Source: a gamma proteobacterium symbiont of Taylorina sp. (GTDB lineage Bacteria; Pseudomonadota; Gammaproteobacteria; GRL18). From it: a stretch of DNA of 64,000 nucleotides. Both the position numbers and the translations under genes were made by a program. The DNA lies in NCBI GenBank assembly GCA_025655455.1, contig JAHXIV010000013.1, positions 1 to 64,000 on the forward strand. The letters run 5' to 3'. The notes below the pieces were generated by a model. The model saw only the letters and a list, made by a program, of their open reading frames with translations. It had not been told where the DNA came from and made no database searches. This document shows positions 1-64,000 of the stretch, in pieces (position 1 is the first letter of the stretch; each line of letters begins with the position of its first letter).

Positions 1-48
1 AAATTCCATATAAATATTATCAGGCTATTCCCGCATTCAGTCCAACTA

Positions 49-78
49 AGTTTTTATGTCAGGTATGACATAAAAACT
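49..78. repeat. Perfect palindrome at the broken end of the integrase gene
   Basis: A 13-base arm (AGTTTTTATGTCA, 49-61) is followed by four bases and its exact reverse complement (66-78). It lies immediately beyond the premature stop of the integrase remnant. It could be a hairpin terminator, the end of a small mobile element or part of an attachment site; the sequence does not decide between these. Confidence 0.6.
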
Positions 79-79
79 C

Positions 80-916
80 TTAATTCGTTCTTGTTTGAAT
101 AGAGTAGCAAAGGCTGCTATCCAGGTATTGAAAAAAGCTGACTATCTCAGGCAATCCAGTAATAGGCTCTCCCCCTTCTTCTTCTGGGGCAATATCGAAA
201 ATATGTTCTATTTTAGGCTCAGTACTACCAAAGTATTTACGATTTAACTTATCAATAGGGGAGTGTTCAATGTGATCACCATTTTCACACCAGCTAAAAA
301 ACTGTTTAAGTAGAGTAAGAATGCTCATGGCTAATTCTGGTGTGCCACGATTGATAGTATTGTAAATAAGTTCCTGTACGCCCTGGCTTGTTACTTCTCT
401 AAGCACTATATCACCAAGAACAATGCCTTCAAATCCTTTACGTTCACCCAAAATCTCAGCACTAATTATATGTCTTGCTGTCTCTGGTGTTCGCCTATTT
501 ACTTCAAGAGTTTTATAAAAATCTTCAATTTTCTCACCCAAAGTAATATTTAATTTATTTTCATACTCTCTTTTTTCTTCATCAACATGCTTTTGTTCTT
601 TAGCTGTAAGTAAATTACCTGCCTTATGTTGGGCTTTTAAAAAAAGCAACTTTTCCCGTGCATCTGAAAGGGTGATATTTCTAGTTTCTTCATCACTTTC
701 ATATTTATCCACAAAATAACCAATAGTATAAACTCGACTTTTTCTATCTTTTGTCATGTATCGCCAGATAAAAGTTTTATTTCCAGAAGGAGATATTCTT
801 ATTCTCAACCCTTTAGAAGCATGATCTTTTAATTCAAACTGTTTTTCTTTAATTTTGAGTTTGTTCAGGTATGTGGTGGTAAAGCCATTTTTGGGTGATA
901 TAATTTGTTTAGCCAT
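80..916 (-). pseudogene. Tyrosine-recombinase (phage-type) integrase, 3'-truncated
   Basis: The product is about 278 residues from the ATG at 916, which has AAGGAA seven bases upstream; a longer frame to 1012 lacks such a site. Residues 1-100 look like the arm-type DNA-binding domain of prophage/island integrases (IRISPSGNKTFIWRY, then YTIGYF and LSDAREK). Residues 120-270 look like the alpha-helical core-binding domain. The frame stops just where the catalytic domain (Arg...His-x-x-Arg...Tyr) should begin, next to a palindrome. It is therefore inactive as a recombinase, or continues in a rearranged form outside the window. It is probably a relic of an integrated element whose other end is not visible. 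Confidence 0.75.
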
Positions 917-1108
917 GATAGTTCCTTGATTAACTATTTTGGTCAGGGTGGTTGGTGTGTTGGTAGCATACCAGCCGTCCATTTGTTTACCTAAGAGATT
1001 CAAGGTAAACATTTAGGTAAACATTTTTCTGTACTTAGATGTTTTTGAATGTCCCTATTTAAGATAAGCATATACCTTAAATCCTTTTCTGACAATAGGT
1101 TTGCAGGG

Positions 1109-1996
1109 CTATTTGGGATTACTTGAGGAAGAAGGAGAAGGTACTAAATTTTCCTGCTTAAGAAAATCAATTAATAACTGACCATGTGTTTCAATTTTAT
1201 CGACAGAATCATGATCAGCCTCTTCTATTATCAGCAAACGCCCATTAGAATTATTTTTTTGAATGGCATAAGCATCTTCCAACGGCACAGTACTATCGTG
1301 AGTACCATGGACAATTAAAGTGGGAATAGTGATATTCCTGATAGTATTCACCGGTGCTATTTCCTTAAATTGATGACCAATAATCCACTGTATATAAAAG
1401 TTCAGGAATTTTATTATCAGCCCCGGTAGTTTAAAATTCTGAAAATAACGGGTCATCAGCCATTGCGGACTGCCAAAGGCTGAAACACTGATCACGGCTG
1501 AAATATCATCTCGTTTTGAGGCGCTATACAAAACAGCACCCGCGCCGACTGAATGACCTAATAAAATAATTTTTCCATTAAATCCTTTATTTTGCTTTGC
1601 CTGCTCAATCGTGTGATTAATATCCTCAGAAAATCTCGGTAATGCTGAATAGGTATCCCATTCACTTTTACCATGACACCTTGAATCCAGCAATTGTACA
1701 TTCATCCCGGCATGATAGAAAGTTGCTGCAATCGGTAACATAAGCTCAGAATTACTCCCCCATCCATGCATAATAATAATCAAAGGTGCCGATTCTTTTG
1801 TGGCTATAAACCAGGAGAATAGTTTTTTATTGTTAGCCGTCAGTATCTCCAGTTCTTTATAATCCATAGCAAAATCTGCTGGGGTTTTGCTTTCAATAAT
1901 TCGTGGTGGAATAAAGCCGATATGAAGCAGAATCAAAGCTATCATTAATATTAAAGCTATTGCAACGACAGTAGTTAACAGATAAGTGATCATCAT
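1109..1996 (-). CDS. Alpha/beta hydrolase with N-terminal membrane anchor
   Basis: The 295-residue protein begins with a hydrophobic segment (about residues 3-27) that should anchor it in the inner membrane. The rest has the alpha/beta-hydrolase signature: HGWG (oxyanion loop), GHSVGAG (nucleophile elbow Ser), HGTHDSTVP (acid Asp) and EADHDSV (catalytic His). A Ser/Pro-rich tail follows. The family covers esterases, lipases and peptidases, so the substrate cannot be named. Either of the first two Met codons could be the start; only a weak CAGG lies upstream. Confidence 0.8.
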   Translation of the reverse strand: MMITYLLTTVVAIALILMIALILLHIGFIPPRIIESKTPADFAMDYKELEILTANNKKLFSWFIATKESAPLIIIMHGWGSNSELMLPIAATFYHAGMNVQLLDSRCHGKSEWDTYSALPRFSEDINHTIEQAKQNKGFNGKIILLGHSVGAGAVLYSASKRDDISAVISVSAFGSPQWLMTRYFQNFKLPGLIIKFLNFYIQWIIGHQFKEIAPVNTIRNITIPTLIVHGTHDSTVPLEDAYAIQKNNSNGRLLIIEEADHDSVDKIETHGQLLIDFLKQENLVPSPSSSSNPK

Positions 1997-2035
1997 TTAG
2001 CCTGAACAGGTGAGCTTAACCCTTGAAAAACAATC

Positions 2036-2377
2036 TTAATGATGATGTGCTTCAGGATCAGGAAGTGATTGTCCTTTTATTATTGCTGTCACAGCCGTCA
2101 CCGGATCAGCTTCCGATGTCCTGATCACCTGTATATTCCGATAGGCCATTTTATGAATAAAACCTTCCCCGCACCCTGCTGTAATAAGAACATCAACCAC
2201 ATCAATTGGATGTGCTCCCCCCTGCCATGCATGCATAGACATTTCCTTAGCTAAATCAAGGCGCTCTATTTCAACAGGGACATCATTCTCTTTGGCTTGA
2301 TAGACAATAAAACGACGGGTTTTTCCCGCATGACCGGTAATGGTACGAAAATTTTGACTGGTAACTGCTATTTTCAT
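2036..2377 (-). CDS. NifX/NifB-type dinitrogenase iron-molybdenum cofactor family protein
   Basis: The 113-residue protein starts MKIAVTSQ, with AAGGAAA upstream; an in-frame ATG 24 bases earlier would place that ribosome site inside the gene, so it is not used here. The fold family is recognisable from the N-terminal strand, the ITGHAGK segment, the DVLITAGCGEGF motif and the alternating beta/alpha pattern. The family binds or carries metal clusters; members outside nif loci are common and poorly characterised. No nif genes are visible, so nitrogen fixation should not be inferred. The C-terminus ends in three histidines. Confidence 0.75.
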   Translation of the reverse strand: MKIAVTSQNFRTITGHAGKTRRFIVYQAKENDVPVEIERLDLAKEMSMHAWQGGAHPIDVVDVLITAGCGEGFIHKMAYRNIQVIRTSEADPVTAVTAIIKGQSLPDPEAHHH

Positions 2378-2501
2378 AGAAATATTTTCCTTAATAATCA
2401 ATGAGTCTCTATAGATTATGCTAAAATTACTCTATTATCAGTGATATTATCACGCTTAACGCTATAAGCAGAGAATAATAATTAACTCCAGGATAACCCA
2501 G

Positions 2502-3140
2502 ATGAAAGCCGTTAAATTTTACTCACCGCTGGAAGAAAAAATTAATATTATTTCCCATGCATCTGGTCTTATTCTCAGTATTATTGCACTAATCCTTTTA
2601 GTCACCAATAAACATATCAACGGCAATCTATTATATCTGTTTAGTTTTGGTGTCTTTGGGATCAGTTTAATTGTGTTATATGCCGCTTCTACCTTTTATC
2701 ATAATGCAATTGATCCTGTACTAAGAAACAAGCTAAGGATAATAGATCATGCATCCATTTATGTACTTATTGCAGGCACCTATACGCCTTTTACACTCAT
2801 CACCCTTAATTCCCAGTCAGGCTTGAATATCTTTTATATTAGCTGGATCATGGCATTTACAGGAATTATATTAAAAATATTTTTTACCGGAAAGTACCAG
2901 TTGATCTCAACACTTATCTATATTTTTATGGGATGGATGATTGTTTTTGCCATTGAAGAATTAGTCAGTCAATTATCTTCAGAAGGTTTATTCTGGCTTG
3001 TTAGCGGCGGACTATCCTATACACTGGGGGCTATTTTATATGGTATCAAGAGAATAAAATTTAACCATGCTATATTTCATATTTTTGTTCTAATAGGTAG
3101 TTTTAGTCATTTTATAGCTGTTCGATATTATATACTTTAA
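2502..3140 (+). CDS. trhA: Haemolysin III family membrane protein (PAQR-like)
   Basis: The 212-residue protein has seven predicted membrane segments. It has the family hallmarks: ISHASGLILS in the first helix, ASTFYHN, RIIDHASIYVLIAGTYTPF and FNHAIFHIFVLIGSFSHF. The conserved His and Asp residues correspond to the metal site of PAQR/haemolysin III proteins. Bacterial members have been linked to membrane-lipid homeostasis; the haemolysin name is historical. The length matches the family (about 205-215). AGGAT lies upstream of the ATG. It is convergent with the histidine kinase, with a 14-base gap. Confidence 0.88.
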   Translation: MKAVKFYSPLEEKINIISHASGLILSIIALILLVTNKHINGNLLYLFSFGVFGISLIVLYAASTFYHNAIDPVLRNKLRIIDHASIYVLIAGTYTPFTLITLNSQSGLNIFYISWIMAFTGIILKIFFTGKYQLISTLIYIFMGWMIVFAIEELVSQLSSEGLFWLVSGGLSYTLGAILYGIKRIKFNHAIFHIFVLIGSFSHFIAVRYYIL

Positions 3141-3154
3141 TTATAAGCTTATCC

Positions 3155-5185
3155 TCAGGAGCAAACAGGCAGGATAATTTCCACTAAAGCTCCACCCTCC
3201 CCTGCATTTTTTATATTTAAACAGCCACTGTGATTTTGAATAATACCCAGAGAAATTGACAATCCCAGCCCAGTACCCTGACCTATCATTTTTGTGGTAA
3301 AAAACGGATCAAATATCTGATCCATGATAACTTCATCTATACCAGCCCCTTGATCATAAATAGATAATGTCATTTCTTCATTGTCAGTAGTCAATGAAAA
3401 TTTGATTTCACTATTTGTTATAAATTTATCATGTCTATGCTGTTCAGCATTGGCATGAATAGCATTAAGTAATATATTGACCAGAGCCTGTTGTAATTTT
3501 CCCTGATCACCCATGATCATAATTGCCGCATGTTCCTGAATCATCTCTATCCCTGTCAGCCGTACTTTATAACGCCGTGCCTCCTGTTTGACCAGTCCAT
3601 CCAGAGTTGTTAATAATTCAATGATATTAATACGCTTCAGTTCTTTTTCCGGTGTCTGGCGAGCAAAGCTCAGGACACCATGTACAATATCAGAAGCCCT
3701 TGTTACTTCTTCATCCAGAGAGCGGATATCTTCCAGCATATTATTAAGGGAGGTTTTTAAATCTGTATTTTTTACTGCAGCACTATGATTTATTGCTGTA
3801 CTATGAGTATCAATTTGAAGATTCTTATCAATATCACGGCGAATCAGACGTGATAAAGAGCGAATATTATTGAGTGGATTATTAATTTCATGACCAATAC
3901 CTGCCGCCATTTGTCCCAGACTGGCTAGTTTGGCACTTTGTACCATCCTGTCCTCAGCTTTAACACGTTCATATTGTTCCTGCTCCAGTTTCTTTGCCAT
4001 ATAGGTAAAAGATTCAGAAGATTCCTGTATTTCATCAATATTACTATTCACAGCAGTCAGTGTATTTGCATCAGTTTTGTCAGCATAGGTTTTTAGCTTT
4101 TCAGCCAATTGCAAAATAGGCGTAGAAATTGAGCGGGAAGCAAAATGTGCCAGAAAAAGACTACTAATAATGGCAATCCCCGTCAGCAGCCAGATTCCAA
4201 CACGAATTCTGTCAAAGTTGGAAGTAAACACTTTATCCTGAACTTCACTCACAATGACCCATGAGGCCAATGAACTGGGATAAGGAAAGTACTCCATATA
4301 ATAATAATGAGTATTATTTTCAGGATTTGCAATAGCACCATAGGACTGTTTTTGGAACGCATCCCAGATTAAACCATTATCTATTGCCTGGATTTTTTCC
4401 GATGAAGGCTTAAGTTGTGCAAAAGTTAATCTGGCATCCTCATATAATATCTGCCCGTTACGCAAATTATTTTCTTCATCAATTTCTGCAATCAATAAAT
4501 GACCATCATATAAACGTGCTGCCAATTCCAGCAACTGATCAATATGAATCCCATTGATGATCACTGCCAGATAACCAACTCGCTTACCCTCATACAGCAG
4601 CGGCACAACAGCATCTGGAATCACCCGACTATATTCACTGCCAAATTCATCACGAGTCTGCGGCAGCTCAATAAAACTAATAGTATTGAGGGGTAATTCG
4701 GACAGCAGTTTGATGTATTCAGGATTAATAATCTCCTTATCCATAATAAGATAAGGATCGAAGCCTTCATAGTGAGTAATCACTTCCCGTTCTGCTTTTA
4801 CTTTAAGCAGGGTATTACCTCTAATATCCATAATCCTAAAAGTATCAAACAAGGCAATAACTGATTGGTATTGTTCAAGAAAACGGCTCAGCTCTGCCAG
4901 TTTATGGTCATAATCAGAATGTTTTTTAGATTTTCGAGCTAAATCCAGTACCGGAAAAAATTGTTTTAAGGCTTTGGAATCAGCTAACTTTAAAATCAAA
5001 TCCTGATCAGCTAATAAACTCCTGGAGACTTCAGCAGAAATATTTTCTAAATTACGCTGAATATCATCTGTCGCTTTCTGGTGATAGAGATTCTGTACAT
5101 AATAAGTAGCAAATAGCCCCAGAACAGTTGCCGGTAATAAAGTCACCAGAGTCACCCAGCGAAAAATATAGGACTTCAATTTCAT
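3155..5185 (-). CDS. Sensor histidine kinase with extracytoplasmic Cache-like sensor
   Basis: The 676-residue inner-membrane kinase has one membrane helix (about 12-30), a roughly 290-residue periplasmic domain resembling a double Cache sensor, a second helix (about 328-350) and a HAMP-like linker. A HisKA domain with phospho-acceptor His in GHEINNPLNN (near 428) and a HATPase domain follow, with N-box (NILLNAIHANAE), G1 (DQGAGID), F-box (DPFFTTK) and G2 (GTGLGLS). This layout resembles kinases of NtrC-type systems (DctB-like). No response regulator lies beside it, so its partner is encoded elsewhere. It is divergent from lptM, sharing the roughly 100-base spacer. Confidence 0.9.
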   Translation of the reverse strand: MKLKSYIFRWVTLVTLLPATVLGLFATYYVQNLYHQKATDDIQRNLENISAEVSRSLLADQDLILKLADSKALKQFFPVLDLARKSKKHSDYDHKLAELSRFLEQYQSVIALFDTFRIMDIRGNTLLKVKAEREVITHYEGFDPYLIMDKEIINPEYIKLLSELPLNTISFIELPQTRDEFGSEYSRVIPDAVVPLLYEGKRVGYLAVIINGIHIDQLLELAARLYDGHLLIAEIDEENNLRNGQILYEDARLTFAQLKPSSEKIQAIDNGLIWDAFQKQSYGAIANPENNTHYYYMEYFPYPSSLASWVIVSEVQDKVFTSNFDRIRVGIWLLTGIAIISSLFLAHFASRSISTPILQLAEKLKTYADKTDANTLTAVNSNIDEIQESSESFTYMAKKLEQEQYERVKAEDRMVQSAKLASLGQMAAGIGHEINNPLNNIRSLSRLIRRDIDKNLQIDTHSTAINHSAAVKNTDLKTSLNNMLEDIRSLDEEVTRASDIVHGVLSFARQTPEKELKRINIIELLTTLDGLVKQEARRYKVRLTGIEMIQEHAAIMIMGDQGKLQQALVNILLNAIHANAEQHRHDKFITNSEIKFSLTTDNEEMTLSIYDQGAGIDEVIMDQIFDPFFTTKMIGQGTGLGLSISLGIIQNHSGCLNIKNAGEGGALVEIILPVCS

Positions 5186-5286
5186 GTTCTTTAGAATGCC
5201 TGTTTTTTAAGGTATAATAATGTAGTAGAAAGTATGGCTCGGAGTCAAACGAAAGAAATATCCAGCTTAATGTTGAACAAAGTAAC

Positions 5287-5436
5287 ATGATGGAAAAAAT
5301 TATGAAATGGTGTCGAGCAGAACTAGTACTTTATTTGATTATTGCTATATTAGGTTTTGGCAATATGATTGCTGCCTGTGGTCAAAAAGGTTCATTATAT
5401 TTACCTTCAGAAACAAACTCTTCACAACAAAATTAA
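5287..5436 (+). CDS. lptM: Small LPS-assembly lipoprotein LptM (YifL)
   Basis: The short gene (49 residues from 5287; 5290 or 5302 are alternative ATGs) encodes a lipoprotein signal of charged start, hydrophobic core and lipobox IAAC, then the diagnostic GQKGSLYLP directly after the lipidated Cys. LptM is known to bind the LptD/LptE outer-membrane LPS translocon and help LptD mature. The stop TAA at 5434-5436 overlaps the ATG of ychJ by one base (TAATG), so the two are probably translationally coupled. The start choice is uncertain because no strong ribosome site precedes any of the ATGs. Confidence 0.88.
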   Translation: MMEKIMKWCRAELVLYLIIAILGFGNMIAACGQKGSLYLPSETNSSQQN

Positions 5437-5852
5437 TGACTCAACTATACCCTGCAGCCGCAGCAGATTGCCCTTGTCAATCAGGTTTGGTTTTTGAGCA
5501 GTGCTGCCGGCGTTTTTTATCCACTTCAGATCAGGGTACTCTGAAGCCAGATACGGCAGAGCAATTAATGCGTTCACGCTATTGTGCCTTTGTTTTAATG
5601 GATAGTGATTACTTACTAAGAACCTGGCATCCTGATTATCGACCCGCCACATTATCAGTGGATAATTCTGAGCAACACTGGATTGGCTTAAAAGTTATAA
5701 AAACGGTTCAAGGTAAAAAAAATGATAGAAAAGGACAGGTTCACTTTATTGCCCGTTATAAAATTAATGGCAAGGCACATAGAATAGATGAGAATTCATT
5801 TTTTAAAAAAATTGAAGGTCAATGGCTTTATTTAAGTGCAATTGCTGATTAA
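5436..5852 (+). CDS. ychJ: YchJ family protein with SEC-C metal-binding motif
   Basis: The 138-residue protein begins MTQLYP at the ATG overlapping the lptM stop; an upstream in-frame start would read through lptM in another frame. The N-terminus has a SEC-C-type cysteine cluster (CPCQSG...CC) that binds zinc. A NTF2-like domain follows, starting TAEQLMRSRYCAFV and continuing YLLRTWHP and a conserved FIARYKINGKAHRIDENS strand pair. The family (UPF0225) has no established function. The match in length and motif order is good. Confidence 0.88.
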   Translation: MTQLYPAAAADCPCQSGLVFEQCCRRFLSTSDQGTLKPDTAEQLMRSRYCAFVLMDSDYLLRTWHPDYRPATLSVDNSEQHWIGLKVIKTVQGKKNDRKGQVHFIARYKINGKAHRIDENSFFKKIEGQWLYLSAIAD

Positions 5853-5875
5853 TTATCAATAAATTGCTTAAAAAT

Positions 5876-5903
5876 TTGACAAAAAATTTAAACTTGTTAA
5901 ATT
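5876..5903 (+). promoter_or_regulatory. Possible sigma-70 promoter for the cold-shock-domain gene
   Basis: A perfect -35 hexamer TTGACA (5876-5881) is followed after 16 bases by TAAATT (4 of 6 matches to the -10 consensus). Transcription from here would give a leader of over 220 bases before the ATG at 6137, which contains the palindromes described below. The assignment is only by consensus. Confidence 0.4.
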
Positions 5904-5949
5904 ATGCCACTAATTATTTTTTTCACTTTATTTATTGATATTTAAGAGT

Positions 5950-6038
5950 CCTTAACCAAAAAAGTTTGGCTGAAATTATTTAAGTAATATTATAAATTAC
6001 TTAAAATGATTTTAGTTTAATTTTTTGTTACTCAAGAG
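5950..6038 (-). repeat. Dispersed repeat family R3, copy 1
   Basis: Read on the minus strand, 6038-6018 is identical over 21 bases to 17063-17083 (starts CTCTTGAGTAAC). The following roughly 50 bases remain similar, both forming a palindrome around ATTTTAAGT...ACTTAAA. The two copies lie in opposite orientation about 11 kb apart. Outer arms AAGTTTGGCTGAA (5962-5974) and its complement (6041-6053) enclose this copy. Confidence 0.65.
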
Positions 6039-6050
6039 CCTTCAGCCAAA

Positions 6051-6116
6051 CTTGAAATTATCCGCCATTGTTTTGGTCATATAAAATTTCAAATAAAATG
6101 GCTGGATAATTTCAAG
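6051..6116 (+). promoter_or_regulatory. Structured leader hairpin before the cold-shock-domain gene
   Basis: CTTGAAATTATCC (6051-6063) and its exact complement (6104-6116) would form a 13-bp stem, extended by CCAT/ATGG inside, ending 20 bases before the gene. It sits within an untranslated leader. Cold-shock mRNAs are known for long, structured, temperature-sensitive leaders; a role here is an inference. It could equally be a mobile palindromic repeat. Confidence 0.45.
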
Positions 6117-6136
6117 TTATATTAAGAGTTTTATAT

Positions 6137-6598
6137 ATGCTAAACATAAAAAATCTATTCGTTATCATTTTCTCAGCTATTTTATCTGCAATAATAACCA
6201 TGGGGATTTCAAAAGCAATCCCGCTGGGAATACTATCCGGCTATCTTCTGAGCAGTTTCCTGGCTGGTTTTGTGATCCTGGTTGTATTCAGCTTTATGAC
6301 AGCTTCAACACAAACTGCAATACAAAGCTCAGCCAATGGCAGCAAAAAATCAGCAAAATCTCAATCCAAACCTGCAGCTGGTAAAATCACCTCTGCCCAT
6401 GAAGAAGGCACTGTCAAATGGTTTGATAGTAAAAAAGGCTATGGCTTTATTACCCGATCCATGGGTGAAGACATTTTTGTTCATTTTCGTTCTATTCAGG
6501 GCAATGGTTATCGTTCCCTGCAGGAAGGGCAAGCAGTTAAATATATTGTCACCAAGGGTGATAAAGGTCCACAGGCTGAAGATATTCACGTTGTTTAA
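6137..6598 (+). CDS. Membrane-anchored cold-shock-domain protein
   Basis: The 153-residue protein has two hydrophobic segments (about residues 7-28 and 32-54), a basic low-complexity linker (about 65-88) and a full cold-shock domain (about 90-153). The RNA-binding motifs are present: GTVKWFDSKKGYGFI (RNP1) and DIFVHFRSI (RNP2). This makes it a single-strand nucleic-acid binding domain tethered to the inner membrane. Similar proteins occur in other gammaproteobacteria without an assigned role. The unusually long upstream leader with two nested palindromes suggests post-transcriptional control. Confidence 0.85.
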   Translation: MLNIKNLFVIIFSAILSAIITMGISKAIPLGILSGYLLSSFLAGFVILVVFSFMTASTQTAIQSSANGSKKSAKSQSKPAAGKITSAHEEGTVKWFDSKKGYGFITRSMGEDIFVHFRSIQGNGYRSLQEGQAVKYIVTKGDKGPQAEDIHVV

Positions 6599-6619
6599 TT
6601 CGTTCAAGGAGAGAATATC

Positions 6620-6970
6620 TTGCCGGAACAGTCCATAGAGGTTGAATGCTCACATTGTCATGAGGCGGCTCATTATAAGCTGGGTCATGACAGTGATATT
6701 GATGAAGCCCTGACACATCTTAAAGGTAAAACACAGATTCAGATTAAGTCCATTATCAAGAACCATAAACTTGATAAGGCGGAATACGGCTATGCACTCT
6801 ATGCCTGTCCAAAGTGTCTCAGTCTCTACAACCCTTATGATGTCAGAGTTGAATATGATGAAATCATGCTATTTCAACCTTTTTATAAGTGTCAGCAATG
6901 TAATATTACCCTGACTAAAGCCAAACAGCCTTATACTGACTATATTTGTAAGGAATGTGGACAGAATTAA
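6620..6970 (+). CDS. Small zinc-ribbon protein with four CxxC pairs
   Basis: The 116-residue soluble protein begins at a TTG codon. The start is chosen because AAGGAGAG sits just upstream and no nearer ATG keeps the first Cys pair. Four CxxC pairs (CSHC, CPKC, CQQC, CKEC) could bind two zinc ions. No enzymatic motif is visible and I do not recognise the family. It follows the cold-shock-domain gene by 21 bases, so the two may form an operon, which hints at a nucleic-acid-related role. It ends six bases before the convergent frdB. Confidence 0.7.
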   Translation: MPEQSIEVECSHCHEAAHYKLGHDSDIDEALTHLKGKTQIQIKSIIKNHKLDKAEYGYALYACPKCLSLYNPYDVRVEYDEIMLFQPFYKCQQCNITLTKAKQPYTDYICKECGQN

Positions 6971-6975
6971 CTCTT

Positions 6976-7731
6976 TTACCCCTCGCAGGAGCAGGCTTTC
7001 TTCAGTCCAACTTCTAACATCTTACGCCTTAAATAAGCTATTTTAGATTGCAGAGGCAATTTTTTTGGACAGACGTCCTCACAACCTAATAAGGTCATGC
7101 AGCCGAAAACACCATCTTCATCACCCACCAGCTCATAATAATCATCTCCACTGCGTTCATCTCTGGGATCCAGCTGATAGCGTGTAATTTTATTCAAACC
7201 GACAGCCCCTGCAAATTCTTCTCTCATCTGAATAGTGCCGCATCCGGCAACACAGCATCCACATTCAATACATCGATCCAGCTCATAAATTTGTTCCGCT
7301 AATTCCGGCTCCATACGTGGCTCCAGACGGTTATAATCAGCGGCTTCATTTTGATGAATCCAGGCTTCAAGCCGTTCATTCATAGCGCGCATCCAGTTGC
7401 CGGTAAACACCGATAAATCACCAATTAATTCAAACACAGGCAGTGGTGCAAGAGAAATTTCAGCTTCCATTTTTGCTGTCAGAGTACTGCAGGCTAATCC
7501 TGGTTTACCATTGATGATCATGGCACAGCTCCCGCAAATCCCGGCACGACAGACAAAATCAAATTTTAAAGAAGCGTCATGATACTGACGAATATCATTT
7601 AAAGCAATAAACAATGTCATACCGGGTGCTTCTTCAATTTCAAAGCATTCAATACGCGGTTTATCACCCACAACATGCGGATCAAAGCGTAAAATACTGA
7701 TCTTTAATAAGCGCCCTTTTTCAATAATCAT
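6976..7731 (-). CDS. frdB: Fumarate reductase iron-sulfur subunit, Wolinella type
   Basis: About 251 residues from the ATG at 7731; the frame extends to 7788 but the family N-terminus (LLKISILRFDP) begins just after 7731. The protein carries the [2Fe-2S] site CRAGICGSC...C near residue 70, the [4Fe-4S] site CIECGCCVAGCG and the [3Fe-4S] site CMTLLGCEDVCP. It closely resembles remembered Wolinella FrdB (DRCIECGCC; DGVFGCMTLL). It passes electrons between FrdA and the di-haem FrdC. Unlike Wolinella, it is not next to frdA: about 9.4 kb with a type I secretion cassette intervene, so it needs its own promoter in 7732-8428. Confidence 0.92.
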   Translation of the reverse strand: MIIEKGRLLKISILRFDPHVVGDKPRIECFEIEEAPGMTLFIALNDIRQYHDASLKFDFVCRAGICGSCAMIINGKPGLACSTLTAKMEAEISLAPLPVFELIGDLSVFTGNWMRAMNERLEAWIHQNEAADYNRLEPRMEPELAEQIYELDRCIECGCCVAGCGTIQMREEFAGAVGLNKITRYQLDPRDERSGDDYYELVGDEDGVFGCMTLLGCEDVCPKKLPLQSKIAYLRRKMLEVGLKKACSCEG

Positions 7732-7923
7732 AAAATGATACTTACCATATTTTATTAAAATCAAAGTTTTTATTATTATCACAGTCACATAATAATAATT
7801 CTACGGTTTCATCAGGGGCATCAATTAATCGGAGAAGTTATATAACCACCTGAACTGTATAATATAGGATTTTACATTATTTTATTAATAATTAACTTTT
7901 ACAATAAGCAATAAGTCATTGAT

Positions 7924-8189
7924 TTATCCACCAACTGATTATTGTACCTAAAAAGTGAATATTAGTGATTAATTCTATATCTTTCATGTCAATAAGTAAA
8001 TTCAGCAAAATACATAAGTTATTGAATTAAAATATTTTTTGTTTCAAGAAAATATGTATGTACAAACTTTAAGCAAATAATATGTAAGCTAATAATAGCA
8101 CTATTTTGATACGGTTATTCAAACTTATTAACAAAGTTATCCACAGAATCTGTGGATGATTCATGCCCTTAGTTGTAACGTGTTGATAA
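7924..8189. other. Cluster of DnaA-box-like sites
   Basis: TTATCCACA at 8137-8145 is a perfect match to the bacterial DnaA box TTATNCACA. One-mismatch sites are TTATCCACC (7924-7932), TCATCCACA on the minus strand (8151-8159) and TTATCAACA on the minus strand (8181-8189). The flanking sequence is strongly AT-rich. None of the usual origin neighbours (dnaA, dnaN, mnmG, rpmH) is here. It may be a DnaA-regulated promoter, a relic of a mobile replicon, or chance in AT-rich DNA. Confidence 0.35.
8139..8157. promoter_or_regulatory. 19-bp perfect palindrome, possible operator
   Basis: ATCCACAGA and its complement TCTGTGGAT flank one central A. The dyad overlaps the two head-to-head DnaA-box-like sites and lies about 270 bases upstream of the TolC-like gene and 400 upstream of frdB. 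The symmetry suits a dimeric regulator, but no regulator gene is nearby. Confidence 0.4.
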
Positions 8190-8428
8190 CGTATTTTCGG
8201 ATAATTTACGCTTTCTCTATTAATATCTAAATCCCGCACTGAAAAAAATAAAAATGGCACAACATTTGCTTTTAATTATTTGACACTGGTTATTTAATAT
8301 ATAGTCCCACCAGACCCTTGCTCATATAATGAGTAACATTAAAGACAATTGCCATGCAGCCGATAAGGAAATTTATACAAGCATGGAATTTGACCTGGCC
8401 TGTTGAAAACAATATTTAAGAGCATTTT

Positions 8429-10132
8429 ATGAAAAATAAGCTTATTTTATCCCATTTATTGGCAGTATTTCATCGTTTTTATAAGTTGTATCTTATTGTC
8501 TATATGATTTTTGTATGTAGTACAGCCTATGGCTCTTACTTTACGCAAGAAATAACACAATTATTACAAACTCATCCGTCTTTATCATCCCAGCAATACT
8601 TAATTGAAGCCGCAGATGATGGTATTACAAAAGCAAAGTCTGGTTTTCTACCCAGCATTGATATTTTCAGTTCAATAGAGAAAGAAAAAACTAATCGATC
8701 TATTATTGGTAGTCAAAAGACGTATGATAGTAAAACAGCTGAATTAACCATTACACAAAATCTTTTTTCAGGTTATTCCGATGAAAACAAGACCAGTATT
8801 GCTGAATTGGAATCAAAAATTCAGTGGGTTATTTTTGATAAGGTTAAGCAAGATTTACTTTTATCAGCTATAAAATCATATATTAATATACTCAAACAAA
8901 CAAAACTGTTAGAAATTGCTGAAAATAACGAGTCAATTCTGGCAAGCCAACTGGCACTGGAAGAAGAACGTTTTAAACATGGCGCAGCGATAGAAGCTGA
9001 TGTACTGCAATCAAAAGTACGGCAACAATTTACCAAAGAGCGGAAAGTTTTATATTTTGAGGAATTAGAATTGGCAATTGCCAAATATATTGAAATTTTT
9101 TCTCATGCACCTGAATTAGAAAAAATGCAAAACATTAAAATACCTGAACAAAAAATACCTCAAACTTTATACGATGCCCTGGCACAAACCACAAAATCCA
9201 ATCCTGAACTCAATCAGTTCAGACTGGAAACAGAAAAAACAAAATTACAGATTTTTATTGAAAAAAGTGCATATTATCCTTCTATTAATCTTGTTGGGAA
9301 ATCTGAATGGTCTGATGGTGATGAAGGCTTTGATCGCTCAAAAAAAGATGCTTCAATTGGAATACAATTACAATGGAATTTGTTTAATGGTAAAAGAAAT
9401 AATGCCAATCTTAATATAGCAAGAAAAAACCATGCCTCAATTATTGAAGACTATATTATTGCAGAAAACAAATATAAAGAGCTGACACATTCTAATTGGA
9501 AAGAATATAATATTTCCAAGAAACGAGTTGTTATCCTTAAAAATGCAGCAGATATGTCCCGACTTTTATTTGAACAACGCAAAGAATTAAGGGCTGCTGG
9601 AGAAAATACAGCTAAAAACGTACTGGATGCCAGGAGTGAGTACTTTAATTCACAAACACGACATACATCAACAAAATATAATAATCAAATAAAGGCTGTC
9701 GAATTATTGTATGCATGTGGCTTACTAACTCCCGAATTAATCATTAGTGAGTTAAAATCGAAAACAATTGAACAGAAAAAATCAAAATATTTTCAACAAG
9801 AATCACCAAGGTTAAGCTCTTTTCCACCATTAACCGACCGTGATTGGCTGCTTCAACAATCACCAGAGAATTTTGTTATTCAGTTAATTTCAGTAAGAAA
9901 TAAAAATTCTATTGACGGACTTATAGATAAAACGAATGTGAGTGACAGATTTGCGGTTTATACGATTAAGAATAAAGGTAATGACATATATGTGATGGTT
10001 TATGGTTCTTTTTCAGATAAAAAATCTGCAAAAGAAGCCATTAAAAGTTTACCGATTAATCATAACAAATATCATCCATGGGTTAGGGAAGTCAGCATGA
10101 TTCAACATGAAATAAATAGAGGTTATAAGTAG
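8429..10132 (+). CDS. TolC-family outer-membrane channel with C-terminal SPOR domain
   Basis: The 567-residue protein has a signal peptide (cleavage likely after AYG near residue 35) and an outer-membrane efflux protein region to about residue 440. It shows the two-fold repeat of helical hairpins and strands typical of TolC/AprF/LapE (VLQSKVRQQF; NVLDARSEYFNSQ). After a polar linker, residues about 480-555 match a SPOR domain (WLLQQSPENFVIQL, then YVMVYGSFSDKKSAKEAI). SPOR domains bind denuded peptidoglycan, so the channel may be recruited to sites of cell-wall remodelling. It is the outer-membrane part of the type I exporter encoded about 3.7 kb downstream. It is convergent with the acidic repeat gene, 12 bases between stops. 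Confidence 0.88.
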   Translation: MKNKLILSHLLAVFHRFYKLYLIVYMIFVCSTAYGSYFTQEITQLLQTHPSLSSQQYLIEAADDGITKAKSGFLPSIDIFSSIEKEKTNRSIIGSQKTYDSKTAELTITQNLFSGYSDENKTSIAELESKIQWVIFDKVKQDLLLSAIKSYINILKQTKLLEIAENNESILASQLALEEERFKHGAAIEADVLQSKVRQQFTKERKVLYFEELELAIAKYIEIFSHAPELEKMQNIKIPEQKIPQTLYDALAQTTKSNPELNQFRLETEKTKLQIFIEKSAYYPSINLVGKSEWSDGDEGFDRSKKDASIGIQLQWNLFNGKRNNANLNIARKNHASIIEDYIIAENKYKELTHSNWKEYNISKKRVVILKNAADMSRLLFEQRKELRAAGENTAKNVLDARSEYFNSQTRHTSTKYNNQIKAVELLYACGLLTPELIISELKSKTIEQKKSKYFQQESPRLSSFPPLTDRDWLLQQSPENFVIQLISVRNKNSIDGLIDKTNVSDRFAVYTIKNKGNDIYVMVYGSFSDKKSAKEAIKSLPINHNKYHPWVREVSMIQHEINRGYK

Positions 10133-10144
10133 TAATTGTGGTTT

Positions 10145-13100
10145 TTATAACAAAGAGTCTTCATTGTTATAATCATCCCCCATTGGATCATCAAATACGC
10201 CTTGTTCATCATAATTAAATTCAGGTTCCATATCTTCATCTGATATTTCAGAAAATTCAAAGCCCGATATTTCCAGTTGTGCAATTTCAAATTCATCTGA
10301 GTTTTTATCGTTTTTACTGTGGCTAATGACTTTATAACCTGGGTGGTTTGTATTATTGCTAGTATTACCACCGGAATTCTCTGCATTATTATGGAACTCG
10401 GAGCCGCCGGGTGCATTTTGGTCACCATTGCCAAACCCATTATTTTCATATTTATGATGATTATCCTGTCTATCTTCATCAGCTAATGAATTCTCAAAAT
10501 CGGGGGACAACTGCTCATTGATTTCATTATCGTTTTTACCACCTGGATGTGAACCCTTACCATTACCACCGGCATTCTCAGCATTGTTATTAAATTCAGA
10601 ACCACCTGGCGCATCCTGATCACCATTGCCAAACCCATTATTTTCATATTTATGATCAGATATATCTATATTGACCGGAGTGGAGGAATCATCATCATGA
10701 TTATCTTCTTTAAAGTCATCAAGAATGGTATCGTTATTGCTATCCTTAATGGTGTTAAATGTATTGTCTATGTTATTGTTAACATCAGGATCTATGTCTG
10801 ATAATAATTCAAGCACATCATCACTGGTCATTAGTGCTGTTATATCGAGTTCATCATCAGAACCATCAATTGAATCTATTTTTTCTTCATATTGAACATC
10901 TGTTATTGTAGAGTCGAACTTAATATCTTCAATAACAGGTTCAGTAGAAGAGTTTGATTCACTGCTATCTTTATTATCAGCAGGTGTTCGCTGTTCAGGT
11001 TTCTCTTCAGTCGTTAAGCTGTCTTCTAATTCGATAGTAAGCTCTGATTCATTATCACTTTTTTTATTTTCACTGGGCTCTGATTCAATTTCAGTTTCTG
11101 TAGTGATGACTTCTATTGTTTCGATATTAATAACACGTTCAAACTTACCACCAGAGCAGGAATCATAGCCTCCTGGACACATGATCAGGTATTCACCCTC
11201 ATCCAGGATTTCATGGTCATTGTCTTTAATCGGTTCTGGTGCTACAGCAATTTCTTCATCGACTACTTCATTGATCACTTCAGTCGCTTGTTCTTCTGAT
11301 TCTTTTTCAGGAGAAGTGTCTTCCACCAATTCCGATTTATTTTCAGGATTAACAATAAAGTCTTCTTTTTCCTGTTCAATTATTGTTTCAGGAATATCAG
11401 GTTCAAGTTCAGGTTTTTTATCTTCAATATCCAGCTTTTCATCGACATTATCTATATCCGATTTTTCCTGAGCTATCTCAACAATTGTTTCTGTCTCATC
11501 CTCTTTTTCTGCTGGAACAGTTTCAACAACTTCAATATCAGCTTTTAATGGCTTTTCATAGCTAACGGTATCAACAGGTTCATTGGTATTATCTGCACCA
11601 ATAATTATTTCCTGATGAATAACCTTAACAGTCTCAATAGTAGTAACAGACTCTTCTGTGGAACCAAGGCAATTAAAATCTGAAATTATTTTATCCCTAA
11701 TGATATCATCAGATTCAACAGATTCTTCGAACTCACTAATCATTTCAACAGTATCAGCTATTTCATTCTCAGGTGCCTGTTCGTCTTCAGTCTCAATACT
11801 CTCATCAGATTCAACAGCTTCTTCGAACTCACTAATCACTTCAACAGTATCAACTATTTCGTTCTCAGTTTCCTGTTTTATCTCAGTCTCAATATTCGCA
11901 TCGGATTCAACAACTTCTTCAATCTCACTAATCACTTCAACAGTATCAACTATTTCGTTCTTTATCTCCTCTTCAATTTCATTGATATTAGATGTTATGG
12001 TATCACTTAATTCTTCTGATTTGCCATCATGAAGAGGATGATATCCTCCAGCATTTCCAATATCTTTATCATTACCCTGATTTCCTGAGGTTCCTGAAAT
12101 CAGGTTATTATTTTCATCCGATTTTCCGGCACCAGCAGCAGGATTAAAAGAAGCATTATCCTGTATATCTGTTTTAATGGTCTCATGCTTATTATCTGAC
12201 TGAGGAAGCTTTTCAGATAATTCCACCTTGATTTTTTCAGCATTGGGTATTTCAGAGCCAATGATGCCGACATTGGCTTCCTGATGTTCATTTAACTCAT
12301 TATTATTAGACTGACCACCAGCATTACCAACAAATTTATCATTACCCTGATTTCCTGAGGTTCCTGAAATCAGGTTATCATTTTCATCCGACTTTCCAGC
12401 ACCAGCAGCAGGATTAAAAGAAACATTGTCCTGGATATCTGCTTTAATGGTCTCATGGTTATTATTTGACTGAGAAAGCTTTTCAGATAATTTCACCGTG
12501 ATTTTTTCAGCATTTGGCATTTCAGCCTCAATGATGCTGGTAGTGGCTTCCTGATGAGCATTTAACTCATTATTTTTGGAGTGACCGACAGCATTACCAA
12601 CAGGTTTATCATTATTCTGACTTTCAACACTACTAGATTTTTCATTGTTATTTTCATCAGACCTGCCTGTTTCTTCTGTTTTACTGCTATCATAAATTTT
12701 TTGCGTGTGTTCATTTTTGTCAGTACTTGTTTGCTTTATGCTCTCTGTATAGGCATCTGATTGGCGGTTATAGTTTGATTCATCATTATCCTGATTGATT
12801 TTTTCATTTTTATTTTTTGCTTCAGTTTCAGACTTTGTCTCAAGCTTTGTGTACATTGAAGACATTGAGATATGGGCAGATTCATAGCCCGCACCTGGCT
12901 CTGTTTCATTGATTCTTCTATTACCTTTTGTGATAATTGTTTCTTTATCACTTTTATTTACATCAGTTTTTTTAGTATCTGCAGCAAAATCAGATTTGAA
13001 CAGTGTTTTGTCTATTGTTGCCTCATTATCATCTTTGCTGTTAGGGTTAAAATGATCACTATTTCCATCAGCATTACCAACAAATTTTAAGTTGTTTCCC

Positions 13101-13426
13101 TGATTGCCTCCTGAACCGGAAACAACATTATCATTTTCATCAGATTTACCTGCACCAGCAGCTATACCTTCTCCTTCTCCTGGTAATAAAACGCTAGAGA
13201 ACAAATCATCATTATTTTGGCTTTGTAGATTTATGGTAGATTTAACATTTTTTTGTTGTAATAATTCATTATCAGATAAACGGTTTTCAAAAACCTGAGT
13301 GGGGTTTAGAATATCAGGATGTTTATGAGGGTCATCATCCCTTATGATGTCAAATTTATCAAACTTAATCCTGTTAGAATCATCAAATTTGTCTTGTTTA
13401 TAATTATCAATGTTTCTTTTGGCCAC
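10145..13426 (-). CDS. Very acidic repeat protein, probable type I secretion substrate
   Basis: 1093 residues, begun at a GTG preceded by AGGAG. No signal peptide and no membrane helix; extremely rich in Asp, Glu, Asn and Ser. Three repeat types occur in order: Gly/Asn blocks with GAGKSDEN...SGNQGN (starting near residues 91, 337 and 426); three copies of an acidic unit with DTVEVISEFEE (about 484-570); and two copies of KYENNGFGNGDQ.APGGS...NNAENAGG (about 925-1015), a motif I associate with large calcium-binding and type I-secreted proteins. The C-terminus is acidic with hydrophobic residues (EFEIAQLEISGFEFSE), as in type I secretion signals. No RTX nonapeptide run is seen. Function unknown; perhaps an adhesin or extracellular matrix protein. 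Confidence 0.7.
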   Translation of the reverse strand: MAKRNIDNYKQDKFDDSNRIKFDKFDIIRDDDPHKHPDILNPTQVFENRLSDNELLQQKNVKSTINLQSQNNDDLFSSVLLPGEGEGIAAGAGKSDENDNVVSGSGGNQGNNLKFVGNADGNSDHFNPNSKDDNEATIDKTLFKSDFAADTKKTDVNKSDKETIITKGNRRINETEPGAGYESAHISMSSMYTKLETKSETEAKNKNEKINQDNDESNYNRQSDAYTESIKQTSTDKNEHTQKIYDSSKTEETGRSDENNNEKSSSVESQNNDKPVGNAVGHSKNNELNAHQEATTSIIEAEMPNAEKITVKLSEKLSQSNNNHETIKADIQDNVSFNPAAGAGKSDENDNLISGTSGNQGNDKFVGNAGGQSNNNELNEHQEANVGIIGSEIPNAEKIKVELSEKLPQSDNKHETIKTDIQDNASFNPAAGAGKSDENNNLISGTSGNQGNDKDIGNAGGYHPLHDGKSEELSDTITSNINEIEEEIKNEIVDTVEVISEIEEVVESDANIETEIKQETENEIVDTVEVISEFEEAVESDESIETEDEQAPENEIADTVEMISEFEESVESDDIIRDKIISDFNCLGSTEESVTTIETVKVIHQEIIIGADNTNEPVDTVSYEKPLKADIEVVETVPAEKEDETETIVEIAQEKSDIDNVDEKLDIEDKKPELEPDIPETIIEQEKEDFIVNPENKSELVEDTSPEKESEEQATEVINEVVDEEIAVAPEPIKDNDHEILDEGEYLIMCPGGYDSCSGGKFERVINIETIEVITTETEIESEPSENKKSDNESELTIELEDSLTTEEKPEQRTPADNKDSSESNSSTEPVIEDIKFDSTITDVQYEEKIDSIDGSDDELDITALMTSDDVLELLSDIDPDVNNNIDNTFNTIKDSNNDTILDDFKEDNHDDDSSTPVNIDISDHKYENNGFGNGDQDAPGGSEFNNNAENAGGNGKGSHPGGKNDNEINEQLSPDFENSLADEDRQDNHHKYENNGFGNGDQNAPGGSEFHNNAENSGGNTSNNTNHPGYKVISHSKNDKNSDEFEIAQLEISGFEFSEISDEDMEPEFNYDEQGVFDDPMGDDYNNEDSLL

Positions 13427-13498
13427 CTCAATATACTCCTAGTGTTTCATTAGTAAATAATATTTAACTTGCCCTTTTATGCTAAAGATTCACCTAAA

Positions 13499-13684
13499 AT
13501 GACTTATTTTGATGACTTGATGCAGAATCTGCAAAACTTGCGAATTCATATTTTATTGTCAATAATGTATATGATTATCGCAATTGTCTTTACTAACTTA
13601 ATAATAACTCTGGTTCAATGTGAAATTGAACAACACATTGATATCCATTTGACAGCTCTTGAGCTTGATACTAGCATACATTAA
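13499..13684 (+). CDS. Possible small single-span membrane protein
   Basis: 61 residues from the ATG at 13499 (a TTG at 13469 would add ten). One strong hydrophobic segment (about residues 17-40, LLSIMYMIIAIVFTNLII) is flanked by polar ends. It lies alone between the divergent cargo and ABC-transporter genes. There is no clear ribosome site and no family I recognise, so it may be a chance frame in promoter DNA. Confidence 0.3.
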   Translation: MTYFDDLMQNLQNLRIHILLSIMYMIIAIVFTNLIITLVQCEIEQHIDIHLTALELDTSIH

Positions 13685-13802
13685 AAATTTTTCTGTTAAA
13701 CTGATCACATTTTTTTAATTAATGTAATTACTTATCACTGATAAGATAACTTCACTTTTGTTTTGAGTAAGAATACTTATAAATCATGATAAACAGGGTT
13801 AA

Positions 13803-15599
13803 ATGAAACGACATAACAACAAAACACTTAACAAGAATCAGATAGAGTTTGCAGATATCATCCTTCAGGCAAAGCCTGCCTTTCTGGCAGTTGCATTGTT
13901 CAGTCTGTTTTTTAATCTGTTAATGTTAACAACTCCTCTTTATATGCTGCAGGTTTTTGATCGTGTTTTATCCAGTCATAGCCACAACACATTGCTATGG
14001 CTGACAGTTATGGCTATTATTGCGTTTATTTTTATGTCACTTCTGGACGTGATACGAAATCGAATATTGGGTGGTATTGGTATTTGGCTTGATCGCTCTT
14101 TGGGTACTATTCTGGTTCGTTCCAGTTTACATAAAGCGGCTGTACATACTTCACGAGGACTACCATCCAGCAGTCTGCGTGATTTATCAATGATCAGAAA
14201 TTTTCTGAGCGGTACCGGCACGTTGGCTCTCATTGATTCACCCTGGACACCTCTTTTTGTCATCATTATTTTTCTACTACATCCCTGGCTAGGGATGTTA
14301 ACCTTAATGGGAATATTAACACTTATTTTATTGACGATATTTGGCGAATTAAATGCACGTAAGCGTTTGAACCAAAGTAGTTCGAAATTATCCCAGCTTT
14401 ATGCGACCATCGATTCGGCAGCCGATACTGCTGATGCCCTGGTCAGTATGGGAGCACTTGAGCGTATTATTTCTCAGTGGAAAAAAAAGAACCATGTATT
14501 ACTGAATAATACACAACAAGTGAATGGAAAGTTGGCTTCAGCTGTTGCTGTTGGGAAATTTGTTCGCTTAAGTTTACAAATATTAATAATGGCAGTGGGT
14601 GCTTTATTGGTTATTAATGAAGAACTGACACCAGGAGGTATGTTAGCTTCCTCAATTTTATTAACCAGAGCGTTGGCACCGATTGAGCAACTCATTGGTG
14701 CCTGGCGTGCTTTTGTTGGTAGTCGTGAAGCCATAACTCGTATTGTCAAACAGCTTAATATGGTACAGGAACACCATCGAAACGTTGAAATGCCAAAACC
14801 TCAAGGATATTTTGAAGCGAATAAAATATCATTTGCTCTACCATCAGAGCAGCGTTTTTTATTTAGAGACATTTCATTTAAGCTTAAACCTGGAGAAGTG
14901 CTGGGAATAGTGGGTCCTTCCGGTACCGGAAAAAGTACTCTTGCAAGGATTTTAGTTGGTTTAATTAGCCCTACCACAGGTCATGCCAGAGTCGATGGTA
15001 GTGATATTGCTCATTGGTCACTGGATAAAATGGGACAGTACATTGGTTATCTGCCACAGGGATTTGAATTGTTTGATGGAACAATTAGACAAAATATCTC
15101 ACGATTCAGTGATTGTGCTATTGAAGATGTGATTCATATTTCAAAATTAGCAGGTATTCATGATTTTATTGTACGCTTACCAAAGGGCTATGAAACAAAA
15201 ATCATCAAAAACAGTGTATTTCTATCAGGAGGACAGCAACAACGCATTGCATTGGCAAGAGCAATATTTGGCTATCCTTCAATCATAGTGATGGATGAGC
15301 CCAATGCAAACCTTGACCCTTCTGGTGAAAAAGCCTTGTTAAAAGCAATCGACATACTCAAACGCAAAGGTAAAACCATTATCTTAATCGCACACCGTTC
15401 TAATATTCTACGCAGTGCTGATCAATTATTGATGATGAATCATCAGGGTGGAAAACTTCTGACCAGGAAGAATACCGCAGAGCAGATCGATCAGACGCTG
15501 GGGGTATCCTATCAATACATACAAAATATTATAAAAGATATAGCATTGACTGAGGCTGATAATAGCAATAAGTCTCAAAGGTCGGGACATCATGAGTAA
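13803..15599 (+). CDS. Type I secretion ABC permease/ATPase, PrtD/AprD type
   Basis: The 598-residue half-transporter has an N-terminal membrane domain (about residues 20-320, with TTPLYMLQVFDRVLSSHS typical of the PrtD/HasD group) and a C-terminal ATPase: Walker A GPSGTGKST, signature LSGGQQQRIALARA, Walker B IIVMDEP and switch His in AHRS. It lacks an N-terminal C39 peptidase or C39-like domain, so cargo is expected to be exported via a C-terminal signal without leader cleavage. AGGG precedes the ATG. Its last eight bases overlap the adaptor gene. It energises export together with the adjacent adaptor and the TolC-SPOR channel. Confidence 0.93.
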   Translation: MKRHNNKTLNKNQIEFADIILQAKPAFLAVALFSLFFNLLMLTTPLYMLQVFDRVLSSHSHNTLLWLTVMAIIAFIFMSLLDVIRNRILGGIGIWLDRSLGTILVRSSLHKAAVHTSRGLPSSSLRDLSMIRNFLSGTGTLALIDSPWTPLFVIIIFLLHPWLGMLTLMGILTLILLTIFGELNARKRLNQSSSKLSQLYATIDSAADTADALVSMGALERIISQWKKKNHVLLNNTQQVNGKLASAVAVGKFVRLSLQILIMAVGALLVINEELTPGGMLASSILLTRALAPIEQLIGAWRAFVGSREAITRIVKQLNMVQEHHRNVEMPKPQGYFEANKISFALPSEQRFLFRDISFKLKPGEVLGIVGPSGTGKSTLARILVGLISPTTGHARVDGSDIAHWSLDKMGQYIGYLPQGFELFDGTIRQNISRFSDCAIEDVIHISKLAGIHDFIVRLPKGYETKIIKNSVFLSGGQQQRIALARAIFGYPSIIVMDEPNANLDPSGEKALLKAIDILKRKGKTIILIAHRSNILRSADQLLMMNHQGGKLLTRKNTAEQIDQTLGVSYQYIQNIIKDIALTEADNSNKSQRSGHHE

Positions 15600-16899
15600 T
15601 GAAATCATAGAACAGATTGGAAAACCTGATGTAAATAACTGGATTCTCGCCGGCTTTGCAGTATTATTGTTTTTTCTCTTAGTTTTAGTAGGTTGGGCCG
15701 GCTTTACCACCATTGATGCAGCCACTATTACTCAAGGCTCAATTACTATAAAAGACAAGCATAAAAAAATCCAGCATCTGGAAGGAGGAATTGCTAGTGA
15801 AATTTATGTTAAGGAGCACAGTGAAGTAAAAAAAGGGCAAATCTTAATGACCTTAAATCAGACCAAAGCCCGGGCATTACTCGATCTGGTAACAAATCAA
15901 TATCTCACTGCTTTAGCCCTGGAAGCAAGATTAATGGCTGAGAAAAAAGCACAAAGTAATATAAAATGGCCTGAAACATTGGATCAAAACCACCCTCAAG
16001 CACAAGTTGCCATGGAGGAACAGGAAGGTATCTTTGTAGAACGATTAACAACGCATACAGGACAAATAAAATTACTGGAAAATAAAGTACGTCAAACTAA
16101 AAAAGCCTTTGGTGGTACGAAAAAACAATATAATTCATTAAACAAACAATATCGCTTAATTCTCAGAGAAGTAGAAAATGCACGCATACTCACTCGCAAG
16201 AAATTGGCGACAAAACAAAAATTAATGGGGCTCGAGCGTGAAGCACTTCAAATTGACGAACGTTTACGTTCTTTGGAAACACACATTTCAACTTATCAAT
16301 ATGAAATTGATGACGGTAACCTGAAAATATCTAATCTCAAAAATAAACACCATAATGAAATTGTGGAACTACAGCACAAAGCTCGACTTAATCTATCTGA
16401 TCTGACACAAAAACTTAAAGCGGCCCAGGATGTCCTGGAACGAACCAAAATCATAGCCCCCCAAAAAGGCATCGTTATCAACTTGGCTATTACTACACTG
16501 CGTAGTGTGATCAAGCCGGGTGAAACTATCATGGAAATTGTTCCAACCGATGCAACTTATATTATTGAAACACGAATTGATCCCAAAGATATTGATGTCG
16601 TGAAAAAGGGAGCAAAGACACAGATCCGTTTAACATCCTATAAACAACGGATTACACCAACTCTTTATGGAACTGTGCTTCATGTCTCGGCTGACACATT
16701 GTTTGACAAAAAGACAGGTGATAAGTATTACAGTGTCATTATTGAAATTGATAGCATTTCATTAAAAAAATACCCAGGAATTAATCTTTATCCAGGTATG
16801 CCTGCTGATGTCATGATCATTTCAGATTCCCGAACTGTTATTCAATACCTTTTTCAACCTGTATTTGAAAGTTTTAACCAGGCATTTAGAGAAAAATAA
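15592..16899 (+). CDS. Type I secretion membrane-fusion adaptor, PrtE/HlyD type
   Basis: 435 residues: a short cytoplasmic N-terminus, one membrane helix (about 18-38), the first half of a lipoyl/barrel-sandwich domain (KHKKIQHLEGGIASEIYV), a long coiled-coil hairpin (about 95-290), the second half (KIIAPQKGIVINL) and a beta-barrel domain (IVPTDATYIIETRIDPKDID). These are family hallmarks of type I HlyD adaptors. It bridges the ABC exporter to the outer-membrane channel. It overlaps the ABC gene by eight bases, showing translational coupling. Confidence 0.93.
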   Translation: MSNEIIEQIGKPDVNNWILAGFAVLLFFLLVLVGWAGFTTIDAATITQGSITIKDKHKKIQHLEGGIASEIYVKEHSEVKKGQILMTLNQTKARALLDLVTNQYLTALALEARLMAEKKAQSNIKWPETLDQNHPQAQVAMEEQEGIFVERLTTHTGQIKLLENKVRQTKKAFGGTKKQYNSLNKQYRLILREVENARILTRKKLATKQKLMGLEREALQIDERLRSLETHISTYQYEIDDGNLKISNLKNKHHNEIVELQHKARLNLSDLTQKLKAAQDVLERTKIIAPQKGIVINLAITTLRSVIKPGETIMEIVPTDATYIIETRIDPKDIDVVKKGAKTQIRLTSYKQRITPTLYGTVLHVSADTLFDKKTGDKYYSVIIEIDSISLKKYPGINLYPGMPADVMIISDSRTVIQYLFQPVFESFNQAFREK

Positions 16900-17062
16900 G
16901 CGGATGATGTAAAATCTCATCAGAAAATTTCAAAACTGTACGAAAACCTTAATTGTCTCTACCTGGTGTGAGTATTAGCGATTATCATTTAACTTTATTT
17001 GCAAATCATCGTGCTAATCTTTAATAAACACCCGTTTTCAATTCCCATGATTAAATCCTTCA

Positions 17063-17143
17063 CTCTTGAGTAACAAAAAATTATCACAAATGATTTTAAG
17101 TTATTTTTATATTACTTAAAATCATTCGTGACAATTTTTTTGG
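17063..17143 (+). repeat. Dispersed repeat family R3, copy 2, overlapping the 3' end of frdA
   Basis: Starts with CTCTTGAGTAACAAAAAATT, shared with copy 1 at 6038-6018. It then forms the palindrome ATGATTTTAAGT...ACTTAAAATCAT (17091-17126). The frdA stop codon at 17122-17124 lies inside the element, so the last codons of frdA appear to be repeat-derived. The palindrome could also serve as a terminator or mRNA-stabilising hairpin for frdCA. Confidence 0.65.
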
Positions 17144-19158
17144 CTGTGGGCAATTTCAACCTCAAAACGTTCATTCAGACGCTCATTTTTAGCACGATAC
17201 TTATGCGGTAGTAATTGCTGATATGACATGAGCTGATTTTGTATTTCAAATCGATCTTTATCCACTGACTGAGAACGTATATCATCAATGAGCTTTTGTT
17301 TCAGCTGTGTTTGCGGATGATGGATGGTCATATCTTTGCCATAACCTCTAAACCCGGGTGGCAGTTCCATTTCATTGATATCAATGTCTTCATAGCCAAC
17401 AACCGGCAGAGACTGTTCTTCATCTGGCCAGCTCATAATGGTTCTTTTCAGCCATTCTTTATCATTACGTTCCGGATAATCTTCACGCGAATGTGCACCA
17501 CGGCTTTCCTTGCGTAATAAGGCACCATAAGCCACTGTTAAGGCAATTTTGATCATACGCTGAACACGATAAGCATTCACCAGTGCCGGGTTTGCAGCAG
17601 GTGATTTGGATTTCTTAACCTCAATATTTTTACTTCTCAACAGTAATTGTTGTAATTCATTTACGGCAGACTGCAAGTCAGTTTCATTGCGAAAGATACC
17701 GACTTTTTCCATTAGAATTTTCTCCATCGAGTCACGTAAATCATAGGCATCTTCACCATTTTCTTTACTGAGCAGGCGTTCTAATTTCTCCCTTTCGTGT
17801 GCAATAAAACGCTCAATAACATCACTGCTTATATCTACTTTACTTGCTTCACTTGCACAATAATCTGCAATATACTCAGCCACCAGCATACCAGCCACAA
17901 CCGTTTCACTGACAGAATTACCTCCCAGACGATTAAAGCCATGTATATCCCAGCAGGCAGCTTCACCACAAGAATAAAGACCTTTTAATGTTTGTGATTC
18001 ACCATTATATTTGGTACGTATCCCACCCATAGAATAATGCTGTGTCGGTCTTACCGGAATCCACTCTTCAGCCGGATCAATACCAAGGAAATTTTCACAG
18101 ATTTCTTTGACCTCGCGCAGATTTTTTTCTATATGCTCACGTCCCAGCAGAGTAATATCCAGCCATAGATGGTCGCCATAGCGTGACGGCACCCCCTTAC
18201 CTTTACGCATGTGTTCAATCATACGCCGCGAAACTACATCCCGCGAAGCCAGTTCCTTTTTTTCAGGCTCATAATCCGGCATAAAACGATAGCCATCGAC
18301 ATCTCTTAGTACTCCACCATCCCCTCTGCAGCCCTCAGTTGTCAATATGCCGACAGGAACAATAGCTGTAGGGTGAAATTGTATGGCTTCCATATTGCCC
18401 AAGGTAGCAACACCTGTTTCAAGCGCAATTGCCTGCCCCATCCCCTGACAAATAATGGCATTGGTTGAAACACGATAAATTCTTCCATAACCGCCACTTG
18501 CAATGGTCGTTGCCTTGGCAATATAGGCGACTAATTCACCCGTCATAAGATTTCTTACCACTGCACCATAACAACGCGACTGCTGCTCTGAATCCATAGC
18601 ATGGATCAAAGCAATCGCCTCCATTCGTTCATGCACTTCAATTTTTTGTTTTTGTGCCTCATTATCCATTGCATACAACATACTATGCCCCGTACCATCA
18701 GAGGTATAACAGGTACGCCATTTCTTAGTCCCGCCAAAATCACGGGCAGTAATTAAACCATGTGCCTCATCCGCTTCTGTAATTGTCACTTTTTCAGCAT
18801 TCATGATGGCCTGTCGCTCACCACGTTTAACACGACTCCAGGGTACCCCCCAATTAGCCAGTTCACGAATGGCTTTAGGTGCGGTATTGACAAACATGCG
18901 CACTACTTTTTGATCGGCTCCCCAGTCACTGCCTTTGATGGTATCCTCAAAATGAATATCTTCATTATCTCCTTCTCCCATAATGGAATTCGCCAGACTG
19001 GCCTGCATCCCACCTTGAGCCGCAGCAGAATGAGACCGTTTGGGCGGCACAAGACTCAGAACGATGACATCATTGCCTCGTGCTTTTACACCGGTGGCAG
19101 TACGTAAACCCGCCAGACCACCACCAATAATCAGTACATCCGTATAGATAATCTTCAT
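17122..19158 (-). CDS. frdA: Fumarate reductase flavoprotein subunit, Wolinella type
   Basis: 678 residues. FAD-binding [12 protein letters not shown] lies at the N-terminus and [14 protein letters not shown] contains the His that carries covalent FAD in this family. The active-site segments QFHPT, GCRGDGG and [12 protein letters not shown] are present, as are HYSMGGIRT and [12 protein letters not shown]. It catalyses fumarate/succinate interconversion on the membrane face with FrdB. The body is strikingly close to remembered Wolinella FrdA to the segment KYRAKNERL; the tail beyond it (about 15 residues, ending SQKNCHE) is extra and coded within a dispersed repeat. The start overlaps the frdC stop by four bases (ATGA). 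Orientation and order are frdC-frdA; frdB is detached. Confidence 0.95.
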
Positions 19159-19892
19159 GGTTGATAGCGCTCCCCAACTTTGTCAACATGCTGATAACCA
19201 ATGAACATGTAGGTACCCAAAGACATCAGGCTGATACTGGTATAAAGGATAATGCTGATGATCATCAGTTTTTTTAACTGCCTGCGAGTTTGGCCGGGCT
19301 GCTCAAATATTCCCCACTTTAGTGCCAGACGATATAAACCAATAAAAGCATGCAGGATTACACTGAGCATAAGAATTAAATAAAGCGGCCACATCCATTC
19401 ACTATAAATACGATCAGCTGAAGCATAGGGACCGATTTGATCAGGCCTGCTCATCATCATGTACAGGTGGACTGAAGCCAGAAAAAACATGATAAATCCC
19501 GTTATAACCTGATACAGCCATAATTTGCTATCTGCATGTTTAAGATAATAAGCATGACTGATAATAATACGATATTGCCGGTAGCTGGATGGAAACTTTC
19601 GCAAAGCAGTCAAAGCATGAACAATCAAAATAAGAAAAATAGCGGCTGCCAGAAAAGAAATAATACCAGGATAATATTCACCAAAAAAATAATAGCCCTC
19701 AAAAAATTTGGTGACTGTCAGCATTGCATCTTTACTGATTAAAATACTGGCTTCAAATATTAAGTGAGCCATAATAAAAATTGCTAAAACAAAGCCTGTC
19801 ACACTTTGAATCAAATCCAGTCTTGCCGGCATACAGCTGATAAAACCACAGCGATAGGCGGCAATACTTTTTTGTTCTCGATCATGTCTCAT
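19155..19892 (-). CDS. frdC: Fumarate reductase di-haem cytochrome b subunit
   Basis: 245 residues with five hydrophobic segments. Four His at 43, 92, 142 and 181 fall in [24 protein letters not shown] and [15 protein letters not shown]. These correspond, shifted by one, to the haem ligands 44, 93, 143 and 182 of Wolinella FrdC. Glu65 matches the quinol-site Glu66 of Wolinella. The residue aligned with Glu180 of Wolinella is Ile179. It anchors FrdAB in the membrane and exchanges electrons with quinone. The last bases overlap frdA. The start is taken at the first Met, before KSIAAYR. Confidence 0.93.
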
Positions 19893-19958
19893 TTCATTTT
19901 CAAGCCTGTCAGGTTATAATCACTTTTCTCAATTCTATTGTAATCAAAAATTTTTCTT

Positions 19959-20540
19959 ATGCAAATAACAGGTCTTATTTTAGCTGGTGGTCGTTCCAGT
20001 CGCATGGAGGGTCATGATAAAGGTTTATTGACTTTAGTTGATAAAAGCATGATTGAACATGTGATTGAAAAACTCAAACCTCAGGTCGATCAAATTTTAA
20101 TCAGTGCTAATCGCCATATTGAGCAATACCAGTCATTTGGCTATGAAGTATTACTGGATGAGTATGATGATTTCAGGGGACCATTAGCAGGAATGGTCAG
20201 AGGTCTATCTCATTCTAACAGTGAGTATTTACTTACAGTTCCCTGTGATGGTCCCCTATTGCCCATTGACCTTGCTGTAAAACTGTTAGATTCAGCACAA
20301 AAAAAATCTACCAAGGCAGTATTTGTCTTTGATGGGAAGTATAAGCAGCCCACTTATAACCTGCTGCATAGTGATCTATTAAAGTCTATTGAACAATCAC
20401 TGGAACACCAGGAACATAAACTGGGCAAATGGTTGTTGGATAATGGAGCGTGTGCAGTAGACTTTTCAGCTCAAAAAAATGCTTTTCTGAATGTCAATAC
20501 ACCGAAAGATTTACAGCTATTAGCCGAGGCTTTGCAGTAA
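19959..20540 (+). CDS. mobA: Molybdenum cofactor guanylyltransferase
   Basis: 193 residues, matching family length. The N-terminal nucleotide-binding loop LILAGGRSSRMEGHDKG is diagnostic. Later segments are FRGPLAGMVRGL, LLTVPCDGPLLP and NVNTPKDL. It transfers GMP to molybdopterin to give the bis-MGD cofactor of DMSO-reductase-family enzymes (nitrate reductase, formate dehydrogenase and similar). It is divergent from frdC across a 66-base spacer and convergent with the synthase-like gene (12-base gap). No mobB or molybdoenzyme is visible nearby. Confidence 0.92.
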   Translation: MQITGLILAGGRSSRMEGHDKGLLTLVDKSMIEHVIEKLKPQVDQILISANRHIEQYQSFGYEVLLDEYDDFRGPLAGMVRGLSHSNSEYLLTVPCDGPLLPIDLAVKLLDSAQKKSTKAVFVFDGKYKQPTYNLLHSDLLKSIEQSLEHQEHKLGKWLLDNGACAVDFSAQKNAFLNVNTPKDLQLLAEALQ

Positions 20541-20552
20541 TTTTATTCTGCG

Positions 20553-23069
20553 TCATAAGTCTAATAATGACCCAGACTGATAATTATTCAGACAGCAGTC
20601 AGTCAGCAAAGCTAATAGATACAGAGCAAGAGCAAAGTGTATCAGCAGAGTAAAACCAAAGTGAATAGCTAACAGACTTGCCAATACGGCACTGATAACA
20701 GAAGCACAGCCATTAATTCCCCATGCCCAGGGAATATAAGTGCTGTTTGAGGAAGCAATACGGCTTAGCGCCAATGGAAAAGGCATGCCCATACTGAAAG
20801 CAAGTGGTGCAATCAGTAAAAAACTCAGTATAATTTTTACCGCAATGGGATATACAGTCATCTGACTAAAAAATGTATCCAGAAAAAAGCTGTAAAACAG
20901 ACCCAGAAAAAAGATACTCATGATAGAGCTAAGCAGAAGCCATTTGGAAGACCAGTGTAACTGCAGATATTTTGTCCAGACACTGCCCAGACCGGCAAAA
21001 ATCATAAACGTAGTTAAAACTACAGGGATTGCATAGATGGGATGATGTAAAAAAAGGATGAATTTTTGCATCATGGCAATTTCAATAAAGAGAAAAGCCA
21101 GACCTATAGAAAAGAAATAAATAAACAATTGAATTCGCCGACTTAGCGCTAAAAAAAATTCCTCTTTAGTTTGAGAGCGAAAATGGTACACAATCAGAGG
21201 TAAAAGGATCAAAATAATACTGCTGAGAGCGGCAAATATCAGAGTAACAAACAAAATAATATAGCCCATTTCAACCAGTGCATAACCACCCTGTTCACCT
21301 AAGGATAAAAGCTCTCCTAAAGCTGACCATTTAAAAAATTGATGAAAAAAGGGTTTATCATCCGTAGCGGGCGATACATCATACTTATAAGACTTCAAAA
21401 ACAGCTGATCTGAATCACTTAATAGTGCTTTAGCCGCCTGATAAAACCAGGGTTGCCTGAAATGATTGAACTGATTGGTTTCAGTGTATTCTATACCTGG
21501 ATACCAGACAACATCAAATGCTCGTTGCTGACAAAATTGTTTAAGCTGTTTTATTTCCGTTTGATTAAAGGGATTTTTTTTAACCAAAAGAGTTGATGTT
21601 TGCCAGCCTCTGATTAAGACAATATGTTGAGAAGCAGCTTGAATTTCACTCTGTTTTAAAGCTTTGACTGCAGTAGCAAACATTTTTATGGCATCACGCG
21701 GTGGTGTTTTTACCCAGCGGCTAATAGCCAGATAACCATCCGGGTTTAAATGCTGCAAATAAGTTTGTAATGCTTCAACAGTATACAAATAACTTTCATG
21801 TAAGGCATATAAGCCACTGGCTGATGCGTTAAATGAATCCATCAGAGAAATCTGTATTAAATCATAACGTCCATTATCAGTCTTTTGTTTCTCATCAATT
21901 GTAGCCCTGCTGAGAAAACCACGAACATCTTCCGCATACACTTGAACATTGGGCTGCAAATAAATATTTCCGCTGTATTGGGCAAATTCATGACTAAGAA
22001 GATCAATTATCTGCGGGTTAAGCTCAAGCGCATCAATCTGCTCAGTTTTGTGAAAGAATGCCTGTAGAATATCACTGCCGCCGCCAGCTCCAACAATTAA
22101 AAGCTGCTGGATATTATTTAAATGATAGGGAAGAGCTGAAGTCAATTGATCCAGGTAAGAGAGCTTTTGAAGATTATCCGGATAACGTGTAATCGCAGTC
22201 ATATTGCCAGCATCACTAAAAAGCCCCAGTTGTTCCAGCGGTTCCTGAGTATTATACAGGCTTAACCCGGGAGCAAAACGAAAAGGGATCTGTGGACTTT
22301 CAATAACACTTAATAATCCCAAAGGACTCGATTGCTGTTTAATAATTTGTGTACTACTAATATTTAATGTTTTTGATAAATCTTTATAAGGAGAAATCTG
22401 TAGTTGCCAGTATGAGCCACTGTTGATAAACACCAGTCCTGTTAAAATAGTGAATAGTACGATGCCTTTGACTCTGTTATTTTGCCAAAATGTTTTAATG
22501 GGAAACTGATGAATTTCCTGTATCGCTATCATAGTCGCTAATATGCCGCTTAGACCAATCAACTGCAGTGCAGTCATAGGAAATATATAAAAAAGCAGTA
22601 TAACCATTCCCATACTGCCCAGGCCAGCCCCAAGCAGATCAACCCCATAGATTTTTGCTATTTGTTCCGGATATTGAATAAATAACTGACAAATAGCGCT
22701 GGCAGCCATCACAAAGGGTATACTGAGCAGTAAGAAAATACCCAGTAAATATCCAATTTGTTGTGAATCCCATAAAATAGTCTCAGGGTTAAAAGGCAGG
22801 CTTTGAGCCAGCAAAAAACAACTAAAACTGCTGATACTGAATAAAAATAACAACAGAGGGTAAGTCATCTGAAAGTGGCGTTTTAATGTCTTTTGCAGCA
22901 ACGCAACCAGTGTACCACTGATACCATAGCCCAGCAGTGCCAATGAAATAATCATATAGACAAAATGATGCCATTGAATGATTGAAAATAAACGCATCAA
23001 TAAAATTTCATAGCCTATTGCGCTGGCAGAAATTAACCCAAGTGATAACAATGGCGGATTAAGTGACAT
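20553..23069 (-). CDS. Integral-membrane spermidine-synthase-like protein
   Basis: 838 residues: an N-terminal membrane region (about 1-215, six to seven helices), a cytosolic methyltransferase-fold domain (about 290-560) with LLIVGAGGGSDILQA and DALELNPQIIDLL as in polyamine synthases, and a C-terminal membrane region (about 620-835). Proteins with this layout are widespread and annotated as spermidine synthase or fused MFS/spermidine synthase, but their activity is largely unproven. It lies 27 bases downstream of the isoaspartyl methyltransferase gene and is probably cotranscribed, so both members of the unit use a methyltransferase-like fold. Confidence 0.85.
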   Translation of the reverse strand: MSLNPPLLSLGLISASAIGYEILLMRLFSIIQWHHFVYMIISLALLGYGISGTLVALLQKTLKRHFQMTYPLLLFLFSISSFSCFLLAQSLPFNPETILWDSQQIGYLLGIFLLLSIPFVMAASAICQLFIQYPEQIAKIYGVDLLGAGLGSMGMVILLFYIFPMTALQLIGLSGILATMIAIQEIHQFPIKTFWQNNRVKGIVLFTILTGLVFINSGSYWQLQISPYKDLSKTLNISSTQIIKQQSSPLGLLSVIESPQIPFRFAPGLSLYNTQEPLEQLGLFSDAGNMTAITRYPDNLQKLSYLDQLTSALPYHLNNIQQLLIVGAGGGSDILQAFFHKTEQIDALELNPQIIDLLSHEFAQYSGNIYLQPNVQVYAEDVRGFLSRATIDEKQKTDNGRYDLIQISLMDSFNASASGLYALHESYLYTVEALQTYLQHLNPDGYLAISRWVKTPPRDAIKMFATAVKALKQSEIQAASQHIVLIRGWQTSTLLVKKNPFNQTEIKQLKQFCQQRAFDVVWYPGIEYTETNQFNHFRQPWFYQAAKALLSDSDQLFLKSYKYDVSPATDDKPFFHQFFKWSALGELLSLGEQGGYALVEMGYIILFVTLIFAALSSIILILLPLIVYHFRSQTKEEFFLALSRRIQLFIYFFSIGLAFLFIEIAMMQKFILFLHHPIYAIPVVLTTFMIFAGLGSVWTKYLQLHWSSKWLLLSSIMSIFFLGLFYSFFLDTFFSQMTVYPIAVKIILSFLLIAPLAFSMGMPFPLALSRIASSNSTYIPWAWGINGCASVISAVLASLLAIHFGFTLLIHFALALYLLALLTDCCLNNYQSGSLLDL

Positions 23070-23096
23070 AATACCTTTCCTGATACGCTGCTGAAA

Positions 23097-23885
23097 TTAA
23101 TGTTCTCCGGTTAATGGTACAAACCGCACAGGAAGAATTTGCCGAGTTTGTATTTCCCCATTATGGGTTTTACTGATTAGTAGTAATTGTTGAGTCATAA
23201 AATTACTACCAACAGGAATCATCATTTTTCCACCTGGCTTTAATTGCTCTATCAGCGCATGGGGAATATGGCTGCTTGCAGCAGTGACTATAATGGCATC
23301 AAAGGGTGCATGTTCCTTCCAGCCATAATAACCATCCGCAATTTTAGTGGTAATATTTTTATACCCCATTTGTTTAAAACGCTGTCTGGATAGTTTGCCT
23401 AAAGGTTCAATAATTTCAATACTATAAACCTGCTGTACCAGTTCAGAAAGTACTGCAGCCTGATAACCAGAGCCCGTCCCTATTTCAAGAACCTTGTCAT
23501 TGTCAGACAGTTTTAACAAGTCCGTCATCACCGCAACAATATAGGGTTGTGAAATTGTCTGCCCATAACCAATAGGTAAAGGGGTATTCTGGTAGGCCTG
23601 TTCGAGGGAGTCTGGACTGACAAATTGATGCCTGGGTACCTTGAGAATAGCATCTAAAACGCGTGGTTCTAGATTCTCGGTGTCAAGGTATCGACTGGTT
23701 TGACGAACATCGTCTTCAATCAACTGCACCATTTTATGACGTTTTTGCATATACAAATCCTCCATGGAAGAGGCATGTAACTGAGCTGGGATAAATTGGC
23801 TGACAAATATAGTTATCAGACAAACCAGTACGAACAAAACTCGGATTTTAATCCCTTTTTGTTTTTTTTTCGTCATTTGCTTCAT
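23097..23885 (-). CDS. pcm: Protein-L-isoaspartate O-methyltransferase with signal/anchor sequence
   Basis: 262 residues from the ATG at 23885 (an earlier in-frame ATG at 23933 would overlap the preceding gene). The N-terminus is KKKQKGIKIR followed by a hydrophobic stretch (about residues 13-30) and a possible cleavage site after LHA. The rest is a canonical PCMT: PRHQFV, QNTPLPIGYGQTISQPYIVA, LEIGTGSGYQAAVL and FDAIIVTAAS. The enzyme repairs isoaspartyl residues using S-adenosylmethionine. The exported or membrane-anchored form is unusual because the methyl donor is cytoplasmic; with the catalytic part inside, the segment would be a membrane anchor. Confidence 0.85.
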   Translation of the reverse strand: MKQMTKKKQKGIKIRVLFVLVCLITIFVSQFIPAQLHASSMEDLYMQKRHKMVQLIEDDVRQTSRYLDTENLEPRVLDAILKVPRHQFVSPDSLEQAYQNTPLPIGYGQTISQPYIVAVMTDLLKLSDNDKVLEIGTGSGYQAAVLSELVQQVYSIEIIEPLGKLSRQRFKQMGYKNITTKIADGYYGWKEHAPFDAIIVTAASSHIPHALIEQLKPGGKMMIPVGSNFMTQQLLLISKTHNGEIQTRQILPVRFVPLTGEH

Positions 23886-23901
23886 TAACCAAGCCCTGAA
23901 A

Positions 23902-24105
23902 TTAGTATTTATCCCTATCCAAACCAAAATCAAAACTGTCTATTTTAATTCCTTCCGGGAAAACACTGACCAGGCGCTTTTCAAACTCAGCATAAATTTC
24001 TGCCTTATGTTGCTGCACATCATAATCCCGACTATGCTCAGTAACACCATCCAGATCAATCTCCATTTTAAATTCAACACTTGGTGCAATTTTAATATGT
24101 GACAT
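23902..24105 (-). CDS. Small acidic protein of unknown function
   Basis: 67 residues starting MSHIKIAPSVEF, with AGGAG at ideal spacing (GATAGGAGTCTAAG before ATG), which argues that it is real. It is soluble and charged, with no recognised motif. It lies 16 bases upstream of the isoaspartyl methyltransferase start and is probably the first gene of that operon. I do not recognise the family. Confidence 0.6.
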   Translation of the reverse strand: MSHIKIAPSVEFKMEIDLDGVTEHSRDYDVQQHKAEIYAEFEKRLVSVFPEGIKIDSFDFGLDRDKY

Positions 24106-24361
24106 CTTAGACTCCTATCTAACATCTCATTAATAAGTATAGTCTATATTTTCAGAATTTCTACCTGGTGTCTAAACTCTGATTCTTCACATTATTGCGT
24201 ACTTTTTTAAGGAATTTATTATATAGACCTTACCATCTCAATATTAAAAAAGGTGCAGATTTATTCATTGCATTACTTTGGATGGAAAAATCAGATAAAA
24301 TGAACTCAAATTTCAAAAAAATCCGTAGTACTAGTCTGAGAAAATAGAAAGCAAGACATCT

Positions 24362-26317
24362 ATGATTAATATTCTTAAAAAAAATATTTTATTTTTCCTT
24401 TTATTGAGCAGCCTATTCGTATACATACTATTGGCAATTACAGCACCAGCTAACGCTGCTGAATGGCCAAAGAAAAAATACACTATTATTTACAAAGTAA
24501 CTTCTCACATGTGGGATACCAAACAAAAAAAGGTTGTTCGTACCACAAAGAAAGTCCTGGATGATATACATTATGCTTTTGATGTCTGGCAAGATGCATC
24601 AAATGGAACTTTACGTTTTACTTTCGGTGGTTTTGGAAAAGCGGGCTACGATGGCTATAACCAAATCCCCTATGATGGTGATATATATCTGGTTTTAAAT
24701 GGCAGATACAACGATCATGGTGAAATGGCAAATGCTCGCTATAGTGGAACAATTCCTGATGATTACAAAAAAGCAGGCATTTTTTTTAATAAACAGTCAG
24801 GAAGCCTTCATCACAGCATCATTACACATGAAATTGGCCATGTACTTGGTCTTGAACATGCTGCCACAAATGCTTCGATCATGTATAGCGGTAAGCGATC
24901 TGGAGGAAGTACTTTAATTGATTATCTTGCAGAACAGGATGTAATCAATCTTCAATATTTATGGGATCCTGATAACAAAAACATATTTACTATGTCTGGC
25001 TCTATCCAAACCAGTCACAAACACAAAATGGCATTAGTATTTGCCGTCAATACTTTTAACGGCCATACATATTCCACACGATCTGATCACAAAGGCAATT
25101 ACACCATCGTGCTAGGACAGCCTGGTCGCTACAAAGTTGTTGCAAAATCGGTTGAAGTGTCTGCTGATTTAAAGGCACTAAAAAATAAGCAAGGCATTCC
25201 ACAAAGTGCAAGCTGGTATGTTGATCAAAGTGTAAGTTCAACGAACCCTGCGAAAGCATTGCGTACCTATATGTTTAGGAGCCGCCCTCATACAAAGGGA
25301 GCCATTATACAAATGATCGACCAGCCGGCTCCATATAAGCTGACACGTGCATTGTCATCACAGGATAATTTTGAACTGGGATATTTACATCCCGGTGATG
25401 ATGTGATGCTTGGATTGCCAGAGGTAAATAACTTAGAGTCAATCGAAAGTTTTGGCACCTCACCAGATTATCAATTTTTAGCTGTGCCCAAGAAATATAA
25501 AGGTCAGTATCAAGTCAAGTTACATATTGCTGATAATGCGACTGAAGGTGAGCGCCTGGCCATTGTGCGAGACACTCAGGGACGCAGCCACATCGGCCTT
25601 ATTGGTATACATATTTCACATCAACAAGCAAAACCAAAACTGATAAGTGGTAAGGCACTCATAGCACAATTATCTTTTGACCATAACTTAAATGACTCAG
25701 GTCCATACAAGATGCAGGGACAAGTAAATGGTGATGAGGTTTCTCTGCGCAAAGGAATCAAGGGGAATGGCCTTTTTGTCGGGGGTAGCGAAGACTGGCT
25801 TGATCTTCCACTACCAGACCAACTTTTACTCGAAAGTGGATTCACAAGTGAATTTTGGTTCCGGCGTGAAAATTGGTCTAATCCCTATATAGGGGGAGCC
25901 GGATTCCAGACATTGGTTGCTATCACATCAAGTTTTGTGCAGGATATTACAGCGGAGGGCTGCGCTCTAACTCCCCCCTGGGCTCTGGTCTCTACGGTAT
26001 CCCACCGAAATCTAAAAAACAGGGAATCAGAAACGGTACGTGCATATACTAAACCCGATATAATACAGCCAAATATATGGCTCCATGCTGCAACTGTATA
26101 TGACCCTTTTGAATCGAGTTTATCCCTCTATCTTGATGGTAAACTTGTTGAAACCATTTGGGCCGTTCCTGCACCTTTATTTTCCATACGTCATATTCGC
26201 TTTGGCACCTGGTTCAAGGCAAATCAGGCATTTCGTGGAATGTTAGATGAATTCAAGTTATACAACTATGCGCGTACGGCACAAGAGATAAAAATCGCGG
26301 CACAACCACCTGATTAA
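24362..26317 (+). CDS. Secreted matrixin-like zinc metalloprotease with LamG-like domain
   Basis: 651 residues. A signal peptide (hydrophobic core 9-28, likely cleavage after NAA near 33) is followed by a protease domain. The zinc motif HEIGHVLGLEH (156-166) and Met-turn ASIMYSG (Met174) fit the metzincin/matrixin group. A middle section (about 210-290) resembles a carboxypeptidase-regulatory-like beta-sandwich. Residues about 440-645 look like a concanavalin/LamG domain (LSFDHNLNDSGPY, then SGFTSEFWFRR and SLYLDGKLVETIW). It should act outside the cytoplasm, possibly on matrix or glycoprotein. No type I signal or sorting motif is seen. Confidence 0.85.
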   Translation: MINILKKNILFFLLLSSLFVYILLAITAPANAAEWPKKKYTIIYKVTSHMWDTKQKKVVRTTKKVLDDIHYAFDVWQDASNGTLRFTFGGFGKAGYDGYNQIPYDGDIYLVLNGRYNDHGEMANARYSGTIPDDYKKAGIFFNKQSGSLHHSIITHEIGHVLGLEHAATNASIMYSGKRSGGSTLIDYLAEQDVINLQYLWDPDNKNIFTMSGSIQTSHKHKMALVFAVNTFNGHTYSTRSDHKGNYTIVLGQPGRYKVVAKSVEVSADLKALKNKQGIPQSASWYVDQSVSSTNPAKALRTYMFRSRPHTKGAIIQMIDQPAPYKLTRALSSQDNFELGYLHPGDDVMLGLPEVNNLESIESFGTSPDYQFLAVPKKYKGQYQVKLHIADNATEGERLAIVRDTQGRSHIGLIGIHISHQQAKPKLISGKALIAQLSFDHNLNDSGPYKMQGQVNGDEVSLRKGIKGNGLFVGGSEDWLDLPLPDQLLLESGFTSEFWFRRENWSNPYIGGAGFQTLVAITSSFVQDITAEGCALTPPWALVSTVSHRNLKNRESETVRAYTKPDIIQPNIWLHAATVYDPFESSLSLYLDGKLVETIWAVPAPLFSIRHIRFGTWFKANQAFRGMLDEFKLYNYARTAQEIKIAAQPPD

Positions 26318-26373
26318 TATTTAAAATCTGTAATAAGGGATTCACAATGGTATTAGATTCGCCCATTTGAACC

Positions 26374-26735
26374 TGATTGTCAATTTTAAGCGTCTGAATC
26401 GGGAACAATTTGAGATAAGCAAGCGATGAATAGCCCGTACCAAAATCATCAATTGCAAAATCAACACCGGCATGACGAAGCAGTTTCATCTGTTCTATTG
26501 CACTCTTGACATCAGCCATGGCTGCAGTTTCTGTTGCTTCAAACTCCAGTTCTCCCTTATTAATATTATAACGATGCATAATCTCTTCTACATAGTTAAC
26601 CAGCCCATTATGATGCATTTGGCCAGGAGAAAGATTAACTGCCATTTTTATTTTTATATCTTTAGATTTCCAGTTTTCAAGCTGTTGACATGCCTCATCG
26701 ATTACCCTCATTCCTAAGCTGGCAAAACTTCTCAC
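26374..26735 (-). pseudogene. EAL-domain (c-di-GMP phosphodiesterase) remnant
   Basis: The frame retains the middle of an EAL domain: MAVNLSPGQM, ELEFEATET, FAIDDFGTGYSSLAYLK and LKID. The N-terminal EAL motif is missing, and after LKID the family similarity ends abruptly. The open frame runs on to 26253, antisense to the protease end, without homology. It is a truncated, presumably inactive fragment abutting a kinase remnant in the opposite direction. Confidence 0.75.
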
Positions 26736-27028
26736 TTTTAAAGCGGAAGAAAAAGGGCTTAAATTTATTCTGCAAGTGGCTGCGGATGTACCTGTTTATT
26801 TATTGGGAGATTCCTTAAGACCAGGGCAGATTTTAACCAATTTATGCTCCAATTCTATTAAGTTTACCCATAAAGGTGAGATTAATGTCAATGTTAATTT
26901 GCTTGAGATGAAAGATAAACAGGTGGTATTAAAATTTACTATCTCTGATAGTGGTATTGATGGACGGGGATATTAAAGTAGAAAGTACCTATGAAAAAGG
27001 TAGCTATGGGTTCATAGCAGTGCAATAA
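26727..27028 (+). pseudogene. Histidine-kinase ATPase-domain remnant with internal deletion
   Basis: Plus-strand reading gives KAEEKGLKFILQVAADVP, then GQILTNLCSNSIKFTHKG (N-box) and FTISDSGID (G1 box), typical of hybrid sensor kinases. The frame then stops at 26974-26976. In another frame 26955-27028 reads GDIKVESTYEKGSYGF, the normal end of the same domain. So the region between G1 and the end, including the F and G2 boxes, has been deleted and the frame shifted. No start or phospho-acceptor part remains. Confidence 0.7.
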
Positions 27029-27264
27029 CAGAGTAATAGGGACTGAACAAGTGAATTTACAAATAAAGACATTAATTGAGTGATATAAACAATACTCAAT
27101 ATCAGATATTATTAACAAAATCATACCATCAAGCCTCTTAGAAAGCCGTTGAGCTTTTTATCAACATCTATAAGCAACATGAAAATGCGGTGAGAGGAAG
27201 TTATCATTTTTATGTCTAATGTTTTATAATCAATAGACATCCTACAGCCATTAAACAAGAAACT

Positions 27265-28152
27265 ATGCTTCCTATACTCTTTGATACCAATTTAAAAAGC
27301 TTGCCCTTAATCCACCGTGGAAAGGTCAGGGATATCTATGCTGTAGGGAATGATCATATGCTGATTATCACCACCGACAGGCTCTCTGCATTTGATGTGA
27401 TATTACCGACACCTATTCCGCAAAAAGGGGCTATTTTAACTCAGGTCGCCAATTTCTGGTTTGATTTTTTCAGCGGGACAATCCCTAATCAAGTATCAGA
27501 TATGTCACTGGCTGATGCAATTCCTGACAGCACAGAAAGAGCTCTTGTTGAAGGCAGGGCTGTGGTGGTCAAGAAACTTAAGGCGCTTCCCATTGAAGCC
27601 ATTGTACGCGGTTATATTATTGGTTCCGGCTGGAAAGATTATCAGAACAACGGCTCAGTCTGTGGTATTAAACTCCCTGAAAAGTTACAATTAGCCGCTC
27701 AACTACCGCAAGCAATTTACACTCCATCCAGTAAAGCAGCCGTTGGTGAACATGATGAAAATATCAATTTTGAAGCTACTGTTAACATAGTTGGTGAAGA
27801 TCTGGCACAACAGATTAAAGAATTTAGTCTTCAACTTTATTCTGAAGCTGCTGCCTACGCACTGCCCAGAGGCATTATTATTGCTGATACAAAATTTGAA
27901 TTCGGCGTTGATAGTGATAACAGACTGACCTTGATTGATGAAGTTTTAACACCCGATTCATCCCGTTTCTGGCTGGCAGACACCTATCGGCCTGGCTCCA
28001 GCCCACAGAGTTTTGATAAACAATATGTACGGGATTACTTAGAAACACTAGATTGGGATAAAACAGCACCCGGGCCGGAATTGCCGGATGAAATTGTGAG
28101 AAATACCGCTGAGAAATATACTGAAGCCTTGCAGAGATTGACCAGGGCTTAA
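27265..28152 (+). CDS. purC: Phosphoribosylaminoimidazole-succinocarboxamide synthase
   Basis: 295 residues of the longer SAICAR synthase form. Motifs: HRGKVRDIY at the N-terminus, ITTDRLSAFDV, VVVKKLKALPIEAIVRGYI and DTKFEFG...LTLIDEVLTPDSSRFW. It joins aspartate to CAIR in purine synthesis. purE and purK, the preceding steps, lie about 4-5 kb downstream on the opposite strand. It begins 237 bases after the kinase remnant; that spacer holds no gene I can support. Confidence 0.95.
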   Translation: MLPILFDTNLKSLPLIHRGKVRDIYAVGNDHMLIITTDRLSAFDVILPTPIPQKGAILTQVANFWFDFFSGTIPNQVSDMSLADAIPDSTERALVEGRAVVVKKLKALPIEAIVRGYIIGSGWKDYQNNGSVCGIKLPEKLQLAAQLPQAIYTPSSKAAVGEHDENINFEATVNIVGEDLAQQIKEFSLQLYSEAAAYALPRGIIIADTKFEFGVDSDNRLTLIDEVLTPDSSRFWLADTYRPGSSPQSFDKQYVRDYLETLDWDKTAPGPELPDEIVRNTAEKYTEALQRLTRA

Positions 28153-28183
28153 ACTTAGAAAACTTATAGAGACTTATCAAACA

Positions 28184-29512
28184 ATGAATTTTGAAAAAAT
28201 AGCTTTACAGGTTCCAGAAATTTTATTACCAAACAAAGATGTAGATTTACACAAATGGTCTGTCGTCGCCTGTGATCAATATACTTCACAAGCTGATTAC
28301 TGGTCTGAAGTTAAAGAGACAGCAGGCACAGCACCCTCTACTTTAAAGATGATATTTCCTGAAGTTTTTTTAGAGGATAGTGATGGCGATCAACGCATAA
28401 AAAATATTAACAGCACCATGCAGCAGTACCTGGATGATAATATTTTAACGCCTATGCCGAATAAGGGCTTTGTTCTGATCGACAGAAAAACCTCTCAGAC
28501 CCCCTCTCGTAAAGGACTGGTTGTCGCTATAGATTTAGAACAATACGATTTTAACAAGGGTTCACAAACCCTGATCCGTGCCACAGAAGGCACTATTGTT
28601 GATCGTTTGCCGCCTCGAATTAAAGTTCGCCAGGATGCCGCTATAGAATTACCTCATATTATGGTTTTAATTGATGATCCACAAAAAAGTGTAATTGAAC
28701 CGCTGTTTGATAAAAACCCTGAACTGCTTTATGACGTTGAGTTAATGATGGATAGTGGACAGACCAAAGGCTATGCCATTGATACAGCAGAGCTCATTCA
28801 ACAGGTTGCTGATGCGCTGGAACATCTGGCCTCACCAGAGTTTTTTACTAAAAAATACAATGCTGAAGGTAAAGATGTTCTGCTCTATGCCATGGGTGAT
28901 GGTAACCATTCTTTAGCAACAGCCAAATCCATATGGGAAACAATTAAGGCTGATGCATTGGATCCAAATTCTGTAATGGATGATCCAGCACGTTATGCAT
29001 TGGTTGAACTGGTTAATATCCATGATGCCGGTCTGCAATTCGAGCCGATTCATCGCATCATATTTAATGTACAGCCGCAACAATTACTGAGTGATATGCA
29101 GGCTCATTTTTCCGACTGCACTATACACCGTTTTGAAAATGAAGCTGAGATGAAAACTGAGGCAAAATCAGCAGATAGTGAACAGGTTCATATTGTACCG
29201 TTTAATGATGCTGCAGGTTATGGTTATATTCAAATCAAAAATCCTGAATTCACCCTGGAACTGGCCACTCTAGAATCATTTTTAAATGACTATCTGGATA
29301 AAAACGGGGGTAAAGTTGATTTCATTCATGGTGATGAAGTAGTACGTGAACTGGGCATTAAAGCAGGCAATATGGGATTTTTCTTCCCTCCAATTTCAAA
29401 ACATAGTCTGTTCAAAACCATTATTTTTGATGGTGCCTTACCCAGAAAAACATTTTCCATGGGCGAAGCAGATGAAAAGCGCTTTTATCTGGAAGCACGA
29501 AAAATAAAATAA
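28184..29512 (+). CDS. DUF1015 family protein
   Basis: 442 residues. Recognised as DUF1015 from WSVVACDQYTSQADYW near the N-terminus, the central AMGDGNHSLATAK (the family's conserved His-containing loop) and the C-terminal FFFPPISKHSLFK. No membrane segment. The conserved DGNHS loop resembles the catalytic region of ParB-like free-serine kinases, but activity is not established for this type. It follows purC by 31 bases and is probably in the same transcript. Confidence 0.85.
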   Translation: MNFEKIALQVPEILLPNKDVDLHKWSVVACDQYTSQADYWSEVKETAGTAPSTLKMIFPEVFLEDSDGDQRIKNINSTMQQYLDDNILTPMPNKGFVLIDRKTSQTPSRKGLVVAIDLEQYDFNKGSQTLIRATEGTIVDRLPPRIKVRQDAAIELPHIMVLIDDPQKSVIEPLFDKNPELLYDVELMMDSGQTKGYAIDTAELIQQVADALEHLASPEFFTKKYNAEGKDVLLYAMGDGNHSLATAKSIWETIKADALDPNSVMDDPARYALVELVNIHDAGLQFEPIHRIIFNVQPQQLLSDMQAHFSDCTIHRFENEAEMKTEAKSADSEQVHIVPFNDAAGYGYIQIKNPEFTLELATLESFLNDYLDKNGGKVDFIHGDEVVRELGIKAGNMGFFFPPISKHSLFKTIIFDGALPRKTFSMGEADEKRFYLEARKIK

Positions 29513-29535
29513 TGGCTAATCAATCAAGGTGACTA

Positions 29536-30630
29536 ATGTTTGCAAAACACAGTTGTAATTTAAAACCAACAGAGTCGTATATACGCTTTTTTTTAGCCTC
29601 AATGATTCTTGTATATGCTTTCTTGAATACTTCTATTGTTGCGGCAATTGTTAGTCTTTTTTTATATTTTACTGCCTCTCATAAATTTTGCTTTGTTTAT
29701 TATTTTTTTAAAATCAATGAAAAGTATAGTTTAAAAAACTACTATATCTCTTTTTTGCCCAGGCATAATCCTTCGGCTGTGTTTATTTTTAATAATACAG
29801 GTGAGATGACTTTCAATAATTGTGCAGCAGAAAAAAACTTTATTGATATAAAAACAGTCAAAGATATAGGGATAAATAATTACCAAATAATTATAGAACA
29901 GAATAAAAGTGAATTAATTATGTTTGAATGCTGTCAAAAAAATTATCAAATTGATATTAAAGGCATTGCTGAAGAACAGCTGTTATTAGCTTATCTAACT
30001 GATGTAACAGAACTGCTTGAATTAAATGCTGCGATAGAAGAAACACAGCGTGAAGTTATTTATGCCATGGGTGAGATAGGAGAAACACGATCCAAAGAAA
30101 CTGGTAGTCATGTTAAAAGAGTTGCTCTTTATTCCGAAACTCTGGCACTGCTCTATGGCCTGCCGATTAAAGAAGCGGAACTATTAAAAATGGCCAGCCC
30201 TATGCATGATATTGGTAAGGTTGGTATCCCTGATAATATCCTGAATGCTCCGAGGAAGCTGACTGTTGATGAATTCGAAATAATGAAAAATCATGCAAAG
30301 TTGGGCTATGAGATGTTAAAAAGCTCCAATAAACCCATTTTACAGGCGGCCGCAACAGTGGCTCATGAACATCATGAGAAGTTTGACGGCAATGGCTATC
30401 CACAAGGACTCAGTGGTGAAAACATCCATATTTATGGCCGTATTACTGCAGTCGCTGATGTATTTGATGCCCTGGGTTCTGATCGGGTTTATAAAAAAGC
30501 CTGGGAGCTGGATGATATATTAAAACTTTTTCAAAATGAAAGCGCTAAACATTTTGATCCCAAATTAGTCACTTTATTTCTCGATAATTTAGACAGCTTT
30601 TTAAGCATTCGTGATGCCTATCAGGATTAA
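29536..30630 (+). CDS. HD-GYP c-di-GMP phosphodiesterase with membrane anchor
   Basis: 364 residues: an N-terminal pair of hydrophobic segments (about 14-55) resembling DUF2892, a divergent PAS-like region (about 75-165) and a complete HD-GYP domain (about 175-355). GSHVKRVALYSE, MHDIGKVGIPD, HEHHEKFDGNGYPQGL and ITAVADVFDAL carry the metal ligands and GYP motif. It should hydrolyse c-di-GMP at the inner membrane. It begins 23 bases after the DUF1015 gene, with AAGGTGA upstream. It is convergent with trmO, overlapping by four bases. Confidence 0.9.
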   Translation: MFAKHSCNLKPTESYIRFFLASMILVYAFLNTSIVAAIVSLFLYFTASHKFCFVYYFFKINEKYSLKNYYISFLPRHNPSAVFIFNNTGEMTFNNCAAEKNFIDIKTVKDIGINNYQIIIEQNKSELIMFECCQKNYQIDIKGIAEEQLLLAYLTDVTELLELNAAIEETQREVIYAMGEIGETRSKETGSHVKRVALYSETLALLYGLPIKEAELLKMASPMHDIGKVGIPDNILNAPRKLTVDEFEIMKNHAKLGYEMLKSSNKPILQAAATVAHEHHEKFDGNGYPQGLSGENIHIYGRITAVADVFDALGSDRVYKKAWELDDILKLFQNESAKHFDPKLVTLFLDNLDSFLSIRDAYQD

Positions 30631-31322
30631 CTCTTCAAACTGATGACTTCAACCTGATTGCCATCAATTCTCCATGTCAGATCATAATCATAGACTCTGG
30701 TTGAATAGGATTTTTCTATATTTTTAAAATAATAGGGTCGATGATCAATGGCTAATAATTGTTGAATAAATTGCCTGATATGAGGATATTTTTTACTCGC
30801 CTGTTCACATTCTTTTTCTGCCTGTTGTGAAAATAAGACTGCAAATAAATTCTCTTTGATCTGATCGGTAAAACCTCCCCTGGCATCAGCAATACTATCG
30901 CTATAAGGAACATAGGGCTTGATATCAATAATAGGTGTATTGTCCAGTAAATCAGCCCCTTTGATATGAATAAACAACTGAGCACCTTTTTGTTCAATAC
31001 TCTCTATTTCAACCAGTGATAGACCAATTGGATTGGGACGAAAACTGGCACGGGTTGCAAACACACCAAAACGCTGTTTACCATCCAGTCTGGGCGGTTT
31101 AACCGTTGCACTCCAGCCTTTATCCACATGACGATGAAAAATAAAACTAAGCCATAAATGAGAAAAATCTTCCAGTCCTCTAACGGCATCAATCTCATTA
31201 TAGGGAGGATAAAGTTCAATAGAAGCCGTAGCCGCCGTCACCAGACGGGCTTGTCTGGGAATCGCAAATTTATCTTTATAACAGGAGTGTACGACACCTA
31301 TTTCATTGATAGTATATTGCAC
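30627..31322 (-). CDS. trmO: tRNA threonylcarbamoyladenosine37 N6-methyltransferase
   Basis: 231 residues, matching E. coli TrmO (YaeB/TsaA). The N-terminal beta-barrel carries IGVVHSCYKDKFAIPRQ, GLEDFSHLWLSFIFH, GVFATRASFRPNPIGLSLV and DIKPYVPYSDS, all diagnostic. A C-terminal dimerisation domain follows. It methylates t6A37 in tRNA-Thr. It ends inside the end of the HD-GYP gene. Confidence 0.92.
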   Translation of the reverse strand: MQYTINEIGVVHSCYKDKFAIPRQARLVTAATASIELYPPYNEIDAVRGLEDFSHLWLSFIFHRHVDKGWSATVKPPRLDGKQRFGVFATRASFRPNPIGLSLVEIESIEQKGAQLFIHIKGADLLDNTPIIDIKPYVPYSDSIADARGGFTDQIKENLFAVLFSQQAEKECEQASKKYPHIRQFIQQLLAIDHRPYYFKNIEKSYSTRVYDYDLTWRIDGNQVEVISLKS

Positions 31323-31351
31323 TTTGGCTCATTTTATTCTGTTTACAAGGG

Positions 31352-32482
31352 TCAGGGTTTGGGCAAAGCATTAGCCAAACGGCGTGTTTCTTCTAATAAT
31401 TCAACAGTTGAATTACCCAGACAGGTAAAATGTCCCATCTTGCGTCCAGCTCTGGCTTCGCGTTTTCCATATAAATGTAACTTAACATCCGGATTGGAAA
31501 GCAGCTGTGACCAGTCAGGTTCACCGTTAGACCAGATATCCCCGAGAATATTAAACATTACCACCGGTGATAATAAATCCACACTACCGGCAGGCAGCCC
31601 ACACAGCATCCTGACCTGCTGTTCAAACTGAGATGTTTTGCAGGCATCAATAGTATAGTGTCCACTATTATGCGGCCTTGGTGCCACTTCATTGATGAGC
31701 AGACGATCATCAATAGTATGGAAAAATTCAACAGCCATCACTCCGCAATAGTCCATTTTTTCTGAAAATACAGAGGCTTCATTAATTGCTCTATCCAGAA
31801 TTCGTTTTGATAATAAACTAGGCACTGCCGTATATTCAAGAATACCATTCACATGATGATTTTCACCCACAGGATAACAGGCAATCTTCCCTTCTGTACC
31901 ACGTGCCAATACAACAGAAACTTCAGTTTTTAAACTGATTTTTTCTTCTAATACACAATGCACTGAACCCATCGATTCAAAAGCAGCAATAGCTTCATCA
32001 AGATTATTAACAATTGCCTGACCTTTACCATCATATCCAAAACTGGCCACTTTTAAGATGGCAGTCGTCCCTATCTGCGTTAAAGCAAAATCCAGATCAT
32101 CTTTATCATAAATAGGGAAAAAACGCGCTGTTTCAAAACCATTATCAGCCAGAAAAGTTTTCTCAACTATACGATTCTGTGCAATTTCTACAGCGGCAGA
32201 AGAGGGACGGACGGGGACTGATTGTTCCAGTTTTTTTAAAGTTGATGCAGGAATATTTTCAAACTCGGTGGTAACGGCATCACAATTATTCATTAATTGC
32301 TCTAAAGCCCATTGATCACTATAAGAAGCATGAATATGCTCATCTGCAATCCTGCCGGCGGGACTATCCGGATCCGGATCAAGCACAATGACATGATAAC
32401 CCATTGCATGCGCCGCCATGACAAACATTCTTCCCAACTGCCCGCCACCGAGCATACCTAAAGTTTTGCCTGGTAGAATCAT
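31352..32482 (-). CDS. purK: N5-carboxyaminoimidazole ribonucleotide synthase
   Basis: 376 residues starting MILPGKTLGMLGGGQLGRM; the ATG at 32482 has GAGGT upstream and is preferred over one 30 bases earlier. ATP-grasp features include LKVASFGYDGKGQ, VLEEKISLKTEVSV, EFFHTIDDRLLINEVAPRPHNSGH and the closing KMGHFTCLG. It carboxylates AIR at the expense of ATP; PurE then rearranges the product. purE lies upstream with a 133-base spacer, so an operon is likely. Confidence 0.95.
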   Translation of the reverse strand: MILPGKTLGMLGGGQLGRMFVMAAHAMGYHVIVLDPDPDSPAGRIADEHIHASYSDQWALEQLMNNCDAVTTEFENIPASTLKKLEQSVPVRPSSAAVEIAQNRIVEKTFLADNGFETARFFPIYDKDDLDFALTQIGTTAILKVASFGYDGKGQAIVNNLDEAIAAFESMGSVHCVLEEKISLKTEVSVVLARGTEGKIACYPVGENHHVNGILEYTAVPSLLSKRILDRAINEASVFSEKMDYCGVMAVEFFHTIDDRLLINEVAPRPHNSGHYTIDACKTSQFEQQVRMLCGLPAGSVDLLSPVVMFNILGDIWSNGEPDWSQLLSNPDVKLHLYGKREARAGRKMGHFTCLGNSTVELLEETRRLANALPKP

Positions 32483-32615
32483 AATAAATACCTCTAAACT
32501 ATACACATACATCCACCTAATTAACTAGCCATAATTATTTTCTGAAAATCAGGCTCTGCTTATAATCAGAAAATAAACATGGCTAATTAATTATGTGAAA
32601 AACTATAGGCTAATT

Positions 32616-33110
32616 TTAACAGGGTAATTCCATCGCTAAAACAGTTTGTGCCTGTTTTTCTCTAAATGCCTGTAGTTTATCAGCTATTGAATGATCTTCA
32701 ATAGATAAAAGAGAGGCCGCATACAACCCTGCATTAGCCGCACCGGCTTCACCAATGGCAAAAGTAGCCACCGGAATACCTTTTGGCATTTGCACAATAG
32801 ACAATAATGAATCCATACCCTTCAAATAACGTGAATTGACTGGCACACCTAAAATAGGCAGAGTGGTTTTAGCCGCCAGCATGCCCGGCAAATGTGCCGC
32901 ACCACCTGCCCCGGCAATAATACATTTTAAACCACGCTCACGCGCCTGTTCTGCATATTGATATAACAAATCAGGTGTCCGATGTGCTGAAACTACTTTG
33001 GCTTCAAAAGGAATATCAAAATCTTCCAGTTGCTGACAAGTATTTTTCATTACTTCCCAATCACTATTACTGCCCATTACTACGCCCACTACGGGGGATT
33101 TATTACTCAT
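32616..33110 (-). CDS. purE: N5-CAIR mutase (phosphoribosylaminoimidazole carboxylase, catalytic subunit)
   Basis: 164 residues. Class I PurE motifs: [25 protein letters not shown] (catalytic His), [17 protein letters not shown] and [22 protein letters not shown]. It acts with PurK. An inverted-repeat element lies immediately upstream, so the purE promoter must lie in or beyond that element. Confidence 0.95.
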
Positions 33111-33139
33111 TTATTTTTACCACTTATAATATATAAATC

Positions 33140-33259
33140 GTGGCAATGGAGGTATGGAATATTTTCCATGGGACGCTTCAAGCACATCCATGTATCGCTC
33201 AATCTCGCCATCCCTGGCTTGAAAAGCCTCTGGAAAATATGCCATACATCCATTGCCAC
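33140..33259. repeat. MITE-like 120-bp inverted-repeat element
   Basis: The terminal arms of 29 bases (33140-33168 and 33231-33259) are complementary at all but about two positions; each starts GTGGCAATGGA from the outside. The interior contains GGGACGCTTCAAGCACAT, which shares most of its sequence with the palindrome at 47151-47191. No coding capacity. It lies just upstream of purE. The structure suggests a non-autonomous mobile repeat; a target duplication was not evident. Confidence 0.7.
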
Positions 33260-33454
33260 TACCAGTTGTATTTATGTTGATTTAAGATCAAGAACAATCC
33301 TCTTAAACCAAAAACATTGCCTCCTAACGTTCACTAGTCTTCATTAGGGGAAGATTATAGTAAAGGATGTTTTTGATCTGGGACAGCATAATTAGCAACA
33401 TATGACATAAGAGTGATGAGTCTTATATATTTATAATCCTCATCTATATAAACT

Positions 33455-33479
33455 AAAAAAGGACGGTAATACCGTCCTT
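33455..33479 (-). terminator. Rho-independent terminator of the fba cluster
   Basis: On the minus strand AAGGACGG-TATTA-CCGTCCTT is followed by a T run. It begins about 50 bases after the fba stop. It probably ends the tkt-gap-pgk-pyk-fba transcription unit. Confidence 0.85.
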
Positions 33480-33531
33480 CTTCATAATTAGAGAGACCTG
33501 AATCCCTCTAATCTTTAACTATTAATCCTGA

Positions 33532-34596
33532 TTAAGAAACCTTAGGATCAAGTTCACCACTTGCATAACGACCAATCATTGTTTCCATTGGAATTATTTT
33601 AATTTTTGAAGCATGTCCGGCAGCACCAAATGCCTCATAACGTGCTTTACAAATATCTTTCATTCCAGCTGTTGCCGCTTTAAGAAATTTACGTGGATCG
33701 AAGTTTGATGTATTTTCAGCCATAAATTTACGCACTGCACCAGTAGAAGCCATACGTAAATCTGTATCAATGTTCACCTTACGAACACCATTTCTGATAC
33801 CTTCAACGATTTCATCAACTGGAACACCATAGGTCTGACCCATGTCACCACCATAGTTGTTAATAATTTCTAACCAGTCCTGCGGAACCGAAGAAGAGCC
33901 ATGCATCACTAAATGAGTATCCGGAATACGCTTGTTAATTTCAACGATACGATCGATACGTAATACATCACCTTCTGGTTCTTTAGTGAACTTATAAGCA
34001 CCGTGTGAAGTACCGATAGCAATGGCAAGAGCATCAACTCCTGTTTGCTTAACAAATTGAGCTGCTTCTTCAGGATCAGTTAATAACTGATCCATATCTA
34101 ATTTGCCTTCAGCACCGTGACCATCTTCTTCACCCATCATGCCGGTTTCTAGTGAACCTAAACAACCCAGTTCGCCTTCAACAGAAACACCACCAGCATG
34201 AGCCATTTTAACTACTTCAAGTGTTGTGTTGACATTGTATTCAAAGCTTGAAGGAGTTTTCATATCTGCCATCAATGAACCATCCATCATCACTGATGTA
34301 AAACCAGACTGGATAGAACGTAAACAAACCGCTGGCTCAGAACCATGATCCTGGTGCATTACAATAGGAATATGAGGATACATTTCTACTGCAGCTTCAA
34401 TTAAATGACGCAAGAATGGTTCGCCTGCATAAGAACGTGCACCTGCTGAACCCTGCATAATAACAGGAGAGTCTGTCTCATCTGCAGCTTGCATGATAGC
34501 ATGAACCTGCTCCATATTGTTTACATTAAATGCTGGTAGACCAAAGCTGTTTTCAGCAGCATAGTCCAGTAATTGACGCATAGAAATTAAGGCCAT
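33532..34596 (-). CDS. fba: Class II fructose-bisphosphate aldolase (Calvin-cycle subtype)
   Basis: 354 residues, the longer class II subtype common in Calvin-cycle operons (CbbA). Metal ligands and active-site segments are [34 protein letters not shown] and [10 protein letters not shown]. It condenses DHAP with glyceraldehyde-3-phosphate (or erythrose-4-phosphate). Last gene of the cluster and followed by a strong terminator. AGGAGAG precedes the start (seen on the minus strand next to 34604). Confidence 0.95.
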
Positions 34597-34614
34597 TTTC
34601 GGCTCTCCTGTCTT

Positions 34615-34656
34615 TTAAGTGTTAAGTATTAAGTATTAAGTATTAAGTATTAAGTA
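34615..34656. repeat. Heptanucleotide microsatellite TTAAGTA, six units
   Basis: Six consecutive 7-bp units between pyk and fba, the first with one change (TTAAGTG) and five perfect. It fills most of the 70-base spacer upstream of the fba ribosome site. Copy-number changes would alter pyk-fba spacing without changing any protein. Confidence 0.9.
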
Positions 34657-34666
34657 TTTAATTTTG

Positions 34667-36118
34667 TTATTGTTGGGGGCCAGGCTCTGCCAAATCACCA
34701 ACTTTAATTATTTTCAGGGCATTGGTTCCACCCATCACTCGGGTTAGATCTCCTTTGGTAATAATAACCAGATCACCATCTCTTACCGTACCGCGACGCA
34801 TTAATTCATCCACAATATCCTGATTTAAAATAGCGTGGTCATTGGTATCATGATCAAAGCTCACCGGAACAACGCCGCGATAAAGAGTGACTTTTCTGCG
34901 CGTCCCAAGATGACTTGTAAACGCAAAAATAGGAATACCCGAGCCAATTCTTGACATCCATAATGGCGTTGAACCTGTCTCAGTCAATGCTACAATTGCC
35001 TTCACTTTAAGATGATTGGCTGTATACATTGTGGACATAGAAATTGCTTCATCTATGTTTTTAAATTCTGTATGAATGCGATGATCCGATTGACTTACCT
35101 GCCGCTGCTTTTCTGCCTCACGACAAATTCGATCCATTGCTTTAATGGCCTTATCAGGAAACTTCCCAACTGCGGTTTCTGAAGAAAGCATCACCGCGTC
35201 TGTGCCATCCAGCACTGAATTAGCCACATCGAAAACTTCTGCTCTGGTAGGAACCTGATTCCTAACCATGGATTCCATCATTTGATTAGCAGTGATCACC
35301 ACCCGGTTCATGGTTCTGGCCAGACTGATCAAGCGTTTTTGTATGGGAGGTAAAGACGCATCGCCTATTTCCACACCTAGATTACCTCTGGCAAGCATAA
35401 TTGCATCAGAGGCTTCAATAATTTCTTCAATGCAATCCAGAGCTTCGGCTCGTTCAATCTTAGCAATAATACCGCCATGACCACCCGCCTTTTTGAATAA
35501 TGTTCTTACATTATCAATATCATCAGCACAGGTAATATAGGAAACAACCAGATAATCAGCATCCATTTGTGCCGCTATTTTTATATCAGTCTTATCTTTT
35601 TTACTGAGTTTGGGCGCTGAAAGACCACCGCCTAATAAATTAATCCATTTTCGATCAGAAAGCCTGCCGCCAACAACAATTCGACAAACTATTTCCTGTT
35701 TATCAACATGATCTACCCAAAAAGTAAGTCGACCATCATCGACCAGCAGGGTATCACCACGTTTTACATCTTTGACCAGCTCTTTATAGCTGATACCAAT
35801 ACGATGTTGATCACCCTTGCTTTTATCCAGAGCGGCATCAAAAGTAAACTGTTCGCCCTCAACCAATTCAACCGGGCCATCCCTAAAACGTTCAATGCGA
35901 ATTTTAGGTCCTTGTAAATCAGCTAAAATACCTACCTGATGTCCGTGTGATCTGGAACGGGAACGTAGTTTTTCAGCTCTTAACAAATGTTCTTCGGCCT
36001 TGCCATGGGCAAAATTAATACGTGCGACATCAATACCAGCTTCAATGATTTTATCCAAAACCTTGGGATCATCCGTAGCGGGTCCAAGTGTTGCCAGTAT
36101 CTTTGTCCGTCTAAACAT
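34667..36118 (-). CDS. pyk: Pyruvate kinase
   Basis: 483 residues. Motifs: TKILATLGPATDDP, VARINFAHGKAEEH, ILADLQGPKIRIERF, IIAKIERAEALD, MLARGNLGVEIG and ITANQMMESM (active site). It makes pyruvate and ATP from PEP. The C-terminal allosteric domain is present. It lies between pgk (28-base spacer) and fba. In autotrophs this gene often travels with cbb sugar-phosphate genes. Confidence 0.95.
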   Translation of the reverse strand: MFRRTKILATLGPATDDPKVLDKIIEAGIDVARINFAHGKAEEHLLRAEKLRSRSRSHGHQVGILADLQGPKIRIERFRDGPVELVEGEQFTFDAALDKSKGDQHRIGISYKELVKDVKRGDTLLVDDGRLTFWVDHVDKQEIVCRIVVGGRLSDRKWINLLGGGLSAPKLSKKDKTDIKIAAQMDADYLVVSYITCADDIDNVRTLFKKAGGHGGIIAKIERAEALDCIEEIIEASDAIMLARGNLGVEIGDASLPPIQKRLISLARTMNRVVITANQMMESMVRNQVPTRAEVFDVANSVLDGTDAVMLSSETAVGKFPDKAIKAMDRICREAEKQRQVSQSDHRIHTEFKNIDEAISMSTMYTANHLKVKAIVALTETGSTPLWMSRIGSGIPIFAFTSHLGTRRKVTLYRGVVPVSFDHDTNDHAILNQDIVDELMRRGTVRDGDLVIITKGDLTRVMGGTNALKIIKVGDLAEPGPQQ

Positions 36119-36146
36119 TCAATTTCCTGCTATTTATAATATTCCG

Positions 36147-37325
36147 CTAACCTTTGGCACGTTCTTCCAAAATTGCTACAGCTGGTAATTTTTTACCTTC
36201 CAGAAATTCAAGAAAAGCACCGCCACCAGTTGAGATATAAGAGACTTTATCTGAAATACCATATTTGTCAACAGCAGCCAGGGTATCACCACCGCCGGCA
36301 ATTGAAAATGCAGGTGAATTTGCAATGGCCATTGAAATAGCTTTCGTTCCTTCGCCAAATTGATCAAATTCAAAAACACCAACCGGACCATTCCAAACAA
36401 TCGTACCGGCATTTTGAATCACTTCTGCCAATGCTTCAGCACTTTCAGGACCAATATCAAAAATCATATCATCATCAGTCGCTTCATCAACACCTTTAAG
36501 TGTCGCTTCTGCTGTTTCTGCAAATTCTTTAGCACAAATAATGTCTGTTGGAACTGGTATATCACTACCACGAGCCTGAGCCGCAGCCTTTAACTTTTTA
36601 GCAGTTTCAACTAGATCTTCTTCATAGAGTGACTTACCGACATTATGCCCATCCGCTGCGATAAAGGTATTGGCAATACCACCACCAACAATCAACTGAT
36701 CAACGACTTTTGATAAAGATTCTAATACTGTTAATTTAGTAGATACTTTAGAGCCACCAACAATTGCGACCATTGGACGTGCCGGATTATCCAGTGCTTT
36801 GCCCAGGGCTTCTAATTCACCTGCTAATAATGGTCCTGCACATGCAGTAGCAGCGAATTGCGAGGGTCCATAAGTTGAACCCTGTGCGCGGTGAGCGGTA
36901 CCGAAAGCATCCATAACAAAAACATCACATAATGCAGCATATTTTTTAGCTAAATCTTCTGCATTTTTCTTTTCACCCACATTAAAGCGAACATTTTCTA
37001 ATAATACGACTTCGCCTGCTGCCACTTCAACACCACCAAGATAATCTTTTATCAGTCGAACTTCTTTGCCTAATAGCCCAGCCATGTGTTCTGCAACAGG
37101 TGCCATAGAGAATTCATCACTATATTCACCTTCTGTTGGACGACCCAGATGTGACATTACCATCACACTGGCACCGGCTTTTAATGCCAGTTCAATAGTC
37201 GGTAAAGAAGCTCTGATACGTTTATCTGATGAAACCTTGCCGTCTTTAATAGGCACATTTAAATCCTGACGGATTAATACACGTTTTCCAGATAAGTCCA
37301 AATCGGTCATTTTAATAACTGACAT
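36147..37325 (-). CDS. pgk: Phosphoglycerate kinase
   Basis: 392 residues, full length. [67 protein letters not shown] and [14 protein letters not shown] are all diagnostic. It interconverts 1,3-bisphosphoglycerate and 3-phosphoglycerate, the ATP-consuming direction in the Calvin cycle. It lies between gap and pyk, separated from gap by a 204-base spacer containing a palindrome. Confidence 0.96.
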
Positions 37326-37454
37326 GTGAATTCCTCGTTTTTAATGATGTAAAATAATTATTATTTAAATAACTTCTTAAAGAACGGAAAAAATTATTTA
37401 GATAGTAACTTAAGAATATCCTCACACTGCCCCTCTCTCACAGAAATTCGGGGT

Positions 37455-37517
37455 CGGAGTCAAATGACATTACGACTGAGTAATTACTACACTCAGTGTT
37501 CAAATCATTTGACTCCG
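37455..37517. repeat. 63-bp nested palindrome between gap and pgk
   Basis: CGGAGTCAAATGA (37455-37467) and its exact complement (37505-37517) enclose an inner pair ACTGAGT/ACTCAGT. It begins 13 bases beyond the gap stop. There is no T-run on the gap-distal side. It may trim or stabilise the transcript between gap and pgk, or be a mobile palindromic repeat. Confidence 0.7.
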
Positions 37518-37529
37518 CCTCTGGGAACT

Positions 37530-38534
37530 TTAGTTAGCAGCTACATGCTCAACAAAACGCAGCATGTTACAAGTATAGCCATACTCATTATCATACCATG
37601 CAACAACTTTAACGAATGTTCCGTCCAGTGCAATACCAGCACCCGCATCAAAGATTGATGAGTAACCAACACCACGGAAATCAGTAGAAACCACTTTCTC
37701 ATCTGTATAAGCCAGAGTTTTACTCATATCGCCTGACTCTGAAGCAGCTTTCATAGCAGCACAGATATCGTCATAAGAGGCTTCATTATTCAGCTCAACC
37801 GTCAAGTCAACCACTGATACATCAGAAACTGGTACACGGAAAGCCATTCCGGTTAATCTACCCTTTAATTCTGGAAGAACAACACCAGCAGCCTTGGCAG
37901 CACCCGTTGAAGATGGAATGATATTTTCTAAAATACCACGACCACCACGCCAGTCTTTTACAGAAGGACCATCAACAGTATTCTGATTGGCTGTTGCAGC
38001 GTGAACAGTAGTCATTAAACCACGTTTGATGCCCCACTTGTCATTTAAAACTTTAGCAACAGGCGCTAGACAGTTAGTCGTACAGGAAGCAGCAGAAACA
38101 ATTGCCTCACCTGCATAATCATTATGGTTAACACCATAAACGAACATTGGGGTAGCGTCTTTAGAAGGAGCAGACTGAACCACTTTTTTGGCACCAGCAT
38201 CAATATGCTTCTGACAGCTTTCTTCAGTGAGGAAGAAACCAGTACAGTCAATCACGAGGTCAGCTTGTACATCGCCCCATTTAAGAGCGGAAGGATCACG
38301 TTCAGCAGTTAAACGGATTTCTTTGCCGTCAACAATCATAGCACCGTCTTTTGAATCAACATCATGATCAAAACGACCATGTACTGAGTCATACTTCAAC
38401 ATATAAGCCAGATAGTCTGCATCTAATAAATCATTGATACCAACAATTTCTATGCCTGGAAACTCATTATAAACAGCACGAAATACCATACGACCGATAC
38501 GACCAAAACCATTAATACCAACTTTAAGAGCCAT
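37530..38534 (-). CDS. gap: Glyceraldehyde-3-phosphate dehydrogenase, type I
   Basis: 334 residues from the ATG at 38534, which has AGGAG upstream; the frame extends 16 codons further without support. Motifs: [16 protein letters not shown] (NAD(P) fold), [17 protein letters not shown] (catalytic Cys), [24 protein letters not shown] and [12 protein letters not shown]. It works with Pgk and transketolase in sugar-phosphate metabolism. Confidence 0.96.
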
Positions 38535-38633
38535 TATATTTTTCTCCTGAAAATTATATTTAAAACTAATAGAATAAGACAATTTGAAATATCAGTTCCA
38601 TAGTGACATAAACTATGGAACCGACAACAAGAA

Positions 38634-40607
38634 TTACATCACTGATTCAGCTGTTTTTACAACATTTTCAACAGTGAAGCCAAATTCTTTAAAGAGTTGA
38701 TCAGCTGGCGCTGATTCACCGAAGTGATCGATACCGACGACCGCATCTGCATACTTATACCATGCATCTGTTACAGCTGCTTCAACAGCGATGGTTGGAA
38801 CACCTTTAGGTAACACAGCTGATTTGTAAGCCGCATCCTGTGCATCAAAAACATTGGTTGAAGGCATAGAAACAACACGTACGTTTTTAGCGGACATTTG
38901 TTCTGCTGCACCCATTGCCAGTGCTACTTCAGAACCTGTACCGATAATCACCACATCCGGTGTACCATCACAATCCTGAAGAATATAACCACCTTGAGTA
39001 ATTGCTGCAATTTGAGCATCAGTACGTGTTTGATGAGCTAAACCCTGACGTGAAAAGATCAGGCATGATGGACCGTCTTTACGCTCAATGCCTTGCTGCC
39101 AGGCCACTGCAGATTCAACTGCATCACAGGGACGCCATACAGCCATGTTTGGAATCATACGCATAGTAGGAATTTGTTCAACTGCCTGGTGTGTTGGACC
39201 ATCTTCACCAAGGCCGATAGAATCATGAGTATAAACAAACAGAGAACGTATCTTCATTAATGCCGCCATACGCAGTGCATTACGAGCATACTCAGAGAAC
39301 ATTAAGAAAGTGGCACCAAATGGAATTAAACCGCCGTGCAGTGAAGCACCATTCATAATAGCTGACATGGCAAACTCACGTACACCATAGTTGACGTAGT
39401 TAAATTCTTCATTACAACACATTGGTTTATAACCAGACCATTCAGTCAGGTTAGAACAACCTAAATCTGCTGAACCACCAAATAATTCAGGCAGCATTGG
39501 AGAATAAGCTTCAATACTGGCCAGTGATGCCTGACGAGTAGCAGGACTTTTCGCATCAGCATTCACCTGAGCAATATACTCAGCAGAGCTTGCTGCCCAG
39601 TCTGCAGGTAAATCACCTGACATACGACGTTCAAATTCTGCTGCCAATTCAGGGAACTCAGCTTTATAGGCTGCAAACTTATCATTCCATGATGCTTCGG
39701 CTGCTGCACCTTTTTCTTTTGCATCCCAACCCGCATAAACATCATCTGGCACTTCAAACGCACCATGATCCCAGCCCAGAGCAGCCTTAGTCAGATTAAT
39801 TTCTTCTTCACCTAAAGGTGCACCGTGACAGGCGTGACTACCACCCTTGTTTGGTGAACCAAAACCAATGGTTGTTTTACAGCAAATTAAAGTTGGCTTG
39901 TCTGTCATAGCTTTAGCCATTTCGGTCGCTTTAAGCAACGCTTCAGAGCTATGCCCATCTACATCTGCAATGACATGCCAGCCATAAGCTTCAAAACGTT
40001 TTGGGGTATCATCGGTGAACCAGCCTTCAACATGTCCATCAATTGAAATACCATTATCATCCCAGTATGCAATTAAATTACCCAGGCCTAAAGTTCCGGC
40101 TAATGAACAGGCTTCGTGAGAAATACCTTCCATTAAACAACCATCACCCATAAAGACATAAGTATTGTGATCAACTATTTTATGACCTTTTTGGTTAAAA
40201 CGACCAGCCATTGCTTTTTCGGCAATCGCCATACCAATACCATTGGTAATACCCTGGCCTAAGGGACCTGTGGTTGTTTCAACACCAGGTGCATAACCAT
40301 ACTCTGGATGACCAGGTGTTTTAGAGTGTAGTTGACGGAAACTTTTAAGATCATCAATAGAAAGATCATAACCAGTTAAATGTAATAGTGAATATATCAG
40401 CATTGAACCATGGCCGTTAGATAGAATAAAACGGTCTCTATCTGCCCAGTCAGGATTGGCAGGGTTATGGTTCATGAAGTCGTTCCACACTACTTCTGCG
40501 ATATCAGCCATACCCATTGGTGCACCCGGGTGACCTGAGTTTGCTTTTTGCACTGCATCCATACTTAATGCACGAATAGCATTGGCTAGTACCTTACGTT
40601 CTGGCAT
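38634..40607 (-). CDS. tkt: Transketolase
   Basis: 657 residues. [73 protein letters not shown] (split ThDP motif), [15 protein letters not shown] and the final FGFTVENV are hallmarks. Two-carbon transfer in the Calvin and pentose-phosphate cycles. First gene of the cluster; the promoter must lie in 40608-40950. Confidence 0.96.
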
Positions 40608-40950
40608 ATATTTCTCCTGAGATTTAGTCCTGAGATTTAGGAATTACTAATTAAAAATTTTATAAAGTCGTTCATTGTCTCTTATCTCAATCAATTCAGC
40701 AACTTTTTAGGGAAGAATTATTAACTGAAAAAGACGACTGTTGAAATATAATAGAATTCATATATAAAGTACAACTTTATTTATTAATAGTTTGCATAAG
40801 GTTTTACTTATATTAACAATAAGTAAAATAGAGTTTTTTATATATAATATGGCTTGTATTTCAATCAGTTAAAAAACTTAATTCATTTATTTTCAAATAA
40901 TATTTTTGCACAAAAGGAATGTATTTCATCACTTAATCGATTGATAAATA
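40608..40950. other. Promoter region of the tkt cluster with a 13-bp tandem duplication
   Basis: TCCTGAGATTTAG is exactly duplicated head to tail (40615-40627, 40628-40640). On the minus strand this gives two copies of the AGGA ribosome-site region before tkt, only the proximal one at useful spacing. The remaining 300 bases are AT-rich and hold no gene I can support. A perfect 18-bp palindrome GATTGATA-AA-TATCAATC lies at 40939-40956, overlapping the end of the redoxin gene, and may act as a weak terminator. Confidence 0.6.
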
Positions 40951-41505
40951 TCAATCAATCCACTTAATGGAACATCCCATACTAGGAATTTGTTCTATTG
41001 GACCCTTGCCTGTCTTGGCAACTTGCACCATAGCTTCCAATAGATCACGTTTTAGATCACCCTCTACTAATTCTTTGCGTGAAGCATCCAGTCTACCGCG
41101 GTATTGGAGTTCCAGAACCGTATTATAGCCAAAAAAGTCCGGCGTACAAACAGCACCGTATTGCTTGGCTGTTTCCTGTGAAGCATCCAGTAAATAAGGA
41201 AAGGGGAAGTTAAATTCCTCTGCCACTTTTTTCATATTTTCTGCAGAGTCTTCTTCATATTGGAAAGGATCATTAGACATAATAGCAACACTATTAATGC
41301 CCTCTACTTTTAACTTTGTCATATCCTCAACCAGACGTTTCTGAATTGATTTGACATAGGGGCAATGATTGCAGATAAACATGAGCAGTAAACCATTTTC
41401 ACCACAACACTCCTGTAATGTCCATAGCTTTCCATCAACATCAGGCAAAGAAAAATCAATTGCCGCTTTGCCAAAATCACAAACCGGGGTTTCAAGTCTG
41501 ACCAT
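40951..41505 (-). CDS. Thioredoxin-like redoxin
   Basis: 184 residues, no signal peptide. A thioredoxin fold of the AhpC/TSA-redoxin type: FSLPDVDGKLWTL, then LMFICNHCPYVKSI with CxxC in a CNHC form, IMSNDPFQY and the cis-Pro region TPDFFGYN. The CNHCPYV variant is a recognisable subfamily. It is expected to be a cytoplasmic thiol-disulfide or peroxide-reducing protein; partner unknown. Confidence 0.85.
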   Translation of the reverse strand: MVRLETPVCDFGKAAIDFSLPDVDGKLWTLQECCGENGLLLMFICNHCPYVKSIQKRLVEDMTKLKVEGINSVAIMSNDPFQYEEDSAENMKKVAEEFNFPFPYLLDASQETAKQYGAVCTPDFFGYNTVLELQYRGRLDASRKELVEGDLKRDLLEAMVQVAKTGKGPIEQIPSMGCSIKWID

Positions 41506-41802
41506 TTATGGCTCCTTGGTTAATTATTTTTTTATTCAAACATAGATATTTCGTTTATATAGATAAATATTCCGGAAAAGAAGTTATCTTATCACTTTCC
41601 ATGTATTTGGGCGACTTGTGCTGACTAATACGATCTGAACTGTTTATTATGGTTTAAACTTGACCTTCTATTGTTAATTTTGTATTTTCATTATAGAAGC
41701 ACGGTATTTACTAAAAATTTTCTGACTATGAGTTGAATAATTATAGATTAGGCGCCATACCGGAATATAATTTGCCAGCTACTAATCACGAGGAAATCCA
41801 TA

Positions 41803-42435
41803 ATGCAGTACAAATTCATTTTCCATATAAGAAAATTTATTTATTTTATGTGTTGGACTTCTCTGCTTATTACAGGATCAGCATTTCCAAATGCAGTTAC
41901 TACAGAACTTTTACCCCTACCAGAATTAATCAAGCTGCTCCAGTCTGGAGGACATATTATCTACATGCGGCATGGTCCAACGGATCACACTCAAAAAAAT
42001 AAAAACAGACAAGCACTTGATAATTGCAGCGAGCAAAGAAATTTGTCAACGGAGGGACGTAGAATACTAAAACAGATTGGCAGCACAATCAAGGCTCTTA
42101 ATATTCCGGTTGGTGATGTATCTTCCAGTCCCTACTGCCGAGCAAAAGATACCGCCCAACTTGTTTTCGAAAAATTTAATATTGAGCCTGATTTACAATT
42201 TTCCATCAGCAAAGATCAGTCCGATTCAAAATATCTTGGTCAACGCTTGTATGAAATGATGATGCAGACCAGTAGCACTGCAGAAAATACCGTATTTGTT
42301 GGGCACTCCTCTAACCTCAGAGATGGACTGGGTATCTGGCCTAAGCCGGAAGGCGCCATGGTCATTTTACAGAAATTGGATAATCAACTTATCTATAAAG
42401 GAATGATCAAGCCTGATATTTGGCTCAAGCAATAA
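41803..42435 (+). CDS. Histidine phosphatase superfamily protein, probably exported
   Basis: 210 residues from the ATG at 41803, preceded by CGAGGAAATC. The N-terminus is basic then hydrophobic (about residues 14-27), consistent with a signal peptide or anchor. Catalytic motifs: IIYMRHGPTDH (phospho-accepting His), SSPYCRAKDTA and VFVGHSSNLRD (second His). The substrate is unknown; related short proteins are annotated phosphoglycerate mutase-like. It is followed after 28 bases by the PAS histidine kinase. Confidence 0.82.
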   Translation: MQYKFIFHIRKFIYFMCWTSLLITGSAFPNAVTTELLPLPELIKLLQSGGHIIYMRHGPTDHTQKNKNRQALDNCSEQRNLSTEGRRILKQIGSTIKALNIPVGDVSSSPYCRAKDTAQLVFEKFNIEPDLQFSISKDQSDSKYLGQRLYEMMMQTSSTAENTVFVGHSSNLRDGLGIWPKPEGAMVILQKLDNQLIYKGMIKPDIWLKQ

Positions 42436-42463
42436 TATGTCAGGCATTCATTAAAGGAAATAT

Positions 42464-44332
42464 ATGTTCAGCTCAATTTCTTTGCGTAACAGATTTATGA
42501 TCGCACCCATTGTGGCTATTATACTGACTTTTATTCTATATTTTGCAAGTAACTCGGTTATACGCTCACATATTGAAATCCTGCAAAAAATAAGTGACAG
42601 CAATTTACCACAGGTCAGTCAAATTAGTCATATGTCATCCTTGCTGACAAAAAATTATACTGATCTTAATGCATTATTGTATACCGCCTCAGTCGAACTA
42701 CATGAAGAACAGGTTTATCTTCAAGGACGAAGCATTCTAAATGACATACACCGATATGAAAGGATGCTCAAACAAAGTATTAACTTCGAAAAAGAAATTA
42801 TTATTAAGCGAAAAAATATTGTTAAACAGGTTGGAAACGCTTTTTTTCACTATAAAGAAGCTGTTATTAGTGCAATTGAACTCTCAACTGTTGATGTAAA
42901 TCTGGCACAAAGGGAATTAATTAACTCGAATAAAGAACTCCAACAGTTAAATGAATTATTTTTGATCTTATCAAAATACCATCTGGAAAATCTAACGGTG
43001 CAAGCCGGATTAATTGATAGTTCACTTGGTGAGAAACATGGTATTACTCTATTAACCATCATTCTGATCTCACTGATGATTTTTTCAGCTTATTATTTTT
43101 CCAACCATCTATCAACTAACCTGAATAAAATAAATCAGGCTTTACTGATGCTTTCACGTGGTAATACTGAAATCAAGTTGGAAATAAAGTCAGATAAATA
43201 CTTGTTGGGCTTAACCACTGCAGTACATAAATTTCAATCCACATTATTACAATTGGAAGAACAGAAATTTGCCCTGGATCAGCACGCAATTGTTGCCATT
43301 ACTGATATAAAAGGTACCATTAGCTATGCAAATGAAAAATTTAGTCTCATCAGTGGATATTCCTGTGATGAGCTTATCGGACAGAATCATCGATTACTGA
43401 ATTCAGGTCATCACAGCCATGAATTTTGGAAAGAGATGTATCATTCTATTAGCCATGCTCAAGTATGGCACAATGAAGTCTGTAATAAAGCCAAAGATGG
43501 TCATCTTTACTGGGTAGATACTACAATTGTCCCCTTTATAAATGGGGCAGGAAAACCAAACAGTTATATTGCTATACGCACAGACATTAGTGAAAGAAAG
43601 CGAACTGAAAAAGAATTGATTAGTGCTAAAGAAATTGCAGAAGCCGCAAATATAGCCAAGACAAAATTTCTATCGTCGATGAGCCATGAATTAAGAACGC
43701 CTCTTAATGCAATATTAGGGTTTTCACAACTACTGGATATGGATGCTAATACCCCCTTAAATTCAATTCAAAAAGAAAATCTGGGCTATATTCGTTCCGG
43801 TGGTAAGCATTTACTAAGCCTGATTGATCAAGTTCTGCAGCTATCTGCTATTGAAACCGGTAAAGTAGAACTTTCTATTGAAAAAATACAGCTTTGTCAG
43901 ACTGTCAATGAGATAATACAATTTACTAAAAAAATTTCTGATCAGGCCGACATTGATATTCATATATTATCTGATTCAGCCATCTCCATACGAGCAGATA
44001 TAGTCAGGTTCAAACAGATACTCTTAAACCTTATCAGTAACGCGATTAAATACAACAAAGAGAATGGTTCAGTCTGCATAGACTGGTTAGTCAGAGACAA
44101 TCAATATGTCAAAATAAGCATTATTGATACAGGAATTGGTATATCAGAAACAAATCAAAAAAAGGTGTTTTCTCCTTTTAACCGGCTTGGACAGGAAAAT
44201 GCTACTATTAAGGGTACCGGCATCGGTCTGGTCGTCACTAAAGAACTTGTTGAGATGATGGGAGGACAGATTGGGTTCGATAGTGTTGAAGGTGAAGGCA
44301 GCACTTTTTGGGTTGAATTTCCCATCTCTTGA
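42464..44332 (+). CDS. PAS-domain membrane sensor histidine kinase
   Basis: 622 residues: a membrane helix (about 13-33), a periplasmic four-helix-like region (about 35-190), a second helix (about 192-212), a PAS/PAC domain (about 275-385; ISYANEKFSLISGYSCDELIGQNHR), HisKA with SSMSHELRTPLNAILGFSQLL (His near 408) and HATPase (NLISNAIKYN, IIDTGIGI, FNRLGQE, GTGIGLVV). There is no receiver domain. No cognate regulator is adjacent. It probably shares a transcript with the phosphatase gene. Confidence 0.9.
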   Translation: MFSSISLRNRFMIAPIVAIILTFILYFASNSVIRSHIEILQKISDSNLPQVSQISHMSSLLTKNYTDLNALLYTASVELHEEQVYLQGRSILNDIHRYERMLKQSINFEKEIIIKRKNIVKQVGNAFFHYKEAVISAIELSTVDVNLAQRELINSNKELQQLNELFLILSKYHLENLTVQAGLIDSSLGEKHGITLLTIILISLMIFSAYYFSNHLSTNLNKINQALLMLSRGNTEIKLEIKSDKYLLGLTTAVHKFQSTLLQLEEQKFALDQHAIVAITDIKGTISYANEKFSLISGYSCDELIGQNHRLLNSGHHSHEFWKEMYHSISHAQVWHNEVCNKAKDGHLYWVDTTIVPFINGAGKPNSYIAIRTDISERKRTEKELISAKEIAEAANIAKTKFLSSMSHELRTPLNAILGFSQLLDMDANTPLNSIQKENLGYIRSGGKHLLSLIDQVLQLSAIETGKVELSIEKIQLCQTVNEIIQFTKKISDQADIDIHILSDSAISIRADIVRFKQILLNLISNAIKYNKENGSVCIDWLVRDNQYVKISIIDTGIGISETNQKKVFSPFNRLGQENATIKGTGIGLVVTKELVEMMGGQIGFDSVEGEGSTFWVEFPIS

Positions 44333-44488
44333 GTCTGCTCAAAAGTTACTAAAAATATGAATTTTTTCAATAAAAAGCAGTATTTTATCAAAAAGATTTG
44401 AAGTTTACTCAATACGCCCTAAACTATAGGATTTAATATATCCAACTACACTATTTAACTTACTCTTATTGACTAACAGGAATTTTTT

Positions 44489-45649
44489 ATGGCTAATAGC
44501 TACTTATTTACTTCTGAATCTGTTTCTGAGGGGCATCCTGACAAGGTTGCTGACCAAATTTCAGATGCCGTACTTGATGCAATTTTAACAGAAGACAAAA
44601 CTGCCCGTGTTGCCTGTGAAACGATGATTAATACAGGCATGGTGGTGATTGCAGGTGAAATTACCACCTCTGCCTATGTCGACATGCAGGCAGTTGTTCG
44701 CCAGACGATTAAGGAAATTGGTTATAACCACTCTGACATGGGGTTTGATTATAAATCCTGCGCAGTTCTGACCTCTATTGACAAGCAGTCTGCTGATATT
44801 GCCATGGGAGTTGATGAAACAGATAATCATGAGCAGGGAGCAGGCGATCAGGGACTGATGTTTGGTTATGCCAGTAATGAGACCGAGGTATTAATGCCGG
44901 CACCGATCAGCTATGCACATCAACTGGTTAAGCGTCAGGCTCATGTAAGAAAAAATGGCACATTAAACTGGTTACGTCCGGATGCAAAAAGTCAGGTGAC
45001 CTTCCGTTATGAAAATAACAAACCTGTGGCTATTGATGCTGTAGTATTATCTACACAACATGATGAGGATATCAGCATAGAAAATCTGCGTGAAGCTGTT
45101 ATGGATGAGATTATCAAACCAATTCTTCCGGAAAACATGCTCACCAAAGAAACAAAATATCATATCAATCCTACCGGACGCTTTGTCATTGGCGGTCCTG
45201 TCGGTGACTGTGGTTTAACCGGGCGAAAGATTATTGTTGATACCTACGGTGGTACGGCACGTCACGGCGGCGGTGCATTTTCCGGAAAAGATCCGTCCAA
45301 GGTGGATCGCAGTGCTGCCTATGCAGGCCGTTATGTAGCAAAAAATATTGTTGCCGCAGGTCTGGCTGACCGATGTGAAATTCAGGTTTCTTATGCTATT
45401 GGTGTGGCAGAACCAACCTCGGTTTCAGTGAATACTTTTGGTTCAGGTAAAGTAAGTGATGAAAGACTGGTTGAACTCATTAGAGAACATTTTGATTTGC
45501 GTGCAGGAAGCTTGGTAAAAATGCTCGATCTGTTACGTCCTATTTATCGTGCAACAGCAGCCTATGGTCATTTTGGTCGTGAAGAAGTAGAATTTAGTTG
45601 GGAAAAAACAGATAAAGCAGAAGCATTGAAAGCAGCAGCTGGTGTATAA
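44489..45649 (+). CDS. metK: S-adenosylmethionine synthetase
   Basis: 386 residues. [49 protein letters not shown] and [19 protein letters not shown] are diagnostic. It makes SAM from methionine and ATP. No SAM riboswitch could be recognised in the 156 bases upstream. It is followed after 20 bases by ahcY. Confidence 0.97.
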
Positions 45650-45669
45650 CAAAAAAACAGGAACGGAAA

Positions 45670-47076
45670 ATGAGTACATTTACAGATTATAAAATAGCCG
45701 ATATGAGCCTCGCAGAATGGGGACGCAAAGAAATCGCAATGGCCGAAGTTGAAATGCCGGGTCTGATGGCTTTAAGAGATGAATATAAAGGACAAAATCC
45801 TCTGGCAGGTTGTCGTATAATGGGTAGTATCCATATGACCATTCAAACTGCTGTATTAATTGAAACATTAGTTAATTTAGGGGCGGAAGTACGCTGGGTC
45901 TCCTGTAATATTTTTTCAACTCAGGATCATGCTGCTGCTGCAATTGCAGCTCAGGGTATTCCTGTTTTTGCCTGGAAAGGTGAAACCATTGAAGAATACT
46001 GGTGGTGTACAGAGCAGGCATTATTATGGCCGGATGGCAAACTACCGAATATGATTCTGGATGATGGTGGTGATGCAACGCTCTTAGTACATAAGGGCGT
46101 AGAATTTGAAAAAGCAGGGGCTATTCCAGCGACCAAAGCTGATGATAATGAAGAATATCAGGCAATTTTAGAGGTCTTACGTCGTACAATCAAGCCTGGT
46201 TCAACAACCTGGCAAGACATTGCAGGCAGTGTTAAAGGTGTGACTGAAGAAACCACAACTGGTGTACATCGTCTTTACGAAATGCAGGAAAAAGGTGAAT
46301 TATTATTCCCTGCCATGAATGTCAATGACTCCGCCACTAAATCAAAATTTGATAATCTCTATGGCTGTCGTGAATCTCTGATTGATAGTATTAAACGTGC
46401 CACTGATGTGATGATTGCCGGTAAAATTTGTATCGTGCTTGGTTATGGGGATGTTGGTAAGGGCTGTGCACAGGCTTATCGTGGTATGGGTGCAACCGTA
46501 TGGGTGACAGAAATCGATCCGATTTGTGCCTTACAGGCAGCAATGGAAGGTTATCGAGTTGTTGATATGAATGAAGTGGCTCCGATGGGCGATATATTTG
46601 TCACCACAACCGGCAATGTCAATGTGATTAATCATGACCATATGCTGGCAATGAAAAATGAAGCCATTGTTTGTAACATCGGGCACTTTGATTCTGAAAT
46701 TGATATTGCTTCTCTGGAAAAATATGAATGGGAAGAAATCAAACCTCAGGTTGATCATGTAATCTTCCCTGATGGTAAAAAGATTATTATTCTAGCTAAG
46801 GGTCGCCTGGTGAATCTTGGCTGTGCTACCGGCCACCCTAGTTTTGTCATGTCCGCATCATTTACCAATCAGGTAATGGCTCAAATTGAGTTTTTCACCA
46901 ATGCGGATAATTATGAAAATAAGGTTTATATTCTGCCTAAAATATTAGATGAAAAAGTAGCTCATTTACACCTGATGAAAATTGGTGCTAAATTAACGCT
47001 GCTGTCTAAGGAGCAGGCTGATTATATTAACGTGCCTCAGGAAGGGCCTTATAAGGCTGATCATTATCGGTACTAA
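45670..47076 (+). CDS. ahcY: S-adenosylhomocysteine hydrolase
   Basis: 468 residues. [64 protein letters not shown] (active site), [17 protein letters not shown] (NAD fold) and [10 protein letters not shown]; the C-terminus ends YKADHYRY as in the family. It splits SAH to homocysteine and adenosine. ACGGAAA precedes the ATG. Confidence 0.97.
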
Positions 47077-47120
47077 AAACCATTATTAAGAGCTGTATAC
47101 TGAGAGTTAGTTCTTAATAG

Positions 47121-47222
47121 TCCGTGCTTCGGAATGTATTATTCTGTTTCAGGGGACGCTTCAAGTACATGGATGTACTTGAGCGTCCCCTAAACCGCAA
47201 CACCACAGTTCGCCAGCACGGA
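47121..47222. repeat. 102-bp palindromic element between ahcY and metF
   Basis: The core AGGGGACGCTTCAAGTACAT (47151-47170) pairs with 47173-47191 around GG, one mismatch in 19. Outer arms TCCGTGCT (47121-47128) and AGCACGGA (47215-47222) match exactly, with imperfect pairing between. The core GGGACGCTTCAAG recurs in the element at 33140-33259. It may also terminate metK-ahcY transcripts. Confidence 0.7.
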
Positions 47223-47230
47223 TTTATTAA

Positions 47231-47266
47231 ATACACAATACACAATACACAATACACAATACACAT
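47231..47266. repeat. Heptanucleotide microsatellite ACACAAT, about 4.7 units
   Basis: Four perfect ACACAAT units (47233-47260) and a partial fifth, ending 15 bases before the metF ATG. No conventional ribosome-binding sequence is visible between the array and the ATG, so the array sits where translation initiation is decided. Confidence 0.88.
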
Positions 47267-47280
47267 GAGTTAAATCCGTT

Positions 47281-48123
47281 ATGAATCTACAACAACCCAT
47301 TAGTTTTGAATTTTTCCCCACCAAAACCGCTGAAGGAGCAGAAAAACTGGCTCTGGTGCGTGATAAATTGAGTGTTTTAAATCCACTTTATTATTCTGTC
47401 ACCTATGGAGCAGGTGGAAGTACTCAGGATGGCACTATTAATACAGTAGCCAGTATTAAGAAAGCAGGACATTCTGCGGCACCACATCTATCTTGTATTG
47501 GGTCAACCAGGGAAAGTATTAAATCTATCCTTGATCTCTTTATTAATCAGGGGGTTGATCGAATTGTTGCCCTGCGCGGCGATCTCCCTTCCGGTCATCG
47601 GGATGTCGGTGAATTTCGTTATGCCAATGAATTGGTTGAGTTTATTCGTGCAGAAACAGGGGATCATTTTCATATCGAAGTAGCTGCTTATCCGGAGGTT
47701 CACCCTCAGGCAAAAAATGCTCAAACTGATTTGGATAACTTTATTAGAAAAATGAATGCCGGTGCCAATGGCGCTATTACGCAATACTTTTTTAATGTCG
47801 ATTCTTATCTTTATTTTATTGACAGTTGTGTAAAGGCAGGTATGGACAAGCCTGTTATTCCCGGGATTATGCCGATCACTAATTATTCCCGTCTGGCTGG
47901 TTTTTCAGATATGTGTGGAGCTGAAATCCCACGCTGGCTGGCTAAGCGCCTTGAAGGTTATGGTGATGATATTGACTCAATCAAGGCATTGGGTCTGGAA
48001 GTGATTTCAAAATTATGTGAAAATTTATTAGCAGAAGGTGCTCCGGGCTTACATTTTTATACTCTGAACCAAAGTAAGACAACACTGGATATTTGTCAGA
48101 ACATAGGCATTTCCCCAGAATAA
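47281..48123 (+). CDS. metF: 5,10-methylenetetrahydrofolate reductase
   Basis: 280 residues. ISFEFFPTKTAEGAEKL, VTYGAGGSTQDGT, HLSCIGSTRESI, IVALRGDLP, GANGAITQYFFNVDSYL and PGIMPITNY are diagnostic FAD/folate-site segments. It makes 5-methyl-THF, which methionine synthase uses to remethylate homocysteine; with metK and ahcY this completes most of the activated-methyl cycle. Palindromic and microsatellite repeats separate it from ahcY. Confidence 0.95.
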   Translation: MNLQQPISFEFFPTKTAEGAEKLALVRDKLSVLNPLYYSVTYGAGGSTQDGTINTVASIKKAGHSAAPHLSCIGSTRESIKSILDLFINQGVDRIVALRGDLPSGHRDVGEFRYANELVEFIRAETGDHFHIEVAAYPEVHPQAKNAQTDLDNFIRKMNAGANGAITQYFFNVDSYLYFIDSCVKAGMDKPVIPGIMPITNYSRLAGFSDMCGAEIPRWLAKRLEGYGDDIDSIKALGLEVISKLCENLLAEGAPGLHFYTLNQSKTTLDICQNIGISPE

Positions 48124-48299
48124 TAAAAATTGTTCACTGACCAGCATTATGAGTATTCTTGCTAATTATTTTACCAAAACATCGTAAAATGGGTTAAATT
48201 ACATTATTATAATATTAACCATAATAAACAGGATAATGACTTAATTTACGGAAATAAATATCCTACAGTCCTAAATCATTCAATAAACGAAGACAGCAT

Positions 48300-49316
48300 A
48301 TGTTAGAAATTTATAAAAAACCCATTAAATTATTAATTTTATTTTTTATTATAACTCTGTATAGCGCTTTTTTTTCACCGATCGTTATTGCAGCCAGTAA
48401 TAACTATATGAAATGCTGGATAAATGCAGAGGGGCTTACTGAGTGCGGCAATCGTGTGCCACGAGAGTTTTATAATCAGAGGGTTCGTTTTATTGACAGC
48501 AGAGGTATCACTCGTGAAATTAAGGAAAAGAGTAAAACCAGGGAAGAAATATTAGCAGAACAAAAAACAATACAGGAAGAAGAAGACAGGCTGATCAGAG
48601 AAAATGGAAGGCTGCGTAAAATAAAAGAAAATGATGATATTCTATTAAAAACTTATTTAACCGTTGATGATCTATTGGGATCAATGAACTCAAAACTGGA
48701 TATCACCAATTCACGTATTAATATTCTACAATTATCTCTGCCGTTAAAAAAACAGAAATTTGATGGCCTGGTCAGGAATGCAGCAAATGCAGAGCGATCT
48801 GGAAAAAAAATATCAGAGCACCTCATCTCTAAACTCAATGCCTTACGTGCAGAAATAAAAAACACAAAAGCACAACTAATCATAGAAGAAACTAAAAAGA
48901 AAAATATTAAGCAAATTTACAGAAATGATGTAGAGCGATTTGTCTTTCTAAATGCTCAGAAATTGAATAAAAAATTAAAAACTAAACAACAGAATAAAAA
49001 GTTGCATGCTGCAAAATTTCAATGCCGGAATAAAGTACAATGTAATGATAATTGGAAACTGGCTAATGTGTTTTTCAAAGAATTTTCCAGCACAGATGTT
49101 ATCTATGAAACAGCGCTATTTTCCGTTTCAGATACCCCTGAAAATTTTCAGGATATTGCTATGTCTTTATCTTTATTAGATAAGGAAGGAGATGCAAAAA
49201 TACTACTTTTACAGATAAGGTGTCTCCGTGAAGCTAAAGGAAAGGCATTTTGTAAAAAAGATAAAGTAACAAACCTGCTGAGCGACTTTCAAAACCTTAA
49301 CTCTACTGATCAATAA
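48300..49316 (+). CDS. Exported coiled-coil protein with DUF4124-like N-terminus
   Basis: 338 residues. A signal peptide (hydrophobic 12-31, cleavage near VIAAS) is followed by CWINAEGLTECGNRVP and RFIDSRGITREI, similar to the short DUF4124 fold found at the start of many exported gammaproteobacterial proteins. A long Lys/Glu-rich helical region (about 70-245) then suggests coiled coil. The C-terminal part has paired Cys (CRNKVQC; CLREAKGKAFC). I do not recognise a function. It stands alone, 176 bases after metF. Confidence 0.65.
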   Translation: MLEIYKKPIKLLILFFIITLYSAFFSPIVIAASNNYMKCWINAEGLTECGNRVPREFYNQRVRFIDSRGITREIKEKSKTREEILAEQKTIQEEEDRLIRENGRLRKIKENDDILLKTYLTVDDLLGSMNSKLDITNSRINILQLSLPLKKQKFDGLVRNAANAERSGKKISEHLISKLNALRAEIKNTKAQLIIEETKKKNIKQIYRNDVERFVFLNAQKLNKKLKTKQQNKKLHAAKFQCRNKVQCNDNWKLANVFFKEFSSTDVIYETALFSVSDTPENFQDIAMSLSLLDKEGDAKILLLQIRCLREAKGKAFCKKDKVTNLLSDFQNLNSTDQ

Positions 49317-49366
49317 GAACCCTCGGCAAATAAGACAAAGACACACAAAATGTTTGAGTAAAAGTC

Positions 49367-50886
<1,520 letters not shown>

Positions 50887-50898
50887 TCAAAATATTAG

Positions 50899-50929
50899 GA
50901 CCGTAGCCGTCAGATGCAATGCTACGGTC
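50899..50929. terminator. Hairpin between the phosphomannomutase gene and argB
   Basis: GACCGTAGC (50899-50907) and its exact complement (50921-50929) form a 9-bp stem. On the minus strand it lies 30 bases after the phosphomannomutase stop and just before argB. The T-rich stretch after it is short (CCTAATATTTT), so it may be an attenuator or processing hairpin. Confidence 0.45.
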
Positions 50930-50958
50930 TGTTGCAATAAGTTTTCCAGATTAAAGCA

Positions 50959-53472
50959 CTAAAATGGAAACTTTAAATCAGGTGCAGCAGATGCAATAAA
51001 GGCTTTAAATACACTAGCAATTCGCTGCAAAGCTTCTTCATTATCTGCTTCAAATCTGAGCGTCAGATTATCACTCGTATTAGATGCTCGAACAAGTCCC
51101 CAGCCATCTGGATACTCAACACGAATTCCATCAATAGTAATTATCTCTCCATCATCAAAACAGCTGGTATCCTGGCTGATTTTAGTCATAATTGCATGTG
51201 CATCACTGGTCTCAATAAGAATTTCCGGTGTATTCATTGAACGAGGTAACTCGGCAAAAATATGACCTGATTTTCTTAAGTCAATTGAAAGTATTTCCAG
51301 TATTCTTGCTGCAGCGTAGCTTGCATCATCAAAGCCAAACCAGCGTTCCTGTATAAAAATATGTCCACTCATTTCACCGGCTAAAAGTGCATTTGTCTGT
51401 TTTAACTTATTCTTCATAAAGGAATGTCCGCTGCGGCACATTCTGGGTTTACCACCCAGTTTAAATATAAAATCAATCAGATCTTTTGTTGATTTGACAT
51501 CAAATAATATCGTGGCAGCAGGGTTTCTGGACAGGATATCTTTTGCCAGTAACATAAGAAATATATCCGGCCAGATAATATTGCCATCAGAAGCAATCAA
51601 ACCTAAGCGGTCACCATCTCCATCAAAGGCAATTCCAATATCCGCTTTTAGCTTGACTACTTTTTTAGACAATTCAGTCAAATTCTCCGGACGTCCGGGA
51701 TCTGGAGTGTGGGCAGGGAAATTGCCATCCACTTCTTCATTTAAAACGCTAACATCACAATTTAACTGCTTGAACAATGCAGCAGCATATTTTCCAGTCA
51801 CACCATTACAGGTATCAATCACTATTTTCATTGGCCGTGATAACTTAATGTCATGAGACACTTTATTAATATATTCTTCCAAAGCATTAACTTCTGTCTC
51901 ATTGCCTGCCTTATCAGGCAGTAAACCATCAGACTTATCTTTAATAAATTTTTGCTTTAATAATTGTAACTTATCATCACTATAAGCATGTCCTGATAAC
52001 ATAATTTTCATGCCATTATAATTGGCCGGATTATGACTGGCTGTAATCATAAGCCCATTACCATTAGCATGATTCAATGCTGAAAAATATAAAACCGGGG
52101 TTCCTACCATACCGATATTAATGACATCTATGCCATTTTCCAACAAAGTCTCTATTACTGCTTTTACTAATTGAGGACTACTGTTTCGACCATCACAGGC
52201 AATAACCATCTTTCTTTGCTCATTATTCCTCATCTCTCCGGCAATCACGCGGGTAATAGCACGCAACACATCTGTATTAATAAATTCGCCGACAATCCCT
52301 CTTATATCATTTGTTCTGAAAATATTATCTGCAATTTTCTGCATTTCTGCAGAAACTTTAATATCAACTGCTTCCTGTTTATTGTCATCAGACTTACCGG
52401 GTTTAAGTTTGGCCAGAAAACTTTCATTTTTATTATCCTGTGTCGCAGGAAGTGCATTAACAGCACGCGTCAAACGATATTTTTTTATCACGATTACTAA
52501 TAATATCATTGCAATAACAGCGGCTGAAACAGCTAAAGATAAATATAAAAATGCCAGCCAGAACAGTTCAACAGCCATCAGTTTAAGCTGTTCTCCATCC
52601 CAGTATTTAATTATCCATGGAGTGTTATGTAAATTTTTGGTAATGGCGATAGGTAAAGTCTTAAGGCTTGAATCCCCCTTTGCCAGCAGTGTAAATGAAG
52701 CAGAAGAATTCTTTTGTATTATTTCAAAATAACGATTATTAAATTTAATGTCAGCAAACAAATGCTGCATAAAATCTGTTGATAAGCTCACAACAACATA
52801 GGCAATAGCAACATCTTCATTAACTACTTTTTGAATTAATAACAGCTTCTTATCTTTTGTATTGCCTTTATACAATTCAAATTTGGTCAATTTTTCTGTG
52901 GAGTTATTTTTCATTCCCTTTAATTCATTTAAAAGAAATAAAAAGGTATACCCCATATCCGGATGATCTATAATTTCATCATCTATATAATCGGATGGAA
53001 TTATCTGCACAGAAATAGAATTGTTCAATGAAGATTTTAACTTGCTTTTTAAATCCTCAAGCTGTGGTGCTGATTCAAAGGGTATTTTTTTTGTATTATT
53101 CAGAATTGAAATAAATGCCTGAACTTGATTTTTTATACTGGATGTTGCCTGTTTAACTAAACGATTAATTTCTTTATTAGCCTGACTTTTTATTTGCTGC
53201 TGGTGTTGCAGTTCAGTCTCAGTCTTAGAGGAAAATGCTGCCGAAAATAATGCCAGAGCCGATAAAAAAAGAAACAGACTGATGATTGAATAACGCAGAA
53301 GACCCGTTTTTTCAGACTTTAATAACATCAACCTCTGTTTTTCTGTAGAAGATTCTTTACTTTTATTTATCTTCTCATCTTCCAGCAACGAGGCTACTTT
53401 GTCTTTAGCCTCCTTGGCACTATCTGGATCCTTTACTTCTATATTATCTTTTGTATCTTTTATCTCAATCAT
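50959..53472 (-). CDS. algC: Phosphomannomutase/phosphoglucomutase with membrane-sensor-like N-terminus
   Basis: 837 residues, about 370 longer than a simple PMM/PGM. The N-terminus has a Lys/Glu-rich cytoplasmic stretch, a helix (about 62-82), a periplasmic region and a second helix (about 300-330). The enzyme domain (about 370-837) has ITASHNPANYNGMKI (phosphoserine), AFDGDGDRLGLI (Mg site), GEMSGHIF (sugar loop) and RASNTSDNLTLRFEA (phosphate loop). It makes hexose-1-phosphates for LPS and exopolysaccharide. Similar two-helix extensions are known on AlgC homologues beside argB and dut in other gammaproteobacteria. Confidence 0.9.
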   Translation of the reverse strand: MIEIKDTKDNIEVKDPDSAKEAKDKVASLLEDEKINKSKESSTEKQRLMLLKSEKTGLLRYSIISLFLFLSALALFSAAFSSKTETELQHQQQIKSQANKEINRLVKQATSSIKNQVQAFISILNNTKKIPFESAPQLEDLKSKLKSSLNNSISVQIIPSDYIDDEIIDHPDMGYTFLFLLNELKGMKNNSTEKLTKFELYKGNTKDKKLLLIQKVVNEDVAIAYVVVSLSTDFMQHLFADIKFNNRYFEIIQKNSSASFTLLAKGDSSLKTLPIAITKNLHNTPWIIKYWDGEQLKLMAVELFWLAFLYLSLAVSAAVIAMILLVIVIKKYRLTRAVNALPATQDNKNESFLAKLKPGKSDDNKQEAVDIKVSAEMQKIADNIFRTNDIRGIVGEFINTDVLRAITRVIAGEMRNNEQRKMVIACDGRNSSPQLVKAVIETLLENGIDVINIGMVGTPVLYFSALNHANGNGLMITASHNPANYNGMKIMLSGHAYSDDKLQLLKQKFIKDKSDGLLPDKAGNETEVNALEEYINKVSHDIKLSRPMKIVIDTCNGVTGKYAAALFKQLNCDVSVLNEEVDGNFPAHTPDPGRPENLTELSKKVVKLKADIGIAFDGDGDRLGLIASDGNIIWPDIFLMLLAKDILSRNPAATILFDVKSTKDLIDFIFKLGGKPRMCRSGHSFMKNKLKQTNALLAGEMSGHIFIQERWFGFDDASYAAARILEILSIDLRKSGHIFAELPRSMNTPEILIETSDAHAIMTKISQDTSCFDDGEIITIDGIRVEYPDGWGLVRASNTSDNLTLRFEADNEEALQRIASVFKAFIASAAPDLKFPF

Positions 53473-53516
53473 AATATTATTATTCCAGATTATTCAATTA
53501 TCAAAGGTACGATTTA

Positions 53517-53972
53517 TTAATGACTACCTGTATGACCAAAGCCACCTTCACCACGCTGACTTTGATCAAATGATTCAACAATTTTAAAATTAGCCTGTAC
53601 CACAGGTATAAAAACCAGCTGTGCAATACGCTCTCCCGGCTGAATGATGAAAGTGGTATCGCCTCTATTCCAACACGAAACAAAAAGTTGTCCCTGATAG
53701 TCTGAATCAATTAAACCGACGAGATTTCCCAGCACAATACCATGTTTATGCCCTAAGCCTGAGCGAGGTAAAATGACTGCAGCCATTTTATTATCTTCAA
53801 TATGAATAGCAATACCGGTAGGAATTAGTAATGTTTCCCCGGGGGACAGTTCTTTTTCTTCATCCAGCAGCGCTCTTAAATCCATTCCGGCAGAACCCTG
53901 AGTGGCATATTCAGGTAAAGGAAATTCATCACCAATTCTGGAATCTAAAATTTTTACATCGACTTCATTCAT
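53517..53972 (-). CDS. dut: dUTP pyrophosphatase
   Basis: 151 residues. All five trimeric dUTPase motifs are visible: [43 protein letters not shown] and the C-terminal [10 protein letters not shown] arm. It hydrolyses dUTP to dUMP, keeping uracil out of DNA and feeding dTMP synthesis. It overlaps coaBC by four bases. Confidence 0.96.
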
Positions 53973-55207
53973 AATATATTAATATCCTGTGTAAAACTTA
54001 AAGCTATTTCTTCAATTAATTGTTTTGCTAATATTTGTTTATCAGCCAAAGGGAGTTTCTTTGATTGAATTTCATTATCCTTATGCCAAAACAAATAGAG
54101 TTCATTATCATCTTTTTCAAAACCTTTTGCATCACCCACCTGATTGGCAGCAATCATATCCAGATTTTTTCGTTTGAGCTTATCAATCGCATAAGCTTCT
54201 ATATCATTTGTTTCAGCAGCAAAGCCTATTGTTACAGGTTTGTTGGCTAGTGCAGCCACATCAGCCAGTATGTCAGGATTTTTTATCAGTTCAATAGTGA
54301 GGTTTTCTGAGTTTTTTTTGAGTTTTTGAATTCTTTTGCTGGCAGGACGATAGTCAGCCACAGCAGCAGTGGCAATAAAAACATCTGCTGAAGCCACTAT
54401 TTTTAATACTGTTTCATGCATTTGCCGGGCACTTCGTATACTATAAAACTCTACTTTTTGTGGTTGTTCGATACATACAGGGCCACTGACCAGGCTAACC
54501 CTGGCACCCTCATTTATTGCTGCCTGAGCAATGGCATAACCCATTTTTCCACTACTACGATTAGTTACATAACGCACTGGATCGATATCCTCAATGGTAG
54601 GGCCTGCTGTAATAAGAATGTGTCTGTCTTTTAAAAGGCCGGAGGATATTGTCTGATTTTCCAGAATTTTAATACCCTGCTGTAATATTTTCTGCGGCTC
54701 TTCCATTCTGCCATAACCGCTATCTCCGCAGGCCTGTTCTCCAAGAGCTGGTCCACATAGAAAAATAGACTGTTTTTTTGATAATTTAGTCACATTTTCC
54801 TGTGTTGTCGTATTGTTCCACATTTGTTGATTCATGGCAGGGGCAATGAGAAGTGGTGCCTTGCTGGTCAGGCAGAGTGCAGTCAGCAGATTATCAGCTA
54901 AACCGTGTGTAATTTTAGCCAGCGTATTGGCAGTAGCTGGTGCAATAATCATTAAATCAGCCCACTGTGCCAGCTCAATATGTCCCATACCCGCTTCTGC
55001 AGCGCTGTCAAATAAATCACTACGGACTATTTCACCTGACAATGCCTGAAAAGTGAGTGGTGCCACAAACTCTTTAGCCGACTCAGTCATCACAACCTGA
55101 ACTCTTGCTCCCTGCTTAATAAGCAACCTGAGCAAAAGTGCTGATTTGTAGGCTGCAATGCCGCCGCTCACTGCCAGTATTATTTTTTTATTGTTGAGGC
55201 TTAACAT
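53969..55207 (-). CDS. coaBC: Bifunctional phosphopantothenoylcysteine decarboxylase/synthetase
   Basis: 412 residues. The CoaC half has [37 protein letters not shown], and PAMNQQMW; the CoaB half has [27 protein letters not shown] and the DYRPA loop with FAAETND. It performs two consecutive steps of coenzyme A synthesis; coaD, a later step, is about 6 kb downstream. It is divergent from radC. Confidence 0.95.
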
Positions 55208-55327
55208 AGTACTATTCTACCGATTAGTGGGTACTCACTGCAATGATTTATTTCTCTGTATTTTGAAAATAAAACCCATTTGTAAGAAAATTCCTTCATG
55301 CCTGTGACTAAAATTGTTTTATGATAA

Positions 55328-55395
55328 GAGTCCTCAGCAAAGAAAATTATATCACTGTCGCTTTGCAAACATGATTTCTTTGCGAAATAAAACAG
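55328..55395 (+). repeat. Dispersed repeat family R1, partial copy
   Basis: Shares GAG-C-TCAGC at its start and CTGTCGCTTTGCAAACAT in its centre with the copies at 59941-60032 and 63801-63894, then diverges after AAAACAG. It lies in the coaBC-radC divergent spacer. Confidence 0.65.
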
Positions 55396-55456
55396 GGGTA
55401 AAGTTTTATTTTTGATAAAAACATGGTTGCATAAAATATTATTTAAGGAGCATGGA

Positions 55457-56131
55457 ATGCCTATTATTGACTGGCCGGAGGCCGAAAGACCCAGAGAAAA
55501 GCTGTTGCAGAGAGGTGCTGATGCACTTACTGACGCTGAATTGCTGGCCATTTTTTTACGTACCGGAACAAAAGGATTATCAGCCATTGATTTAGCCTAT
55601 ACACTATTGGATAAGTTCTCTTCTTTGAGGAATCTTTTTAATGCCAGCCTGGAAGATTTTTCTAATATCCGAGGAGTTGGTCCGGCAAAATATGTACAAT
55701 TACAGGCAGTGCTGGAAATGTCCAATCGTTACCTTAGTGAAACTATTGAAAAACAAAATGCAATTACCAGCCCGCATGATACCCGTCAATATTTGAAAAG
55801 TAAGCTTAGACATAAACCCTATGAAGTTTTTGCCGCTCTTTTTTTGGATAATAGACATCAGCTTATTAAATTTGAAGAATTATTTCGAGGCACGATTGAC
55901 GGTGCTTCAGTTTATCCTAGAGAAGTCGTCAAAAAAGCACTGGAATATAATGCGGCAGCCATAATTATTGCTCATAATCATCCCTCCGGTATTGCAGAAC
56001 CCAGTCAGGCGGATGAACAAATAACCCATCGCCTGACTAAAGCATTGGCATTAGTTGATATTCGTTTACTTGATCATTTGGTGGTTGGTGATGGTGATGT
56101 GGTTTCTTTAGCTGAAAGGGGTATACTCTGA
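55457..56131 (+). CDS. radC: RadC family protein (JAB1/MPN domain)
   Basis: 224 residues from the ATG at 55457, with AAGGAG upstream; an ATG 45 bases earlier is less supported. [20 protein letters not shown] and an HhH-like [16 protein letters not shown] precede the MPN domain with [14 protein letters not shown]. Despite the name, a role in DNA repair is unproven. The end overlaps the convergent MotB-like gene by 58 bases. Confidence 0.93.
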
Positions 56132-57423
56132 TAGTAGTAATCATATTTATCCAGTATGCCGACCATAAAAGTCCAGGCTTCACTATAGGACAAACCACTA
56201 TTGTCAGGAATAATTATTTTTACATAAAGACGTTCTTTGTATTGCTGTTTTAATTTTTTCAACTTTTTATGTAGGGTATCATTAGACATTTTCTGATATG
56301 AATCCTGTTCCGATTGACGAAACTGAATATTAGAGCTGCCGGATAACTTTTCATAACGGACTTCAACAACATATTTTCCAATAGCAGAACGTGATGGTTT
56401 AATCAGTTTATTATATTTATTTTCCAACTCATTATATTTATTACTGAGTATGGAATGCTGTTGTTGAGCCAGTATTACCTCTTTTTCATATTCGCTGATA
56501 TTATCCTGATAGCTTTCATTTTGCAGATTCAAACTTTTAAGTTCTTCTTCCTGATTAGTCAGACTTGCTCTCTGATCTAATAATTCAGATTCCTTGCCCG
56601 CTAATTGCTTAGAGATGTTTTCCAATTCGTTCTGGAAAGTTATTTTTATTGTATTCATCTGAATTAGCTGTTGTTCTGAAAGTGATATTTGCTCATTTAA
56701 AGTGACTTCTTTTTGAGCTAATTGCTTTGCTGTCACTTTCAGTTCGCCCTGTAGAGATGCTTTGATCTGATTGGTATCGGCTAACTGCTGCTCTGAGAGA
56801 GAAAGTTCTGCAAGCGTGGTCTGCACTGTTTGATTGAGCTTATTTTGTGCAGCAGACATTTTTATTAATTGCCTGTCCTGCTCAGCAATCAGCTTATCAC
56901 GTTCTGCTGCACTTTCTTTTGCCTGCATCAATTGCAGACGCAATAAGGATAGCTCTGACTGTGTGTGCGTCAGAGTTTCTTCAAGGGTGGCTTTTTCTTC
57001 TGAGGTTTGCTTAATATTTTCAGCAGTGCGACGTTCTGCCGCCATGCTTTGCTGTAATTTTTGTGCTATTTCCTGACGTTTATTTAAACTGTTTTTTAAT
57101 TCCAGGGAAGTCTTCTGCTGTACTGCAATACTATTTTTTAACTCCATAAAAGTCTTATTCTGTACCGCTATACTCTCTTTTAGTTCCAGAGAAGTCTTCT
57201 GGTGTATTGCAATGCTGTCTTTAAGACGTTGTGATATTTGCTGCTCCGCAACAATACGGCTTTTCAGCTCTTTCACCAGCTCCCAGTTTTTGACAATAAG
57301 AATACTGCTGGTAATAAGAAAAATCATCACCACAACCGTCATAATATCGGTAAATGAGGGCCAGAATGAATCCTCAACCAGGTGAATATTATTTTGTCTC
57401 AGGTCAATAAAGCCATCACTCAT
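56074..57423 (-). CDS. MotB-like motor subunit with long periplasmic coiled coil
   Basis: 449 residues. A short cytoplasmic start is followed by [20 protein letters not shown] (about residues 19-40), a MotB/ZorB-like single helix with the Asp of FTDIM at the ion-carrying position. Instead of an OmpA peptidoglycan-binding domain, residues about 50-345 form a low-complexity coiled coil with repeats of the type [13 protein letters not shown] and [13 protein letters not shown] globular end (about 350-430; [13 protein letters not shown]) follows. It overlaps the MotA-like gene by one base (TAATG), so they form an obligate pair. Function unknown. Confidence 0.78.
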
Positions 57424-58355
57424 TACTGATTATCCAGGTTCTCAGGCAGACGAAAACCTAGTCGTAGCAGATCCTTTATCTCTGCAATATCATTTGACAT
57501 ACCTTGAATTCTTTCATCATACTGACTGGTCACCTGATTGACATTAGAGACCATACCAAGATATTGCTTTTGAGATAATTGCATATTGGTCACTGTACTT
57601 CTCAATAAATTGATCAGATCTATTAACTGATGAATCATATCTTCATTTTTATGCGAGAATTTCGGCATTAGATATTGTGTGGTTATCTGCTCGATCACAC
57701 TAAATAGATTGGTCTGAACATCTGTCAGTTTCAGATAAAAATAGCCAAAAAATAAATAACAGACAATCGCTGTTGTAGTGGTCGATAAAGCTGTCGACAT
57801 ACCATGGATCACCTGCACCATACCATCAATACCATTATTCTCCATCAAGCTGGAAGCTCCTAACAGAGCAATAGAAAGTGAAATAATGGTACCAAAGACA
57901 CCAGTTAGAATTAATATATTAGAGACAAATTTAGGTAAACTTAATCGAGTACTTTCTGATGCAACCATCGTTGCAGCCAGAGCACTTTGGTTGACAGTTG
58001 AACGTTTTTGATAAATATTCTGCATAGCAGAATAACGCTGATAAATCAGGCTCTTTTCACTAATTGACTCTACCGGATTATGCACTTCTCGATGTAGGTT
58101 AATAATAAACCTGCTCACCGAGCGCTCTTCACGCCAGTAAAAAAACAATGATATGACCAGTTTCCCCATTCCTAATAAAAATAAGGCCAGAATAAATCCA
58201 TTTATAAAAAAACCCGTATTCGTCAACTGATTTTTTAAATAAACATTCTGTATATAATCAATATTATATAAAATTAAAGCGGTTACCAAAACACTGAACA
58301 CAACCAGACGTAGGAGAATGTTAAAACTATAGTTAGATTTGAAGTTTATCATCAT
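57423..58355 (-). CDS. MotA/TolQ/ExbB-type proton-channel protein
   Basis: 310 residues with helices at about 12-28, 46-70, 140-163 and 182-205. The segment LILTGVFGTIISLSIALLGA and the later MSTALSTTTTAIVCYLFFGYFY have the conserved MotA/TolQ pore pattern (small residues, TAI). A cytoplasmic helical loop (about 75-135) and a C-terminal coiled region follow. Together with the next gene it should form a pentamer-dimer ion-driven motor. Closer to unassigned or Zorya-like pairs in outline than to TolQR because of the large partner; no Zorya nuclease or helicase is nearby. Confidence 0.8.
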   Translation of the reverse strand: MMINFKSNYSFNILLRLVVFSVLVTALILYNIDYIQNVYLKNQLTNTGFFINGFILALFLLGMGKLVISLFFYWREERSVSRFIINLHREVHNPVESISEKSLIYQRYSAMQNIYQKRSTVNQSALAATMVASESTRLSLPKFVSNILILTGVFGTIISLSIALLGASSLMENNGIDGMVQVIHGMSTALSTTTTAIVCYLFFGYFYLKLTDVQTNLFSVIEQITTQYLMPKFSHKNEDMIHQLIDLINLLRSTVTNMQLSQKQYLGMVSNVNQVTSQYDERIQGMSNDIAEIKDLLRLGFRLPENLDNQ

Positions 58356-58455
58356 TCAATAATAAGCTAATGTTACATTAAAAAGTATTAGGGTTAATAC
58401 CTATATTAACCCTGTTTTGCTATCCCTTATCCAGTCCATATTTATGAACCAAAGA

Positions 58456-59220
58456 CTAGTCAAAGACTGCCTGATGCTGCTGACTTCTTCTGATCTGCTC
58501 CATAAAATAATTTCTATAGTAGAGCAGAGCACTAATTCCATTAGCTCTGACATCAATAACTTTCCAGCCCGCTGCTGTTTTCATAAATTTAAAGTCTACC
58601 TGAACATTACCCCCTTTTTCCTGAAAAACCTTCACACTGGCAGTGGCTTCATTTTTACCAGTGCGCTTTGAAACAAAATTACCTATTACTGGTGGATAGT
58701 TTTGAAAGTGAGTAAGCTTTTTTACAAAGGTCGTTACAAACAGTCCCGCAAATGTTTTTGCAAACTCGCGCTGCTGCTCTGGTGACATTGTTCTATAGTA
58801 ACGTCCTGCAACCCAGCGAGCCATATATTCAAAGTCAAAATGTGGTGTTATTTCCTGGTGTAAAAAAAAGGTAATCTGATCAATGCTGGCCTGTTGTGGT
58901 CGTGAAAGGAAAACAATTACTTTATTGATAGAAGCTTCTAAAAGATCAACTGGAGATTTAGACCGCTCAGTGGGTAGTTGAAATGATCTGGGCTGATAGT
59001 TTTGTGAATAGTATGTACCCTGATTTTGTGGATATGAGTGGTTTTTCGAGTAGCCTTGAGTTTGTGAGTAATCTTGATTTTCCGAACCCTGCTCATCATC
59101 TTCATATATAACTTTGACTCTGCCCTGATAAAAATCTTCTGAATAGTTCTGTGCCGCAGCAACAGCAGTGATAAACATTAGTGCAATAAAAATAGTTATT
59201 TTAGTTATATTCTGACTCAT
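58456..59220 (-). CDS. MlaC/Ttg2D-family phospholipid-binding protein with low-complexity insert
   Basis: 254 residues. Signal peptide (cleavage after AAA near 23), a Tyr/Gln/Asn/Ser-rich segment (about 45-80) not typical of the family, then the MlaC fold: ITPHFDFEYMARWVAGRYYR, SPEQQREFAKTFAGLFVTTF, TASVKVFQEKGGNVQVDFKF and WKVIDVRANGISALLYYRNYF. MlaC carries phospholipid between outer- and inner-membrane complexes. No mlaEFD or MCE genes are adjacent. It lies 100 bases upstream of the MotA-like gene, same strand, and may be cotranscribed. Confidence 0.82.
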   Translation of the reverse strand: MSQNITKITIFIALMFITAVAAAQNYSEDFYQGRVKVIYEDDEQGSENQDYSQTQGYSKNHSYPQNQGTYYSQNYQPRSFQLPTERSKSPVDLLEASINKVIVFLSRPQQASIDQITFFLHQEITPHFDFEYMARWVAGRYYRTMSPEQQREFAKTFAGLFVTTFVKKLTHFQNYPPVIGNFVSKRTGKNEATASVKVFQEKGGNVQVDFKFMKTAAGWKVIDVRANGISALLYYRNYFMEQIRRSQQHQAVFD

Positions 59221-59433
59221 AAAAATTCCCCGAATTTGTTTTTATTATTAGCAACATGGTAAAGATAAACTATAATGAGCGTTTCGACTATAAAAATCTA
59301 AGAAATTGTTAGTTTTTTTACTGTTTTTATAATTTTTTGCTAAAAGACTTGCTTAGATTCTCTTTTTTGCGTAAGATCTCGCCTCTTTATAGAACATGTA
59401 AGTGAAAGATAAGCGATTTATTGGAGAATACGA

Positions 59434-59670
59434 ATGTCTAAGGTATGTCAGGTTACAGGGAAACGTCCTGTTGCGGGAAATCATGTTTCTCATGCCAATA
59501 ACAAAGTCAAACGTCGTTTTCTACCTAACCTGCATACACATCGTTTTTGGGTTGAGAGTGAAAACCGTTTTGTAAAATTACGCATCACTGCAAGTGGTAT
59601 GCGCACGATTGATAAGCGCGGTATTGATGTTGTTCTGGCCGAGATGCGTGCCAGAGGTGAAAAAGTTTAA
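59434..59670 (+). CDS. rpmB: 50S ribosomal protein L28
   Basis: 78 residues. [20 protein letters not shown] at the N-terminus and [16 protein letters not shown] are diagnostic; length matches E. coli. GGAG lies 8 bases before the ATG. It forms an operon with rpmG and the radC...rpmB-rpmG order is the conserved gammaproteobacterial one, with extra genes inserted between radC and rpmB. Confidence 0.97.
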
Positions 59671-59687
59671 AGCTGGAGTAAAGAAAA

Positions 59688-59843
59688 ATGCGTGATAAAA
59701 TTAAATTAGTATCTTCTGAAGGTACAGGTCATTATTATACAACGACTAAAAACAAACGCACTATGTCCGAAAAACTGGAAATGAAAAAATATGATCCGGT
59801 TGTTCGGAAGCACGTGATGTATAAAGAAGCAAAAATCAAATAA
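59688..59843 (+). CDS. rpmG: 50S ribosomal protein L33
   Basis: 51 residues, beginning [20 protein letters not shown] and containing [20 protein letters not shown], canonical L33 of the Cys-free (zinc-independent) type. GGAG precedes it, and it starts 17 bases after rpmB. A strong terminator follows. Confidence 0.97.
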
Positions 59844-59893
59844 ACTAGCGCTTTCTTATAATTAATTTTTTATAAAGAATAAAATACTTTAAA

Positions 59894-59927
59894 AAACCGT
59901 TTCAGGATTATCTGAAGCGGTTTTTTT
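59894..59927 (+). terminator. Rho-independent terminator of rpmBG
   Basis: AAACCGTTTCAG (59894-59905) pairs with CTGAAGCGGTTT (59912-59923, one G-T pair) and is followed by a T run to 59927. Confidence 0.9.
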
Positions 59928-59940
59928 ATTATAGTCCCAG

Positions 59941-60032
59941 GAGCCATCAGCCAGTGAGTTTTTCGCCGCTGTCGCTTTGCAAACATTTTTCCTGCAATGA
60001 GACAGAAGTGACAAATTCATGTTTGATAAGAG
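59941..60032 (+). repeat. Dispersed repeat family R1, full-length copy
   Basis: About 92 bases, nearly identical to the reverse complement of 63801-63894, from GAGCCATCAGCCAGTGA through the core CTGTCGCTTTGCAAACAT to ACAAATTCATGTTTGATAAG. It lies directly after the rpmBG terminator. Confidence 0.85.
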
Positions 60033-60061
60033 TTTGTCCAAGAATAGAGAAACCGATAAAC

Positions 60062-60319
60062 TTATGGTGTATTTCCGGATTGTTCCAGGAAATGTCTTAA
60101 TGCAATGACTTCCTTGTGATTTGAAATCAATTTATGGGTTTGTTTGGGCAATATAATACTCAGTTCGTCTAAACTGATGTTTGTCTTCCCACTATGTTTA
60201 TTGACTTCAATCGTTGCGCCCAGCCCCTTAAACAGTTTCATCACCTCATTCCATTGAATGTCATTACTGATAGGATGATGAAAAAATTTTTCCAGTATTT
60301 TAGAGTGTTTGTGGTTCAT
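60062..60319 (-). CDS. HicA-like small protein, orphan
   Basis: 85 residues. MNHKHSKILEKFFHHPISND followed by WNEVMKLFKGLGATIEV matches the group of short proteins annotated as HicA-family mRNA-interferase-like (dsRBD-like fold). The usual conserved GSH-type His motif is here KHSGKT. Toxins of this family are normally followed by a hicB antitoxin; none is visible within the 120 bases downstream, which hold a repeat instead. It may be an orphan or not a toxin at all. Confidence 0.6.
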   Translation of the reverse strand: MNHKHSKILEKFFHHPISNDIQWNEVMKLFKGLGATIEVNKHSGKTNISLDELSIILPKQTHKLISNHKEVIALRHFLEQSGNTP

Positions 60320-60396
60320 GGAAGCCTTCCGTGGAAAATTTCATGTTCTATAAGCAGTAGTATAGCAATGATTTGCTGTGTACAATAGTCATTCAA

Positions 60397-60462
60397 TCTT
60401 TATCTTTATCTTTATCTTTATCTTTATCTTTATCTTTATCTTTATCTTTATCTTTATCTTTA
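60397..60462. repeat. Hexanucleotide microsatellite TCTTTA, eleven perfect units
   Basis: Eleven uninterrupted copies (66 bases) in the 165-base divergent spacer between the HicA-like gene and the 176-residue membrane protein, ending 22 bases before the latter's start. Copy-number change could alter promoter spacing in both directions. Confidence 0.97.
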
Positions 60463-60484
60463 TATAAATCGGAAAATAATTAAT

Positions 60485-61015
60485 ATGATCTATGATGTGA
60501 GTGATGATGAAAAAAAGCAAGCAAAATGGCCTCATGATCTTTTTTTAATCAATCTAATTGGCAATCACATTCTCACCTTTGTCGCCACTTTAGGTATGGC
60601 CAGCAGTTGGGCATGGCCTATGTTAAGTGTACCTGTTATCTCTTTTACTATTCTCGGCATTATTTTTTTCAGAGGGAAGCGTTCCCGTACACAGGACAGC
60701 TGGTATGTCATGTGTCACTGGCAACTGGCAGTACGGCGCAGTCTTTTTTTTATTAAGATGATGCTGGTATTGATGATGATAGCAGCATTTGGTGTTTATG
60801 GTTATATGGAATTAGGATGGATGAAAGAAGCAGTTTATGCTGTGATTGGCGGAGGATGTATTTTACCTATTATGGTCACAACTCTGGTTCTTATCCTGAT
60901 GGAATCCGATGCTTTGCATCAGGCAGAAAAGGGAGAAATCCCTGAAAAAATTGTCAAACTTTTCCCTAATCCAAAAGTAAAAGTAGTTGACAGTAATAAA
61001 TTTTATCAAACATAA
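60485..61015 (+). CDS. Four-helix membrane protein of unknown function
   Basis: 176 residues with hydrophobic segments at about 23-42, 45-62, 88-108 and 117-138, a charged start (DVSDDEKKQAKWPHD) and a soluble tail (about 140-176). It resembles hypothetical inner-membrane proteins common near coaD in gammaproteobacteria. No catalytic motif. Only a weak ribosome site (GGAAAA) is seen, right after the microsatellite. Confidence 0.7.
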   Translation: MIYDVSDDEKKQAKWPHDLFLINLIGNHILTFVATLGMASSWAWPMLSVPVISFTILGIIFFRGKRSRTQDSWYVMCHWQLAVRRSLFFIKMMLVLMMIAAFGVYGYMELGWMKEAVYAVIGGGCILPIMVTTLVLILMESDALHQAEKGEIPEKIVKLFPNPKVKVVDSNKFYQT

Positions 61016-61028
61016 GCTCCTAGCCTAC

Positions 61029-61085
61029 TTGCAGAGAAAGATGTTTGCAAAAAAACAGCCGGCAGGTTTATTAGCCAAAGGCTCT
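61029..61085 (-). repeat. Dispersed repeat family R1, diverged copy
   Basis: On the minus strand it reads GAGCCTTTGGCTAATAAAC, then TTTGCAAACATCTTTCTCTG, matching the start and core of the R1 consensus in the same order. It occupies the spacer before coaD, reaching within a few bases of its start. Confidence 0.55.
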
Positions 61086-61089
61086 CAAA

Positions 61090-61578
61090 GTGAATAAAAT
61101 TATGGTTAATGCAGTTTATCCGGGTACTTTTGATCCCATTACCAATGGACATATTGATCTGGTCAAACGAGCCTCAAAATTATTTAATCATATTACTATT
61201 GCTATTGCGCATAATACAGCAAAAAAACCGTTATTTAGTTTAGATGAGCGGATTAACATGGCTCAAAATGCAATGAGCTGCTATAACAATGTATCCGTTA
61301 TCGGTTTTGACAACTTATTAGTTGATTTTACACAGGCGCAAAATTCCAGTGTCATCCTCAGAGGATTACGCGCCGTATCAGATTTTGAATATGAATTTCA
61401 ATTAGCAGGAATGAACCGAAGTCTTGCTGCTGATATTGAAACTGTTTTCCTGACAACAACAGAACAATATGCCTACCTTTCATCCAGTCTGGTCAAGGAA
61501 GTAGCCCGTCTGGGTGGTGATGTAACAAAATTTGTTCCACAGCAAGTAATAGCTGAAATTCAGAAAAAATTAGGTTAA
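61090..61578 (+). CDS. coaD: Phosphopantetheine adenylyltransferase
   Basis: 162 residues from a GTG (AAAGG upstream); the ATG at 61102 (MVNAVYPG) is an alternative start. AVYPGTFDPITNGHIDL (nucleotidyl-transferase HxGH type), ILRGLRAVSDFEYEFQLAGMN and TTTEQYAYLSSSLVKE are diagnostic. It adenylylates 4'-phosphopantetheine in CoA synthesis. Confidence 0.94.
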   Translation: MNKIMVNAVYPGTFDPITNGHIDLVKRASKLFNHITIAIAHNTAKKPLFSLDERINMAQNAMSCYNNVSVIGFDNLLVDFTQAQNSSVILRGLRAVSDFEYEFQLAGMNRSLAADIETVFLTTTEQYAYLSSSLVKEVARLGGDVTKFVPQQVIAEIQKKLG

Positions 61579-61605
61579 TATACACCCTATATCTGGGGGA
61601 CTTAA

Positions 61606-61886
<281 letters not shown>

Positions 61887-61918
61887 TAAATTGTTTTTAT
61901 TGTTCAGTACTTTAGAAG

Positions 61919-61950
61919 CCCTTAAATAGTAATCTGTTTAAGGGTTTTTT
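61919..61950 (+). terminator. Rho-independent terminator after the ferredoxin gene
   Basis: CCCTTAAATAG (61919-61929) pairs with CTGTTTAAGGG (61934-61944, one mismatch, G-T pairing), followed by six T. Confidence 0.85.
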
Positions 61951-61978
61951 ATTGGTCGATTTTTATTATATTGTATGC

Positions 61979-62010
61979 AAAAAAAAGCCCTGCTGTCACC
62001 AGTAGGGCTT
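61979..62010 (-). terminator. Rho-independent terminator facing leftward
   Basis: On the minus strand AAGCCCTACTG pairs with CAGCAGGGCTT (one mismatch), followed by a run of eight T (61979-61986 on the plus strand). It would stop leftward transcripts, such as from the ZIP transporter gene, and insulate the ferredoxin gene. Confidence 0.75.
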
Positions 62011-62372
62011 AAAGGTTCTTGCTAATTTATACCACACATTAAAAGTATAAATTATTACAATAAGTAACAAAATTAAACAGCATCAGGAGAGTTGTAAGAC
62101 ACGGCTCAATCTAATTAATATTTATATTAAAGCAGATTTTATGCCAATGTTTATAAAAAAACATATAACATTTAAAATACAACAAGTTACATAATGTGGT
62201 ATGATTTTTGTAGTTTTTAAAAAACATGAAATATCGCGTTACATACGAAATAACATCACTAGTTTTCGTGTTATTTCATTTTATCCCTGTGTTCAAGAAC
62301 TTGTCTGATAGACTTATAACTGTTTCGTGATATTTATGACCGTGCTTGTGGGCTTCCTGTCGTCCATCCGTA
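62011..62372. other. AT-rich spacer before the GC-rich ZIP gene
   Basis: No gene seen. Base composition changes sharply near 62340, where GC-rich sequence begins just before the transporter stop, marking a probable junction of acquired DNA. GAAATAACA and its complement (about 62249-62279) form a weak stem. Confidence 0.5.
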
Positions 62373-63515
62373 TCAGCTGCTGGCTGCTGCAGATAGATCT
62401 TCCGAATCATGAATGACCCCATCTCCCGTCTCATCCTCGTGTTCTATAACATTCAGGCTGTGCCCGTGATCCTTATGTTCTTCATGCTCCTCACGTCCGT
62501 GGACTTCTTGTTCATCTATATCCGCTCCATCCCCTGGCTCGTGTTCATGGTCGATTGTTCCATTACCGCCCTCATGCTCGTATTGTATGACATCCACGCT
62601 GCGACCATGCCCTTCATGGTCGTGCCCGCCAGGTTCAAAGAAGCTAACAACAACAGATATCGACAAGCCGAAGATTAAGGAGGCGGAGAGTTCGGTTCGA
62701 TCATGTGCGTGGAATTGCAACTCCGGCAAGAGATCGCTCAGCGATATGCTTAAGAATGCGCCCGCTGAGAACGCCAGAGCATATGCGACCAGGTTGACGT
62801 TCTCACCGAACTGGGAAAGACCGAGGTAGAACAAGACCACACCCAGGGGGATCACCAGAGCGAACAGAGCATTGACGATATGTATCGTGGATCTCCTCCA
62901 TCTTCCCATGGTCATCAAGGTAGTGATCGTCATTGCATCGAAGGGCTTGTGTAGAAAGATGACAAAAAACGTACCAAAGCCGGCCACGGCGGTCAAGTTA
63001 TCACCCTGACTTCCCGCCTCCACGCTGGCGGCTAGCGCGATACCGGCGATGATGGTGTGCAATATGAGTCCGGTTGCGGCGCCTACCCAGTTCATATGGT
63101 GGGCTTCGTGGGAGATGTCCCCGACATCATCTCGCGCTCCGACGTGGGAATGCTTATGATCATGATGATGATGATGATGATGATGATTTTCGAGATCCTC
63201 CCCGGCCTGTCCATTCGTGGGAGCAATATTGGGCGCATCGTGATGATGAAAGCAAAAGAACCGCTCGATGAAAAAGATGCTAAGAATTCCTGCGAGCACC
63301 AGCATGAGGATTACCTCGGTTTGACCCGGCGCCTCGATCAAAGCATGCGGCAGCATGTGCAGAAGCCCCACACCAAGCATTACTCCAGCTACCAGACTGA
63401 CTAATAATTGCATACGCCGGTGCGTCATGCGAAGCTTCAGGGGAACCAGGCCTCCCGCCAGGGAGACCAACAGAATCAGTGTGCAATATACGAGCAATAA
63501 CAGCCAGGTTGACAT
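62373..63515 (-). CDS. ZIP-family metal transporter with His-rich loops, GC-rich
   Basis: 380 residues, about eight hydrophobic segments. The first helices (SLAGGLVPLKLRMTHRRMQL; MLGVGLLHMLPHAL), the helix with NWVGAATGLILHTIIAGIALA and the later FSAGAFLSISLSDLLPE are ZIP signatures; the HTIIAGIALA segment carries the metal-site His. The cytoplasmic loop has eight consecutive His then DHKHSH. An unusual His/Glu/Asp-rich C-terminal tail (about 300-375) holds two related units (GRSVDVIQYEHEGGNGTIDH; GHSLNVIEHEDETGDGVIHD). The gene is clearly more GC-rich than its neighbours, so acquired horizontally. Substrate probably zinc. Confidence 0.85.
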   Translation of the reverse strand: MSTWLLLLVYCTLILLVSLAGGLVPLKLRMTHRRMQLLVSLVAGVMLGVGLLHMLPHALIEAPGQTEVILMLVLAGILSIFFIERFFCFHHHDAPNIAPTNGQAGEDLENHHHHHHHHDHKHSHVGARDDVGDISHEAHHMNWVGAATGLILHTIIAGIALAASVEAGSQGDNLTAVAGFGTFFVIFLHKPFDAMTITTLMTMGRWRRSTIHIVNALFALVIPLGVVLFYLGLSQFGENVNLVAYALAFSAGAFLSISLSDLLPELQFHAHDRTELSASLIFGLSISVVVSFFEPGGHDHEGHGRSVDVIQYEHEGGNGTIDHEHEPGDGADIDEQEVHGREEHEEHKDHGHSLNVIEHEDETGDGVIHDSEDLSAAASS

Positions 63516-63800
63516 AAGTATAGCCCTCTTTTGTTAGAATACGTTTCGCCAGTGTGACTCTGTATACCCTCAGAGGGACTTACGTCACTCTGTTCGGAAC
63601 TCCGAGTCAAACACGAAGCATTTTTCATTAATTTTGTTTTCGGGGCTTAACAGACATCAGCCAAACCACTAAAATATCTTGGGCTGCAATTTATGGAGAA
63701 AACCATAACATGATTTATGTGTTTGATTTTCATAATAAAGCAGCATGAAACAATAAGTTAATACATAGCCATGATTATATATTATTAATAGTTGATTACT
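63516..63800. other. Promoter-side spacer of the ZIP transporter
   Basis: GC-rich for roughly the first 80-100 bases, then AT-rich. It should contain the transporter promoter. No Zur-type dyad could be recognised. No gene supported. Confidence 0.4.
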
Positions 63801-63894
63801 CTCTTATTAAACATGAATTTGTCACCTCTATCTCTTCGCAGGAAAAAATGTTTGCAAAGCGACAGTGGCGAAAAATTCATTGGCCGATGGCTAT
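63801..63894 (-). repeat. Dispersed repeat family R1, full-length copy (inverted)
   Basis: The reverse complement aligns with 59941-60032 over its whole length with roughly ten differences and one extra T. It lies beyond the transporter promoter region. A 64-codon frame through it (63785-63979) is judged spurious. Confidence 0.85.
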
Positions 63895-63914
63895 GAGTAG
63901 TTACGTTAAGCTTT

Positions 63915-64000
63915 TTGTGTAACTTTGATGGGGTTTTTTCCATCCTCTTGCGTGACTTTGATGGGGGGGGAGGTTCCATCTTCTTGCGTGACTTTGATGG
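63915..64000. repeat. Start of a tandem repeat with 33-36 bp period, cut by the window edge
   Basis: TTG(T/C)GT(A/G)ACTTTGATGG occurs at 63915, 63948 and 63984, each followed by a G run and (in the first two) CCATC(C/T)TC. Units are 33 and 36 bases; the third is cut by the window end, so the array probably continues. Confidence 0.8.

Follow-up and report, generated by a model that had tools for sequence, protein, structure and literature searches.

A contiguous frdCAB operon for fumarate reductase has probably been interrupted at the start of frdB by an acquired type I secretion cassette, with duplication of the front of frdB. The window analyzed here is a 64-kb stretch that forms the start of a 245-kb contig in a draft genome of 4.5 Mb and 104 contigs. 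In Wolinella, the three genes of the Campylobacterota-type quinol:fumarate reductase are contiguous as frdCAB. In the window, frdC (cytochrome b subunit; 19155 to 19892) and frdA (flavoprotein subunit; 17122 to 19158), both on the minus strand, overlap by 4 bp, and frdB (6976 to 7731) lies about 9.4 kb beyond frdA on the same strand, with the order frdC-frdA-frdB preserved. These coordinates agree with the split described in an earlier note on this DNA. The contiguity of the three genes is thus absent in the window, though present in relatives; it characterizes the operon as usually found rather than the enzyme itself.

The three subunits appear intact, as the earlier note had claimed. Each exceeded the cutoff of its specific NCBIfam fumarate reductase equivalog: FrdC matched PRK13553 (291.8 bits; cutoff, 187), FrdA matched PRK08626 (1142.7 bits; cutoff, 663), and FrdB matched PRK13552 (398 bits; cutoff, 264). 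The frdB reading frame opens at a GTG at 7788 (6976 to 7788, minus strand), but translation most likely begins at the ATG at 7731, since in the relatives examined the gene starts, or the alignment begins, only near that point. From this ATG, FrdB has 251 amino acids, with cysteines at positions 61, 66, 69, 81, 154, 157, 160, 164, 211, 217, and 221, which we take to be the ligands of three iron-sulfur clusters; all are retained.

Four genes reading in mixed directions lie between frdA and frdB, and their identities agree with those that the earlier note had given to them. A TolC-like outer membrane channel with a C-terminal SPOR domain (tolC; 8429 to 10132, plus strand) gave 146.9 bits to Pfam OEP, a clear match, and 31.5 bits to SPOR, while staying below the cutoff of TIGR01844 (193.3 bits; cutoff, 225.15). 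A PrtD-type ABC exporter (13803 to 15599, plus strand; TIGR01842, 589.3 bits; cutoff, 510.15) and an HlyD/PrtE-type periplasmic adaptor (15592 to 16899, plus strand; TIGR01843, 359.4 bits; cutoff, 208.65) are encoded by overlapping genes. The remaining gene (10145 to 13426, minus strand) encodes a protein of 1,093 amino acids, recognized by its composition and repeats, which is acidic (pI 4.1; 269 D/E versus 87 K/R) and which we presume to be the exporter substrate. It contains no match to the RTX nonapeptide motifs GGxGxD or GxGxD and belongs to no Pfam or NCBIfam family at an E value of ≤0.001; RTX repeats are common in type I substrates but not obligatory. From family and neighborhood, it is plausible that the secretion genes constitute an exporter with the repeat protein as its substrate. 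Pfam and NCBIfam searches found no integrase or recombinase among the four genes. An integrase-like ORF is present at 80 to 1012, outside the cassette.

We compared the locus across the genus, represented by 16 genomes including the one studied here, 11 of which have a completeness of ≥90% and a contamination of ≤5%. This frdB was found at an E value of ≤1e-120 in 9 of the 16 (8 of the 15 others); six of the remaining genomes had distant matches only (∼30%), and one had no match. In all seven congeners in which the junction was readable (G002, G003, G006, G007, G008, G014, and G015), frdB directly follows frdA; in the eighth, G001, the contig begins inside frdB and the junction is cut off. Among 29 database loci, frdA and frdB were adjacent in 28, with match ends within 150 bases, the 29th being the cut G001 contig; seven of these loci are contigs of the congeners, so the two samples overlap. 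In G015, frdCAB is contiguous and mobA lies beside frdC, diverging from it as in the window, at a distance of 1.7 kb versus 66 bases in the window; this locus is a near-orthologous empty site.

Searches of the other 15 genomes of the genus, several of them incomplete, revealed no close counterparts of the exporter, repeat protein, or channel: the repeat protein had no match at an E value of ≤1e-5, and the best matches to the exporter and the channel reached 42% and 24% identity, respectively. Completeness is 76% for G002 and 71% for G015, the two nearest relatives, so absence of the cassette there refers to the frdA-frdB junction and not to the whole genome. Gene order around frd is poorly conserved in the genus, and the window, G002, and G015 all differ downstream of frdB, so a rearrangement on that side of the gene is possible. 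Two arrangements that the earlier note had named as evidence against an insertion, a second frdB next to frdA elsewhere and relatives that all have frdB apart from frdA without the secretion genes, were both looked for: the copy at 6976 to 7731 was the only frdB of this type found in the genome, and no relative among those examined had frdB apart from frdA. Together with the contiguous loci in congeners and databases and the lack of close counterparts of the exporter, repeat protein, and channel, this supports the proposal of that note that the cassette was inserted into a contiguous frdCAB. The insertion site requires revision: it does lie near the frdA-frdB junction, as proposed, but its exact position appears to be the start of frdB, the front of which was duplicated.

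The evidence for this position is a stub of the frdB start (17013 to 17048, minus strand), preceded by a purine-rich stretch and located directly behind frdA, where relatives begin frdB. Starting at the start codon, it reads MGIENGCLLKIS versus MSIEKGRLLKIS in G002, that is, twelve codons, start included, that are close to those of relatives. With this stub, the front of frdB is present twice, once at the old site and once in the intact gene past the cassette, and the insertion either duplicated the front or followed a duplication. The insertion was thus not clean. The stub had been missed in the earlier note.

Searching both strands of the window with a 36-base probe from the frdB start of G002 retrieved the intact frdB (33/36), the stub (29/36), and then a next-best place at 22/36; with a probe from the window's own frdB start, the stub scored 28/36 and the next-best place 24/36. 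The 36-base front is hence present as a direct repeat at both ends of the cassette, at 17048 and at 7731, with 28/36 identical positions. The stub differs more from the intact fronts (28/36 for the window's own and 29/36 for G002) than these differ from each other (33/36), as expected of a decaying copy. In local alignment with G002 frdB, the score of the stub was reached by none of 300 shuffles. In a separate comparison with 200 shuffles, the stub region scored 52 against the window's own frdB (shuffle maximum, 46) and 59 against G002 (maximum, 47), and it was not above shuffles against G015 (34; maximum, 49), whose frdB start matches the stub at only 22/36 positions.

The signal depended on the relative and on the alignment settings. 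With permissive gap costs, the stub region was not above the best shuffle against either the window's own frdB or that of G002. The 300-shuffle test did not distinguish the stub against G015 and G007, for which true start codons were present and the match was no better than chance, or against G003, G006, and G014, for which start codons were absent. Against the window's own frdB, 23 of 300 shuffles reached the score with a query that was 15 bases short; the probe search used the right start. Beyond ∼36 bases, the stub gave no significant match to frdB. A 13/14 match to a conserved stretch had hinted at a longer frdB remnant behind it, but this was not significant: 52 of 300 shuffles reached its score against the window's own frdB, and in an anchored test, between 4/60 and 39/60 shuffles did so over four sequences, the window's own included. 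Remains of frdA upstream of the intact frdB were also sought and none were found, the scores being like those of shuffles.

Both edges of the cassette carry dispersed repeats. Between frdA and the stub sits a palindromic repeat of ∼90 bases (17063 to 17153), and comparison of the FrdA C terminus with relatives showed that the last residues and the stop codon of frdA fall inside it. A search of the genome returned 60 match rows at an E value of ≤0.1, which include the repeat itself and both strands of the palindrome. Aligned copies and RNA folding indicated a near-perfect long hairpin (−30 kcal/mol versus a shuffled mean of −8; z, −9.7) with 30-nt arms that are 90% complementary. A terminator scan did not list this repeat; as a possible terminator, it could stop or hinder frdCA transcripts. 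At the other edge, the sequence upstream of the intact frdB consists of 180 bases of unrecognized origin, then a second dispersed repeat of ∼245 bp (7912 to 8157), and then tolC. Alignment identified four further copies of >200 bp of this second repeat in the same genome, three in G002, and others in the genus. Our searches gave no match between the two repeats, which are not a pair bracketing the cassette, and on the intact side, likeness to the stub begins at the frdB start codon. Rfam gave no match at the gathering threshold in positions 1 to 26000 of the window, and Pfam gave none for a short reading frame upstream of frdB.

The hairpin may block transcripts, and past it three of the four genes are directed opposite to frd, so transcription of frdB most likely starts from a promoter of its own. 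A promoter scan of 6900 to 20100 yielded 66 sites versus 50.8 (standard deviation, 6.6) in shuffled sequences; the excess is modest, and the stretch is AT rich. The candidate sites just upstream of frdB agree with the consensus at 9 of 12 bases, which is weak, and we do not claim a promoter among them. The cell probably still produces fumarate reductase, using two transcripts.

We then considered the ancestry of the separated genes. In phylogenetic trees, the window's sequences paired with those of G002 for FrdA (support, 100/98) as well as for FrdB (99/89), so frdB looks native to the lineage, and replacement of the native gene by a foreign copy was judged unlikely. At the DNA level, the frdB of the window is slightly closer to G015 (82.0%) than to G002 (79.1%), and frdA shows the reverse (78.5% versus 80.7%). 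Eight FrdA rows from the genus grouped together (98/99) among Campylobacterota rows, so the operon was probably gained from that phylum, and the FrdB tree did not resolve genus from Campylobacterota rows; both trees were midpoint rooted, with long-branch warnings and with labels from draft genomes.

These observations can be assembled into a sequence of events. An ancestral contiguous frdCAB of the Campylobacterota type would have been cut when acquired DNA with the cassette entered it in the lineage to which this genome belongs. Entry at the frdB start would have duplicated the front of the gene. At least 12 codons would have stayed next to frdA as a stub, and a single full frdB would have remained past the cassette, with a different sequence now upstream of it. 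Decay of the stub would have followed, and the palindromic repeat would have settled at the end of frdA, where it now provides the stop codon and a strong hairpin. With frdB transcribed separately, the three subunits would still assemble. Entry of the cassette as a unit, as suggested in the earlier note, is plausible and may have been a single event, and no donor carrying the cassette was found. As for the way in which the duplication arose, site-specific integration at the frdB front, a single crossover involving a partial frdB, and insertion after a local duplication of frdB all fit, and we make no choice between them. A more specific possibility, which we advance tentatively and regard as rather unlikely, is that the cassette remains from an integrative element whose attachment site was the frdB front and which brought a replacement front and upstream region; if so, the iron-sulfur subunit would have been uncoupled from the operon and put under the control of the element.

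Two other explanations were weighed. frdB might first have been duplicated or moved beside the gene at 6620 to 6970, with the copy behind frdA then lost and the secretion genes arriving separately or by rearrangement. A stub persisting at the old site is what loss of a redundant copy would leave, and in the contig ends examined of G002 and G015, the gene at 6620 to 6970 is not the neighbor of frdB. Yet those two genomes also differ from each other downstream of frdB, and with synteny this poor the newness of the neighbor is not readable; more steps are required, and none of the relatives examined has frdB apart from frdA, making this course of events improbable. Misassembly, meaning a false join of two unrelated stretches around the frd genes, deserves mention in a draft with so many contigs and dispersed repeats, including a repeat at the very end of frdA. 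We consider it very improbable, since the contig is long, the genome holds a single frdB of this type, and the stub physically lies between frdA and hlyD, an arrangement that a simple misjoin would not create. We therefore retain insertion of the cassette at the frdB start as the preferred reading.

To identify a donor of the cassette, we searched more widely. All 435 matching plasmid records were <60% identical, the best among the matches listed reaching 42.2%. In an order-level search of 24 genomes, only the genome studied here matched at an E value of ≤1e-138. A class sample of 369 genomes contained no other exporter match (E value of ≤1e-145; at most three candidates per genome scored) and no other adaptor match (E value of ≤1e-90; at most four candidates per genome scored). 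In the literature, no such frd split was found among the titles and abstract openings listed in full-text searches.

The locus shows an operon cut in two without visible loss of a subunit, with the empty site preserved in relatives and the scar still readable. It allows one to test how far separate transcription is tolerated in a complex normally made from one transcript, and it places a Campylobacterota-type fumarate reductase as established in a gammaproteobacterial genus. The genes resemble Campylobacterota frdCAB in their equivalog matches and in their order on one strand, and differ from it in the distant frdB and the stub at its old place. Like the PrtD/PrtE/TolC systems that export proteases and lipases, the cassette has an exporter and an adaptor above cutoffs, overlapping genes for these, and a channel gene nearby; unlike them, what it presumably exports is an acidic, repetitive protein lacking RTX motifs, its channel has a SPOR domain, and an oppositely directed repeat protein gene lies between channel and exporter. 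Integrative elements such as SXT, which inserts in prfC, integrate at the 5′ end of a gene and bring a new copy of its front. The locus shares with such elements a gene front that is directly repeated on either side of inserted DNA, whereas the cassette lacks an integrase, its repeat is no longer exact, and there is no sign of excision. One report (PMC6315080) describes tfrAB, a laterally acquired putative thiol:fumarate reductase in a reductive tricarboxylic acid cycle gene cluster of gammaproteobacteria; as presented there, it parallels the present case in that a distant clade supplied gammaproteobacteria with a fumarate reductase, and it is not frdCAB. Thus, the split frd locus is an event of a known kind, a fossil of an insertion with an unusually legible scar, and not a new kind of system.

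The palindrome at the frdA end of the secretion cassette (window 17063-17153) is a copy of a dispersed repeat of ~90 bp, and a further member of the same family is found at window 5979-6118. This family occupies numerous sites in the genome carrying the window, is also present in the congeneric genomes G002, G003, and G015, and forms tandem copies at some sites, for example, near 96.2-96.5 kb of G000 contig C1. Between tolC and frdB lies a second dispersed repeat of ~245 bp (window 7912-8157), whose terminal part is conserved and contains TTATCCACAG as well as a short hairpin. It had no match in Rfam, and matches to it were obtained in 13 of the 16 genomes of the genus (E<=1e-10), some of them spanning just ~45-60 bases.

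Elsewhere in the window, a 310-aa integrase-like frame (80-1012) matches an arm-binding domain, and its listed domain matches do not include a catalytic domain. The product of a gene ~7.5 kb past the cassette (24362-26317) has domains resembling matrixin metallopeptidases and laminin G.

Two database records labelled Sulfurimonadaceae (L026 and L030) each carry two fumarate reductase sets, convergent and arranged tail to tail, the second of which shares 46-60% identity with the window's subunits. In the congener G007, an RTX protein gene (14 GGxGxD) is directly followed by genes for a PrtD-type exporter (39%) and an adaptor (L183:5159-11444); this set is an ordinary counterpart of the window's cassette, located elsewhere.

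Follow-up and report, generated by a model that had tools for sequence, protein, structure and literature searches.

The window, that is, the whole stretch of 64,000 nucleotides analysed here, carries a cassette of about 9 kb (8429-16899) that comprises a TolC-SPOR fusion gene, a convergent gene for an acidic repeat protein, an ABC exporter and an HlyD-type adaptor (Table 1). The cassette is flanked by sdhB (6976-7788, minus strand) and by sdhA/sdhC (17122-19892, minus strand), and the remnant of the sdhB start marks its edge. Of the eight loci compared in congeners, seven have sdhA directly next to sdhB, and in the eighth the contig starts inside sdhB. The simplest account is that the cassette was inserted into the sdh operon. 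Among congener matches to the window channel, the best reaches only about 24% identity, and a search for relatives on plasmid or viral contigs found none.

Table 1. Features of the cassette and its edge, in window positions
Feature	Position	Strand	Basis
TolC-SPOR fusion gene	8429..10132	+	567 aa, intact ORF; OEP and SPOR by Pfam
TolC-family channel body, residues about 42-437	8552..9739	+	OEP, type_I_sec_TolC, AlphaFold2 model similar to TolC
Disordered linker, residues 448-468	9770..9832	+	pLDDT under 50 (AlphaFold2)
DamX-like SPOR domain, residues about 470-565	9836..10123	+	profile, PDB sequence match, predicted fold
Acidic repeat protein, 1093 aa, candidate cargo	10145..13426	-	pI 4.1, no Trp, repeats
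T1SS ABC exporter, PrtD type	13803..15599	+	TIGR01842, 589 bits against a cut-off of 510
T1SS periplasmic adaptor, HlyD type	15592..16899	+	TIGR01843, 359 bits against a cut-off of 209
Remnant copy of the sdhB start, just downstream of sdhA	17017..17042	-	direct repeat D17, 88% over 26 nt; alignment

The composition of the cassette is that of a type I secretion system (T1SS), as the channel is encoded with an ABC exporter and an HlyD-type adaptor that both score over their family cut-offs (13803-16899). The convergent acidic protein, which contains a 270-nt repeat in its gene and two GNGDQ[D/N]APG motifs, has no family match in Pfam or NCBIfam and no match to the LapA retention module, and no homologue of it was found in the congeners. 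It is a candidate cargo of the cassette, unproven in that role. About 7 kb from the PrtD-type exporter, the window also encodes a protein (24362-26317, plus strand) with a matrixin-type (M10) metalloprotease domain and a C-terminal laminin-G-like domain. PrtD-type exporters export M10 proteases in other bacteria.

The fusion gene begins with ATG and has no internal stops. Its product matches OEP (PF02321) in two stretches (E 8e-43, Pfam) and type_I_sec_TolC (TIGR01844) over residues 40-437 (E 7e-57, NCBIfam); the TIGR01844 score of 193 bits lies below the cut-off of 225, although this is still the best-matching family. A phmmer search of the full protein against the PDB returned TolC structures and the DamX structure 2lfv. 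The full-length AlphaFold2 model, a monomer built from a 30-row alignment, has a mean pLDDT of 84, and Foldseek confirmed its TolC fold (E 1e-20). The initial annotation had described a TolC-family channel fused to a SPOR domain, and a single open frame with both domains recognised by Pfam bears this out. An assembly chimera is excluded by the one open frame in one contig and by the recurrence of the architecture elsewhere.

Several independent comparisons identify the tail. SPOR (PF05036) matches residues 479-553 with E 2.3e-7 and 31.5 bits against a gathering cut-off of 21 (Pfam), and the DamX family matches residues 480-561 with E 1.6e-8 and 34 bits, far under its full-length cut-off (NCBIfam). 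Searched alone against the PDB with phmmer, the tail had a sole match, the DamX SPOR domain 2lfv (E 2.6e-9). The predicted SPOR region has a pLDDT of mostly 87-97, dipping to 73 around residues 501-510, and its core runs strand-helix-strand-strand-helix-strand, the order expected of the RNP-like SPOR fold. Foldseek matched 2lfv with the full model (E 9e-5) and with the tail model alone (E 3e-6), the latter followed by weak matches to the SPOR domains of DedD, CwlC and RlpA. A chance SPOR match is ruled out by this agreement of profile, sequence and fold. The SPOR identity proposed initially from the residue pattern, for which a PF05036 search and structure prediction had been suggested as checks, was therefore upheld by both analyses, which gave a significant profile match and a SPOR fold; among solved structures, that of DamX is the closest in both sequence and fold. 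The tail is 31-32% identical to the two SPOR domains of the strain's own DamX and up to 41% identical to other SPOR domains, values that do not establish an origin from the strain's own DamX. A DamX-like protein encoded on another contig of the window genome (C2; L003:1141-3399, minus strand) combines a TIG/IPT domain with a tandem pair of SPOR domains.

In DamX, Q351, S354 and W416 are key to septal localisation, and R380 and K418 form a basic patch (PMC6895207). The HMMER alignment places Q351, S354 and W416 at Q485, S488 and W551 of the window tail and K418 at R553, so that a conserved glutamine and a basic residue are present at the glycan site; the R380 position is occupied by N515, which lies between K514 and K516. 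Because these residues are kept and the tail has a pI of 9.6, binding of denuded glycan is likely, as judged from residue conservation. The window domain nevertheless differs from that of DamX in its setting, being carried on an outer-membrane channel, whereas DamX is an inner-membrane division protein.

The fusion recurs widely. Long-frame channels were fetched from 398 sampled genomes of the phylum and their tails were scanned; SPOR was found at E 0.01 or better in 19 of 57 tails (Pfam, each confirmed individually), with two just under the Pfam cut-off, and these counts derive from selected long frames and are not frequencies. Altogether, 22 further TolC-SPOR proteins were identified, making 23 with that of the window, and 21 of the 23 lie above the Pfam cut-off. 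They include a protein of a congener (G001, L013) that is 26% identical to the window's and lies within an LssB-type T1SS, and others in two genomes of the same class (G043 and G151). Pfam SPOR was used for these counts because a custom SPOR profile proved too narrow to cover more divergent tails, and TIGR01844 was unsuitable since its list was swamped by housekeeping TolC. A tail-pattern scan of genome contigs, with patterns that were too tight, returned two fusions, apparently those of G001 and G043, plus DamX-like proteins. Recurrence among the sampled genomes rules out a one-off oddity.

A second type of wall-binding tail was also observed. TolC-OmpA fusions are common too: eight were confirmed by Pfam, and a profile built from those eight raised the number to 16. 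Four tails matched bacterial SH3 domains and two matched POTRA domains; these counts likewise derive from selected long frames and are not frequencies. The OmpA-like tails are at the same C-terminal end of related channels as the SPOR tails. Wall binding is the property that both share, and this exchange of tails thus supports wall anchoring. OmpA-like domains attach to stem peptides all along the wall and are not known to mark septa. It is conceivable, though rather unlikely, that the SPOR tail serves chiefly to direct the channel to the division septum and new poles, either to place export there or to let the complex insert where the wall is open. All three DamX residues for septal localisation are kept, and AMIN domains of the secretin PilQ play this part for the type IVa pilus machinery, bringing it to division sites (PMC5285504); however, OmpA-like tails occupy the same position on related channels. 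The same position weighs on a further reading, in which the tail would act mainly by binding other proteins, in the way that DamX and DedD contact the synthases PBP1A and PBP1B, and would recruit wall enzymes to open the sacculus for the duct. We regard this as improbable, given that the ligand-contact residues are conserved and that, with OmpA-like tails found at the same position, a wall-binding role common to both tail types is simpler.

The history of the tails was examined on a quick maximum-likelihood tree of 80 TolC bodies, on which starred branches are less reliable and gains are indistinguishable from losses. The SPOR label changes nine times on this tree, with at least six of the changes forced by starred branches, and the OmpA label changes four times. 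The pattern is clear in two places. Among the OmpA-tailed channels of family f171 is nested one with a SPOR tail (L175), and within the genus of the window the channel of G001 is SPOR-tailed, while neither L002, its sister in the window genome, nor the relatives L014, L015 and L076 carry a tail. The window channel itself forms a long branch of unsure placement. Since orthologous channels in the genus are tail-less, export in general does not require the tail. Decayed SPOR sequence downstream of the tail-less congener channels was considered and rejected, as in most of them an ORF with a LuxR-type C-terminus (by inspection) follows directly; profile matches in these downstream regions pass through stop codons, and the SPOR profile gave no credible match there.

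The tail-less orthologues would also suit an addition that is neutral or in decay and serves no function at present. This explanation is very unlikely, however, since the tail lies in an open frame and has a confidently predicted fold, the ligand residues are kept and the architecture recurs in many lineages. Combined with the OmpA-like tails on related channels, the tail-less orthologues make general wall anchoring at least as likely as septal targeting, which is a possible function of the window tail. The initial interpretation is thus supported in part: the domain identity and the fusion are correct and glycan binding is well backed by the conserved residues, while a tie between export and division sites is a possibility.

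Overall, the gene probably encodes the outer-membrane channel of a T1SS with a built-in peptidoglycan anchor, and the tail most likely tethers the exit duct to peptidoglycan. Under this anchoring model, the TolC body would assemble into a trimeric exit duct, and its C-terminus, like that of E. coli TolC, would be periplasmic and close to the equatorial zone. The flexible linker could then offer one SPOR domain per subunit, and hence three per duct, to the wall. These domains would bind peptide-stripped glycan strands, and the duct would thereby be held to wall remodelled by amidases and might be enriched there.

A link to surface-retained adhesins emerged from related loci. LapA-type adhesins remain anchored in the TolC-like channel LapE (PMC13090378), and for an adhesin held in this manner a wall-tied channel would allow it to bear load. 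The congener G001 combines the LssB-type exporter and the retention-module substrate of LapA/LapE export: a LapA-type retention module (NF033682, scoring 55.6 bits where the cut-off is 50) forms the start of the protein encoded next to its SPOR-tailed channel. A TolC-OmpA locus in another genome (G192) encodes a LapD-like receptor with a LapD/MoxY periplasmic domain. The window system does not correspond to LapA/LapE retained-adhesin export, as its exporter is of the PrtD type and the neighbouring ORF has no retention-module match; a load-bearing tether in the window system is suggested by analogy. More broadly, we tentatively propose, with somewhat less than even confidence, that T1SS-type outer-membrane channels include a broad class with exchangeable C-terminal wall-binding modules (SPOR, OmpA-like and possibly SH3) that anchor the duct to peptidoglycan and make it a load-bearing support for proteins that are exported or retained at the surface, with SPOR additionally steering it to division sites.

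Relative to known T1SS outer-membrane factors (PF02321, TIGR01844), the window protein is alike in channel body, fold and operon with an ABC exporter and an HlyD-type adaptor, but it adds a C-terminal linker and SPOR domain and is divergent in sequence, falling under the TIGR01844 cut-off. The one described SPOR domain on an outer-membrane secretion pore is that of LspD, the Legionella type II secretion system (T2SS) secretin (PMC6617341, PMC9239104). Like the window channel, LspD has a SPOR-like wall-binding domain built into the pore; it is, however, a T2SS secretin with an N-terminal SPOR domain, whereas the window encodes a TolC-type T1SS channel with a C-terminal one. PilQ is likewise an outer-membrane pore with built-in wall-binding modules, although both its pore and its wall-binding domain are unrelated to those of the window channel. 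The E. coli TolC-YbjP complex resembles the window channel in that an envelope component is added to TolC close to the equatorial zone, but YbjP is a separate lipoprotein with apparently weak or non-specific wall binding, while the window binder is part of the channel chain (PMC13082787).

A search confined to a set of open-access papers yielded none describing TolC-SPOR or TolC-OmpA fusions, an absence that is weak evidence given this scope, and the accessible part of a 2021 review of tripartite and T1SS systems (PMC8277102) does not mention a SPOR domain. The initial view of the fusion as not a characterised type agrees with this literature, but the architecture is common, with 22 further proteins, and is no one-off. 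TolC-SPOR is apparently an uncharacterised, recurrent variant of the T1SS outer-membrane factor and not a new kind of system.

How tripartite exporters cross and grip the peptidoglycan layer is an open question in the field, and YbjP, the recently found E. coli TolC partner, showed no avid wall binding (PMC13082787). A wall binder within the channel chain, with defined ligand residues, offers a clean experimental handle. The channel tail may also explain how channel-anchored LapA-type adhesins bear mechanical load.

Further tail arrangements were observed among the sampled channels. In one family of the same phylum (f215; L171, L176, L179, L180, L181, L182 and L188), several TolC channels have long tails within which two stretches match SPOR, and three channels of the same class as the window (L042, L090 and L096) have a Big_9/cadherin-like domain between the TolC channel and the OmpA-like tail.
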